This document shows, piece by piece, positions 1-64,000 of a DNA stretch of 64,000 nucleotides; the first letter of the stretch is position 1; every line of letters begins with the position of its first letter. The DNA lies in assembly GCF_030684215.1 (NCBI RefSeq), contig NZ_JAUXOV010000073.1:30396-94395 (forward strand), given 5' to 3'. A program made the translations under genes and the position numbers. The notes under the pieces were generated by a model. That model worked only from the letters and a program-made list of their open reading frames with translations. It was not told the origin of the DNA and did not search any database. This DNA is from Pseudotabrizicola sp. Lineage in GTDB: Bacteria > Pseudomonadota > Alphaproteobacteria > Rhodobacterales > Rhodobacteraceae.

Positions 1-1
1 G

Positions 2-862
2 ACCGTCTCTGCCAAAGCGCCGCTGCTTGACGAAGCAACCCTGTCCCGCGAAGGACGCCGCATTTTGCGCCGGATGGCAGAACCGGGTGCGGTGCTGGCC
101 ATTGCCTCCGATCTGGACAAGGCCGTTGTGCTGCGCGATTTCCCCGATGGCCAGCAGGCGCGCACAGCGGTGGTTGACCGCGCGGTTGCGCAGGCATTCG
201 CGCTCAAGGACTGGATCACCTGCCGCAAAAAGGGCCGGGTCACCACATATGATATCACCTCGGCCGGTCGGGCGGCACTCAAGCGGATGATCGATGAAAG
301 CGATCTGGCCCGCCAGGCCCAGCACTCCGGCATGGCCGAAGCGCCGATGCCCTTTGCCAACCAGCACCGCATCTGGGACGATCGCCAGATCGAGGAGGGC
401 GGGGCCTCACGCAGGATCCGCTACAACATGGCGGAAAGCCCGCTTGCGGTTCTGGGGCGGCGGCGGGACAAGGATGGCAAACCTTTTCTGGAAAACGATC
501 TGATCCGGGCCGCCGAACGCCTGCGCGAAGATTTCGAACTGGCCCAGATGGGGCCGCGCGTGGCGCAAAACTGGGAACGGTTCCTGACGGCGGGCGACCG
601 TGGCAGCTTTCGTCCAGATGCGGGGCACGGCGAGGGACCGGGCCGTGCGCGGGACCGGGTGGCTGCGGCCTTGCGCGACCTTGGCCCCGGTCTAGGCGAT
701 GTGGCCCTGCGGGTGTGCTGTTTTCTCGAAGGCATCGAGGCGGCGGAAAAGCGGATGGGCTGGGCCGCGCGCTCGGGCAAGATCGTGCTGCGCATTGCGC
801 TGCAACGTCTGCGCCGGCATTACGAAGACAGCATCGGCGACCGGCGCAACTTCATCGGCTGA
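2..862 (+). CDS. DUF6456-like helix-turn-helix domain protein (5' end outside window)
   Basis: Reading frame stays open to the left window edge ([25 protein letters not shown]...), ending at 862; ORF 65..862 is an internal-ATG version. Family assignment from recall. Confidence 0.7.
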
Positions 863-1005
863 GGCCACGGCACTGTGGCGGGGCAGGGCGCCTGTGTCCC
901 ACCCCGCCATGCGTCAGACGCATGCCCATGCGTCAGCAGCGCCGGTTGTATGCGCGCCCGGTTCAGGGTAAACCTGCACAACAGCATGGTTTGTGGAGGC
1001 CCCCC

Positions 1006-1956
1006 TTGCGCGATCTGACCATTCCCGATCAGCGGCACCCGGAAAAGGCGCATCGCCCCGACAATGCCCAGCCCAAAAAGCCGGACTGGATCCGGGTCCG
1101 TGCGCCCACATCCGAAGGCTACAAGCGCACCCGCGACATTCTGAAGGAAAAGAAACTGGTCACCGTCTGCGAAGAGGCAGGCTGCCCCAATGTCGGCGAA
1201 TGCTGGAGCCAGGGCCACGCCACCATGATGATCATGGGCGAGATCTGCACGCGCGGCTGCACGTTCTGCAACGTGGCCACCGGCAAGCCGCAAACGCTTG
1301 ACGCGTTCGAACCGGGCCGGGTTGCCCATGCCGTGGCCGAACTGGGGCTGAACCATGTGGTGATCACCAGCGTCGACCGCGACGATCTGGATGACGGCGG
1401 GGCCGAGCATTTCGCCCAGACCATCCGCGCGATCCGCCACCGCGCGCCCGCAACCACAATTGAAATCTTGACTCCCGATTTCCTCAAATGCCCCCCTTCC
1501 GCGCTGGAAAAGGTGGTCGAGGCGCGGCCCGACGTGTTCAACCACAACCTTGAGACCGTGCCCGGCCTTTACCTCGAGGTCCGCCCCGGCGCGCGCTATT
1601 TCCACTCTTTGCGCCTGTTGCAACGGGTCAAGGAACTGGACCCAACCTTGTTCACCAAATCCGGCATCATGGTCGGCCTTGGCGAAGACCGCGCCGGCAT
1701 TTTGCAGGTGATGGATGACATGCGCAGCGCCGATATCGACTTCCTGACCGTCGGCCAGTATCTGCAACCCACTCCAAAGCATCACCGGGTAGACCGCTTC
1801 GTCACCCCTGATGAGTTCAAAAACTACGAGACCGCCGCTTATGGCAAAGGTTTCCTGATGGTCTCGGCCACTCCGCTCACCCGGTCATCCTACCACGCGG
1901 GCGATGATTTCGCCCGGTTGCGCGCCGCGCGCCTTGAAAAGCTCGGCCGGGCCTGA
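1006..1956 (+). CDS. lipA: Lipoyl synthase (radical SAM)
   Basis: [36 protein letters not shown] motif; probable TTG start at 1006 preceded by a GGAGG-like sequence (ORF track extends to 715). Confidence 0.95.
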
Positions 1957-1976
1957 TCGCCCCACCGGATTTGCTG

Positions 1977-2070
1977 CTTTCCAAATACTCCCGCGCGGAG
2001 CGCGCGCGAGGAGACACGCCCCTTGGCGTGCGACGAAATATAAAACGCGCCGCAGGCGCTCAATTGCATC
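1977..2070. repeat. REP-like cluster of short inverted repeats between convergent lipA and RatA genes
   Basis: Three adjacent dyads: cccgcgcg-gag-cgcgcgcg, cacgcc-cctt-ggcgtg, gcgcc-gca-ggcgc. Confidence 0.45.
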
Positions 2071-2082
2071 AAAGGCGGCAGA

Positions 2083-2535
2083 TCAGTGGTGGCCGTACAA
2101 CTCTGCCGCCCGGCGCTCAAAGGCCCGCACGATCCGCTGCATCGCCTCATTGAACACCACGCCGATGATGCTTTGCAAAATCGCGTTGCGAAATTCGAAA
2201 TCAACAAAGAAATCAATCTCGCAACCCCGCTCCGCCTCGCGGAAGGTCCATGTCGACCGCATGTGGCGGAACGGCCCGTCCAGATACTCGGTCTCGATGC
2301 GCTGCTCTGCAGGCCACAGCACCACACGGCTGCCAAACCGCTCCCGAAACACCTTGAAGCTGATCACCAGATCGGCCTCCATCACCTCGGACCCGTCGGG
2401 CTGCACTGCGCGCGACCGGATGCGGGCGGCGGAATTCCATGGCAGGAACTTTGGATATGACCCGACATCGGCCACCAGATCATACATCTGTTGGGCGCTG
2501 TAGGGCAGAAATTTGGTTTCAGAATGGGTTGGCAT
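2083..2535 (-). CDS. RatA/COQ10-like (START domain) ubiquinone-binding protein
   Basis: MPTHSETKFLPYSAQQMYDLVADVGSYPKFLPWNSAARI typical of the family; adjacent to lipA. Confidence 0.85.
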   Translation of the reverse strand: MPTHSETKFLPYSAQQMYDLVADVGSYPKFLPWNSAARIRSRAVQPDGSEVMEADLVISFKVFRERFGSRVVLWPAEQRIETEYLDGPFRHMRSTWTFREAERGCEIDFFVDFEFRNAILQSIIGVVFNEAMQRIVRAFERRAAELYGHH

Positions 2536-2599
2536 CAGCAGTTTCCGTGACTCTGTCCGTGCTTTTGAGTAGAAAGCGCACAGAAATCAAGGGGACGCC

Positions 2600-3148
2600 A
2601 TGCCGCAACGACCTTATGTGATCGACCAGTTGATCAGCGCGAAATCCATCGCCGCGCGGGTGGAAACCCTCGCACGCGAAATTACCACGCATTTTTCGGG
2701 CACGGACAAGCTGGTGGTGGTCGGATTGCTGCGCGGCTCTTTCGTCTTTATCGCCGATCTTGTGCGCGAACTTGACCTGCCGGTCGAGGTCGATTTTCTC
2801 GAAGCCTCCAGCTACGGCGACGGCATGCACTCCTCGCGAGAGGTGCGTATCCTCAAGGACTTGCGGGGCGAAATCTCGGGGCGCGATGTGCTGCTTGTTG
2901 AAGATATCGTCGATACCGGCTTTACGCTCAGTCATGTGATCCACCTTCTCAAGGCCCGCGAACCGGCACGGCTCAAGGTCTGCGCGCTACTGGACAAACC
3001 CTCGCGGCGTGAGGTCGCGGTCAAGGCCGACTGGACCGGATTTGAAATTCCCGATGAATTTGTTGTGGGTTACGGCATCGATTTTGCGCAACGCAACCGC
3101 AACCTGCCCTTTATTGGCAAGGTGCGGTTCACCGATGACACGCCATGA
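2600..3148 (+). CDS. hpt: Hypoxanthine phosphoribosyltransferase
   Basis: PRPP-binding motif [14 protein letters not shown] and full-length family similarity. Confidence 0.93.
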
Positions 3149-3312
3149 ACCCGATCTGGTTCCTGCGCATGGCCAAATGGGTCCGTAACCCTCCGTCGTG
3201 GGCGCGGGTCAAGCTGGTGGTGGGCGTCGTGCTGGCCTGTTTTGTGATTTTCGGCGTTGAATATATCTGGGGCTGGCCAGACGCGCTTACGCCGCAAAGG
3301 ATCAAACCCTGA
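3145..3312 (+). CDS. Small (55 aa) single-TM hypothetical protein
   Basis: ATG overlaps the hpt stop (ATGA); [55 protein letters not shown]; one hydrophobic segment. Confidence 0.65.
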
Positions 3313-3405
3313 TCGGTGCTGGCAAAAAGGGGATGCCACCTTCCGCATCTCTGGCGTAGCCTGCGGACAAAATGGCGTGGCCGCGCCGTCCATGAAGGAG
3401 GTTTC

Positions 3406-4296
3406 ATGTCTCGTCTTGTCTCTCTTGCCGTCGTTGCCCTGCTTGGGGGCGGTGCGGCATTCTGGTTCATTACCGCTCCTAAAACCCTTCCCGCAGATCG
3501 CTTTGTGGATATTAGCGGAGATGCAGCACGGGGCGAGTCGGTGTTTCACGCCACGGGCTGCGCATCGTGCCACATGGCACCGGGTGCCACCGGAGAGGCG
3601 CAGCTGGTGCTGGCGGGCGGGCAGGCCTTCCCGTCCGATTTCGGCACATTCATCGCGCCAAACATCACCCCCGACCGGGTGCAGGGCATCGGGGGATGGT
3701 CGCTGGCCGATCTGGGGAATGCGCTGCAAAGCGGGGTTTCGCCGCAGGGCACACATTATTACCCGGCCTTGCCCTATTGGTCTTACGCAAAGTTGCAGCC
3801 GCAGGATGTGGCCGATCTTTACAGCTTCTTGCAGACCCTTCCGGCGGCTGCCAACCCCAGCCAGCCGCATCAGATCGGTTTTCCCTTCAGCATCCGGCGG
3901 GTGGTCGGTGGGTGGAAGTTTCTGAACAGCGACAGTAATTTCGTGGTGCAAGGAGATCTGACTGAGGCCGAGATACGAGGGCGCTATATTTCCGAGGCGA
4001 TGGCCCATTGCGGCGAATGCCACACCCCGCGCAATGCGCTTGGCGGGCTTGATACCAGCCGCTGGCTGGCCGGCGCGCCCAATCCGTCGGGGCAGGGCCG
4101 CATCCCCAACATCACCCCGGCAAAGCTGGAGTGGAGCGAGGCGGAAATTATCATCTATCTGACAAGCGGTTTTACCCCCGATTACGATGTGGTCGGTGGG
4201 CATATGGTGCATGTGGTCGAAAACATGGCAAAGCTGCCCGAAAGTGACCGGGCGGCGGTGGCGGCCTATCTGAAAAAAGTGCCTGCCGCCGAGTAA
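3406..4296 (+). CDS. Membrane-anchored or secreted diheme cytochrome c
   Basis: GGAGG RBS before MSRLVSLAVVALLGGG signal/anchor; two CXXCH motifs (CASCH, CGECH). Confidence 0.88.
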   Translation: MSRLVSLAVVALLGGGAAFWFITAPKTLPADRFVDISGDAARGESVFHATGCASCHMAPGATGEAQLVLAGGQAFPSDFGTFIAPNITPDRVQGIGGWSLADLGNALQSGVSPQGTHYYPALPYWSYAKLQPQDVADLYSFLQTLPAAANPSQPHQIGFPFSIRRVVGGWKFLNSDSNFVVQGDLTEAEIRGRYISEAMAHCGECHTPRNALGGLDTSRWLAGAPNPSGQGRIPNITPAKLEWSEAEIIIYLTSGFTPDYDVVGGHMVHVVENMAKLPESDRAAVAAYLKKVPAAE

Positions 4297-4309
4297 TGCC
4301 CAGCGCCCT

Positions 4310-4789
4310 TTACGCCCGAATTTGCCGCAGGGCCGATCCCAGCAGTGCCAGCGCATAATCAACTGTGGCCTGCCGCACCTTGGCACGGCCAATCGCGCCA
4401 AACTCGACCGTTTCGGTATGCACATCGCGCAAGGCCTGCGCCAGACCAAAGCACACCCGGCCTTCGGGCTTGAACTCTGACCCGCCGGGGCCAGCAATGC
4501 CAGTGACTGACACGGCAAGGCCAACGCCCGAGCGGAACAGCGCGTTTTCGGCCATCTCATAGGCGACCTGTTCACTGACCGCACCATACGCGGTCAGTGT
4601 CTTTTCCTGAACCCACAGCATTTCTTGCTTGGCACGGTTGGAATAGGTGACATAGCCCCGGTCGAACACATCTGACGACCCCGGAACTTCGGTCAGGGTG
4701 GCGGCAATCAAGCCACCCGTGCAGCTTTCGGCGGTTACAATGCGGATGCCCTTTTCGCGCGCAAGGGCCAGCACCAACTCTGCACTCAT
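4310..4789 (-). CDS. CinA C-terminal domain family protein (nicotinamide-nucleotide amidase)
   Basis: AESCTGGLIAATLTEVPGSSDVFDRGYVTYSN motif; start taken at [14 protein letters not shown]. Confidence 0.9.
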   Translation of the reverse strand: MSAELVLALAREKGIRIVTAESCTGGLIAATLTEVPGSSDVFDRGYVTYSNRAKQEMLWVQEKTLTAYGAVSEQVAYEMAENALFRSGVGLAVSVTGIAGPGGSEFKPEGRVCFGLAQALRDVHTETVEFGAIGRAKVRQATVDYALALLGSALRQIRA

Positions 4790-5283
4790 CGCATCAACAC
4801 CCCATGCGCCAAACCGGCCGCAAGAAGTGTGGCGATCCCGGCAAACACCCCGGCCCAAAGATCATCCAGCATCACCCCCGCCGGATCACCCCGACGGTCG
4901 GCGCGGCCGATCACCCAAGGCTTCCAGATATCAAACAGCCGGAAAAACACAAAGGCCGCGATCCAGCCCGGATAGGCCACCAGCCACCAGTCATCGACCC
5001 CGCGCCACCAGAAAGCAGCAGCGGGGAACAACAGCGCAATCCACTGGCCCGCCACCTCGTCGATCACGATTTCAGACGGGTCGTCGCCGGGTCGCCCCCG
5101 CAACGCCTGCTCGCACGCCCAAAAGCCCAACAGGGTGACCGCAACCGTGGCCACGACCAGCACCGGAAACCCAAGCAGATGATCAATCGCCAGCCCCAGC
5201 ACAATCGCCACCGCCGACCCCCAGGTGCCCGGCGCCGGGCGCAGCAGACCCACATAGCCAAATGTGGTAATCGCCCGGATCAT
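4786..5283 (-). CDS. pgpA: Phosphatidylglycerophosphatase A
   Basis: [12 protein letters not shown] and [13 protein letters not shown] motifs; overlaps cinA and ispDF. Confidence 0.9.
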
Positions 5284-6407
5284 GCCCGCACCAGGGCGCA
5301 GGTGGCCAGGGCGGCGATGCCTTCTTCGCGTCCGGTAAAGCCAAGCCGTTCCGAGGTGGTGGCTTTGACGCTGATCTTGTCCATCTCTATTCCCATAATT
5401 TGCGACAGCGCCGCGCGCATCGCCGTCTGATAAGGTCCGATCTTTGGCCGCTCACACACCAATGTCACGTCACAATTTGCCACCCTGTAGCCGCGCGCGC
5501 TGACCCGGCCCATGGCGTGACGCAAAAAGATGTGGCTTTGTGCGCCTTTCCACTGCGGATCGCTGGGCGGGAAATGAACACCGATGTCACCCTCGGCCAA
5601 AGCGCCATAAATCGCATCGGTCAGAGCATGCATACCGACATCGGCATCGGAATGGCCCAAGAGGGCGCGTTCATGCGGCACCTTGACTCCGCACAGCCAG
5701 ACGTCTTCACCATCGGTAAAAGCATGCACGTCATAGCCATTGCCCAGCCGGATATCCATGTTTCTATCCCTCAGGATGCTTGCCGCACGGAAAAAATCCG
5801 CAGCATAGGTCAGTTTCAGATTGTCTTCTTCGCCTTGCACGATTGCAACCGTGTGCCCGGCCCAGCGCGCGACTTCAACATCATCTGCGGCCCCACCGGG
5901 ATGGTTGCGGTGTGCGGCCAGAATGGCGTCAAACCGAAAACCCTGCGGGGTTTGTGCCCGCCACAGACCGTCACGCGGGGCGGTGCCGTCCACCGTGGCC
6001 GCGCCGCGCCACAACGCATCGGTGACAGGCAGGGCAGGGGCTGCTCCGGGGTGATCTTGCAGGGCGGCCAGCACACGGGCGATGATCTGCGCCGATACCA
6101 GAGGGCGCGCACCGTCATGGATCAGTACCTGTGTAACGCCCTGGCCATCCAGCCAGTTCAGCGCGTTACGCACGGATTCCGCCCGTGTTGCACCCCCGTC
6201 CACCAGCGGCAGGCCAAACCCTGCCGCGCGCGCGCGGTCATCGGGGTGGATCACCAGCACCACGCGGTCCACTTGCCCGGCAAAAGCGCGTAGCGTATGG
6301 GCCAGCACAGGCTCTCCCGCCAGATCCTGCCATTGCTTTGGCAGATCGCCCCCGGCACGGATGCCCCGGCCTGCTGCAACGATGATGGCGGCTGTGGTCA
6401 TGGGCAC
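5280..6407 (-). CDS. ispDF: Bifunctional 2-C-methyl-D-erythritol 4-phosphate cytidylyltransferase / 2,4-cyclodiphosphate synthase
   Basis: N-terminal IspD ([21 protein letters not shown]) fused to IspF ([11 protein letters not shown]...[16 protein letters not shown]). Confidence 0.95.
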
Positions 6408-6576
6408 CTCTTTCCTCCATTGGTTAAATCAGGGGGAAGACTTGCGCAACCTGCGCAGAAATCACCCCGAGTTGCACAAAAAACAGGCATTGCATGTTTT
6501 TCCACCGTTTTATTGACCCTCCGCCTTTGTTATCGGCGCAAAAGCAGATTACCTAACCCTCAGGCGCATAAGGAAT

Positions 6577-7590
6577 GTGCAATTGGCTCTCTTGCTCGAC
6601 ACCCTCGTTATTGATCCTCCGGTGTTGCTTGCCCCTTTGGCTGGCATCACAGATTTGCCGTTCCGCCGAGTTGTTGCCCGGTTCGGGGCTGGTCTGGTCG
6701 TGTCCGAGATGGTCGCCAGCGAAGATGTGGTCAAGGCCCGTCCCTTGGCCCGTGCCAAGGCCGAGCTGGGCTTTGGTGAGGCCGCAACTTCTGTGCAACT
6801 GGCGGGGCGTGATCCGTATTGGATGGCCGAGGCCGCGCGCTATGCCGAAGGGCAGGGCGCGCAGGTCATCGACCTCAACATGGGTTGCCCGGCCAAGCGG
6901 GTGACGGCGGCGGGTGGCAATGGGGCTTGCGGCTCGGCCCTGATGCGCGAACCGGATCTGGCAGTCGCGCTGATCGCAGCGGTGGTGCGGGCGGTGTCCT
7001 TGCCCGTTACGCTGAAAACCCGGCTGGGTTGGGACCATGACTGCCTGAACGCGCCCGAAATTGCGGCGCGCGCCGAAGCAGAGGGCATCCGCATGATCAC
7101 CATTCATGGCCGCACCCGGAACCAGTTCTACAAAGGCAGCGCCGATTGGGCGGCCATTCGCGCGGTCAAGGATGCAGTGAGCATTCCGGTCATCGCCAAT
7201 GGCGACATTGTGGATACGGCAAGTGCGCAGACGGCGCTGGACCAGTCCGGCGCTGATGGCGTGATGGTCGGGCGCGGCGCACAGGGCGCACCATGGCGGC
7301 TGGCCCAGATTGCACATGCGCTTTACGGCACCCCTGCGCCACAGGTGCCGCAAGGCGCCGCGCTCGCCGATCTGATCACCGAGCATTATGAGGCGCAACT
7401 GTCGTTCTATGGCCGCAGCCTTGGCATCAAGACCGCTCGCAAGCACCTGTCGTGGTATCTGGAGGAGGCGGGCGCTTTGACCCACCGCACCGCGATTGTG
7501 ACAAGTGACAATCCTGCACAGGTTATCCGCCTGATCAGCGCCAGCTTTGCCGAACCCGGCTCTAGCATGCTGAACGGGGTCGCTGCATGA
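6577..7590 (+). CDS. dusB: tRNA-dihydrouridine synthase (NifR3-type)
   Basis: [21 protein letters not shown]; directly upstream of ntrB. GTG start. Confidence 0.93.
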
Positions 7591-8681
7591 CGCCTTATCG
7601 CACTCCTTACCCGGTGCCGGGCGTGATCTGGGCCAGCTTGCCCATCCCCGCGCTTCTGGTCGGTTTGGATGGGCGCATCACCGAGGTAAATCCGGCGGCA
7701 GAGACATTTCTGAACGCCTCGTCCCGCAGTCTGATCGGGCAGCCCTGCCTTGATCGCCTGTCGATCGACGCCCCGATGGAAGAGGCGTTTGCCCGCGCCC
7801 GCGTCAACCAGTCCACCATATTCATCAATGATATTGACGTGACGACCGGTGAACGCGCGCCTGTGCAATGCAATGTGCAGGTGGCACCAATGCACGACAA
7901 TTCCGATTATCTGATGCTGCTGATCAGCCCGCGCGACATCGCCGACCGTCTGGGCCGGTCGATGAGTGTGAAATCGGCCGCTAAATCAGCGATCGGCATG
8001 GCCGAAATGCTGGCGCATGAAATCAAGAACCCGCTGGCAGGCATTTCGGGTGCTGCCCAACTGATTTCAATGAACGCCAACGCCGAAGACCGCGAATTGA
8101 CCGACCTGATCGTTGAGGAAACCCGCCGGATCGTCAAATTGCTGGAACAGGTCGAACAGTTCGGCAACCTGCGTCCGCCAGAGCGCCGCGCCGTCAATAT
8201 CCATGATGCGCTGGACCGCGCCCGCAAATCCGCCATGGTGGGTTTTGCCGCCCATATGGAGATTGTCGAGGATTACGACCCCTCGCTGCCCTCAACGCTC
8301 GCCGACCCTGATCAGTTGATGCAGGTCTTCCTGAACCTGATCAAGAACGCGGCCGAGGCTAGCAAGGGCAAGCCCGGCATCATCAAGCTGCGCACCTTTT
8401 ACGACCTTTCCTTGCGCCTGCGCCGCAAGACCGGCACGCCGTCTGTGCTGCCGCTGACAATCGAGATTATCGACAACGGCCCCGGCATTCCGCCGGAAAT
8501 CGCCACTGACATCTTCGAACCCTTCGTCTCGGGCCGTGAAAACGGCACGGGGCTGGGCCTTGCTTTGGTTTCAAAGATTATTTCCGACCACGAAGGTTGG
8601 GTGCAGGTGGATTCGGTGCCAGGTCGCACCGCTTTTCGCGTGTCCTTGCCCGTGGCCCCCAAGAAAATGGAGAACACCTGA
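7587..8681 (+). CDS. ntrB: Nitrogen regulation sensor histidine kinase NtrB
   Basis: PAS domain plus [17 protein letters not shown]-box and ATPase motifs; precedes ntrC. Confidence 0.93.
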
Positions 8682-10048
8682 TGGACGGCACTGTTCTGGT
8701 AGCAGATGACGACCGCACGATCCGCACCGTGCTGACCCAAGCCCTCACACGGGCCGGGTGCAAGGTACATGCAACATCCAGCCTGATGACGCTGATGCGT
8801 TGGGTCGAAGAGGGCAAGGGCGATCTGGTGATCTCGGATGTCATCATGCCCGACGGCAACGGCCTTGATGCGCTGCCCCGCATTGGCAAGATGCGCCCCG
8901 GCCTTCCTGTTATTGTGATTTCGGCACAAAACACCATCATGACCGCAATTCAGGCCGCAGAGGCCGAGGCCTATGATTACCTGCCCAAGCCGTTCGATCT
9001 GCCCGATCTGATGAAGCGTTCGGCCCGCGCGCTGGAACAAAAGCGCCGTGCGCCCAAAATGCCGGTGCAGCCGATCAAAGACCCCGGTGACGACCTGCCG
9101 CTGGTGGGGCGCACGCCAGCCATGCAGGCGCTGTACCGCCTGGTCGCGCGTGTGATGAACACCGATCTAGCGGTGCTGGTCACTGGCGAGTCGGGCACCG
9201 GCAAAAGCCTGATCGCCCGCGCGATCCATGATTTTTCCGACCGCCGCACCCAGCAGTTTGTGGTGGCGCAAGCGGGGGATTTGCAGGGCATGGATGGCCC
9301 GTCATCGCTTCTGGCCCGTGCCAAGGGTGGCAGTCTGGTCTTTGACGAAGTGGCCGATTACGATGACGACACGCAGGCCCGCATTGTGCGGATGATGGAT
9401 CTGATGGGTGACGGCGCGCCGCGCATCATGGCCACCAGTCAGGTGGATCTGTCCGCGCGGATGGAGGCGGGGGCTTTCCGTCAGGATCTTTACTACCGCC
9501 TGTCAGGTGTGACCCTGCATGTGCCGTCCTTGCGTGAGCGGGTTGATGACATCCCCTTGCTGGCTGACCATTTCCTCACCCGAGGCGAGCGTGACATGGG
9601 TGCGATCCGGCGGCTGTCGCATGAGGCGCGCGAATTGGTGCGCGGCTATTCATGGCCCGGCAATGTGCGCCAGCTGGAGAATACGCTGCGCCGGTTGATG
9701 GTCACCTCGTCCGAGGCCGAGATCAGCCGCTCGGAAGTCGAATCGGTGCTGGGCAATCAGCCGGTGATGGAGCCGTTGAAGGGCGGGGGCGAGAATGAAA
9801 AGCTGTCGGCCTCTGTTGCGCGACATTTGAAACGATATTTTGATCTGCACGGCGGACAACTGCCGCCAAACGGCGTTTACCAGAGGATTCTGCGCGAAGT
9901 GGAGATGCCACTTATAGAAATCGCCCTGGATGCTACGGCGGGAAATCAGGCAAAATGTGCTGATCTGCTTGGCATCAACCGCAATACCTTGCGCAAGAAG
10001 ATCACCGACCTCGATATCCGCGTGACACGGAGGCGCAAGCTGATGTAA
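8681..10048 (+). CDS. ntrC: Nitrogen response regulator NtrC (AAA+, GAFTGA-less)
   Basis: Receiver domain, GESGTGKS Walker A, C-terminal Fis-like HTH; start [16 protein letters not shown] at the ntrB stop. Confidence 0.93.
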
Positions 10049-10153
10049 AACCGCAACATCAAGCGTGTCGCTGCCGCCCCATGGCGGAAAGGGCACCAGA
10101 TGTGGCGGAACGGGCACGCGAAAGCTGTGCCTGTATGAGGGGGTATACGCTAG

Positions 10154-12415
10154 GTGCAGCGCGCGTTGGGATCAGCGGCCTGGGAAAGGCTGTCTCGGTT
10201 GCGCAGGCAACGCCGGGTACAGACGGCCACGACGTTCGGGCTGGTGTTCCTTGGCCCCGTCCTTGCGGTCTTCACCTTTCTGACATTGGGGCCGTTCAGC
10301 CAAGGGTCAAACAGCCCGGCGCTGCGGCTCGTGCTGCTGGCCGACCTTGTCTACATTCTGGTGGTTGCCGCGCTTGTGCTGGCGCGGGTCGCCAAGCTGG
10401 TGGCAGACCGTCGCAGCCAGTCGGCAGGGTCGCGTCTGCACCTGCGACTGTCAGGCGTGTTCGCGCTTGTGGCGCTGGTGCCCACCGTGCTTGTGGCGGT
10501 GTTTGCCGTGCTGACCGTCAACATCGGGCTTGAGGGCTGGTTTTCCGACCGCGTGCGCTCGGTGGTGGGCACGTCTTTGTCGGCGGCGCAGGCCTATGAC
10601 CGCCAAAGCCGCGATGACCTGATCGAAGACGCAACTAGCCTTGCCGCCTATCTGAACGTGGCCAAGCAATCGACCTTTTTCCTGCCTGATGATGGCTTGC
10701 GACCCTTGCTGTCGCAGGGGCAGGCCGCCGTGCAGCGCGGGTTGAAAGAGGCGTTCTTGATCGACGGCAGCGGCACGCTTCTGACGCGCGGGCAGCGGTC
10801 TTATCTGTTCGATTTTGAGACCCCGCCGCTTGCGGCGCTGGTGCGCGCCCGGACGGAAGGCCCGCAGCTGATCGAAGACTGGGATAACGATGAATTCCGT
10901 GCCGTTGTCGCGCTTGATGCCTTTGTTGACCGCTATCTTTACGTCAGCCGCACGGTGGATGGTCAGTTGTTGTCCTTGCTGGACTCCACGCGCGAAACGG
11001 TGCGACTGTATAACCAGCTGGAATCGGACCGCGGGCGGGTCTTGTTCAACTTTGGTCTGATTTATCTTGGCTTTGCGATCATCCTGATCCTTGCCGCGAC
11101 CTGGCTTGGTCTGTGGTTTGCCGAACGTCTGTCGAAACCCGTGGGCCGTCTTGCCGGGGCGGCGCAGCGGGTGGGCGGGGGCGATCTGGATGTTCAGGTC
11201 AAGGAAGAGCCGGGCGATGACGAAATTGCCATGTTGGGACGTTTGTTCAACCAGATGACCCGTCAGCTGAAAGGCCAGCGTGAAGCATTGATGGACGGGC
11301 ACCGCCAGACCGAACGCCGCCGCAGGCTGTTCGATTCCGTTCTGTCCAACGTCACCGCCGGGGTGATCGGGCTTAACTCGGACGGCCAGATTGATTTTGT
11401 GAACCGCGCCAGCGAGCGATTGCTGGATATGGCCAATGGCGTTGAAGATCTGGCGCTTGAAGATGCCGTGCCGGAATTTGCCCCGCTGTTTGAGCGTCTG
11501 CGTGAAAGCAATTCCTCGGCCGTGCAGGAGGAGGTGCGGTTGACGCGCAAGGGTAAGCTGGAAAGCCTGCTTGTGCGGATGAGCGTGCGGCGCAGCGATA
11601 CCGGGCGGCTGGAAGGCTATGTGGTGGCTTTCGACGATGTGACCGAACTGGTCAGCGCGCAGCGTCTGGCGGCTTGGGGCGATGTTGCCCGCCGCATCGC
11701 GCATGAGATCAAGAACCCGCTGACCCCGATTGCGCTATCGGCCGAACGGATCAAGCGCAAGTTCCGCGATCAGGTGAACGAGCCCGCTGATCTGGAGCAG
11801 TATACCGATGTTATTGTAAGGCAAACCAATGACTTGCGGCGCATTGTTGATGAATTCTCCAAATTCGCCCGCATGCCCGAACCGGATCGGCGCGAAACTG
11901 ACCTGACCCGTCTGTTGCGCGATGCACTGACCCTGCAGGAAAGCGGCCAACCGACCGTGACCTTCCGCTCGGAGGTTCCCGATACGGCGCAGATCATGGA
12001 ACTGGACGCCACCATGATCACCCAAGCCTTGACAAACTTGATCAAGAACGCCGGAGAAGCTATTGAAACCTTGCAGGAAAAAGACGATCCTGCCGGGTTG
12101 GTTCCTGAAATCCGGGTTCAGATGGAGCCGGATGATGACGGTGTCACGATCCGCATATCTGATAATGGTATTGGCCTGCCGCCAGACCGCGCGCGACTGT
12201 TTGAACCCTATGTCACGACCCGCGAAAAGGGCACCGGGCTGGGGCTGCCGATCGTGAAGAAAATCATTGAAGAACACGGCGGCACATTGGCGCTGCTGGA
12301 TGCACCGATTTTTGAAGGAAATGCCCATGCGGGTGCCATGGCAGAAATCCGTCTGCCACGGCTCACACGCAAACGGGCGCGCAACAACATGACCGCACAG
12401 GGTCAGGGAGGCTGA
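10154..12415 (+). CDS. ntrY: Sensor histidine kinase NtrY
   Basis: N-terminal TM segments, HAMP, PAS, HEIKNPLTPIALSAERIKRKF; followed by ntrX. Confidence 0.92.
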   Translation: MQRALGSAAWERLSRLRRQRRVQTATTFGLVFLGPVLAVFTFLTLGPFSQGSNSPALRLVLLADLVYILVVAALVLARVAKLVADRRSQSAGSRLHLRLSGVFALVALVPTVLVAVFAVLTVNIGLEGWFSDRVRSVVGTSLSAAQAYDRQSRDDLIEDATSLAAYLNVAKQSTFFLPDDGLRPLLSQGQAAVQRGLKEAFLIDGSGTLLTRGQRSYLFDFETPPLAALVRARTEGPQLIEDWDNDEFRAVVALDAFVDRYLYVSRTVDGQLLSLLDSTRETVRLYNQLESDRGRVLFNFGLIYLGFAIILILAATWLGLWFAERLSKPVGRLAGAAQRVGGGDLDVQVKEEPGDDEIAMLGRLFNQMTRQLKGQREALMDGHRQTERRRRLFDSVLSNVTAGVIGLNSDGQIDFVNRASERLLDMANGVEDLALEDAVPEFAPLFERLRESNSSAVQEEVRLTRKGKLESLLVRMSVRRSDTGRLEGYVVAFDDVTELVSAQRLAAWGDVARRIAHEIKNPLTPIALSAERIKRKFRDQVNEPADLEQYTDVIVRQTNDLRRIVDEFSKFARMPEPDRRETDLTRLLRDALTLQESGQPTVTFRSEVPDTAQIMELDATMITQALTNLIKNAGEAIETLQEKDDPAGLVPEIRVQMEPDDDGVTIRISDNGIGLPPDRARLFEPYVTTREKGTGLGLPIVKKIIEEHGGTLALLDAPIFEGNAHAGAMAEIRLPRLTRKRARNNMTAQGQGG

Positions 12416-12416
12416 A

Positions 12417-13829
12417 ATGAGCATTTTGATTGTAGATGACGAAAAAGACATTCGTGAACTTATCGGAGATATTCTGAAGGACGAAGGCTATGCCATTCGC
12501 CTTGCAGGAAATTCCGATGATGCGATGGCCGAGATCAACGCCGATCCGCCCAGTCTGATGATCCTAGACATCTGGCTGAAAGACAGCCGGATGGACGGGA
12601 TCGACATTCTGAAAACCGTCAAACGCGATAACCCCGATGTGCCGGTGGTCATCATCTCGGGGCATGGCAACATTGAAATCGCGGTCGCAGCGATCAAGCA
12701 AGGTGCCTACGACTTCATCGAAAAGCCGTTCAACATTGATCAGCTGATGGTCGTGGTCAGCCGCGCCATGGAGACCAGTCGTCTGCGCCGCGAGAATGCC
12801 GACCTGCGCCGGCGTGAGGTCACAAGCTCGGAAATGCTTGGATCAAGCCCCGCTTTCCGCGCGCTGAAGGCGCAGTTGGAAAAGGTTACAAAGTCAAATG
12901 GACGCGTGATGCTGACCGGGCCTTCCGGCAGTGGCAAGGAAATGGCGGCGCGGTTTGTGCATTCCAATTCCAACCGCGCCTCTGCGCCCTTTGTGTCGGT
13001 GTCATCCGCCACGGTGGAGCCGGACCGCATGGAAGAGGTGCTGTTCGGCCGTGAAACCACCGAACGTGGTATTGAAAAAGGCCTTCTGGAACAGGCGCAT
13101 GGCGGCGTCGTCTACTTTGACGAAGTGGCCGATATGCCGCTTGGCACGCAGTCAAAAATTCTGCGTGTGCTGACCGAGCAGCAATTCTCCCGCGCGGGCG
13201 GCTCTGACAAGGTGCGGGTTGATCTGCGGGTTGTGTCCTCTACCACGCGGGATCTGCGGGCGGAAATTGCGGCGGGACGCTTCCGGCAAGAACTGTATGA
13301 CCGACTGAACGTGGTGCCGATCCCGGTACCCAGCCTTGAGGAACGGCGCGAGGATATTCCCGAACTGACCCGCCATTTCATCGACCTGTTTCACCGGACC
13401 CAAGGCCTGCCCCTACGCCAGTTGACCCAAGAGGCAGAGGCAATGCTGCAAACCACGGCGTGGCCCGGCAACGTGCGCCAGTTGCGCAATGTGATCGAAC
13501 GCGTGCTGATCCTTGGGGAACCCTCGGGACCGATTGAGGCAACCGAACTGCCAGGGCAAGAAGCGGTGGTTGAGGGCAACGGTCGGCTGGTTCTGGGGGG
13601 CGCGATGGCGACGCTGCCGCTGCGCGAGGCGCGCGAGGTGTTTGAGCGTGAATATCTGCTGACCCAGATCAACCGTTTTGGCGGCAATATCAGCCGCACC
13701 GCAAATTTTGTGGGCATGGAACGCTCGGCGCTGCACCGCAAGCTGAAATCGCTGGGCGTAGTCACCACGTCGAAATCGGGCGGGCGGTCGGCGCATTTTG
13801 ATGATGTCGAGGACGAAGATGAGGGCTGA
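12417..13829 (+). CDS. ntrX: Response regulator NtrX (AAA+ family)
   Basis: Receiver, GPSGSGKE Walker A, C-terminal HTH; ntrYX gene order. Confidence 0.93.
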   Translation: MSILIVDDEKDIRELIGDILKDEGYAIRLAGNSDDAMAEINADPPSLMILDIWLKDSRMDGIDILKTVKRDNPDVPVVIISGHGNIEIAVAAIKQGAYDFIEKPFNIDQLMVVVSRAMETSRLRRENADLRRREVTSSEMLGSSPAFRALKAQLEKVTKSNGRVMLTGPSGSGKEMAARFVHSNSNRASAPFVSVSSATVEPDRMEEVLFGRETTERGIEKGLLEQAHGGVVYFDEVADMPLGTQSKILRVLTEQQFSRAGGSDKVRVDLRVVSSTTRDLRAEIAAGRFRQELYDRLNVVPIPVPSLEERREDIPELTRHFIDLFHRTQGLPLRQLTQEAEAMLQTTAWPGNVRQLRNVIERVLILGEPSGPIEATELPGQEAVVEGNGRLVLGGAMATLPLREAREVFEREYLLTQINRFGGNISRTANFVGMERSALHRKLKSLGVVTTSKSGGRSAHFDDVEDEDEG

Positions 13830-13918
13830 ACCCGCCGACATTGACCCTGATGCCGCCTTCTGCGATGCAGAGGCGGTATGGCAGGGTTTCTGAGCCTTGT
13901 GCCAACTGAGGGGCTGAT

Positions 13919-15295
13919 ATGAAGGTCATCATTTGTGGCGCGGGTCAGGTCGGCTGGCAAATTGCGCGGCAGTTGTCGAGTGAACGCAACGATGTGACCG
14001 TGGTGGATGTCAACCCAGATCTGGTGCGTCGTGCGACAGATACGCTGGATGTTCAGGGGGTTGCGGGCTTTGCCTCATACCCCGATGTGCTGGAACGGGC
14101 CGGCGCGCGTGACGCCGATCTGATCATTGCGGCCACCCATTCCGACGAGGTGAACATGGTCACCTGTCAGGTTGCGCATTCGGTGTTTTCCATCCCACGC
14201 AAGATTGCCCGTCTGCGCGCACAAAGCTATCTGAATGCGATCTATTCCGACCTGTACCGCCGCGAACATCTGCCGATTGATGTGGTGATCAGCCCCGAGC
14301 GCGAGGTGGCCGAGGCGGCTTTGCAGCGGCTGGCGGCACCCTCAACTTTTGATACCGAAAGCTTCATGCTGGGCCGGGCGCAGCTGTTGGGCATTGCTTT
14401 GGATGATGATTGCCCGGTCTTGAACACACCTTTGCGGCAGTTGAACGATCTGTTTTCCACCCTGCGCGCCATTGTTGTCGGCGTGCGGCGTGAGGGGCGG
14501 CTGTTTTCGCCCGATCCCGGCGATCAGCTGTTTGTGGGCGATCAGATCTACGTTTTCACCCATTCCGAAGACGTGAACCGGACGCTGGAAATCTTTGGAA
14601 AGAAAACCAAAAAGCAGGAACGCATTGTCATTATCGGAGGCGGCAATGTCGGCCTTGGGGTGGCCCTTGCGCTAGAGGCGCGCAGCGATCGGGTGCGCGC
14701 CAAGATCATTGAAAAGTCGCGCCCGGTGGCCGAACGCGCCGCCGACAGTCTGGAGCGGACCATAGTTCTGCACGGCGACGGCATGGATATGGATATCTTG
14801 CTGGAAGCCGCCATTGACCGCGCCGATGCGGTGCTGGCCGTGACCGATGACGACAAGACCAACCTGCTGGTCGCGGTGCGTGCCAAACAGGCCGGCTGCA
14901 GCATGGCGATTGCGCTGGTCAACGATCCTACGCTTGCGCCAATGATGGGGCCGTTGGATATTGACGCCTATATCAACCCTCGCGCCACCACTGTCAGTTC
15001 TATCCTGCGCCACATCCGCCATGGCCGGGTGCGCGCGGTCTATTCCATCGGTGACGCCGAGGCCGAGATGATCGAGGCACAGATCCTGTCCACCAGTTCA
15101 CTGTCGGGCAAGATGATCCGCGAGATCGACTTTCCCGAAGGTGTGCTGGTGGGGGGCGTGATGAAGGGCGACAAGCTTATGAAGCCCACCGCCGATTTGC
15201 GGCTGGAGGCAGGCGATATCATTGCACTGTTCGTGATGGCCTCTGATGTGCGGGAGGTGGAGCGTCTGCTGCAGGTCTCCATCGACTTTTTCTGA
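13919..15295 (+). CDS. trkA: Trk system potassium transporter NAD-binding subunit
   Basis: Two Rossmann repeats (MKVIICGAGQVGWQIA; IVIIGGGNVGLGVA). Confidence 0.94.
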   Translation: MKVIICGAGQVGWQIARQLSSERNDVTVVDVNPDLVRRATDTLDVQGVAGFASYPDVLERAGARDADLIIAATHSDEVNMVTCQVAHSVFSIPRKIARLRAQSYLNAIYSDLYRREHLPIDVVISPEREVAEAALQRLAAPSTFDTESFMLGRAQLLGIALDDDCPVLNTPLRQLNDLFSTLRAIVVGVRREGRLFSPDPGDQLFVGDQIYVFTHSEDVNRTLEIFGKKTKKQERIVIIGGGNVGLGVALALEARSDRVRAKIIEKSRPVAERAADSLERTIVLHGDGMDMDILLEAAIDRADAVLAVTDDDKTNLLVAVRAKQAGCSMAIALVNDPTLAPMMGPLDIDAYINPRATTVSSILRHIRHGRVRAVYSIGDAEAEMIEAQILSTSSLSGKMIREIDFPEGVLVGGVMKGDKLMKPTADLRLEAGDIIALFVMASDVREVERLLQVSIDFF

Positions 15296-16821
15296 TGGTT
15301 TTTCGCGAACGGCTGCTGGCGACCCCGCTGCTGGTCATCTTGTCGGCCTTGTCGGGTCTGGCGATGTTTCTGCCTGCCCTTCATGCCACCCTGACCAGCC
15401 TGCACCGGGTGGCGCAGGCTTTCTTTTACTCGGGCATTCTGGTGCTGATCGTGACCGCGATGGTCTGGATTGCCACCTCAAACTGGCGGCCGCGCAATGT
15501 GGCACGCAGTCAGCTGGCGTCTTTGGTCGGGGCCTATGCGCTGATGCCGGTGATCTTCGCGATTCCTGTAACGCAGGCGGTGCCTGACACCAGTTTTGTG
15601 AATGCGTGGTTCGAGATGGTGTCCAGCTTTACCACCACCGGGGCCACGCTTTACGACACGCCGGGCCGACTGGCGCCATCCTTGCATCTGTGGCGGGCCA
15701 CAGTGGGCTGGCTGGGGGGGCTGTTCATTCTGGTGGCCGCCACTGCGATTCTAGCGCCCATGAACCTTGGTGGGGTAGAGGTGATGTCGGGGCGCTCGCC
15801 GGGGCGGGGGGCTGACGGGCTCAGCCAGATCACCCGCGTGGCAGACCCGTCGCAGCGATTCCTGCGCTATACGCTTTTGCTATTCCCGATCTATTCCGGC
15901 CTGACGTTGCTTTTGTGGCTGTTGTTGATGATCGCCGGCGAGGTCAACATTCTGGCGCTGATTCACGCCATGGGCACGATGTCTACTTCTGGGATCGGGA
16001 TGACGGGTGATCTGAGCGGGTTGAGCACCGGGCTGTGGGGTGAGGCACTGATCGTACTGTTCCTGATGCTGGCGATCACGCGGCGGTTTTTGCCGGGGGC
16101 GCAGTTTGCCCTGATGCGTGGCCCGATGCGCCGCGACCCCGAGGTGCGTCTGGCCAGTGTCCTGATCGCGACCACTACGGCGGTTTTGTTCTTTCGCCAC
16201 TTCATCGGCGCGATCGAGGTTGCGGCGACCGATGACACCGCTTCGGCGTTTCGCGCGTTGTGGGGCACGTTTTTCATGGTGGTCAGCTTTCTGACCACCA
16301 CAGGCTATGCGTCAGGGGAATGGGCGGCGGCGCGCAGTTGGTCCGGTCTGGCCAGCCCCGGCCTTGTGCTGCTGGGTCTGGCGATCATCGGAGGAGGGGT
16401 TGCGACCACGGCGGGCGGGGTCAAGCTCTTGCGGGTCTATGCCCTGTTCAGGCACGGCGAGCGCGAGCTGGAAAAGCTGATCCACCCGTCCTCGATTGGC
16501 GGGCAGGGGGCGCAGGCGCGGCAATTGCGGCGTGAAGGAGCCTATTTTGCCTGGCTTTTCTTTATGCTGTTTGCGCTGTCTATTGCGGTCAGCACGGCGG
16601 CGCTGTCGCTGATGGGGTTGCAGTTCGAAGATGCGCTGGTGCTGACGCTGGCCGCACTGTCGACCACGGGTCAACTGGCCGATCTGGCCGGGGCCGCGCC
16701 GATCCGCTATGCCGAACTTGCGACCACGGCCAAGGCCTTTCTGGCCATCGTGATGGTCGTCGGACGGCTGGAGACATTGGCGCTTTTGGCGCTTTTGGCC
16801 CCCTCGAGTTGGCAACGCTGA
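15295..16821 (+). CDS. trkH: Trk-type potassium transporter membrane subunit
   Basis: Polytopic TrkH-like protein with FTTTGATLY and [10 protein letters not shown] pore-type motifs; start overlaps trkA stop. Confidence 0.9.
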
Positions 16822-16960
16822 CTCGCGCATCTGTAAAGGGCTGATTTTTGGGCTGGAATCTCTCCGGTTCCCGCCCCATACTGTTTGTCAATGCGCCATC
16901 GGCAGCCAAATTAGCCGAGGGACAGGGACAAAACGCGCAAGCATTAAGGGCACGACGAGA

Positions 16961-17194
16961 ATGGCCGGTGATAAACAGAATTTGCAGGATGCTTTCCTGA
17001 ACCACGTCCGCAAGGCAAAAGTTCCAGTAACGATTTTTTTGATAAATGGGGTGAAGCTGCAAGGCGTCATCACTTGGTTTGACAATTTTTGCGTGCTTTT
17101 GCGCCGGGACGGACAATCGCAGCTTGTCTACAAACATGCGATTTCCACCATCATGCCCGGCGCGCCAATCAACCTTTATGAAGGTGAAGACTGA
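16961..17194 (+). CDS. hfq: RNA chaperone Hfq
   Basis: [43 protein letters not shown]...KHAISTI. Confidence 0.97.
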
Positions 17195-17283
17195 TTTCCG
17201 ACCCATCCGCCGATGATGAGGACGAAGATATCTGGCCCGATTCGGGTACAGGAATCGGAGCCTATGAAAGCGAAAGCCCTGCG

Positions 17284-18549
17284 ATGCGGGCTTTTGTCTT
17301 GCACCCTGATATCAAGTCCAGCCCGTCCCGCCGTCTGCCCGAACACGGGTTGGCCGAGGCGGTAAGCCTTGCTGCCGCCCTTCCCGCAATGGAGGTGGTA
17401 GGGGCCGAGGTCGTGCGCCTGCCGCGTCTGCATCCGGGGATGCTGTTCGGGTCGGGCAAAGTGGAAGATCTTGCGGCGCGCTTCAAGGCGCTGGATGTGG
17501 GGCTGGTGTTGGTCGATGGGCCGGTTTCGCCGGTGCAGCAACGCAATCTGGAAAAGGAATGGGGCGTCAAGCTTCTGGACCGGACCGGGCTGATCCTTGA
17601 GATTTTTGCCGATCGCGCTCGCACTCGTGAAGGTGTCTTGCAAGTTGAACTGGCGGCGTTGTCTTTTCAACGCACGCGTCTGGTGCGGGCATGGACCCAC
17701 CTTGAACGACAACGCGGTGGCTTTGGCTTTGTTGGTGGCCCCGGTGAGACCCAGATTGAATCTGACCGCCGCGCCATCGACGATCAGGTGGTCCGGCTCA
17801 AACGCCAACTTTCCAAGGTGGTCAAGACGCGTGAGCTGCACCGCGCCTCACGCAAGAAGGTGCCATTCCCGATTGTGGCGCTGGTGGGATATACCAACGC
17901 GGGCAAATCGACGCTGTTCAACCGGGTTACGGGCGCCGAAGTGCTGGCCAAGGACATGCTTTTCGCCACGCTGGACCCGACCATGCGCGCGATGGTGCTG
18001 CCAAGCACCCAAAGCGGAACCGGGCGCAAGATCATCTTGTCAGACACCGTGGGCTTTATCTCTGATCTGCCCACCCAACTGGTCGCTGCCTTCCGCGCCA
18101 CATTGGAAGAAGTGTTGGCAGCCGATCTGATCGTGCATGTCCGCGACATCTCTCACCCGGAATCGGCCGAGCAATCGGCGGATGTGATGGATATTCTGAC
18201 CTCGCTTGGCGTGAACAAGGCGACGCCGATGCTGGAGGTGTGGAACAAGCTTGATCTGGTCGACGGCTCTGCGCGTGAGGCATTGGCGACACAGGCGCTT
18301 CAGCGCGAGGATGTGCTGGCCGTCTCGGCCCTGACTGGCGAGGGTGTGGCAGCCCTGCTTGACAGGGTGTCGCAGGTGTTTGACGAGGAAACGTCCGAAC
18401 GCACGCTGTCCTTGCCGTTCAGCGAAGGCAAACGCCACGCCTGGCTGCATGGGCAGGGTGTGGTCGAGCATGAGACGCAAGACGACGATGGCTGGACCCT
18501 GAGCCTGCGCTGGACGGCGCGGCAGGAAAAGCGGTATCGCGACCTGTAA
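17284..18549 (+). CDS. hflX: GTPase HflX
   Basis: GGPGETQIESDRR and G1 motif GYTNAGKSTLFNRV; downstream of hfq. Confidence 0.94.
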   Translation: MRAFVLHPDIKSSPSRRLPEHGLAEAVSLAAALPAMEVVGAEVVRLPRLHPGMLFGSGKVEDLAARFKALDVGLVLVDGPVSPVQQRNLEKEWGVKLLDRTGLILEIFADRARTREGVLQVELAALSFQRTRLVRAWTHLERQRGGFGFVGGPGETQIESDRRAIDDQVVRLKRQLSKVVKTRELHRASRKKVPFPIVALVGYTNAGKSTLFNRVTGAEVLAKDMLFATLDPTMRAMVLPSTQSGTGRKIILSDTVGFISDLPTQLVAAFRATLEEVLAADLIVHVRDISHPESAEQSADVMDILTSLGVNKATPMLEVWNKLDLVDGSAREALATQALQREDVLAVSALTGEGVAALLDRVSQVFDEETSERTLSLPFSEGKRHAWLHGQGVVEHETQDDDGWTLSLRWTARQEKRYRDL

Positions 18550-18648
18550 GGCCAGTGTCAGGCCGAAGCGTCGCCGGGGGCGGGGGCAGACAGCCCCCCG
18601 TGCATCATTGGCCAAGAAACGCGGCATTTCCCCTTGCATCGCCCATAG

Positions 18649-20145
<1,497 letters not shown>

Positions 20146-20169
20146 GGCGATGCGTTTGAGGATCAGCCA

Positions 20170-21327
20170 ATGACCCCTGCCGCCCGCATTTCGGCTGCAA
20201 TGGAAATCCTTGACCGGGTATTGGCCGGGGCGCCTGCTGAACAGGCGCTGACCAACTGGGCAAGGGGGTCGCGTTTTGCAGGTTCTGGTGACCGCAATGC
20301 GATCCGCGATCTGGTCTATGATGCCTTGCGCTGTCGTCGGTCCTATGCGGCCCTTGGCGGGGCGGAAACCGGGCGCGGGTTGATGCTGGGGGCGCTGCGG
20401 GCGTCGGGCAGCGATCCTGCGACTCTGTTCACCGGCCAAGGCCATGCCCCGTCGCCGCTTGGACCCGCCGACGTGGGGCGCGCGCCCGAAGGGGCCGAGG
20501 CGCTTGATCTGCCCGACTGGTTGGTGCCGCTTATGGCTGCGTCGTTGTCGGATGATCTGCCCGCAGTGGCCCATGCATTGCGGCAGCGCGCCCCTGTGTT
20601 CTTGCGGGTCAATCTGCGCCGCACAACCGTTCCGCAGGCAATTGCGGCCCTGGCGACAGATGGAATTACTGCACAGCCCCATGCTCTGGCCGACACCGCG
20701 CTGGAGGTGCTAGACGGCGCGCGCAAAATTCAGACCAGTCAGGCCTATCTGACGGGCTTGATCGAACTGCAGGACGCGGCCTCGCAAGCTGTGGTCAACG
20801 CTTTGCCATTACGCGACGGGATGCGGGTGCTGGACCATTGCGCCGGGGGCGGCGGCAAGACTCTGGCTATGGCCGCGCGTGCCGCGCTGATCTTGTTTGC
20901 CCATGATGCCGTTCCCGGCCGGATGCGCGATCTGGCCGCACGGGCGGCCCGTGCCGGGGTCAAGGTGACCACCACCGACCGGCCAGAAGGGGTGGCGCCT
21001 TTTGATCTGATCCTTGCCGATGCGCCCTGTTCCGGGTCGGGCAGCTGGCGGCGTGATCCGCAGGGCAAATGGGCCCTGACGCCAGATCGTCTGGCCGAGA
21101 TCGGTGCGGTGCAGGACAGTATTCTTGACCGTCTGGCCCCGATGATCGCCCCCGGCGGGGTGCTGGCCTATGCGACCTGCTCGCTGCTGACGGTTGAGAA
21201 TGAAGACCGTATCAGGGCCTTTGTGGACCGCACTCCGGGCTGGCAGGTGATTGCGATGCAGCGCTTCACGCCGCTGACGGGCGGAGACGGGTTCTTTCTG
21301 GCGCAGTTGACGCAGAGCAGGCCTTAA
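20170..21327 (+). CDS. RsmB/NOP family RNA cytosine methyltransferase
   Basis: LDHCAGGGGKTLAMAA, DAPCSGSGSWRRDP, YATCSLLTVENED motifs. Confidence 0.88.
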   Translation: MTPAARISAAMEILDRVLAGAPAEQALTNWARGSRFAGSGDRNAIRDLVYDALRCRRSYAALGGAETGRGLMLGALRASGSDPATLFTGQGHAPSPLGPADVGRAPEGAEALDLPDWLVPLMAASLSDDLPAVAHALRQRAPVFLRVNLRRTTVPQAIAALATDGITAQPHALADTALEVLDGARKIQTSQAYLTGLIELQDAASQAVVNALPLRDGMRVLDHCAGGGGKTLAMAARAALILFAHDAVPGRMRDLAARAARAGVKVTTTDRPEGVAPFDLILADAPCSGSGSWRRDPQGKWALTPDRLAEIGAVQDSILDRLAPMIAPGGVLAYATCSLLTVENEDRIRAFVDRTPGWQVIAMQRFTPLTGGDGFFLAQLTQSRP

Positions 21328-21371
21328 TTTACACAATCTTAGGTAGTAAATCGGTGTATTCGCCAAAGCGG

Positions 21372-21386
21372 TTAAGGCCGCATTAA
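21372..21386. promoter_or_regulatory. CtrA-type box upstream of cckA
   Basis: TTAA-ggccgca-TTAA (TTAA-N7-TTAA) about 33 bp before the proposed ATG. Confidence 0.65.
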
Positions 21387-21418
21387 CGATTGCTGTGCTG
21401 TTGTGCACAGGTGTTATG

Positions 21419-23743
21419 TTCAGATGGGGTTGGCGCGTGCGTTCGGTTACTCAGGGAACCACCGAAATTGTCGCGATCTCGCGCGTGCTGGTCCCGCGGT
21501 CACGCTTGCTTTTGGCCGGGGCCTTGGCTGCGCTGCTGGCGGCGGGCTTTGCGACTGACCCCGCCGTGCGCATGGCTGCTGCTGTTGCCGGGCTAACGCT
21601 TTCGGTTCTGGTCGGGTTGTTATGGGCCGTCGTGCATCTTGCAAACCGATCTGCACTCGGGGCGGAACGGGCGATGGCGCTTTTGGTGGGGCAGGATGCA
21701 ACGCCCTGCTTTACCACCGATGCACAGGGGCAGATCCTGTATCGTAACCGTGCGGCCCAGACCCGGTTCGGCACGGTGCATGCATCGTTGATTTCAGCGC
21801 TTGAAGATCATTTTGCCAGCCCAGCCTCGGTTTTGTATCGGCTTCAGTCTCGGGCCAAGACTGCGGGTGCCGCCCGTGAAGATGTGCAAACGCGCCGGGG
21901 GCAGTCGCGCCTGTCAGTCAGCCGCATTGCAGAGGGTCGCTTTGTGTGGCGGCTGGATGAGTTTGTGGATCGTGGCGTATCGGGCCGTGGCGCCGATGCG
22001 CTAAGCCTACCAATGCTTGTGGTGAACAAGGCAGGGGTGGTGCTGTTCACCAATGAGGCGATGCGCCGCCTGCTGGGGGGGCGCCCAAAACACTTGGACA
22101 AGGTGTTTGCGACCCAGATCCTGCGCAGCGGTGAAGAGCTGGATGTGATGGCCACTGACGGCCCGGTGCGCGCCATTCTGGCCGAAATCGCCGGTGTGGG
22201 TGAGCGGCGTGAGATCTACCTGATGCCCGTTGGCAACCTGCGCGCCGATGACCAGATTCTTGAGGATTTTGAGAATCTTCCGGTGGCCTTGCTGCGGTTT
22301 GACGGCGACGGTCGCTTACAGGCTGCCAATCAGGCCGCGCGTGATGTGCTGGATCTGGGAAAAGATGCGCATCCGATGGTTCACGATATCTACGAGGGGC
22401 TCGGCCGGTCGGTTCTGGATTGGCTGGGCGACGTGTTGGCCGAACGGAATGCCGGCGGGTCCGAGGTGTTGCGCGCCCGTATCGGCCAGCCCGATGCCTT
22501 TCATCAGGTAACATTGCGGCGCTATGTTGATCATGGCCGCCCCGGCGTTCTGGCTGTTGTGCAGGATGCCACCGCGATGAAACTGCTGGAGGCGCAGTTT
22601 GTTCAAAGCCAAAAAATGCAGGCCATTGGCCAGCTTGCAGGCGGTATCGCCCATGATTTCAACAACCTGCTGACCGCAATTTCAGGCCATTGCGATCTTT
22701 TGCTGCTGCGCCACACCAACGAAGACAAGGATTTTGCCGATCTTGTGCAGATCAACCAGAATGCCAATCGGGCGGCGGCGCTGGTGGGGCAGTTGCTGGC
22801 CTTTTCGCGCAAGCAAACGCTGAAGCCTGAACGCATTGATCTGTCGGATGTGCTGTCAGACATGGCGCATCTGTTGAATCGTCTGGTCGGGGAAAAGGTC
22901 CGGTTGCAGTTGGCCCATGTCTCCGATTTGGGGATGATCCGGGCCGACAAGCGGCAGTTGGAGCAAGTGTTGATGAACCTCGTTGTCAACGCGCGCGACG
23001 CGATGGCCGAGGGGGGCACCATCCGGGTTGAGACAGAGGCGCTGACCTTGAACCATGAGTTGCGCCGCGACCGCGCCATCGTGCCACCGGGCGATTACGC
23101 GACCATCCGTGTCACCGACGCCGGCGTCTGCATTCCGCCTGAACGGCTGGAAAAGATATTTGAGCCGTTTTTCACCACCAAACGCGCGGGCGAAGGCACC
23201 GGCCTTGGTCTCTCAACGGTATACGGCATCGTCAAGCAGTCAGGCGGGTTCATCTTTGTCGACTCGACTCTGGGTGAGGGCACGGTGTTTCACCTCTATT
23301 TCCCGATCCACGCGGCATGCGAAGATGACTTGCCCGTTGCAGCCCCCGAACCCGTTCGCAGGATCGTGGTGAAACAGGGGCAAGGCGTTATCCTTCTGGT
23401 CGAGGATGAGGCGCCGGTACGAGCGTTTGCCAGCCGCGCCCTGCGTCTGCGCGGCTATACCGTGCTGGAGGCTGACTGCGCCGAAGCGGCCCTAAACCTG
23501 TTGAAAGACCCGACGCTTGAGATTGATGTCTTCGTGACCGATGTGGTGATGCCCGGCATGGATGGACCAAGCTGGGTCAAACTCGCGCTGGAGGCACGGC
23601 CCGAGGTGCGTGTGGTCTTCATGTCAGGCTACGCCGAAGATTGTCTGTCCGAAGAACAGGGCAGGGTGCCCAACTCTGTTTTTCTGGCCAAGCCGTTTTC
23701 GCTCAACGATCTTGCCGTCACCGTGCAGGGACAACTGCACTGA
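21419..23743 (+). CDS. cckA: Hybrid histidine kinase CckA (start uncertain; ORF track 21395)
   Basis: PAS region, GGIAHDFNNLLTAISGHCDLLLLRH H-box, HATPase and C-terminal receiver domain; CckA-type architecture. Confidence 0.88.
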   Translation, partial: FRWGWRVRSVTQGTTEIVAISRVLVPRSRLLLAGALAALLAAGFATDPAVRMAAAVAGLTLSVLVGLLWAVVHLANRSALGAERAMALLVGQDATPCFTTDAQGQILYRNRAAQTRFGTVHASLISALEDHFASPASVLYRLQSRAKTAGAAREDVQTRRGQSRLSVSRIAEGRFVWRLDEFVDRGVSGRGADALSLPMLVVNKAGVVLFTNEAMRRLLGGRPKHLDKVFATQILRSGEELDVMATDGPVRAILAEIAGVGERREIYLMPVGNLRADDQILEDFENLPVALLRFDGDGRLQAANQAARDVLDLGKDAHPMVHDIYEGLGRSVLDWLGDVLAERNAGGSEVLRARIGQPDAFHQVTLRRYVDHGRPGVLAVVQDATAMKLLEAQFVQSQKMQAIGQLAGGIAHDFNNLLTAISGHCDLLLLRHTNEDKDFADLVQINQNANRAAALVGQLLAFSRKQTLKPERIDLSDVLSDMAHLLNRLVGEKVRLQLAHVSDLGMIRADKRQLEQVLMNLVVNARDAMAEGGTIRVETEALTLNHELRRDRAIVPPGDYATIRVTDAGVCIPPERLEKIFEPFFTTKRAGEGTGLGLSTVYGIVKQSGGFIFVDSTLGEGTVFHLYFPIHAACEDDLPVAAPEPVRRIVVKQGQGVILLVEDEAPVRAFASRALRLRGYTVLEADCAEAALNLLKDPTLEIDVFVTDVVMPGMDGPSWVKLALEARPEVRVVFMSGYAEDCLSEEQGRVPNSVFLAKPFSLNDLAVTVQGQLH

Positions 23744-23751
23744 CCCACAGG

Positions 23752-24342
23752 TTAGCGCAAACTTTCATACAGCGCAAAATCCTCTGCGGCGACCTCGCGC
23801 AAGGTTGCGAGTGTTTCAGGCGACAGATCCATCGCCGCCTTGGGAGAGACATTAAGCTGCGGCAATATGATCTGAAAATCCAACCGATCTTCCAGAAAAT
23901 CGATAAAACTGTCGATGTTTTCATAGCGAAACACCCGGTCCGCTCCGCGTCCCTCGGGGCCCTTCAAAAACCGCGCTTGTGATCCCACCTTGGCGAATGC
24001 CGGGCGTGGGGTGTGGCACCATGCTTGCACAAAGGTATCAAAATCCATGCCTTGCGTACTTTTGGCGGCCTCCGAAATATCCTCGCGGCTGCGATAACGA
24101 TACCAGCTTCCCAGCCAGTCGCGCGGTTCGCGCATCAGCGCAACCACTGTAAAAGGCTCGCCTGCCGCTGAGTCCAGATATGGGCCAACAAAGCGGCGAA
24201 ACCGGGTGACATTGGTGTGCTTCAGAGCTGGTGGCCGCTGGATCGACACCGCCGCCAACGAGTCAAGTGCCGATTCGATTGCGGTTGACCCGGTTTTCGG
24301 CGTCGCCAAAATCACCAGCCTTTGCTCCCAAAACACCAACAT
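23752..24342 (-). CDS. Sulfotransferase-family protein
   Basis: N-terminal PAPS-loop-like TPKTGSTAIESAL and REPRDWLGSWYRYR motif. Confidence 0.7.
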   Translation of the reverse strand: MLVFWEQRLVILATPKTGSTAIESALDSLAAVSIQRPPALKHTNVTRFRRFVGPYLDSAAGEPFTVVALMREPRDWLGSWYRYRSREDISEAAKSTQGMDFDTFVQAWCHTPRPAFAKVGSQARFLKGPEGRGADRVFRYENIDSFIDFLEDRLDFQIILPQLNVSPKAAMDLSPETLATLREVAAEDFALYESLR

Positions 24343-24480
24343 TTACACCTGCCCTCAGTTATTCGCCTCTACCGGATGCGTTTTGCTCCGCTTTGTAAAC
24401 TATCGCTTAACCAAACTATGAAAAAGCTGAATTTGCGAGAATTCAGTTGAAATGTTCCTGATTTGATCTCATAAGCTGGA

Positions 24481-24495
24481 GAACACTTGGGGAAC
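24481..24495. promoter_or_regulatory. Alphaproteobacterial LexA/SOS box upstream of recA
   Basis: GAAC-acttggg-GAAC matches GAAC-N7-GAAC exactly, about 50 bp upstream of recA ATG. Confidence 0.85.
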
Positions 24496-24544
24496 AAGCG
24501 CAACGATTGCCGCCATGTCGCGGCTGTGAAATAAGGAGCGGACA

Positions 24545-25621
24545 ATGGCGGTGGCGAACCTCCTCGATTTGAACGGGAAGCGCGAAATGGACAAGTCAAA
24601 GGCGCTGGAAAGCGCGCTGGCACAGATCGAACGACAGTTCGGCAAAGGCTCGATCATGAGACTGGGCGCCAACAGCCCGGCCATGGATATTGAAGCGACA
24701 TCGACCGGATCACTGGGTCTGGACATCGCCTTGGGCATCGGCGGGCTTCCCAAGGGGCGGATCATCGAAATCTACGGACCCGAATCGTCGGGCAAAACCA
24801 CGCTGACCCTGCATGTGGTTGCCGAAGAGCAGAAAAAAGGCGGCGTTTGTGCTTTTGTTGATGCCGAACATGCACTTGACCCGCAATATGCCAAAAAGTT
24901 GGGCGTTGATCTGGACGAATTGCTGATCAGCCAGCCCGACACCGGCGAGCAGGCGCTGGAGATCGTGGATACGCTGGTGCGATCCGGCGCGGTCAGCCTT
25001 GTTGTGGTGGATTCGGTCGCAGCATTGACACCTAAATCGGAAATCGAAGGCGACATGGGCGACATGCAGATGGGCGCGCAGGCGCGTCTTATGTCTCAGG
25101 CCATGCGCAAGCTGACCGCTAGCATCGGCCGCAGCAACTGCATGGTGATCTTCATCAACCAGATCCGCATGAAAATCGGTGTGATGTTTGGCTCGCCAGA
25201 GACCACCACCGGCGGCAATGCGCTGAAGTTCTATGCCTCGGTGCGTCTGGACATTCGCCGCATTGGCTCGATCAAGGACAAGGACGAAGTGGTGGGCAAT
25301 TCCACCCGCGTCAAAGTAGTCAAGAACAAGGTAGCCCCGCCCTTCAAACAGGTGGAGTTCGACATCATGTATGGCGAAGGCATCTCGAAAACCGGCGAGC
25401 TGGTCGACATTGGCGTTAAGGCGGGGGTGGTCGAAAAATCGGGATCCTGGTATTCTTACGGGGATGAACGGATCGGGCAGGGTCGTGAAAATGCCAAGCT
25501 GTTCCTGAAATCGAACCCCTCGATCGCCACGGAGATCGAAGACAAGATCCGCGCCGCCAATGGGCTCGATTTCCATATGGCCGAATCTGAAGCCTCCACC
25601 GATGATGTGATGGACGGCTGA
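24545..25621 (+). CDS. recA: Recombinase RecA
   Basis: [43 protein letters not shown]. Confidence 0.98.
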
Positions 25622-25638
25622 TCGCGCGAAAAGACTGG

Positions 25639-25668
25639 AAAAAGGCCGGGGAAGTCCCCGGCCTTTTT
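25639..25668 (+). terminator. Rho-independent terminator of recA
   Basis: aaaaaggccggggaagtccccggccttttt. Confidence 0.9.
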
Positions 25669-25764
25669 CATGGCCAGATGCAGCCCCCGGTGGACAGGCC
25701 CGGCCTGCGGGGCTACATGGGGGACCGAACCCGATGAACCCCTCAGCCGAAGGGCATTTTACCA

Positions 25765-28419
<2,655 letters not shown>

Positions 28420-28424
28420 CTCAC

Positions 28425-28715
28425 ATGCCAACCGCACTCTGGATCGCCCATGTCGAAGTGACCGACGCCGACGCTTATGGCCGTTATGCCAAGGGCGCAG
28501 GCCCCGCGCTTGCGGCACATGGCGGGGTGTTTCTTGCCCGTGGCGGGCGCTATGTGCAACTGGAGGGCAATGACCGCGCCCGCAACGTTGTTGCGCGTTT
28601 TCCCAGTCTGGAAGCGGCGGTAGACTGCTATAACAGCCCCGAGTATCAGGCCGCACTCACCCATGCCAAAGGGGCCTCGGTGCGGGATCTGGTCATCGTC
28701 GAAGAATTGGACTGA
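28425..28715 (+). CDS. DUF1330 domain protein
   Basis: YGRYAKGAGPALAAHGGVFLARGG...RFPSLEAAVDCYNSPEYQ. Confidence 0.88.
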   Translation: MPTALWIAHVEVTDADAYGRYAKGAGPALAAHGGVFLARGGRYVQLEGNDRARNVVARFPSLEAAVDCYNSPEYQAALTHAKGASVRDLVIVEELD

Positions 28716-28744
28716 ATTTTCAGCACAATCCCGCGAATTTGCAC

Positions 28745-28784
28745 AACGCCGTAAGGATCCTTCTTACGGCGTTGTTTTGTTTCA
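28745..28784 (+). terminator. Rho-independent terminator
   Basis: AACGCCGTAAG gatcctt CTTACGGCGTT followed by gttttgttt; perfect 11-bp stem. Confidence 0.85.
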
Positions 28785-28846
28785 TGCTAACGTCATGAAA
28801 ACGAAAACCGAGGCAGAGCCATGTACACCACCAAGGGGGCGCGCTG

Positions 28847-29641
28847 ATGTGCCGTTGGGCCGCCTATATCGGGGCACCGATATTCCTTGAGGATATCGTC
28901 AGCCGTCCCGGCCATTCGCTGATTCACCAGTCGCATTGCGCCACCCAATGCCACACCGCAATCAACGCCGACGGCTTTGGCGTAGCGTGGTATGGTGACC
29001 GGGTCGAACCGGGGCTTTACCGCGATGTGATGCCTGCGTGGTCGGACCCCAATTTGCGCAGCCTGACCGCTCAGGTGAAATCCGGTCTGTTCCTCGCCCA
29101 TGTGCGCGCCAGCACCGGCACCGCCACCAGCCGAAACAATTGTCATCCGTTTACCTGGGGGCGGTGGTCGTTCATGCATAACGGCCAGATCGGTGGCTAT
29201 GACGGCTTTCGCCGCGATGCCGATATGATGATCCCCGATGCGCTTTATCCCTGCCGCAAAGGTGCCACCGATTCCGAGGCGTTGTTTTTGATCGCGATTG
29301 CCGAAGGTCTGGAAGATGACCCCAAAGGGGCGATGGAACGGGCAGCGGCCAAGCTGATCAGCCTTGCCCGCGCCAAAGGGTCGGCCCCTCATCTGCGCCT
29401 GACGGGCGCGTTGTCGGATGGCAAGCGGCTTTACGCGATGCGCTACGCCACCGATGACCATGCGCCGACGCTGTATCATCGCTGGTCTGACTCGCGCCAA
29501 GGCACGGCCATCGTGTCCGAACCGCTCGAAACCGGCGAGGGTGGCTGGATCGAGGCACCGCCGTTCAGCTTTTGCACCTTTGAAGGCCGTGATGTGCAGG
29601 TTGAAGACTTTCATCCCTGCCGCCTTGCCGTTGCCGCTTGA
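28847..29641 (+). CDS. Class II glutamine amidotransferase (YafJ/EgtC-like)
   Basis: MCRWAAYIGAPIFLEDIV N-terminal nucleophile Cys, NADGFGVAWY, HVRAST motifs. Confidence 0.88.
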   Translation: MCRWAAYIGAPIFLEDIVSRPGHSLIHQSHCATQCHTAINADGFGVAWYGDRVEPGLYRDVMPAWSDPNLRSLTAQVKSGLFLAHVRASTGTATSRNNCHPFTWGRWSFMHNGQIGGYDGFRRDADMMIPDALYPCRKGATDSEALFLIAIAEGLEDDPKGAMERAAAKLISLARAKGSAPHLRLTGALSDGKRLYAMRYATDDHAPTLYHRWSDSRQGTAIVSEPLETGEGGWIEAPPFSFCTFEGRDVQVEDFHPCRLAVAA

Positions 29642-29696
29642 AGCTTGGTTGCGGTGAGCCGTGGTTTGCCGCTAGGTTCGGCCAACGGGGGAAAAG

Positions 29697-31469
29697 ATGC
29701 GCAAGACCACACGGACATGGCTTTGGCTGGCGGCCGGATTGGCGGTCTTGGGCTGCTGTCTGGCCGGGTGGCTGACGTGGAAGCAAAGTCTTGCACAATC
29801 GCTGGATGACACCGCGCGCCGGGGTGACAACGTGTTGCAACTGGCTGCCACCGCGCTGTCAGGAGAACTGGACCGGTTTGAGCGCCTGCCACCCCTCATT
29901 GCCGAGCAAACAGTGGTAAGCGCGCTTGCGGCTGATCCGCGAAATCCTGAACGGGTGGCGGTGGTAAATGACTATCTGCGCCGCATTCAGCGCCTGTTGG
30001 GGGCAACGGATATTTACCTGATGGACACCCAAGGGTTGACCATCGCAGCGTCAAACCATGATACTGACACGTCTTTTATTGGCGGCAACTTTGCCTTTCG
30101 TCCGTATTTCTTTGATGCCCTGACAGGAGCGTCGGGCCAGTTTTATGCGCTTGGCACCACCAGCGGGAAACGCGGCTACTACTTTGGCGCGCCGGTTCGG
30201 GTGCAGGGGGATGTGGCGGGGGTTCTGGTGTTCAAGATCGATCTTGATGCGATCGAGGGCACATGGGAAGCAGGCGATTACGCCGTTCTGGTCACCGACC
30301 CAGAGGGCGTTACGTTTCTGTCCTCGCGCGCTGACTGGCGTTTTGCCGCGATGCGCCCGCTGACAGCCGAGGCGCAGAGCCGGATCGCCTCCACCAGACG
30401 CTATGCCGATACCCCGATTGGTACGTTGCAGATCACGGACGAGGGCCGGCACCGCACCAGCCCGGTGTTGCGCATCGCAGACGGGCAGGGCGCGCGCGAG
30501 TATTTGCAGCGCGACATGCCGATGGACCGGGCGGGATGGGTGGTGCATGTGATGATCGACACCGCCGCCGCCCGTGCCTCGGCGCTGACGCTTGCCGTTG
30601 TCGCCATGCTGGCCTCTGGCGTGCTGGCGATGGTGGGGGCAGTGGTCTGGCAGCGCCGTCTGGCGCTGGACGCGCGCTTGCAGGTGCAAGCCGAGGCCCG
30701 CGCCGATCTGGAGCGCCGGGTCGAGGAGCGCACGCATGAGCTGCGACAGGCGCAGGCCGATCTGGTGCAGGCGGGCAAGATGGCGGCGCTGGGGCAAATG
30801 TCAGCCGCGCTCAGCCATGAGTTCAATCAACCGCTTGCAGCCGCCCGCACCTATGCCGACAATGCGGGTGTGCTGATGGACAGGGGCCGTCTGATCGAGG
30901 CGCGCGGCAATATTGACCGTATTCTGGGCCTGATTGACCGGCTGACCAGCATCAGCCGCCATCTGCGCAGCTTTGCCCGCGCGCCGGGGCAAAAGCTGTC
31001 ACATGTCACGCTGTCCGAGGTGGTAGAGGCCGCGGTAGAGATTGCCACGCTGCGCATCCGTGCCGCAGATGCCACACTGACCATCGACCTTGCACCTGAT
31101 CTGCGCCCAGTGGTGGCGGGGCCGGTGCGCTTGCAGCAGGTGTTGGTCAATATCCTGACCAATGCCGCCGATGCCGTCGAAGACCTGACCGACCGCCGCA
31201 TTCACCTTGCCGCAGAAAACTCGGGCGATGCCGTTGTGATCCGCATTTCCGATTCCGGTCCGGGCGTGCCAGAGGGTTTGGCCGCGCGTATTTTCGATCC
31301 GTTCTTTTCCACCAAAGGCGTTGGCAAGGGGCTTGGCCTGGGGCTTTCCATTTCCTATAATATTGTCAAAGACTTCGGCGGCGATCTGTCAGTCGCATCC
31401 GGGCCCGGTGCGTGCTTTGTGCTGCGCCTTTGTGCGGTTCCTATCCTGCGGCAAGAGGCTGCTGAATGA
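29697..31469 (+). CDS. dctB: C4-dicarboxylate-type sensor histidine kinase DctB
   Basis: Periplasmic Cache-like sensor domain flanked by TMs, ALSHEFNQPLAAARTYADNA H-box; followed by dctD. Confidence 0.85.
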   Translation: MRKTTRTWLWLAAGLAVLGCCLAGWLTWKQSLAQSLDDTARRGDNVLQLAATALSGELDRFERLPPLIAEQTVVSALAADPRNPERVAVVNDYLRRIQRLLGATDIYLMDTQGLTIAASNHDTDTSFIGGNFAFRPYFFDALTGASGQFYALGTTSGKRGYYFGAPVRVQGDVAGVLVFKIDLDAIEGTWEAGDYAVLVTDPEGVTFLSSRADWRFAAMRPLTAEAQSRIASTRRYADTPIGTLQITDEGRHRTSPVLRIADGQGAREYLQRDMPMDRAGWVVHVMIDTAAARASALTLAVVAMLASGVLAMVGAVVWQRRLALDARLQVQAEARADLERRVEERTHELRQAQADLVQAGKMAALGQMSAALSHEFNQPLAAARTYADNAGVLMDRGRLIEARGNIDRILGLIDRLTSISRHLRSFARAPGQKLSHVTLSEVVEAAVEIATLRIRAADATLTIDLAPDLRPVVAGPVRLQQVLVNILTNAADAVEDLTDRRIHLAAENSGDAVVIRISDSGPGVPEGLAARIFDPFFSTKGVGKGLGLGLSISYNIVKDFGGDLSVASGPGACFVLRLCAVPILRQEAAE

Positions 31470-32818
31470 CCCCGCTGCGTATCCTTCTGGTCGATGACGA
31501 ACCCGACATGCGCGCGTCAACCGCGCAGGCGCTGGATCTGGCGGGCTTTACCGTGCAGGATTTTGCCACGCCTGAACGGGTGATGGATCTGGTCAGCTTT
31601 GGCTTTCCCGGCGTGGTTCTGACCGACATTCGGATGCCGGGCATGGATGGTCTTACACTGATGAACCGCATCCACGAGATTGACCGCGATATCCCGGTTA
31701 TTCTGATCACAGGGCATGGCGATGTGCAGCTTGCGGTGCGGGCTATGCGCGAAGGGGCTTATGATTTTGTTGAAAAACCGTTTCCGGCCAGTCAGTTGGC
31801 CGAGATCGTGGCCCGCGCGTCGGATTACCGACGTCTGGTGTTGGAAAACCGGGTACTGAAGGCTGCTGCGGGTCAGGTGGATGATATGGAGCAGCGGCTT
31901 ATCGGACGTTCCAATGTGATGATCGACCTGCGCCGCCGCATACGCACCCTTGGCCCGACCGAGGCCGATGTATTGATCGTGGGGGAAACCGGGGCGGGCA
32001 AAGAGGTGGTCGCCCGCGCGCTGCATGACATGTCGCCACGGGCACGCAAACCGTTTGTCGCCATCGACTGCGCGGCGATTCCGGCGGCATTGATCGAATC
32101 CGAACTGTTCGGGCATGAGGCGGGGGCGTTTCCGGGGGCTTTGCGCGCGCGCTATGGCAAGTTTGAACATGCGCGCGGCGGCACCATTTTGCTGGACGAT
32201 ATTGCCTCGATGCCATTGGATATGCAGGGAAAACTTGTGCGTGTCATTGAGGAGCGCACGGTAACGCGGCTTGGCTCAAATGAGGCGTTGCCGTTGGATG
32301 TGCGCTTTATGGCCACCTCTCGTGTGCCGCTGGAGGCCGAGGTAGAGGCCGGGCGGTTCCGCGCGGATCTGCTTTACCGGCTGAATGTGGTGACTTTGCA
32401 GGTGCCGCCCTTGTCGGCGCGGCGTGAGGATATCCCGTTGCTGTTCCTGCGCCTGCTGAGCGAGGCCGCAAGCCGTCACCGCTCTGATCCGTCGCCTGTG
32501 GCCCCGACACTGGTGGCGCAACTGGCGGCGCGCGACTGGCCCGGCAATGTGCGCGAATTGCGCAACGCCGCCGACCGTTACGCGCTTGGTCTGGGGGAGG
32601 GCGCGCAGACGGCAGATGATCCGCCCTCGCGCCTTGCCGAACGCGTTGCCGAATTTGAACGGCGCGAGATTGAGGCCGCCCTTGCCGCGCATCGTGGCAA
32701 CCTCAAGCCAGTGTATGAATCATTGGGATTGTCGCGCAAAACCCTGTGGGAAAAGATGCAAAAGCACGGGCTGGACAAGGCACAATTCGGCGCAGGATTT
32801 GACGCCGAGCCAGAATAG
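31466..32818 (+). CDS. dctD: NtrC-family response regulator DctD
   Basis: Receiver domain, GETGAGKE, variant GAFPGA loop, C-terminal HTH. Confidence 0.87.
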   Translation: MTPLRILLVDDEPDMRASTAQALDLAGFTVQDFATPERVMDLVSFGFPGVVLTDIRMPGMDGLTLMNRIHEIDRDIPVILITGHGDVQLAVRAMREGAYDFVEKPFPASQLAEIVARASDYRRLVLENRVLKAAAGQVDDMEQRLIGRSNVMIDLRRRIRTLGPTEADVLIVGETGAGKEVVARALHDMSPRARKPFVAIDCAAIPAALIESELFGHEAGAFPGALRARYGKFEHARGGTILLDDIASMPLDMQGKLVRVIEERTVTRLGSNEALPLDVRFMATSRVPLEAEVEAGRFRADLLYRLNVVTLQVPPLSARREDIPLLFLRLLSEAASRHRSDPSPVAPTLVAQLAARDWPGNVRELRNAADRYALGLGEGAQTADDPPSRLAERVAEFERREIEAALAAHRGNLKPVYESLGLSRKTLWEKMQKHGLDKAQFGAGFDAEPE

Positions 32819-33005
32819 GCCACCAAATCCCCCCACGCATTGCGCGCGATGTTACGATTTCCACCCATCGCGACCGGATGACCGGCATTTGATTGCGCAA
32901 AGAGCGATCAACACAGTTGAGTGAAGCCCGAAAACTCCGCCTTCTGAGATCAGCACAGACCCGCGCAGGAGGCGCGGTCCGGTGTAGAATTTTTGGGAGG
33001 ACTAC

Positions 33006-33974
33006 ATGTTCATCAAGACACTTGCCGCCGCTTGCGCGGCTGGCCTCGTTGCAACCACAGCAATGGCGCAGGACAAGAGCGACTGGCCGTCGGAAATCAC
33101 CATCGGCACCGCGTCGCAGGGCGGCACCTATTTCGTCTATGGCAACGGTTTTGCCGGCTATATTTCCGAAGCGCTTGGCGTGAACTCTACTGGCGAAGTG
33201 ACCGGTGGCCCGGTTCAGAACGTGACACTGGTGGAAACCGGCGATCACCTGATGGGCCTTGTTACCATGGGCCCGGCCTATGACGCGTGGATGGGCAAGT
33301 CCGAACTTGCGCCGGGGCTGGAGCATCGCTCTATCCGCGCGCTGTTCCCGATGTATCAGACCCCGTTCCAGGTGGTCGTGCTGCGGTCTTCGGGGATCAC
33401 CTCGGTTTCTGATCTGGCAGGCAAGCGCGTGTCGGTTGGTCCGGCTGGCGGCACCCCTGGCACCTATTGGCCGCAGTTCATGACCGCAGTTGGGGTCAAC
33501 GCCAATGTGTCTTATGCAGGCGCGGCCGATGCGGCAGGCCAGCTGCAGGACGGTTTGATCGACGCCTTTGCTTTTGCAGCTGGCGTGCCGATTTCGGCCT
33601 TTGCCGAACTGGCCGCTCAGCAGGACGTTGTGATGTTCGGCCTGACCGCTGATGAGCAGGCCAAGGTGCTGGAAGCCTTCCCGGCCATGGCTCCGTTCAC
33701 CATCGGTTCGGGCACCTATGCTGGCCATGATTATGACCAGCCAACGGTTGCCTTGTGGAACTTTGCCATCGCGCATTCCGACATGCCCGACAGCCTGGCC
33801 TATGAGATCACCAAGCTGGCTTTGGACAACAATGACCGCATGATGCAGATCCACGCCACCTCGGCGGAAACCCTGATCGAGAACTGGGACAAGAACACCT
33901 TCATGCCGTTCCATCCCGGTGCTGTGCAGTATTACGAAGAAAAAGGTATCACCATTCCCGATACCCTGAAGTAA
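33006..33974 (+). CDS. TAXI family TRAP transporter solute-binding protein
   Basis: Signal peptide, ITIGTASQGGTYFVYGNGFAGYIS, GPAGGTPGTYWPQF typical of TAXI proteins. Confidence 0.9.
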   Translation: MFIKTLAAACAAGLVATTAMAQDKSDWPSEITIGTASQGGTYFVYGNGFAGYISEALGVNSTGEVTGGPVQNVTLVETGDHLMGLVTMGPAYDAWMGKSELAPGLEHRSIRALFPMYQTPFQVVVLRSSGITSVSDLAGKRVSVGPAGGTPGTYWPQFMTAVGVNANVSYAGAADAAGQLQDGLIDAFAFAAGVPISAFAELAAQQDVVMFGLTADEQAKVLEAFPAMAPFTIGSGTYAGHDYDQPTVALWNFAIAHSDMPDSLAYEITKLALDNNDRMMQIHATSAETLIENWDKNTFMPFHPGAVQYYEEKGITIPDTLK

Positions 33975-33997
33975 GGCGCAGATCGCCTTGGCTTTGC

Positions 33998-34028
33998 GGG
34001 CGTCCGAACATGATCGGGCGCCCTTTTT
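33998..34028 (+). terminator. Terminator or attenuator after the TAXI gene
   Basis: GGGCGTCCGA acatga TCGGGCGCCC ttttt (one G.U pair). Confidence 0.75.
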
Positions 34029-34058
34029 CGACGCAACCCTCATCAGGGACACCAGATC

Positions 34059-36218
34059 ATGACCGCTCCCAGCACGAACGCTCCAACGCAAGAAATTGCG
34101 TCTGGCGTCGATAACGAGATATTTTCGGCCAATCAGCGAAAGCCAATAGGCTCGCTTGGCCTGTTCATTGCGGCCCTGTGTGTGGCCTATACTGCGTTTC
34201 ATATCGGGGTAATGAACCTTTACCCCCTGGAGACATGGACGTACCGTCTGTTGCATGTGGGTGGCGGTTTGGTGATCGGGTTCTTGCTGTTTTCCTCGCT
34301 GACCTTTGCGGATGAGGAGGCCAGCCCGCGCGCAGGCCGGATGCTGATGCTGGCCCCTGCGGCGGTTCTGGTGGGAATTGCGGTTTTGCAGGTCGCGCTG
34401 TTCTGGGTCACCGGCTCTGGCATTGATCAGGCTGCGCAGGCGACGGCCGCCCGTTGGACCTTTGGCGCACCGCTGATCATCGGCACGGTCTGGGCCATGC
34501 TTGTCGCGTGGTTCGTGCCCGATCCACGGCGGGGACGGCTGGATGCGGCTGACATCATTCTGGCTTTTGCTGCCATTGCGGTCACGGCCTACATCATCTT
34601 CCACGCTCCGCTCTTGCGTTTGCGTGCGGGCACCGGCCTTGCAAAAGAGGCCGACATGTTCGCGGCCCTGATCGGGGTGATCCTTATTCTGGAGCTGACC
34701 CGGCGGATGGCCGGGCTGGCCCTCGTGATCATCGCGGGTATTTTTGTGATCTACAGCTTTGTCGGGCCATGGCTGCCGGGCATCCTGTATCATCGCGGCT
34801 ACAGCCTGACCCGGTTCTTTACCTACGTCTTCACCGATCAGGGCATCCTTGGGCCAACGACGGCGATTTCATCGACCTACATCATCCTGTTCGTGGCCTT
34901 TGCCGCGTTCTTGCAGGCAAGCCGTGTCGGCGAATACTTTGTGAACTTCGCCTTTGCCGCGGCGGGCGACCGCCGGGGTGGGCCCGCCAAAGTGGCGGTG
35001 TTCGGATCGGGCCTGATGGGCATGATCAACGGCACATCCGCAGGCAATGTGGTGGCCACGGGCTCGCTCACCATCCCATTGATGAAAAAGGTCGGCTACA
35101 AGCCGCAGACGGCGGCGGCGGTTGAGGCCGCGGCATCTTCCGGCGGGCAGATCTTGCCACCCATCATGGGCGCAGGCGCGTTCATCATGTCGGAAATCAC
35201 CGGCATCGCCTATTCCGATATCGTGGTGGCGGCAATTATTCCGGCGCTTTTGTACTTCGTCAGCGTCTATTTCAACGTCGATCTGATGGCCCAGAAGTTC
35301 AACATGAAGGGCCTGCCACGCGAAGAGTTGCCGCAATTTTCCAAGCTGGCAAAGCAGGTGTTCCTTTTTATCCCGATCCTGATCCTGATCGGCGCGCTGT
35401 TCATGGGCTATTCCGTGATCCGGGCGGGTACGCTGGCGATGGCAGCGGCGGCGGTGGTGTCATGGCTCACGCCCTATAAAATGGGGATCAAAGAGATCCT
35501 GTTTGCGCTGGAGATCTCAACCAAGATGACGCTGCAACTGGTCGCGGTCTGTGCGGCGGCGGGTATCATCGTGGGCGTGATCGCGTTGACCGGGCTTGGC
35601 ACGCGGTTTTCCAGTCTGCTGCTGGGGCTGGCCGAGAACAACCAGATGCTCGCGTTGTTCTTTGCGATGATCGTGTCGATCGTGCTGGGGATGGGCATGC
35701 CCACCACGGCAGCCTATGCGGTGGCAGCTTCGGTGATTGCACCGGGGCTGATCAGCATGGGGATCGACATGCTGACCGCGCACTTCTTCATCTTCTACTT
35801 TGCGGTAATGTCGGCGATCACGCCGCCAGTGGCGCTTGCGGCTTACGCCGGGGCGGCAATTGCCCGGTCTGACCCGATGAAGACCAGTGTGGAAAGCTTC
35901 AAGATGGGGATGGCGGCCTTTGTGGTGCCATTCATGTTCTTCTCGTCGCCCGAACTCTTGATGCAGGGCGAATGGCTGAACATCCTTCATGTGGTGGCCG
36001 GGGCGCTTCTGGGCGTGTTCCTGCTGTCGTCGGCGGTGCAGGCCTGGTACTTCGGACATCTCCACACGGCGTTGCGCATTTTGCTCGCCGCAGCGGCGGT
36101 GGCGATGATCGACTCTGGCTTCCTGAGCGATGCCATCGGGATCAGCACGGCGATTGCAGTCTGGGCGATCCAGAAAAAGCTGATAAAGCCCGGCAACGTG
36201 GCGCGCGGCGCAGACTGA
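34059..36218 (+). CDS. TRAP transporter fused permease (DctQ-DctM)
   Basis: 719-aa polytopic protein, GSGLMGMINGTSAGNVVATGSLTIPLMKK; follows the TAXI receptor. Confidence 0.92.
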   Translation: MTAPSTNAPTQEIASGVDNEIFSANQRKPIGSLGLFIAALCVAYTAFHIGVMNLYPLETWTYRLLHVGGGLVIGFLLFSSLTFADEEASPRAGRMLMLAPAAVLVGIAVLQVALFWVTGSGIDQAAQATAARWTFGAPLIIGTVWAMLVAWFVPDPRRGRLDAADIILAFAAIAVTAYIIFHAPLLRLRAGTGLAKEADMFAALIGVILILELTRRMAGLALVIIAGIFVIYSFVGPWLPGILYHRGYSLTRFFTYVFTDQGILGPTTAISSTYIILFVAFAAFLQASRVGEYFVNFAFAAAGDRRGGPAKVAVFGSGLMGMINGTSAGNVVATGSLTIPLMKKVGYKPQTAAAVEAAASSGGQILPPIMGAGAFIMSEITGIAYSDIVVAAIIPALLYFVSVYFNVDLMAQKFNMKGLPREELPQFSKLAKQVFLFIPILILIGALFMGYSVIRAGTLAMAAAAVVSWLTPYKMGIKEILFALEISTKMTLQLVAVCAAAGIIVGVIALTGLGTRFSSLLLGLAENNQMLALFFAMIVSIVLGMGMPTTAAYAVAASVIAPGLISMGIDMLTAHFFIFYFAVMSAITPPVALAAYAGAAIARSDPMKTSVESFKMGMAAFVVPFMFFSSPELLMQGEWLNILHVVAGALLGVFLLSSAVQAWYFGHLHTALRILLAAAAVAMIDSGFLSDAIGISTAIAVWAIQKKLIKPGNVARGAD

Positions 36219-36228
36219 GCACACCCAA

Positions 36229-36264
36229 AGCCCGCCCCGGTATCAAACCGGGGCGGGCCTTTTC
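36229..36264 (+). terminator. Rho-independent terminator after the TRAP permease
   Basis: cccgccccggtatcaaaccggggcggg followed by ccttttcc. Confidence 0.85.
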
Positions 36265-36293
36265 CAAAGGCGCGCGCGGGCTATCTGTTAGCC

Positions 36294-36836
36294 ATGCGCG
36301 CGTTTTTCATTCTGCTGATGCTGATCCTTGCCATCCCGTTGCGGGCAAACCCGCTTGATGCTGCGCGGGCACCGGGGGCGATTGTTCAGATGCGCCACGC
36401 AACCGCGCCGGGCACAGGCGATCCGGCCGATTTTCGGCTGAGCGATTGCACCACGCAGCGCAACCTGTCCGACGCCGGGCGCGCAGAGGCGCAGGCCATC
36501 GGCGCGCGGTTCCGGGCGGAAGGCATCACTTTCACCCACATCCTGACATCGGAATGGTGCCGCACGCACGAGACGGCGGAATTGCTGGGCCTTGGCCCGG
36601 TCACGCCCTTTACCCCGGCCAATTCCTTTTTCTCGACGCGTGCAGACGAGTCGCGCCAGACCGCCGAGGTGCTGGAGTGGCTGTCGGCCCAGCCCAAAGA
36701 GGCCCGTGTGCTGATCGTGACCCATCAGGTCAACATCACCGCCCTGACAGGTGTGGTGCCCCAGTCGGGCGAGGTGGTGATTGCGCGGCGCTCCGGGCAA
36801 CGAATGGTGCTGGTGGACCGACTGCCACCCCCCTGA
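36294..36836 (+). CDS. Histidine phosphatase family protein (exported)
   Basis: IVQMRHATAPG RHG-like motif, signal peptide, LIVTHQVNITALTG. Confidence 0.82.
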   Translation: MRAFFILLMLILAIPLRANPLDAARAPGAIVQMRHATAPGTGDPADFRLSDCTTQRNLSDAGRAEAQAIGARFRAEGITFTHILTSEWCRTHETAELLGLGPVTPFTPANSFFSTRADESRQTAEVLEWLSAQPKEARVLIVTHQVNITALTGVVPQSGEVVIARRSGQRMVLVDRLPPP

Positions 36837-36856
36837 AAGCGGCCCCCGCCAAAACC

Positions 36857-36880
36857 AAAACGGCCCCCGAAGGGGCCGCT
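36857..36880 (-). terminator. typA terminator (minus strand)
   Basis: Minus strand: cggccccttcgggggccgttttggtttt. Confidence 0.75.
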
Positions 36881-36884
36881 TGTC

Positions 36885-38702
36885 TCAGGCGCTGCGGCTG
36901 TGGCGCTTGCGCTCATGCGGGTCCAGATAGCGTTTGCGCATCCGCACCGATTTCGGCGTCACCTCAACCAGTTCGTCATCGTCGATATATGCGATGCACT
37001 GTTCCAGCGACAGCTTGACCGGCGTGGTCAGGCGCACGGCTTCATCCGTGCCGCTTGCGCGCACGTTGGTCAGCTGTTTGCCCTTCAGCGGGTTCACTTC
37101 CAGATCGTTGTCGCGGCTATGCTCACCAATGATCATGCCGGTGTAGACAGGTTCCTGAACACCGATAAAGAAGTGACCACGGTCTTCCAGCTTCCACATC
37201 GCGTAAGCCACCGAGATGCCCGCTTCCATCGAGATCAGCACGCCCTGACGACGCCCTTCAATCGGGCCCTTGTGGGGGGCCCAGCCGTGGAACACACGGT
37301 TCAGAACCCCGGTGCCGCGGGTGTCGGTCATGAACTGGCCATGATAGCCGATCAGACCGCGCGACGGCACATGGGCAATGATCCGGGTCTTGCCAACACC
37401 TGCCGGTTTCATCTCGACCAGATCGCCCTTGCGGGGGCCGGTCAGCTTTTCGATGACAGCGCCGGTGTATTCGTCATCGACGTCGATGGTGACTTCTTCA
37501 ATCGGCTCGGATTTGACGCCGTCAACCTCTTGGAACAGCACGCGCGGACGCGAGATCGAAAGCTCAAAACCTTCGCGGCGCATGTTTTCAATCAACACGC
37601 CCATCTGCAATTCGCCCCGGCCCGCCACTTCAAAGGCGTCGCCGCCCGGCGTGTCGGTGACCTTGATCGCCACGTTGATCTCGGCTTCTTTCATCAGACG
37701 TTCGCGGATGATCCGCGACTGAACCTTTGAACCTTCTTTGCCAGCCAGCGGTGAATCGTTGATGCCAAAGGTGATCGAGATGGTCGGCGGGTCAATCGGC
37801 TGCGCGGGCAGGGCGGTATCAACCTCCAGCGCGCACAGTGTGTCGGCCACGGTGGCTTTGGTCATGCCCGCAAGGGTCACGATATCGCCGGCTTCGGCGG
37901 CGTCAATCGGGGTCATCACAAGGCCACGGTAGGCCAGAACCTTGGACACGCGGAACTGCTCCAGCCGCTCGCCATCACGGCTCAGCGCCTTGATGGTTTC
38001 GCCTGCGCGCAGCGTGCCCGCCTCTACCCGGCCGGTCAGAATACGACCGATGAACGGGTCAGCCGACAGCGTAGTGGCAAGCATCTGGAACGGCTCGGCC
38101 CGGCGCGCGATCTGCGCAGGCGCTGGCACATGCTTGAGCACCAGATCATAAAGGGCCGACAGATCCTTGCGCGGACCGTCAAGTTCGACATCGGCCCAGC
38201 CGGACCGGCCCGATGCGTAAAGCACTGGGAAATCAAGCTGATCGTCGTCGGCACCAAGGTTGGCGAACAGATCGAACACCTCATTCAGCGCGCGGTCGGG
38301 TTCGGCATCGGCCTTGTCGACCTTGTTCAGCACCACAATCGGACGCAGGCCAAGCGCAAGCGCCTTGGAGGTCACGAACTTGGTCTGCGGCATCGGGCCT
38401 TCGGCCGCGTCCACCAGCAGCACAACGCCATCGACCATCGACAGGATACGCTCCACCTCGCCACCGAAATCGGCGTGGCCGGGGGTGTCAACGATGTTGA
38501 TCCTGGCGCCCGCCCATTCCAGCGAGGTACATTTCGCAAGGATCGTGATCCCGCGCTCGCGTTCAATGTCGTTGCTGTCCATGGCGCGTTCTGCAACGGC
38601 CTGGTTGTCGCGGAAAGATCCCGACTGTTTCAGAAGCTCGTCAACGAGCGTGGTTTTGCCATGGTCGACGTGTGCGATGATGGCAATGTTGCGAAGCTCC
38701 AT
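36885..38702 (-). CDS. typA: Translational GTPase TypA/BipA
   Basis: [44 protein letters not shown]; full length. Confidence 0.97.
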
Positions 38703-38792
38703 CGGGAGGGGTCACTTTCAATAGGGTCTAATGATTGTTGGGCAGCCCTTACAGGGTTTCACCCGGATTGGCCAGTGCCGATCACACGCAGA

Positions 38793-39395
38793 TCATGTGG
38801 CGATATATCGGTCACGGCGATGGTTGATGGCAATGATGATATTAAGCACCACTGCGCCCAGCAAAGACCATGCCACAATAGGGAGCGGGAACAAAAACAG
38901 CGCCACGCAAAAGATCACCGCATCGGCGCACAGTTGCACATAGCCTGCCCGAAACCCGGTCTTGTCCTGCACGATCAGCGCGACAACGCCAAGCCCGCCC
39001 AGTGATCCGTTGTGGCGAAAGATTACCAAAAGCCCCACCCCCGTCAGCGCACCAAAGGTGATTGCGGCCATCGGGGTCGACAGTTGGGCAAAGGATATCT
39101 GGTCAGGCAAAATAAGTGTCAGCCCAGACAGCGCCGTAACAGAGATCAGCGATTTTGCAGTGAATTGCGGGCCCAGACGCAGCCATGCCAGCATATAGAA
39201 CGGCAGGTTGATGATAAAGAACACCACCCCGAAGCTCCACCCCGACAGATATGAGATAATCACCGCGATACCGGCGGTTTGCCCGGTGATCAGCCCGGCA
39301 TGGGTCAGGAATTGCAGCGACAGGGCGCACAGAAAAACTCCCAGCGCAAAACCTTGGGCATCTTCGGTCAGGCTGTGTTTTTCAGGCTGGGTCAT
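38793..39395 (-). CDS. YitT family membrane protein
   Basis: Start taken at MTQPEKHSLTEDAQGF; GLITGQTAGIAVIISY, FGALTGVGLLVIFRHNGSLGG; the 511-aa ORF extension upstream looks noncoding. Confidence 0.8.
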   Translation of the reverse strand: MTQPEKHSLTEDAQGFALGVFLCALSLQFLTHAGLITGQTAGIAVIISYLSGWSFGVVFFIINLPFYMLAWLRLGPQFTAKSLISVTALSGLTLILPDQISFAQLSTPMAAITFGALTGVGLLVIFRHNGSLGGLGVVALIVQDKTGFRAGYVQLCADAVIFCVALFLFPLPIVAWSLLGAVVLNIIIAINHRRDRYIAT

Positions 39396-39518
39396 CGCTG
39401 CTTGGTAGGACAGCGATGCTGACCTGTCCAGCCCTTTTCCTGCCATACTGTAGCCGCGATGGTCTTGTTTTCTGTACGCGCAACGGCAGCTTGACCCAAA
39501 ATTCAAACGAGGCAGACC

Positions 39519-40349
39519 ATGCAGGCAAAACGTGTATTGGGGGTTGTTCCCCTCTCGGTTCCCGAGGAAGTGGCCGACCAGACGGCAGCTATGTCGGAAA
39601 AGATGGAACAAATGATCAAGCTGATGGACGAATCCGTTCATCTGCAGCGGGTGGCCTTGCTGGAAGACGGCCATATCCTGCGCTTTCATTCGGGCCTGGC
39701 GCGGATCGCGTTGTCCTTGCCCGACGCTCAGGATGATTATGTGCAGCGCGTCATCCTGCGCGCACGCCAGTTTTATGAGGCCCGCTTGCTGGCCGCCGTG
39801 CAGAGCATGGGGCTGATCAAGCCTGATGCGACGGTGTGCGATATCGGGGCCAATATTGGTAATGCGTCGGTGTTCTTTGGCAAGGTGCTGGGGGCAAAGC
39901 GTGTGCTGGCGTTTGAGCCGCAGCCACATTGCTACGCCACGCTGAACCGCAATCTGGAACTGAACGCGCTGACCGATGCGCAAGCCTATAACTGCATGGT
40001 CGGGGCGACTTCGGGCCGGGGTGATGTTGCCCGGTTCAACCCGCGCAATCTGGGGGCGACTCGCTTTGCCGCCGCAAAGAATGGCCCGGTGCCGATGGTG
40101 GCGTTGGATGATCTGATCGAGGCCGAAGAACTGCACGGCCTGACCTTCATCAAGATTGATGTCGAAGGCATGCATCTGGAAGTGCTGTCGGGTGCGAAAA
40201 AGGTGATCAAGGCATTTAAGCCCGCGATCTGGGCCGCTTTGTCCGAAGGCGGTGCGGATTATGCGGCAACGGCAAAGGTGATGCAGGGTCTTGGCTATAC
40301 GGCGACGCAGATCGGGCCGAACGACCACATCTTTACGCCCAAGAAATAA
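39519..40349 (+). CDS. FkbM family methyltransferase
   Basis: VCDIGANIGNASVFFGKVLGAKRVLAFEPQPHCYATLNRNLELNAL; FIKIDVEGMHLEVLSGA. Confidence 0.87.
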   Translation: MQAKRVLGVVPLSVPEEVADQTAAMSEKMEQMIKLMDESVHLQRVALLEDGHILRFHSGLARIALSLPDAQDDYVQRVILRARQFYEARLLAAVQSMGLIKPDATVCDIGANIGNASVFFGKVLGAKRVLAFEPQPHCYATLNRNLELNALTDAQAYNCMVGATSGRGDVARFNPRNLGATRFAAAKNGPVPMVALDDLIEAEELHGLTFIKIDVEGMHLEVLSGAKKVIKAFKPAIWAALSEGGADYAATAKVMQGLGYTATQIGPNDHIFTPKK

Positions 40350-40354
40350 ATAAA

Positions 40355-40390
40355 TCCGGGGGGCATTGTGATGCCCCCCGGAGTTCTTTT
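40355..40390. terminator. Terminator between convergent FkbM and icd genes
   Basis: tccggggggcat tgtg atgccccccgga gttctttt. Confidence 0.88.
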
Positions 40391-40407
40391 GGCCAAAGTG
40401 GCTGATC

Positions 40408-41622
40408 TTAGCCTTTGAGCGCTTTGTTCAGGTATTGATCCACCATTTCCAGATAACCCATCGTGGTCAGCCATTTCTGATCCGGACCGACCAGCAGCGC
40501 CAGATCCTTGGTCATGTGGCCGTCTTCGACCGCATCCACGGTCACCTTTTCCAAGGTTTGCGCAAAGCGCATCAGCTGATCATTGTTGTCCAGCTTGGCG
40601 CGATGCTTCAGACCACCGGTCCAGGCAAAGATCGACGCGACAGAGTTGGTGCTGGTCTGCTGACCCTTCTGGTGCTGGCGGTAGTGGCGGGTCACGGTGC
40701 CATGCGCCGCCTCTGCCTCAACCACCTGACCATCGGGCGTCATCAGAACGGAGGTCATCAGGCCAAGCGAGCCGAAGCCCTGCGCCACGGTATCGGACTG
40801 CACGTCGCCGTCATAGTTCTTGCACGCCCAGACATAGCCGCCAGACCATTTCATCGCGGATGCGACCATATCATCGATCAGGCGGTGTTCGTAATGGATG
40901 CCGGCGGCCTTGAACTTGTCTTCAAATTCCTCGGCATAGACCTTGGCAAACAAATCCTTGAACCGCCCGTCATAGGCTTTCAGAATCGTGTTCTTGGTCG
41001 ACAGATACACTGGCCAGCCTTTCAGAAGGCCATAGTTCATCGACGACCGGGCAAAGTCGATAATGGAGTCGTCAAGGTTATACATCGCCATGTAAACGCC
41101 CGAAGACGGGGCGGAATACACCTCTTTCTCGATCACAGTGCCGTCTTCGCCGACGAATTTCATCGACAGTTTGCCAGCCCCCGGAAAACGGAAGTCGGTC
41201 GCGCGGTATTGGTCGCCAAAGGCATGACGGCCCACAACGATCGGCTGGGTCCAGCCGGGCACAAGGCGCGGCACGTTTTTGCAAATGATCGGCTCGCGGA
41301 AGATCACGCCACCAAGGATGTTGCGGATGGTGCCGTTCGGCGAGCGCCACATTTGCTTGAGGCCGAATTCCTCGACCCGCTGCTCATCGGGGGTGATGGT
41401 CGCACATTTGACGCCCACACCGTATTTCTTGATCGCTTCGGCGGAATCAATCGTGATCTGGTCGTTGGTGCGATCACGCTCCTCGATCCCCAGATCGTAA
41501 TATTTCAGGTCAATGTCCAGATAGGGCAGGATCAGCTTTTGCTTGATGAAATCCCAGATGATCCGGGTCATCTCGTCGCCGTCGAGTTCGACAACGGGAT
41601 TTGCCACCTTGATTTTGGTCAT
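40408..41622 (-). CDS. icd: NADP-dependent isocitrate dehydrogenase
   Basis: [47 protein letters not shown]; full length. Confidence 0.97.
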
Positions 41623-41691
41623 AATCGGCCCTTTCGGTGTTGGATTCGGTTGCCGCGTCTATAGCGCAAGACGGGGTGTTTGGGAAGCCTT

Positions 41692-41707
41692 GTATGCAAT
41701 TGCATAC
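41692..41707. promoter_or_regulatory. Perfect 16-bp palindrome upstream of icd (putative operator)
   Basis: GTATGCAATTGCATAC is identical to its reverse complement; about 70-85 bp upstream of icd start. Confidence 0.55.
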
Positions 41708-41722
41708 CGAAAACTCTCACCA

Positions 41723-42310
41723 CTATGCAAAGAAGGGTGCCGACTTCGCCTTGACCCAATCCCACAGCCCTGGGGCGCCGCGTGCAATCTTTACCCCCAC
41801 GCGGGTTTCAAGCTGTTCTGCGGTCACGTTATAGGTTGTCCAGGTGCCGCCGCCCGACATCAGATTGGCCATCACAGGCTGCACCCGGTCAAGGCTTTTG
41901 GCGAAAATTGCATCGGGCGTTTGGGCGGCCTCGAACTCCTCCCACACCGCGCGAAGACTATCGCGCAGATCGGGGGGCAGCAGGCCGAAAATCCGGTCCG
42001 CAGCCTTTGCCTCTGCCGCCACGGTATCCACCGATCCATGCGCCAGACCATTTGCCGAATGGATCGGCACATCGCCCACGTCGATCTCCACCAGATCATG
42101 GATCAGCAACATGCGGATGACCCGGTTGATATCCACGCCCGGCCCGGCCTGATCGGCAAGCACCAACGCATAAAGCGCCAGATGCCAGGAATGCTCACCC
42201 GAATTTTCCGGGCGCGATCCGTCAACCAGCGTGGTGGCGCGCAAGACCGATTTAAGCCGGTCCGCTTCGTTCAGAAAGGCGAACTGCGCTGCCAGCCGGG
42301 TCGCATCCAC
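41723..42310 (-). CDS. HD domain-containing hydrolase (YfbR-like)
   Basis: ENSGEHSWHLALYALVLA and LLIHDLVEIDVGD metal-binding HD motifs; probable GTG start at 42310 (VDATRLAAQF). Confidence 0.85.
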   Translation of the reverse strand: MDATRLAAQFAFLNEADRLKSVLRATTLVDGSRPENSGEHSWHLALYALVLADQAGPGVDINRVIRMLLIHDLVEIDVGDVPIHSANGLAHGSVDTVAAEAKAADRIFGLLPPDLRDSLRAVWEEFEAAQTPDAIFAKSLDRVQPVMANLMSGGGTWTTYNVTAEQLETRVGVKIARGAPGLWDWVKAKSAPFFA

Positions 42311-42311
42311 G

Positions 42312-42581
42312 CTAGTGCCCGCCTTTTTCGGCCTCACGCGGGGCTTCGGGCAGCTTTTGGCCTGCGCGTTTGGCGGCCAATGCCTTTTCCAGAAACTCGC
42401 GCCCACGCTTTTCGGCCAAGCGAATGCGGATCGAGGTCATGAACACCTCTTGCAAGGTGGGCGAAGATGCGCCCACCACTTTGGCCACTTTTTCGTAGAA
42501 ATACGGGTCATCCAGGGCAATGCCGCCATCCAGCACGTCACGCGCAAGGCTGTCTGCCAGTTCCTGAATGAAATCGCTCAC
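42312..42581 (-). CDS. Conserved small hypothetical protein (89 aa)
   Basis: Compact, overlapping neighbours by a few nt in an apparent operon; no recognised domain. Confidence 0.7.
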   Translation of the reverse strand: MSDFIQELADSLARDVLDGGIALDDPYFYEKVAKVVGASSPTLQEVFMTSIRIRLAEKRGREFLEKALAAKRAGQKLPEAPREAEKGGH

Positions 42582-43237
42582 CGCGACACCTCGCCCAGAC
42601 GGCGGCGGACGTAATCCGACACGGTGCCGATCATCGGCTTCATATGGGCCTCTTCATCCTTGAAGAAGTGGTCTGCGCCCTCAACCTCGGTATGAGTGAT
42701 GGTGATGCCCTTTTGCTCGTGCAACTTGCCTACCAGCGTTTTGGTGTCCTTTGGCGGGGCCACTTTGTCAGCCGTTCCGTTGATCACAAGGCCAGACGAA
42801 GGGCAGGGCGCAAGGAAGGAAAAATCATACAGGTTGGCAGGCGGGGCCACCGAGATAAAGCCGGTGATCTCGGGGCGCCTCATCAACAGTTGCATCCCGA
42901 TCCACGCGCCGAACGAAAATCCGGCAACCCAGCAATGCTTGGCGTTCTGGTTCATCGATTGCAGGTAATCCAGCGCCGATGCCGCATCCGACAACTCACC
43001 AATGCCCTGATCGTATTCACCCTGACTACGCCCGACACCGCGGAAGTTGAACCGCAACACCGTAAAGCCAAGATTGTAAAAGGCGTAGTGCAGGCTATAC
43101 ACCACCTTGTTGTTCATCGTCCCACCATAGGCCGGATGCGGATGCAAAACGATGGCAATAGGGGCGTCCCGATCCTTTTGCGGGTGGTAACGGCCTTCAA
43201 GTCGGCCTTCCGGGCCTGCGAAGATCACTTCGGGCAT
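42578..43237 (-). CDS. Alpha/beta hydrolase
   Basis: Start MPEVIFAGPEGRLEGRY; HPHPAYGGTMNNKV, FNFRGVGRSQG, AGFSFGAWIG nucleophile elbow. Confidence 0.88.
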   Translation of the reverse strand: MPEVIFAGPEGRLEGRYHPQKDRDAPIAIVLHPHPAYGGTMNNKVVYSLHYAFYNLGFTVLRFNFRGVGRSQGEYDQGIGELSDAASALDYLQSMNQNAKHCWVAGFSFGAWIGMQLLMRRPEITGFISVAPPANLYDFSFLAPCPSSGLVINGTADKVAPPKDTKTLVGKLHEQKGITITHTEVEGADHFFKDEEAHMKPMIGTVSDYVRRRLGEVSR

Positions 43238-43292
43238 ATGTTTCCTGCCTGTCTTTCCAGCGAGCGATTTCTTGACGATAACGCTCGGCATA

Positions 43293-43309
43293 TCTAGAAC
43301 CGTTCTAAA
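43293..43309. promoter_or_regulatory. Irr/ICE-like box upstream of iscR-suf
   Basis: TC-TAGAA-CCG-TTCTA-AA; fits the TTAGAA-N3-TTCTAA type Irr motif as recalled. Confidence 0.65.
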
Positions 43310-43424
43310 GCATCGCGTGTCAACATGTGACAGGGCTAGCCTAAAGGTCAAATTCAGGTAATGGCCCCGTTGTTCCGCGTCAATCCATTTGCAGGCGGTA
43401 TTTCCGCCAATCAGGGGTCTGAAC

Positions 43425-43892
43425 ATGAAACTATCGACCAAAGGGCGTTATGCGATGGTCGCTCTGGCCGATCTGGCACTGATGGAGGCCAAGGTCGATG
43501 AGTTGGTTTCGCTGGCCGCCATCGCCAAGCGGCAGGACATTTCCTTGCCCTATCTGGAGCAATTGTTCGTCAAACTGCGCCGCGCAGGTCTGGTCGAGGC
43601 GGTGCGCGGGCCGGGGGGCGGATATAAACTTGCGCGCAGCCCGTCAGATATCCGCGTGTCTGAGGTAATGGAGGCGGTCGAGGAAACCGTGGACGCACTG
43701 CACACTGGGGCAGGGGCATCGGGCGGTGTTTCTGGGACCCGCGCCCAAAGCCTGACCAATCGGCTGTGGGAAGGGCTTAGCGCCAGCGTCTATGTGTTTT
43801 TGCACCAGACCCGGCTGTCGGATGTGATCCGCAATGAAATGCAGCCCTGTCCGGCTGTGCCTGCGCTGTTTCGCGTGGTGGATGAAGAATGA
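43425..43892 (+). CDS. iscR: Rrf2 family regulator IscR
   Basis: MKLSTKGRYAMVALADLAL...DISLPYLEQLFVKLRRAGLV; heads the suf cluster; lacks the usual three Cys. Confidence 0.9.
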   Translation: MKLSTKGRYAMVALADLALMEAKVDELVSLAAIAKRQDISLPYLEQLFVKLRRAGLVEAVRGPGGGYKLARSPSDIRVSEVMEAVEETVDALHTGAGASGGVSGTRAQSLTNRLWEGLSASVYVFLHQTRLSDVIRNEMQPCPAVPALFRVVDEE

Positions 43893-44932
43893 CACGCCTG
43901 TATCTGGACTGGAACGCAACAACCCCGCTGCGACCCGAGGCACGGGCCGCCATGATTGCGGCAATGGATCTGGTGGGCAATCCGTCCAGCGTTCATGCCG
44001 AAGGCCGCGCCGCCAAGTCGCTGTTGGAAAAGGCGCGCGGCCAGATTGCCGCCGCGTTGGGGGCTGATGGAGCGGATATCGTCTTTACCTCTGGCGCGAC
44101 CGAGGCCGCCGCTTTGGCCAGTGCCGGGCGTGATCTGGCCTGTTCCGAGGTAGAGCATGATGCAGTGCTTGGCTGGTGCGAACCCTTGCTGCCAGTCGAT
44201 GCGGCAGGCCGGATCGAGGCGAATGTGCCGCGCGAATCGGCGATTCAGCTGGCCAATTCCGAAACCGGCATCCTGCAAACCCTGCCAGAGGGGCTGGCGC
44301 TGTCGGACCTGACGCAAGCCTTTGGTAAGGTGCCCTTGGCCTTCAACTGGCTTGGCTGTGACATGGGGATGGTGTCTGCGCATAAACTGGGCGGGCCCAA
44401 GGGCATTGGCGCTTTGGTGTTGCGGCCCGGCATCGAGACGCAGGCGCAGCTGCGCGGAGGCGGGCAGGAAATGGGTCGCAGGGCAGGGACAGAGAACCTG
44501 ATCGGCATTGCCGGTTTTGCCGCTGCGGCCGAGGCTTCGGCGCGCGATCTGGCCAATGGTGTCTGGGACGAGGTGGCTGAAATTAGAAATATTCTAGATT
44601 CAGCATTGTCGGGCCTCGCAAACAATACTATTTCAGTCGGGAAAGGTGTGTCACGCCTGCCGAACACCTTGTGCCTTATCGCGCCAGGCTGGAAAGGCGA
44701 GACACAGGTGATGGCGATGGATCTTGCGGGCTATGCCGTTTCGGCTGGTTCTGCGTGCTCCAGCGGCAAGGTTCGGCCCAGCCGCGTGCTGCGCGCCATG
44801 GGTTTTGACGACGGGTTGGCCGCACAGGCGATCCGCATATCAATCGGCCCCGGCATTTTGCGCGACGATGTGTTGCGATTTGCCGAGGTCTGGGCGGCGG
44901 GTTATGCCAAGGCATTGGCGCGCGCAGCATGA
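43889..44932 (+). CDS. Cysteine desulfurase (IscS/NifS class)
   Basis: YLDWNATTPLRPEARAAM, SAHKLGGPKGIGALV, SAGSACSSGKVRPSRVL. Confidence 0.92.
   Translation: MTRLYLDWNATTPLRPEARAAMIAAMDLVGNPSSVHAEGRAAKSLLEKARGQIAAALGADGADIVFTSGATEAAALASAGRDLACSEVEHDAVLGWCEPLLPVDAAGRIEANVPRESAIQLANSETGILQTLPEGLALSDLTQAFGKVPLAFNWLGCDMGMVSAHKLGGPKGIGALVLRPGIETQAQLRGGGQEMGRRAGTENLIGIAGFAAAAEASARDLANGVWDEVAEIRNILDSALSGLANNTISVGKGVSRLPNTLCLIAPGWKGETQVMAMDLAGYAVSAGSACSSGKVRPSRVLRAMGFDDGLAAQAIRISIGPGILRDDVLRFAEVWAAGYAKALARAA
44576..44604. promoter_or_regulatory. 29-bp imperfect palindrome with Irr-like core inside the cysteine desulfurase CDS
   Basis: GCTGAA-at-TAGAA-ata-TTCTA-ga-TTCAGC. Confidence 0.4.
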
Positions 44933-44971
44933 ATAACTGGCCGCAAGGCACTGAGATAAAGGAAAAGTCCT

Positions 44972-46483
44972 ATGGACGTTGTTGAGACAGAAGTGCGTGA
45001 AGGTGTGGATCGCGAAACGATCGAAACCGTACAAGCCATGTCCGGCAAGTATAAACACGGTTGGGAAACCGATATCGAAATGGATTACGCTCCCAAGGGC
45101 GTGTCCGAAGATATCGTGCGGCTGATCAGTTCCAAAAACGAAGAACCGCAGTGGATGCTGGATTGGCGGCTGGCGGCCTACCGCCGTTGGGTCAAGATGG
45201 AAGAACCCCGCTGGGCGATGGTGAGCTATCCTGAAATCGACTATCAGGATCAGTATTATTACGCCAAACCCAAAAGCATGGCGGTCAAGCCTAAGTCTTT
45301 GGATGAAGTTGATCCAAAGCTGTTGGCGACCTATGCGAAACTTGGCATTCCCCTGAAAGAGCAGGCTCTTTTGGCTGGTGTTGAGGCGCCTGAGGGCGGC
45401 GAGCGTAAGGTCGCGGTGGATGCGGTGTTCGACTCTGTCTCACTTGGCACCACCTTCAAGGGAGAGCTGGCGAAGGCCGGGGTCATTTTCTGCTCAATCT
45501 CCGAGGCTGTGCGTGAGCATCCTGAACTGGTGCAGAGGTACATCGGTTCGGTTGTGCCACCGACCGACAACTTCTTTGCCACGCTGAACTCCGCTGTTTT
45601 TTCAGACGGTTCCTTTGTCTACATCCCGCCGGGCACCCGCTGCCCGATGGAGCTGTCAACCTATTTCCGCATCAATGCTGAAAACACTGGCCAGTTTGAA
45701 CGCACGCTGATCATCTGCGACAAAGGGGCCTATGTGTCCTACCTTGAGGGCTGCACCGCGCCAAAACGCGACACCCACCAGCTGCATGCGGCTGTGGTGG
45801 AAATCGTGATCATGGAAGATGCCGAGGTCAAATATTCGACCGTGCAGAACTGGTATCCGGGCGATGAAAACGGCGTAGGCGGGATCTACAACTTTGTGAC
45901 CAAGCGTGCCGATTGCCGGGGCGACCGGGCCAAGGTGATGTGGACTCAAGTTGAAACCGGGTCGGCGATCACCTGGAAATACCCGTCCTGCATCCTGCGC
46001 GGGGACGATTCCCAAGGTGAGTTCTATTCGATCGCCATCGCCAACAACGCCCAGCAAGCCGATACCGGCACCAAGATGATCCATTTGGGCAAGCGCACCA
46101 AGTCGCGCATCGTGTCCAAGGGCATCTCGGCAGGGCGCGCGCAGAATACCTATCGTGGCCTTGTGTCCATGCACCCAAAAGCGACCGACAGCCGCAACTA
46201 TACCCAGTGTGACAGCCTGCTGATCGGTGACAAATGCGGCGCGCATACGGTGCCGTATATTGAGGTCAAGAACAACTCCAGCCGGGTGGAGCATGAGGCG
46301 ACCACATCGAAGGTGGACGAAGATCAGTTGTTCTATTGCCGCTCGCGCGGGATGGATGAAGAAGAAGCGGTGGCGCTGGTCGTGAACGGGTTCTGCAAGG
46401 ATGTGCTGCAAGCCTTGCCGATGGAATTCGCCATGGAAGCGCAGGCGCTTGTGGCGATCTCTCTTGAAGGTTCTGTGGGGTAA
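44972..46483 (+). CDS. sufB: Fe-S cluster assembly protein SufB
   Basis: [52 protein letters not shown]. Confidence 0.97.
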
Positions 46484-46557
46484 CGGATTTTTATCAATGG
46501 CTTGCGCGATGAACCTCATGCGATACCTCTTGGCAACTGACGCCATGGCACATTGCC

Positions 46558-47148
46558 ATGGTTAAGCTGACCGAGCGCCCTGTCGTAACCTTGCCGGATG
46601 AAGAGGCAGGGGCTCTGGATCTTGCCTTGGGCAAGGCTGACGTCGTGCTGGAATACGGCTCTGGCGGGTCAACTGTTATGGCGGCGGACATGGGCAAGAC
46701 CGTGCTTTCGGTAGAAAGCGATGCGGAATGGCTGGCTGGCATGCAAGCGTGGTTTGATCGCCACCCGCCCAAGGCTGAGGTGGTTCTGCACCACGCCGAC
46801 ATCGGTCCGACCGGTAAGTGGGGCATGCCGACGGGTCAGAAGGCGTTTCGCAAGTTCCCCGGCTACGCCCTTGATATCTGGGATCATCCCCAGTTTCGCC
46901 ACCCTGATCTTGTGCTGATTGACGGTCGGTTCCGGCCCGCGTGCCTGCTGGCCACGGCCTTTCGCATTACTCGGCCCGTGACCGTGTTGTTTGACGATTA
47001 CACCGAGCGCGAACCCTATCATGCGATCGAAGCGATGTTCCGCCCCGTAACGATTCATGGCCGCATGGCCGAATTTCACCTGAAACCAACCGCCATACCC
47101 GCCGATAAACTGGCGTGGGTCATGGCGTGGTTTTTGAAACCGCAATAG
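46558..47148 (+). CDS. Uncharacterised SAM-methyltransferase-like protein in suf operon
   Basis: VVLEYGSGGSTVMAADMGKTVLSVESDAEW Rossmann-like motif; PDLVLIDGRFRPACLLA. Confidence 0.7.
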   Translation: MVKLTERPVVTLPDEEAGALDLALGKADVVLEYGSGGSTVMAADMGKTVLSVESDAEWLAGMQAWFDRHPPKAEVVLHHADIGPTGKWGMPTGQKAFRKFPGYALDIWDHPQFRHPDLVLIDGRFRPACLLATAFRITRPVTVLFDDYTEREPYHAIEAMFRPVTIHGRMAEFHLKPTAIPADKLAWVMAWFLKPQ

Positions 47149-47188
47149 AGGGCCTTTGGGCCAGTTCCGAATACCAAGAGGCTAAAAA

Positions 47189-47943
<755 letters not shown>

Positions 47944-47944
<1 letters not shown>

Positions 47945-49230
47945 TGGCCTTGGCGCAAGCAAAATCCGACGCCCTCGCGGCGCGGCTGGATGGGCTGGCG
48001 GTTGGCGGCTCTGGCTGGTTGGGGGCTGCGCGACGCGATGCGGCCAGCCGTCTGGCCGCCATGGGCCTGCCCAACAAGCGCGATGAATACTGGCGCTACA
48101 CCGATCCGGCCAGCCTGACACAGGCCGCGCCAATGCCTGCCGCGCTGTTTGATGCGGGCGATGAGGCCCCTGCGTTTGACGGGATCGACGCGGTCAAACT
48201 GGTGTTTGTGGATGGCGTGTTTGATGCGGCGCAGTCCGACGATCCGGCCTTGGCAGGGGTTGAGATTACCCATCTCTCCAAAGCAGATGGTGTGGATATC
48301 CACTGGGCGCGTGAGGTTTACGGCGTGCTGGAAACCCGTGGCCAGACCCCGGTGCACCGGCCCTTGGCGACGCTTAACACGGCCTATGCGGCCGAGGGCT
48401 TTCTGATCCGGGCGACTGCCAAGGCGGCCAAGCCGGTGTCTTTCACCTATCTTCACCGCGCCGAGCACTCTGACGCGTTGATCCACCATTGCATCAAGCT
48501 GGAAAAGGGCGCGGAACTGACCATTTTGGAAAACGGTCCCGCTGCCGCTCGCATCACCAGCGTGATGGAGGTTGAGGTGGCCGATACGGCGCGCTTTCAC
48601 CACATCCGCGCGCAGGGTCGCGACCATGAACGCCGTGCGGCAACGCATGTGTTTTCGCGCGTTGGGGCAGGGGCTTTATTCAAGTCTTTCACCCTGACCG
48701 CAAATGGGTGCCTGACCCGGAATGAGCAGATTGTCGAATTGGTCGGCAATGACGGCGTGGCCCATGTGGCGGGGGCTGCGGTGGGGGATGGCACCTTCCA
48801 CCACGACGACACTGTGTTCATGACCCATGAAGGCCAACGTTGCGAAAGCCGACAGGTGTTCAAGAAAGTATTGATGAACGGCGCGGTTGGCGTGTTTCAA
48901 GGCAAGATATTGGTGAAGCAGGGCGCGCAAAAGACCGATGGCTATCAGATCAGCCAAAGTCTTTTGCTGGATGGTGACAGCCAGTTTCTGGCCAAGCCAG
49001 AGCTGGAAATCTACGCCGATGACGTGAAATGCAGCCATGGCAGCACTTCGGGCGCGATTGATGACACTGCCTTGTTCTACCTGCAATCGCGCGGCGTGCC
49101 AAAGCGTGTGGCGCAAAGCCTGCTGGTGCTGGCGTTTCTCGCGGAAGCCATTGGCGAGATTGAAGATGAGGCGATTGCCGAAGACATCCGCAGCCGCCTG
49201 GAAGGCTGGCTGCAACGCCATGAACACTGA
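47944..49230 (+). CDS. sufD: Fe-S cluster assembly protein SufD
   Basis: KPELEIYADDVKCSHGSTSGAIDDTALFYLQSRGV. Confidence 0.95.
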
Positions 49231-49706
49231 TGTCGATTACCACCGATATCGTTGAAAGCTGGCGGCGTCCGCGTGTTGTGGTGCGCCGTCATCTGGCGCG
49301 CGGGCGGTCTGAACCCTTTGCCTTCAGTCTGCTGGTGGTGTTTTTGGTGTTGGCCTTTGTGGCGCAGTGGCCCGGCGCATCGCGTGCGGCCTTTGCCGAT
49401 GGAAACGGCCCGGTTGCGCCGCGACTATTGGCCATAGGGCTGGCGCTGTTGGCGACAATTCCGCTGTGGTATGGTCTGGCGGCACTTAGCCGTGTGGTTG
49501 CACGGGTGTTCGGGGGCAGGGGCAGTTGGTATGGCGCGCGCATTGCGCTGTTCTGGTCGCTGGTGGCGGTAGGCCCGCTGATGCTGCTGCAAGGGTTGGT
49601 CGCTGGCATGATAGGCCCCGGTCCGGGCCTGACTGCGGTTGGGGTGGTCGCCGGGGTGGCCTTTGTGATTTTTTGGGCGGTGGCCCTGATCGAAGTGGAA
49701 CGCTGA
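49230..49706 (+). CDS. Hypothetical membrane protein in suf operon
   Basis: Start overlaps the sufD stop; several hydrophobic segments; no recognised domain. Confidence 0.75.
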   Translation: MSITTDIVESWRRPRVVVRRHLARGRSEPFAFSLLVVFLVLAFVAQWPGASRAAFADGNGPVAPRLLAIGLALLATIPLWYGLAALSRVVARVFGGRGSWYGARIALFWSLVAVGPLMLLQGLVAGMIGPGPGLTAVGVVAGVAFVIFWAVALIEVER

Positions 49707-50291
49707 ATGGATTTGTCGCTGTCAACCTTGCTGTCGCTGGCGCGCTTTACCATACAAAATCCGCGTGAAGGCGCGCGGATGGTGATGGGTGCAAACATGC
49801 CTATCGGCGCGCGCTGGGTGGCACTGGCGCTGATGGCAGTGGTCTCAGCGATTTTGGCACATCTGGCGTTTGCGCTGATGCCGCTAGAGGTGCGCCAGCA
49901 GATGGCAGGCGCCATGTCCAGCCCGGTGACAAGTGCGGTGATGCAGGGCGCGCTGATGCTGGGGGCGGTGTTCGTGATCCATTACGTCGGGCGCTGGCGT
50001 GGCGGCGTGGGCCGTTTTGAGGATGCGCTGATCCTGATGATCTGGCTACAGTTCATCTTGCTGATCCTGCAGGTCGTGCAGATCGTGACCCAAGTTCTGC
50101 TGCCTCCGCTTTCGGTGATCGTGGGCTATGCGTCGGTAGGCATATTTCTGTGGTTGCTCAGTAACTTCGTGGCCGAACTTCACGGGTTCAAATCGGTTCT
50201 GATGACCTTTTTCGGGGTGCTTCTGGCACTGCTTGCGATCGGGTTTGTTCTGGCCATTGTGTTGATACCCTTTATTGCGCCGGGGATGTGA
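49707..50291 (+). CDS. Yip1-like membrane protein in suf operon
   Basis: Polytopic 194-aa protein (FTIQNPREGARMVMG...), directly following the previous gene. Confidence 0.7.
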   Translation: MDLSLSTLLSLARFTIQNPREGARMVMGANMPIGARWVALALMAVVSAILAHLAFALMPLEVRQQMAGAMSSPVTSAVMQGALMLGAVFVIHYVGRWRGGVGRFEDALILMIWLQFILLILQVVQIVTQVLLPPLSVIVGYASVGIFLWLLSNFVAELHGFKSVLMTFFGVLLALLAIGFVLAIVLIPFIAPGM

Positions 50292-51514
50292 TGACGTTGG
50301 ATGTGCCAAAGCTGCGCGATGATTTCCCGATCCTGTCACGACAGGTGAACGGCAAGCCGCTTGTGTATCTGGACAACGGGGCAAGCGCGCAAAAACCGCG
50401 CTGTGTGATTGACGCTGTGACAACGGCCTATTCGATGGAATATGCCAATGTTCACCGTGGCTTGCACTACCTTTCCAACCTTGCGACCGATAAATATGAG
50501 GCGGTGCGCGGCATCATCGCGCGCTTCCTCAACGCAGGGTCAGAGGACGAGATTGTCTTTACCACCGGCACCACCGAGGCGATCAATCTGGTGTCCTATG
50601 CTTGGGCCGCGCCGCGGTTTGAACCCGGCGATGAGGTGGTGCTGAGTATCATGGAGCATCACGCCAATATCGTGCCGTGGCATTTCCTGCGCGAACGGCA
50701 GGGCGTGGTGCTGAAATGGGTCGATTGCGATGCCAATGGCGATCTGGACCCGCAAGCAGTGATAGATGCGATCGGACCGCGCACCAAACTGGTGGCGATC
50801 ACCCAAATGTCGAATGTGCTGGGCACTGTGGTGGATGTGGCGAGCATTTGTCACGCTGCGCGGGCGCGAGGCGTGGCGACCTTGGTTGATGGCTCGCAAT
50901 CAGCGGTTCACATGCCAATTGATGTGCAGGCGATGGGCTGTGATTTCTTTGCTATCACCGGACATAAGCTATACGGACCAAGCGGTTCCGGCGCGATCTT
51001 CATCAAGGCTGAGAGGATGGAGGAAATGCGTCCGTTCCTTGGCGGCGGCGACATGATCCGCGAGGTCGGGCGCGATACGGTCAGCTATAACGACGCACCG
51101 ATGAAGTTTGAGGCCGGCACTCCGGGCATTGTGCAGCAAATCGGGCTGGGGGTTGCGTTGTCCTATCTGATGGACATTGGCATGGACAAGATCGCCGCGC
51201 ATGAAACCCGGTTGCGCGACTATGCCCATGCGCGCTTGTCTGGCCTTAACTGGCTGAACGTACAGGGCAATTCTGCAACCAAGGGCGCGATTTTCAGCTT
51301 TACGCTAGACGGTGCAGCCCATGCGCATGACATCAGCACGATCTTGGACAAACGCGGCATCGCAGTGCGCGCGGGCACGCATTGTGCCATGCCGCTGATG
51401 GCACATATGGGTGTAGGCGCCACATGCCGCGCGTCATTCGCGATGTATAACACCGAAGCCGAAGTTGATGTGCTGATCAGCGCGCTGGAGTTCTGCCACG
51501 AAATTTTTGGCTAA
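50291..51514 (+). CDS. sufS: Cysteine desulfurase SufS
   Basis: VYLDNGASAQKPRCVIDA, HKLYGPSGSGAIF, RAGTHCAMPLM. Confidence 0.95.
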   Translation: MTLDVPKLRDDFPILSRQVNGKPLVYLDNGASAQKPRCVIDAVTTAYSMEYANVHRGLHYLSNLATDKYEAVRGIIARFLNAGSEDEIVFTTGTTEAINLVSYAWAAPRFEPGDEVVLSIMEHHANIVPWHFLRERQGVVLKWVDCDANGDLDPQAVIDAIGPRTKLVAITQMSNVLGTVVDVASICHAARARGVATLVDGSQSAVHMPIDVQAMGCDFFAITGHKLYGPSGSGAIFIKAERMEEMRPFLGGGDMIREVGRDTVSYNDAPMKFEAGTPGIVQQIGLGVALSYLMDIGMDKIAAHETRLRDYAHARLSGLNWLNVQGNSATKGAIFSFTLDGAAHAHDISTILDKRGIAVRAGTHCAMPLMAHMGVGATCRASFAMYNTEAEVDVLISALEFCHEIFG

Positions 51515-51579
51515 GCCGCAGCACTGACAAATCCTTTCCCGTTGCAGGGTCGCAGCAACGCGGCTATAGAACTCCTCAG

Positions 51580-51656
51580 GCACCCATAGCTCAGCTGGAT
51601 AGAGCGTTGCCCTCCGAAGGCAAAGGTCGCACGTTCGAATCGTGCTGGGTGCACCA
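51580..51656 (+). tRNA. tRNA-Arg (anticodon CCG)
   Basis: gcaccca...tgggtgc acceptor stem, encoded CCA, anticodon loop cctCCGaa, T-loop GTTCGAATC. Confidence 0.97.
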
Positions 51657-51861
51657 AATCCTCACATTGATGATTTAGCTAGGCAGGGGCAAGTTCTGGC
51701 CATTGCCAGTCTTTGTTCAGTAAATCCTATAATACATATTATGTAATATAAACGGTAACCACTGCACGCTTGCAACTTGAAATCCCGCACCACAGATACA
51801 CATTCATAACTTGATATATGTCTGCGCCTTGCCTATAGAGGCCGTGAAGCTGGAGAGCGCG

Positions 51862-53613
51862 ATGAAACGATATTTTCCAATCCTTGACTGGTTGGCGGTG
51901 TATAATCGCCCGACAGCGGCGGCTGACCTGATGGCGGCGGTGATTGTCACGATCATGTTGATCCCGCAATCGCTGGCCTATGCGCTATTGGCGGGTTTGC
52001 CGGCCGAGGTCGGGCTTTATGCCTCGATCGCACCTTTGCTTCTGTATGCAGTCTTTGGCACCTCGCGCACGCTGGCGGTCGGGCCTGTGGCGGTGGTCAG
52101 CCTGATGACGGCGGCGGCGGTGGGACAGATCGCGTCGCAAGGCACAGCGGAGTATCTGGGCGCTGCCATTGCAATGGCGGTGCTGTCCGGGTTGATGCTG
52201 CTGGCCATGGGGCTGCTGCGGTTGGGTTTTATTGCGAATTTTCTCAGCCATCCGGTAATATCGGGGTTTATCAGCGCCTCGGCTGTGCTGATCGCTGTGG
52301 GACAGATTCCGGGAATTTTGGGCATTTCGGCGCCGGGTCATACTCTGATTGAAGTGGTGATCGGGATTGCCAAGGGTATCGGCGGGCTGAACCCGTTCAC
52401 GTTTGCCTTGGGTGGCTTTGCGTTGGCGTTTTTGTGGTGGTCACGGTCCAGCCTCAAGGCGCTGTTGCAGCGCCGTGGCGTCCGGCCCGGCGTGGCGGCA
52501 GTGATCGTGCGGGCCGCGCCTGTGGCGGCGGTGGCATTGACCACGCTGGCGGCCTGGGGACTTGGGCTGGCCGAGCGTGGAGTGGCAGTGGTGGGCGACA
52601 TTCCGTCGGGCCTGCCGATGCCTGCGCTGCCATCTCTTGATCCGGCGTTGTGGCAGGCAATTTTGCTGCCCGCGGCACTGATCTCGCTTGTGGGATATGT
52701 GGAAACGGTGTCGGTCGCGCAGACCCTTGCAGCAAAGCGCCGCCAGCGAATCGATCCTGATCAGGAACTGATTGCGCTTGGTGCGTCGAACATTGGCGCG
52801 GGTCTTTCGGGTGGGTTTCCGGTGACGGGTGGTTTTGCACGGTCGGTGGTGAACTTTGATGCAGGCGCGCAAACGCCTGCGGCAGGAGCCTATACGGCGG
52901 TTGCGATGGCATTGGCCACGTTGTTTCTGACCCCCCTGCTCTATCATCTGCCCAAGGCGACTTTGGCGGCCACCATCATCGTGGCGGTACTGGGTCTGGT
53001 GGATAGCAGCGCAGTCAAACGCGTCTGGGCATCCAACCGCGCCGATTTTGCCGCGATGGCGGTGACGATTGTGCTGACGCTGACGGTGGGGGTTGAGGCG
53101 GGCATCGCCGCTGGGGTCGCTTTGTCGGTTTTGTTGCACCTCTACCGCACGTCACGCCCGCATGTCGCGGTGATCGGTCAGGTGCAGGGCACAGAGCATT
53201 TCCGCAATGTGTTGCGCCATAATGTGACCACGGTGCCAGAGGTGCTGGCGCTGCGCATAGACGAGGCGCTGTACTTCCCCAACGCCCGCTTTCTTGAAGA
53301 TACGCTGTTGGGTGCTGTGGCGGAAAACAAGGCCATCCGCCATGTCGTGCTGAATTGTGTGGCCGTGAATGACATCGACAGCAGCGCCGTGGAAAGCCTT
53401 GAGGCAACCAATGCACGGCTGAAGGATGCAGGCGTCACCCTGCATCTGGCCGAGGTGAAAGGCCCGGTGATGGACCGTTTGCAGCGCACGCATTTCCTGC
53501 ACGATCTGACCGGGACTGTCTATCTGACGATGTATGACGCCATGCTTGGCCTTGCGCCGCAGGCCGCGCAAGACTGTCGTGCCCTGCCCCGTTGTGAAAC
53601 GGCCAAGGGTTAA
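51862..53613 (+). CDS. SulP family inorganic anion transporter with STAS domain
   Basis: LIPQSLAYALLAGLPAEVGLYASIAPLLLYAVFGTSRTLAVGPVAV; C-terminal STAS (VLNCVAVNDIDSSAVESLE). Confidence 0.94.
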   Translation: MKRYFPILDWLAVYNRPTAAADLMAAVIVTIMLIPQSLAYALLAGLPAEVGLYASIAPLLLYAVFGTSRTLAVGPVAVVSLMTAAAVGQIASQGTAEYLGAAIAMAVLSGLMLLAMGLLRLGFIANFLSHPVISGFISASAVLIAVGQIPGILGISAPGHTLIEVVIGIAKGIGGLNPFTFALGGFALAFLWWSRSSLKALLQRRGVRPGVAAVIVRAAPVAAVALTTLAAWGLGLAERGVAVVGDIPSGLPMPALPSLDPALWQAILLPAALISLVGYVETVSVAQTLAAKRRQRIDPDQELIALGASNIGAGLSGGFPVTGGFARSVVNFDAGAQTPAAGAYTAVAMALATLFLTPLLYHLPKATLAATIIVAVLGLVDSSAVKRVWASNRADFAAMAVTIVLTLTVGVEAGIAAGVALSVLLHLYRTSRPHVAVIGQVQGTEHFRNVLRHNVTTVPEVLALRIDEALYFPNARFLEDTLLGAVAENKAIRHVVLNCVAVNDIDSSAVESLEATNARLKDAGVTLHLAEVKGPVMDRLQRTHFLHDLTGTVYLTMYDAMLGLAPQAAQDCRALPRCETAKG

Positions 53614-54770
53614 ACCACGGCCAATTCGCGAAAGGCGCGGCCCTCAATCATGCGTGCGGCGGACAGGTCGCTCAGATCAATCGTCTGCCACCCCCCGGTC
53701 AGGATTTGTTCGGCAATGCCACGCCCGACAGCGGGTGATTGCTGCAAGCCATGTCCGGAAAAGCCGTTGCACAAAAGCAGGTTCGGAACCTCCGGGTGCG
53801 GGCCAAGAATAGCGTTCTGGTCCAATGTGTTATAGGCATAATGCCCAACCCAGTGCCGCACTACTTTAACCGCATCAAACACCGGTGCGCGGGCGTAAAG
53901 CTGTTCCCAGATCACCTGTTCAAACAGATCAAGATCGGGCTCAAAGTCATTCGGATCACAGGCACAATCGTCTTGCGGCACGGTGGCGGTGATCCAGTGG
54001 TTCTGTTCGGGGCGCAGATAGAACCCGGCATCGACCAGCAAAGGCGCGTCGGGGTGGCGGGCGTTGGGGGCGTCGATGACAAAGACCGTGCGCTTGCGCG
54101 GCTCGACGGCAAGGGTCAGCCCCGCCATCTGGCACACTTCGGACGCGCGGGTGCCTGCGGCATTGACGGCAAAGCGGCAGGCCACCTCGCCCGCGTGCTC
54201 CAGAACCACGCCCGCCACCTGCCCGCTCACCATGCGCAGCCCCGTCACCCGGTCGTTGACAAAGCGTGCGCCTTGCGCCTTGGCCATGGTGCGGAACCCC
54301 GACAACAGGCCCATGTTGTCAAACCAGCCCTCACCCGTCGCACCAAAGCTGCCCGCGCTCAGATCACCCACCTCCAGCCATGGGAACCGTGCCTTGATCT
54401 GCCCCGGCGTCAATACCTCGGTTGCCGCGCCATGCGCGCGCTGCATTGCAGCTACATCGCGCAACGTCGCGGCCCCTTCGGGGGTTTGCGCCAGAAACAG
54501 ATAGCCCTGTTCCTTCAGCCCCAGATCCAGACCCATCCGCGCCTTGAAATCGCGGATAAACTCGATGCCAAAGCGCGAGATTTCGACATTGACTGCGGTG
54601 GTGAACTGCTGACGGATGGACGCCACCGACAGCGCGGTCGACGCGCGGGCGAATGTCGTATCCTGCTCGACCACCAGCACATCCAGCCCCGGTTGCATCA
54701 CCGTCAGCCAATAGGCCACCGACGCCCCCATCACCGCCCCACCGATGACAACCACATCCGCCTGCATCAC
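53610..54770 (-). CDS. FAD-dependent oxidoreductase (DAO family)
   Basis: ADVVVIGGAVMGASVAYWL Rossmann motif; LLCNGFSGHGLQQSPAVGR. Confidence 0.88.
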   Translation of the reverse strand: MMQADVVVIGGAVMGASVAYWLTVMQPGLDVLVVEQDTTFARASTALSVASIRQQFTTAVNVEISRFGIEFIRDFKARMGLDLGLKEQGYLFLAQTPEGAATLRDVAAMQRAHGAATEVLTPGQIKARFPWLEVGDLSAGSFGATGEGWFDNMGLLSGFRTMAKAQGARFVNDRVTGLRMVSGQVAGVVLEHAGEVACRFAVNAAGTRASEVCQMAGLTLAVEPRKRTVFVIDAPNARHPDAPLLVDAGFYLRPEQNHWITATVPQDDCACDPNDFEPDLDLFEQVIWEQLYARAPVFDAVKVVRHWVGHYAYNTLDQNAILGPHPEVPNLLLCNGFSGHGLQQSPAVGRGIAEQILTGGWQTIDLSDLSAARMIEGRAFRELAVV

Positions 54771-54851
54771 TTGCCCTTTTCAGAATCACGGAAGTTTGAC
54801 CGAAAGCCTATCCGAGGTTAAAACAACAGTCAGGGATGAGAACAAGGCACC

Positions 54852-55661
54852 ATGAGCGGTGTAACGATGGGGACCAACATGACGGCTGTTTTGCCGCTGA
54901 TCTCACGCATGGCAGAAGCCACAACGGTGGATGAGGTCTGGGGAATGGCCTCGGGCTTTTTCGGCAGTCTTGGCTTTGCCCGCGCCAATTACGGCTTCAC
55001 CCGTTTTTTGCACAAGCGCAATGTGGGCGACCCTGACGATGCGATCTTTTTGACCACTGGCGATGCCGATTACGCACGGTTCTATTTCCAAAACGGGTTT
55101 TACGCGCGCACGCCGGTGTATCGCTGGGCTGTGTCGAATGTGGGGGCAACCACGTGGAGATGGGTGAAAGACGCGTTTGATGCCGGGCAACTGACGCCCG
55201 AAGAAATGGATGCCGTGCGGCAGAACGCCGCCATAGGCATTGTGGCCGGAGTTTCGGTCAGCTTCCCTGAGGCGTCCACCCGGTCAAAGGGCGCGCTTGG
55301 CCTGATTGCTGACACAGGCATCGGCCCCGATCAAGTGGAAGCGATCTGGGAGCGGCACCGTGATGAATTGCTGGCGGTTTCCCATCTGATGCACCTCAAG
55401 ATCATCACCCTGCCCCAGCCGACCGCCAAGCGCAGCCTGACGGAACGCCAGCGTCAGGCGCTGGAATGGGTGGCCGATGGCAAGACCACGCAGGATGTCG
55501 CCATGCTGATGGAAGTGTCTACGGCGATGGTGGAAAAGCACCTGCGCCTTGCGCGTGAGGCGTTACAGGTGGAGACAACAACGCAAGCTGTTGCAAAAGC
55601 TTCACTTTTGAACATGATCTTTCAGCGTGTGGCCAAGGCTCCGATGGTAGGGAAATCCTGA
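54852..55661 (+). CDS. LuxR family regulator with autoinducer-binding-like domain
   Basis: C-terminal LuxR HTH (LTERQRQALEWVADGKTTQDVAMLMEVSTAMVEKHLRLAREAL); N-terminal domain typical of LuxR solos. Confidence 0.85.
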   Translation: MSGVTMGTNMTAVLPLISRMAEATTVDEVWGMASGFFGSLGFARANYGFTRFLHKRNVGDPDDAIFLTTGDADYARFYFQNGFYARTPVYRWAVSNVGATTWRWVKDAFDAGQLTPEEMDAVRQNAAIGIVAGVSVSFPEASTRSKGALGLIADTGIGPDQVEAIWERHRDELLAVSHLMHLKIITLPQPTAKRSLTERQRQALEWVADGKTTQDVAMLMEVSTAMVEKHLRLAREALQVETTTQAVAKASLLNMIFQRVAKAPMVGKS

Positions 55662-55696
55662 CTTACGCAACGGCAGGGAGTGGCGCAAAGTGACCT

Positions 55697-55937
55697 TGTT
55701 CCGTGAGTGGTAGCCTTCGGGCAATGGAACGGCAGGGGCCAGACGATGCATTTTCATCGACCTGACTCCTGTCACGCTTTGTGCCAGAGGTGTCCCCTGC
55801 CCTTTGGTTGTAATGCTGTAAACGGTCGTCAATTGCCGGCGACTGATAGAGAGTGTTCGGTCTGCGTCCTGTCCTCATCCCCAGTAGGTGTGGCGCAAAC
55901 AGATAACGGTGTGTCCTTTGGGGGCACACCGTTTTTT
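55697..55937 (+). ncRNA. Candidate structured noncoding RNA or long structured luxR 3'UTR
   Basis: GTTCC..GCCttcgGGC..GGAAC hairpin; GGCAGGGG...CCCCTGCC enclosing stem with inner CGATG..CATCG hairpin; ends in a strong U-tract terminator; no convincing ORF. Confidence 0.4.
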
Positions 55938-55940
55938 GTT
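55904..55940 (+). terminator. Rho-independent terminator
   Basis: aacggtgtgtcctttgggggcacaccgttttttgtt. Confidence 0.85.
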
Positions 55941-55970
55941 GTCCGAATACACGGTCCTGTGGCGGTAATG

Positions 55971-55996
55971 AAAAAGGGCGACCCAAAGGCCGCCCC
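55971..55996 (-). terminator. tsf terminator (minus strand)
   Basis: Minus strand: ggggcggcctttgggtcgcccttttt. Confidence 0.8.
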
Positions 55997-56019
55997 GTTC
56001 CTGTCTGGTCAGACTGAAA

Positions 56020-56928
56020 TCAGCCCTGAACCATTTTCGCGACTTCAGCCGCGAAATCTTCTTCTTTCTTCTCGATGCCTTCGCCAACCGCCACACGGGC
56101 ATAGCCAGTGATTTCAACGCCGGCTTCCTTGGCGGCTTGTTCCACCGTCAGATCCGGGTTGATGACGAAAGCCTGACCCAGCAACGTGTTCTCTGCCAGA
56201 TACTTCTTCATCCGGCCCGGAATGATGTTGTTGGTGATCACCTGCTCGGGTTTCGGCTTGGCCGAAGTTGCGTTTTCTTCCAGTGCCTTGGCGGTTTGCA
56301 CGGCCAGTTCACGCTCTACCAAAGCTGGGTCCATGGTCGCTTCCGACAAAGACAGTGGTGCGGTAGCGGCGATGTGCATGGCGAATTGCTTGCCGATGGC
56401 CTGCGCATTGTCAGCAGGGCCGTTCAGCGCAACCAGCACGCCGATTTTGCCCATGCCATCAGCGGCCGAGTTGTGGACATAAGACACAACCGTTTCGCCT
56501 TCCAGAATGTGCATCCGGCGGAAGGTCATATTCTCGCCAATACGGGCGATTGATTCCTGGATCACCTCATCCACGGTCTTGCCGTTCAGATGCGCGGCTT
56601 TCACCACTTCGATCGAGTCGCCGGTGGTCAGGGCCACATTGGCGACTTCACGCACGAGCGCCTGAAAATCGGCGTTCTTGGCGACAAAATCGGTTTCCGA
56701 GTTGATCTCGACAGCAACGCCCTTGCCTGTGGTCACAGCCACGCCGACCAGACCTTCGGCGGCGACACGGTCGGCCTTTTTGGCGGCTTTCGCCAGACCT
56801 TTGGTGCGCAGCCAGTCGATGGCGGCATCCATGTCGCCATTGCTTTCGGTCAGGGCCTTTTTCACGTCCATCATGCCTGCGCCGGTGGATTCGCGCAGTT
56901 CTTTCACCATTGCAGCGGTGATTGTCAT
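56020..56928 (-). CDS. tsf: Elongation factor Ts
   Basis: [54 protein letters not shown]. Confidence 0.97.
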
Positions 56929-57005
56929 GGTCAGTCTCCCGAATTCCATAAAATGGGGTTGGCGGGGGTTATCCCCCCGCCATGTCACAAAACGACGACA
57001 GCCAA

Positions 57006-57776
57006 TCAGGCTTCGGCGACAGCTTCTTCGATAGCTTCTTCCACGGGCGCTTCTTCCAGCGCGCCAAGGTCAACGCCAGCAGCACCCATCTGGGCCGACA
57101 TGCCGTCAAGGGCAGCGCGGGCGATCAGCTCGCAATACAGAGCAATCGCACGGGCAGCGTCGTCGTTGCCGGGGATCACATAGTCCACACCCTTGGGCGA
57201 GCAGTTGGTGTCAACCACGGCCACAACAGGAATGCCCAGCTTTTTGGCTTCCAGAATGGCAAGGTCTTCTTTGCCCACATCAATGATGAAGATCAGGTCA
57301 GGCGTGCCGCCCATTTCACGGATACCACCAAGCGACGCTTGCAGTTTGCCCTGGTCACGTTCCATACCAAGGCGCTCTTTCTTGGTCAGACCTTCGGCGC
57401 CGGCAGCCAGCACTTCGTCAATCTGCTTCAGACGCTGGATTGACGCGCTGATGGTTTTCCAGTTGGTGAGCGTGCCGCCCAGCCAACGGTGGTTCATGTA
57501 GAACTGCGCGCAACGCTCTGCTGCTTCTGCGATTGGCTTTTGGGCCTGACGCTTGGTGCCGACGAACAGAATGCGGCCGCCCTTGGCAACCGTGTCACGC
57601 ACGACTTTCAGCGCCTGATCCAGCATCGGAACAGTCTGCGTCAGGTCGAGAATGTGAATCCCGTTGCGGTCGCCGTAGATGTATTCGCCCATCTTCGGAT
57701 TCCAGCGTTGCGTCTGGTGACCGTAGTGAACGCCAGCTTCAAGCAGCTGACGCATGGTAAATTCTGGGAGCGCCAT
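57006..57776 (-). CDS. rpsB: 30S ribosomal protein S2
   Basis: [45 protein letters not shown]. Confidence 0.97.
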
Positions 57777-57979
57777 GTCCATATATCCTTTTCCGGTTTG
57801 CGCCTCGGCAGATGATCTCAGGGTTTCCCCCAACCGGTGGACCAAACGGGATTTCTCCCCGCCATGGCCCGCACCTGCCTGTGAAGTGGCGTGTCGTTAC
57901 CCCTATCCCCGGTGATTGGCAAGCCTGAACCTTGCGCCGCAGTGCAGAAACACTAGGTTACAGGCCAAAGGAGACATCA

Positions 57980-58996
57980 ATGACCACCAGGATCAATCTC
58001 GCGCTGCAAGGCGGCGGTGCGCATGGCGCCTTTACATGGGGCGTGCTGGACCGGCTGCTGGATGAAGACAGCGTCGAGATTGCAGCGCTGTCGGGCACGT
58101 CCGCGGGGGCGCTGAACGCAGCGGCGCTGAAAGCGGGCATGATCAAGGGCGGGCGCAAGGGCGCGAAAGACTCTCTGGCGCGGCTTTGGCGCGATGTGGC
58201 GCGGGTGTCTGATCTGCGCATTCCCGACTGGATGCAAACCATGGCACCCGGCTTTCAGGCCATGGGACAGATCGCCATGTCGATGTCGCCGTTTTCGCCG
58301 CAAGGCATGGCCTCGCAGGTTTATACACCCTATGCTTGGGGGCCGATGTGGCGCAATCCGCTGGAAAAAATCGTGCGGCGGCTGGATTTCAGCGATGTCT
58401 GCGCGTCTGAGGGCCCAGAGCTTTTCATCGGGGCCACCCGCGTTGATACCGGGCGTATCCGAATCTTTTCCGGTGACCAGATCACGCCCGAGGCGTTGAT
58501 GGCCTCGGCCTGCCTGCCAACTGTGTTTCAGGCGGTCGAAATTGACGGCCATGCCTATTGGGATGGTGGATATGCGGGCAATCCGGCGCTGTTTCCGCTC
58601 TATCAGGCGCATTTGCCCAATGATGTGCTGATCGTGTCGATCAACCCGCTGCTGCGTCCCGGTGTACCTAAAACTCCGATTGATATTCAGAACCGCGTCA
58701 ACGAGATCAGCTTCAACGCGGCCCTGTTGGGCGAGTTGCGCGCCGTGCATTTCGTGCGCCGTCTGCTGCGCGAAGGCAGGCTGGAGCGCGGCACGATGAA
58801 AGATGTGCGCATCCATCTGATGTCTGACGACGCGCTGATGACGGAAATGACCGGGGCCACCAAAATGTCGCCCTCGCCTGCGCTGTTCGCGCGGTTGCGC
58901 GCGGCAGGACATCTGGCGGCGGATGCGTTCTTGCACACGCATGGCAAGAAACTGGGGTCAGAGGCCAGCTTTGATCTGTCCGCTCTCTTTGGCTGA
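57980..58996 (+). CDS. Patatin-like phospholipase
   Basis: NLALQGGGAHGAFTWGVLDRLL, GTSAG nucleophile elbow, DGGYAGNP. Confidence 0.92.
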   Translation: MTTRINLALQGGGAHGAFTWGVLDRLLDEDSVEIAALSGTSAGALNAAALKAGMIKGGRKGAKDSLARLWRDVARVSDLRIPDWMQTMAPGFQAMGQIAMSMSPFSPQGMASQVYTPYAWGPMWRNPLEKIVRRLDFSDVCASEGPELFIGATRVDTGRIRIFSGDQITPEALMASACLPTVFQAVEIDGHAYWDGGYAGNPALFPLYQAHLPNDVLIVSINPLLRPGVPKTPIDIQNRVNEISFNAALLGELRAVHFVRRLLREGRLERGTMKDVRIHLMSDDALMTEMTGATKMSPSPALFARLRAAGHLAADAFLHTHGKKLGSEASFDLSALFG

Positions 58997-59704
58997 CGGG
59001 TTTCGCACGGGAACGCCCGGCGCTTCCTTGCCATTGGGGTAAACCAGCCCGGCCGAGATGATCAGCTTGGCCGCGTCTTCCACCTTCATATCCAGATAGA
59101 CCACATCCTTTTCAGGCACATACAGCAAGAACCCCGAGGTCGGGTTGGGTGTGGTCGGCAGGAAAATGGAGATCACATCCATATAGCCGGTTGCGTTCAG
59201 CTTTGCCTGCAACTCACCCTTGGCACGGGTCGACACAAAGCCGATGGCCCAGATATGTTCCTTTGGGTATTGCACCAGACAGGCGCGCTCAAAACTCGAC
59301 TCGTTTTGCGAAAACACGGTTTCCGCGATCTGCTTCAAGCCGTTGTAAAGCGAGCGTACTATCGGCATGCGGTCTACCACACCTTCGGCCCAGATCAGGA
59401 ACTTGCGCCCGATAAACCCCTTGCCCAACCAGCCGACAAAGACGGTAAAGATCAAGAACACCACAACGCCCACGCCGCGCACCGGGATCGTGGCGTCTTG
59501 CCCGAACCATTGGCGCACCAGAACGTCGGGCTTCCAGGGACCGGGAATCAGCGGCAGGATCCAGCCGTCGATCCAGCCCACCACCGTCCAGATCAGATAG
59601 ATGGTCAGCCCCACCGGCAAAACCACAACCAGACCGGTCAGAAATGAAGACCGCAGGCCTATAAGCAGGCTCCGGCGTTTGCTGGGTGGCGTTGGCTCTG
59701 TCAT
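58958..59704 (-). CDS. DUF502 family membrane protein
   Basis: FLTGLVVVLPVGLTIYLIWTVVGWIDGWILPLI; GKFIGRKFLIWAEGVVDRMPIVRSLYNGLKQIAETVF. Confidence 0.9.
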   Translation of the reverse strand: MTEPTPPSKRRSLLIGLRSSFLTGLVVVLPVGLTIYLIWTVVGWIDGWILPLIPGPWKPDVLVRQWFGQDATIPVRGVGVVVFLIFTVFVGWLGKGFIGRKFLIWAEGVVDRMPIVRSLYNGLKQIAETVFSQNESSFERACLVQYPKEHIWAIGFVSTRAKGELQAKLNATGYMDVISIFLPTTPNPTSGFLLYVPEKDVVYLDMKVEDAAKLIISAGLVYPNGKEAPGVPVRNPSAKESGQIKAGL

Positions 59705-59808
59705 GGTTCCTCACTGATCGAGCCATAGTTAAGGATCGCCGGGTCCGGGCACAATGGCACTTGCATGGCCAAACCCTGTGGCCACGCGAATTTTATGTGA
59801 CGTTTTGA

Positions 59809-60720
59809 TCAGCCCGCCGCCATCTCGCGCGCAATTGCCGCTGCCAACCGCGCATTGTTCAAAACAAGGGCGATGTTAGAGGTCAGCGAGCGGCCCTCGG
59901 TCATCTCATACATGCGGTCCAGCAGAAACGGTGTCACCGCCTTGGCGCTGATGCCCTGCTCCTCGGCCTGATGCAGCGCGCGCTCGATTACGGGCGTGAT
60001 CTCATGGCTGGCAATCTCGGCGTCAACCGGGATCGGATTGGCCACCAGTTGCCCACCGGGCAGACCAAGCGCCGTGCGCAGCCGCTGCGCGGCGGCAATG
60101 TCGCGTGCGTGATCCATCCGCAAAGGTGCCTTCAGCCCAGATGACCGCGACCAGAACGCCGGAAAGTCATCCTGACCGTAGGCGATGACCGTCACGCCAT
60201 GGGTTTCCAGCACCTCCAGCGTTTTGGGCAGATCAAGAATTGCCTTGGCACCCGCAGCCACCACCGTCACCGGGGTCGCGGCCAGTTCCAGCAGATCGGC
60301 GCTGATATCAAACGTGGTCTCCGCCCCGCGATGCACGCCGCCGATGCCGCCAGTGGCAAACACATGAATTCCCGCCAGATGCGCGCAGATCATGGTGGCG
60401 GCCACGGTTGTGGCCCCCATGCCCCCGGTGGCAAGACAAGCCGCCAGATCGGCGCGGCTTAGCTTTGCCACATCCTGCGCCTGCCCCAACTGGTCCAGTT
60501 CTTCCGACGTCAGGCCAATGTGAATCCGCCCGCCAATGATGGCGATGGTGGCAGGCACCGCACCATGTGCGCGTACCTCATTCTCTACCGCCCGCGCGGT
60601 TTCCACGTTTTGCGGAAACGGCATGCCATGGGTGATGATGGTGGATTCCAGCGCCACGATAGCCGCACCAGATGCGCGGGCCTGCGCCACTTCGGGCGAG
60701 AATGTAAGGGGTAGCGTCAT
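59809..60720 (-). CDS. psuG: Pseudouridine-5'-phosphate glycosidase
   Basis: VALESTIITHGMPFPQNVETA; GGIGGVHRGAETTFDISADL. Confidence 0.94.
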   Translation of the reverse strand: MTLPLTFSPEVAQARASGAAIVALESTIITHGMPFPQNVETARAVENEVRAHGAVPATIAIIGGRIHIGLTSEELDQLGQAQDVAKLSRADLAACLATGGMGATTVAATMICAHLAGIHVFATGGIGGVHRGAETTFDISADLLELAATPVTVVAAGAKAILDLPKTLEVLETHGVTVIAYGQDDFPAFWSRSSGLKAPLRMDHARDIAAAQRLRTALGLPGGQLVANPIPVDAEIASHEITPVIERALHQAEEQGISAKAVTPFLLDRMYEMTEGRSLTSNIALVLNNARLAAAIAREMAAG

Positions 60721-61604
60721 GATCCGATATCTCCTGAAACATAGTCAGCGGCAGCACGCAGCGCCGCCTCCAAAGCCTGTGCGCGATGGTCTCCGCGCGC
60801 TTCGGCCACGATATGCGCGGCCATGAACGTATCGCCCGCCCCGGTGACCCGTGTGACCAGCACCTGAGGCGGCTGCCCGGTGATCACACCCTGGCCCTGC
60901 ACACCATGGGCCGCATCGCGCCCGCCATCTGTCACCAAAACCCGTGCCGCCCCCCGCGCCAGCAGTGCCGAGGCCGCCTCTGCCGCCGAGTCGTAGCGCC
61001 CTTTGGCGATCAGCCCGGCCTCTTCCAGATTAACATAAAGCGTCGCACGTGAATGCCCCAGCAGCGGCATCAACCGCTCTGCCTTGCCGGGGCTGGCCGG
61101 GGCCACCCTCAGATCGGCGCGCGCAAACAAAGGCGATCGGGCGATATCGGAAATCAGCGCCTCGGTCAGATTGCCATCCAGCGCGATCAGCCCGGCATAG
61201 GGCGCGGCGGCAGACCCAAGCACCCCATCGCCAAGCGCGCGCAAAATCTTGTCACCCGCCGTTTCCAACGAATGCGCATCGGCAATCGCCGCAATCAGCC
61301 CGTTTGCGCCTTCAATCGCCATATAGCGGTCGGTCGGCAGATCGTCTGAGCGATAGACATGGGTGCAATCCAAGCCCATCCGCAGACAGGCCGCGATCAA
61401 CTCATCGCCCTCGGCATCGCGCCCCACCGCTGTCAGAAGCGCAGGCCGCAGGCCAAAGCGCGTAAGGGTCATGGCAATATTCATCGCAACCCCGCCTGGC
61501 AGCCGCGTAATCCGCCCTGGCACATCCGACCCCAACCGCAAGGATGACGGCGCGCGCCCGATGATGTCCCAAAGGACCGACCCAATGCACAGAATATCGC
61601 TCAT
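60717..61604 (-). CDS. psuK: PfkB family kinase (probable pseudouridine kinase)
   Basis: PfkB motifs GGVAMNIAMTLTRFG, VTGAGDTFMAAHI; 4-nt overlap with psuG. Confidence 0.87.
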   Translation of the reverse strand: MSDILCIGSVLWDIIGRAPSSLRLGSDVPGRITRLPGGVAMNIAMTLTRFGLRPALLTAVGRDAEGDELIAACLRMGLDCTHVYRSDDLPTDRYMAIEGANGLIAAIADAHSLETAGDKILRALGDGVLGSAAAPYAGLIALDGNLTEALISDIARSPLFARADLRVAPASPGKAERLMPLLGHSRATLYVNLEEAGLIAKGRYDSAAEAASALLARGAARVLVTDGGRDAAHGVQGQGVITGQPPQVLVTRVTGAGDTFMAAHIVAEARGDHRAQALEAALRAAADYVSGDIGS

Positions 61605-61662
61605 CAAGGCCCTCATCTTTGAGGGCCAAGGCCCCGCTGTTCAGGGCCTTGATGGCGCGGCG

Positions 61663-62436
61663 CTATAGTGCCGTCCAGCCCCCATCGACCGAAATCGTTG
61701 TCCCGGTGATCTGCACCGCCGCATCAGAGGCCAAAAATACCGCCGTTCCGCCGATCTGTTCCACGGTCGCAAACTCGCGGCTTGGCTGACGCTCCAGCAT
61801 CACCTGTTTGATCACCGTATCGCGGTCCAAGTTGTGCTTCTTCATCTGGTCGGGGATCTGCGCCTCGACCAAGGGCGTCAGCACATAGCCGGGGCAGATC
61901 GCATTGGCGGTGATCCCTTGGCCTGCACATTCCAGTGCCGTCACCTTGGTAAAGCCCACCACCCCATGCTTGGCCGCCACATAGGCCGACTTATAGGGGC
62001 TGGCGGTCAGCCCATGGGCTGAGGCCACGTTGATCACCCGGCCCCAGCCCTTTTCCCGCATCATCGGCAGCGCGACTGCGGTGGTGTGAAAGGCCGAGCT
62101 GAGGTTGATAGCCAGAATCGCATTCCACTTGTCGACCGGGAAATCCTCGATCCCGGCCACATGCTGGATACCGGCGTTGTTCACAAGAATATCGCAAGCC
62201 CCCGCGTCGGCGATCAGCCGGCGGCACTCATCACCATTCGACATATCGGCTGCGATGTAGCGCACGGTCACGCCATGGCGCGACGACAAGGCCGCGGCCA
62301 GCGCATGATCTTCGGCGCGGTCGGTGAAACTGTTGATCACGACATCGGCACCAGCCCGCGCCAGTTCTTCGGCCACACCCAGACCAATGCCGGAATTGGA
62401 CCCGGTAACGATGGCGGTCTTGCCCTTCAGGATCAT
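61663..62436 (-). CDS. bdhA: 3-hydroxybutyrate dehydrogenase (SDR family)
   Basis: TAIVTGSNSGIGLGVAEEL, NNAGIQHVAGIEDFPVDKWNAILAINLSSAFHT, YKSAYVAAKHGVVGFTK. Confidence 0.9.
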   Translation of the reverse strand: MILKGKTAIVTGSNSGIGLGVAEELARAGADVVINSFTDRAEDHALAAALSSRHGVTVRYIAADMSNGDECRRLIADAGACDILVNNAGIQHVAGIEDFPVDKWNAILAINLSSAFHTTAVALPMMREKGWGRVINVASAHGLTASPYKSAYVAAKHGVVGFTKVTALECAGQGITANAICPGYVLTPLVEAQIPDQMKKHNLDRDTVIKQVMLERQPSREFATVEQIGGTAVFLASDAAVQITGTTISVDGGWTAL

Positions 62437-62513
62437 GGTCTTCCCCTTTTGCTGCTGCTGCGCAGGTTACATGCTGCAAACGCGAATTACAGGGGGGCCG
62501 TTCCTGCAAAGCC

Positions 62514-62542
62514 AAAAAAAACGCCGGCACGAAGCCGGCGTT
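62514..62542 (-). terminator. Rho-independent terminator upstream of bdhA
   Basis: Minus strand: aacgccggcttcgtgccggcgtttttttt; perfect 9-bp stem. Confidence 0.88.
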
Positions 62543-62589
62543 AAGTTATTGAGGCAGGTTTCATACAGGCAAGAAACCTATCGAGCAGT
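62514..62589 (-). ncRNA. Putative orphan small RNA (about 76 nt)
   Basis: Minus strand: TTGGCC-N17-TATATA promoter-like element, then aggtttc-N10-gaaacct hairpin, then AACGCCGGC-ttcgt-GCCGGCGTT + U8 terminator, with no CDS between promoter and terminator. Confidence 0.6.
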
Positions 62590-62703
62590 AGCACTTATAT
62601 ACGCCGCTTGTTGCCGATGGCCAAGTTAAAAGTTTGAAAAGGCTCACAAGCCGCCATACGCTAGGGACCAAGAAACCAAGGCCACGGGGGATTGTCGCCA
62701 GAA

Positions 62704-64000
62704 TGGAACGGAATTTTTTCCACTTTGCACAGGGATTTGCTGCGGCGCTTTTAGTAGCACTCACGCCGTCTCTCGCCGTTTCACAGGTTGGTGATTCTGC
62801 GACCCATGGCATAGCTATGTATGGCGACCCCGCCCTCCCCCCGGATTTTGTGTCCCTGCCCCATGTGAACCCGGATGCCCCCAAAGGCGGACGCATCGTT
62901 TTCGGCGAGTCCGGCAGCTTTGACTCGATGAACCCGTTCATTCTAAAGGGCCGTGCCCCAGCGGGTCTTTCGGCCCTTACGGTAGAAACGCTGATGGGCC
63001 GGTCTTACGACGAACCCTTCACCATGTACGGCCTTTTGGCCGAATCGATCACCACAGATGCGGCCCGGACCTACGCAGAATTTACTTTGCGTGAGGCAGC
63101 CCGATTCTCTGACGGCAGCCCGGTGACCGTCGAAGACGTACGCTGGTCGTTTGAAACCTTGGGCACTCTTGGCAACCCGCGCTATCACACCGCATGGAAC
63201 AAGATCGGCAGCACCGAGATCACCGGGCCGCGCTCGATCCGCTTTACCTTCAACACCACTGACCGCGAACTGCCCCTCATCCTCGGCCTGCGCCCGATCC
63301 TGCAAAAGGCACAATGGGAGGGCAAGGTGTTCGAAGACAGCACATTAGAGGCCCCCATCGGGTCCGGCCCCTATGTGGTGGCCGGGTTTGAGACTGGCAA
63401 ATACATCAGCTACAAAAAGAACTCCGACTGGTGGGGCAAGGATCTGCCCTTCAACCGTGGCCAGCACAACTTTGACGAAGTCCGCTATGACTATTTCGGC
63501 GATGGCGGCGTGGTATTTGAGGCGTTCAAGGGCGGTCTGATCACCTCATGGCGTGAAACCAACCCGGCGAAATGGGGTAACTCGTATGACTGGCCCGAAA
63601 TCCGGTCGGGTGAGGTGGTGAAATCCGAAATTCCGCACAGCCGCCCGTCGGGGATAGAGGGCTTTGTGATGAACACCCGCCGCCCGCTGTTCGCCGATTG
63701 GCGCGTGCGCGAGGCGATGATCCTTGCCTTCAATTTTGAACTTGTAAACCAGACCCTGAACGGCGGGGCCAATCCGCGTATCCAGTCCTATTTCGGCAAC
63801 TCGCCGCTTGGTTTCACCCCCGGCACCCCGGCGGAAGGTGAGGTTCTGGCCTTGCTGGAGCCGTTCCGCGCCGACCTGTTGCCCGGCGCACTGGACGGCT
63901 ATGCCGTGCCCACGGGCGACGGGTCCGAGGCCAATCGCAGCAACATCCGCGCGGCGACCGCCCTGCTGGCCGAGGCAGGCTATACGATTGACGCGGGCGC
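62704..64000 (+). CDS. Extracellular peptide ABC transporter substrate-binding protein (SBP_bac_5, YejA-like), 3' truncated by window
   Basis: ATG at 62704; frame stays open to the window end, so the ORF track lacks it: MERNFFHFAQGFAAALLVALTPSLAVSQVGDSATHGIAMYGDPALPPDFVSLPHVNPDAPKGGRIVFGESGSFDSMNPFILKG. Confidence 0.9.

Follow-up and report, generated by a model that had tools for sequence, protein, structure and literature searches.

Organization of the locus

The window, the whole 64,000-nucleotide stretch of Pseudotabrizicola sp. DNA that was analysed, contains a predicted small RNA (sRNA) gene on the minus strand, between bdhA and a divergently oriented gene of a peptide ABC transporter. 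The elements of this gene and its neighbours are listed below.

61663–62436, minus strand: bdhA, 3-hydroxybutyrate dehydrogenase (TIGR01963), the downstream neighbour, outside the sRNA unit
62514–62589, minus strand: predicted sRNA gene of about 76 nt
62513–62542, minus strand: predicted intrinsic terminator, nine pairs followed by U8
62549–62557, minus strand: 3' arm CUGCCUCAA, nt 33–41 of the RNA, predicted second pairing region
62556–62579, minus strand: predicted 5' hairpin AGGUUUC-uugccuguau-GAAACCU
62581–62589, minus strand: 5' arm ACUGCUCGA, predicted pairing region
62596–62601, minus strand: -10 element TATATA
62619–62624, minus strand: -35 element TTGGCC
62627–62639: conserved A/T-rich block TTTCAAACTTTTA (minus-strand reading), between the divergent promoters of the sRNA and the transporter gene
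62634–62662, plus strand: TTGAAA-17-TACGCT, a putative promoter for divergent transcription of the transporter gene
62703–64000, plus strand: 5' part of a family-5 solute-binding protein gene, SBP_bac_5 (peptide ABC transporter), assigned by PF00496 (E 2.7e-47) and synteny

The -35 and -10 elements of the sRNA promoter are separated by a 17-nt spacer, and the predicted +1 is A62589, the A of ACTGCTCG. The terminator comprises the stem-loop AACGCCGGC-ttcgt-GCCGGCGTT at 62542–62520 (minus strand) with a T run after it. The first two letters of the 3' arm are also the closing letters of the 5' hairpin. A sequence-only reading of this DNA had proposed the minus-strand promoter, the +1 near 62589, the 7-bp hairpin and the 9-bp terminator with U8, and all of them were located where that reading had placed them. 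A small AUG ORF in the core of the RNA (AUGAAACCUGCCUCAAUAACUUAA) was judged to be non-coding; it has no Shine-Dalgarno sequence, and its length shifts with indels in the linker. Elsewhere in the window, a tRNA gene (51580–51653, plus strand) is the sole Rfam match above its cut-off.

Wherever the SBP_bac_5 gene was found in relatives, its divergent start lies approximately 70–130 nt behind the sRNA +1. The gene bdhA, which in the window occupies the same strand with the sRNA 153 nt upstream of it, lies between 120 and more than 1700 nt downstream of the sRNA at other loci, and at several it was not found nearby. Because the distance to bdhA is variable, or bdhA is absent from the vicinity, the sRNA is not an mRNA leader; an attenuator of a longer bdhA mRNA, which the sequence-only reading had named as a refuting outcome, is contradicted by the same observations. 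The fixed partner of the sRNA is the divergent transporter promoter, not bdhA. The placement of the sRNA between the two genes is constant on the transporter side, whereas bdhA is not a fixed neighbour. The pattern TTGAAA-17-TAnnnT is conserved on the reverse strand at many loci, and the A/T-rich block in the 62627–62662 region could serve as an UP element or as a regulator site common to both promoters.

Conservation of the promoter, the core and the terminator

Among 127 distinct loci, the -35 element is mostly CTTGG[A/C], and a TATAAA-like -10 element occupies positions -12 to -7. The per-column information leaps to 1.93–2.00 bits exactly at +1 and is maintained at approximately 2 bits through the 5' hairpin. 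In contrast, the median DNA identity of bdhA is 73%. Because a generic sigma-70 scan did not include the sRNA promoter among those it listed, the credibility of this promoter derives from its conservation, by which a gene with its own conserved promoter and start site is strongly supported. The promoter pattern CTTGG plus [T/G]TATAAA fits the sigma-70 and RpoH-type (RpoHI/RpoHII) classes alike, and the alphaproteobacterial RpoH-type consensus is compatible with it.

The family was sampled with 397 Rhodobacteraceae genomes representing 396 genera, and 381 of these have the 40-nt core, which starts at the predicted +1, with at most three mismatches; among the matches listed, nearly all are exact. 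All but one of the genomes with a match hold a single copy, and the core pattern read backwards, used as a control, gave no match in the same 397 genomes. With blastn, the sRNA region was detected in 36/36 other members of the family and in 0/24 genomes of other families. The sRNA is carried by 107 of the 110 loci examined, a set composed of 30 loci found through the sRNA itself and 80 found through bdhA homology. Among 289 genomes sampled across the class, a 26-nt inner core occurred in four, all of them Rhodobacteraceae, and in none of the 285 genomes outside this family. The distribution obtained with a covariance model of the sRNA agrees with that of the inner-core search. In addition, seven near-complete family genomes had been missed by the pattern; in five of them the model detected either a diverged copy or a fragment at an edge. 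Four diverged copies adjoin the transporter gene, and the locus is thus kept. In genome G142, a second weak match (L310:1501-1576, 32.7 bits) accompanies its own diverged copy; the loop GCCUG is kept and both stem strands are changed (GGCGCC/GGCGCC), possibly representing a paralogue or a chance match.

The 78-nt RNA has a predicted folding energy of -26.9 kcal/mol (z = -3.7 against shuffles), and its sequence includes an A/U-rich linker and a U-tail. Seven of the nine terminator pairs are G-C, and the terminator scan ranked it the strongest of four detected nearby (2.4 expected by chance). Five of its nine pairs have changes on both sides with the pairing preserved, which points to an intrinsic terminator kept by selection. 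The 5' hairpin shows no variation among 80 distinct sequences; covariation is shown for the terminator only, because the 5' hairpin never varies. The existence of this hairpin rests on energy and invariance, not on covariation, and should be regarded as predicted. Both hairpins, whose conservation in relatives the sequence-only reading had left to be checked, are conserved there. The covariation that it sought in both stems was detected in the terminator, and the 5' hairpin carries no information on this point.

Conservation across the family from +1 onward, together with terminator covariation, strongly supports a stand-alone sRNA gene that has a promoter and a terminator of its own, and the orphan sRNA gene originally proposed gains the same support. 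The whole 40-nt core is invariant, loop included, apart from outliers such as L307 and L308, in which the 5' arm deviates (AUGGCGCUA and AAUGCUCGAA, respectively). The sRNA is probably ancestral to Rhodobacteraceae and is almost frozen in sequence. The near-invariance of the arms, the hairpin and the loop suggests further targets, protein contact, or both. Members of Rhodobacteraceae abound in the sea, and model phototrophs and denitrifiers belong to the family. If the assignment is correct, an RNA preserved nearly letter for letter over approximately 380 genera would rank with the most strongly conserved sRNAs known from this group.

Comparison with known sRNAs

In the Rfam search, no sRNA family scored above its cut-off at the sRNA locus. 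The sub-threshold matches, including SorX, suhB/MmgR and BjrC1505, largely involve the terminator. SorX (RF02784) of Rhodobacter sphaeroides resembles the sRNA of the window in being of the Hfq type, in coming from the same bacterial family, and in its size and terminator. However, the locus scores 22.3 bits against a cut-off of 46.6 bits, and the true SorX (81.6 bits) is located elsewhere in the same genome. SorX originates by cleavage of the ompR-1 3' UTR (PMC8625941), whereas the sRNA described here has its own predicted promoter. The suhB/MmgR family (RF00519) of Rhizobiales, also short alphaproteobacterial sRNAs of the Hfq type, gave a full-length but weak match (22.8 bits against a 41-bit cut-off), and other loci in the examined genomes outscore the sRNA locus for this model. 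The match to BjrC1505 (RF02356) reached 25 bits against a cut-off of 50 bits.

StsR (RSs0827) of R. sphaeroides is a 72-nt, Hfq-associated orphan sRNA with its own promoter (PMC8307010), and its orphan nature, promoter and comparable length recall the window sRNA. The two are not identical, as the sequence of the probe published for StsR (PMC11354728) is absent. AbcR1 and AbcR2 are alphaproteobacterial sRNAs linked to ABC transporters (PMC3712013). They differ from the present RNA, which has no Rfam match to them and for which the transporter gene is a neighbour, not a supported target. A master list for R. sphaeroides counts 38 orphans among 79 sRNAs (PMC8625941), and the window sRNA is of the same kind and may correspond to one of the unnamed and uncharacterised orphans of that species. 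Comparison by neighbour or sequence with the sRNAs listed in the literature for P. denitrificans and R. pomeroyi gave nothing decisive, and a literature text search with core fragments found no paper. The sRNA is absent from Rfam and apparently unnamed and uncharacterised.

A candidate target in a putative Tad pilus operon

The target search covered 2.4 Mb of the complete relative G018, in which 1867 genes were called and pairing was scored around their starts. Two candidates, ftsA and a gene for a TPR lipoprotein, were traced through the family. The latter gene is preceded by a TadC-like gene and another TPR gene and followed by a prepilin-peptidase-like gene, a neighbourhood that, from the identities read from the sequence, appears to be a Tad/Flp pilus operon. 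A conserved intercistronic stretch, TGAGGCA-N-CGAGCAGT, lies directly before its Shine-Dalgarno sequence AAGGA. CGAGCAGT pairs with nt 1–8 of the sRNA and TGAGGCA with nt 34–40, and their order is that required for antiparallel pairing of both arms around the hairpin. The stretch before the TPR-lipoprotein gene (L313-L342) is conserved across genera, and that before ftsA is not.

A complement of at least 6 nt to the 5' arm is present at this site in 23 of 29 genera, compared with 3.7% of background genes, and complements of at least 6 nt to both arms in 11 of 29 genera, compared with 6 of 1865 genes in the background. Because G018 itself does not have the 3'-arm match, this match played no part in the choice of the gene. 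The two-arm score exceeded those of 300/300 shuffles, and swapping the arms reduced it from 9.35 to 2.19. For ftsA, taken as a control, swapping hardly affected the score, which indicates that part of the two-arm scores reflects generic Shine-Dalgarno affinity. In L338, both target sites are altered and the pairing is retained through G-U pairs. Cofolds with the hairpin kept gave -6.6 to -18.7 kcal/mol, with both arms paired in most of eight examples; in the species of the window itself, the good match is confined to the 5' arm (7 nt), with a total of -6.6 kcal/mol. These comparisons show conserved complementarity between the sRNA and an mRNA from another locus. Some genomes carry the sRNA but have a diverged Tad gene or none, and the Tad target alone therefore cannot explain the conservation of the sRNA. 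As for ftsA, the target was predicted in one genome (G018) and its site is not conserved in the family. Several genes of a cell-division and cell-wall cluster, ftsW, ddl and ftsA (G018:C1:1091154-1102280), are among the high-ranking hits of the pairing scan in this one genome.

We favour, with a probability of roughly 0.6, a stand-alone, trans-acting and probably Hfq-dependent sRNA that uses two-arm pairing to act on the mRNA of the Tad TPR lipoprotein and on others. The predicted transcript would be synthesized from a sigma-70 or RpoH-type promoter and would bind Hfq via its A/U-rich linker and U-tail. The arms (nt 1–9 and 33–41) would pair with a single short stretch of mRNA, leaving the hairpin folded and forming a three-way junction. 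Because the site is just upstream of the Shine-Dalgarno sequence, the simplest outcome would be hindered ribosome loading and less pilus-assembly protein, although the direction of this effect is a guess. Surface attachment would thereby be tied to whatever signal drives the sRNA. We more tentatively envisage, at somewhat below even odds, an ultraconserved, family-defining sRNA whose two-arm clamp around its own hairpin controls Tad-pilus assembly across Rhodobacteraceae and thereby acts as a conserved switch that sets surface attachment at the post-transcriptional level. The site predicted in the pilus operon could reveal how attachment is tuned post-transcriptionally.

The main alternative, which we consider rather unlikely, is that the RNA is a real and conserved trans-acting sRNA with a fortuitous Tad match, its true targets being other mRNAs that it contacts with its loop or its linker. 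The invariance of the entire core extends to the loop, beyond what two arms would require, and the single-genome prediction yielded many candidates, both of which fit this explanation. A fortuitous match does not readily account for order-specific two-arm conservation within an otherwise unconstrained intercistronic stretch. Furthermore, 7-mers complementary to the loop were apparently enriched near start codons, but no enrichment was left once backgrounds of second and third order were used, and the effect is a Shine-Dalgarno-like one. The loop was consequently set aside as a seed, and the arms flanking the hairpin are better supported as pairing regions than the UUGCCUGUAU loop that the sequence-only reading had put forward for target prediction.

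Regulation mainly of the divergent peptide-transporter gene, in the manner of AbcR-type sRNAs acting on ABC transporters, is very improbable. Linkage is tight wherever the transporter gene is found, and the leader in the window has a 9-nt match to the sRNA (GGUUUCUUG/CAAGAAACC). However, this match occurs in only 5 of 127 loci, the duplex energy is marginally better than that of shuffled sequences (4/60), and the two-arm score is no better (75/300). The transporter gene ranked 737 of 1701 in one relative, a two-arm signal like that of the Tad site was looked for there and was absent, and the linkage is explained by the shared promoter region.

We likewise assign a very low probability to a transcript that chiefly binds a protein, by sequestration or as a scaffold, instead of base pairing. 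Such a role would suit the invariance of both hairpin strands and the loop without covariation, but CsrA-type GGA motifs are absent from the core and the arm complementarity would be left unexplained. Least probable is a bdhA 5' leader or attenuator, with the terminator as a premature stop of the bdhA mRNA: the shared strand and the 153-nt distance in the window are compatible with it, but the sRNA is unchanged where bdhA is distant or not found nearby, a pairing signal between bdhA and the sRNA was looked for and none was found, and the conserved part is the core, not a switch between alternative folds.
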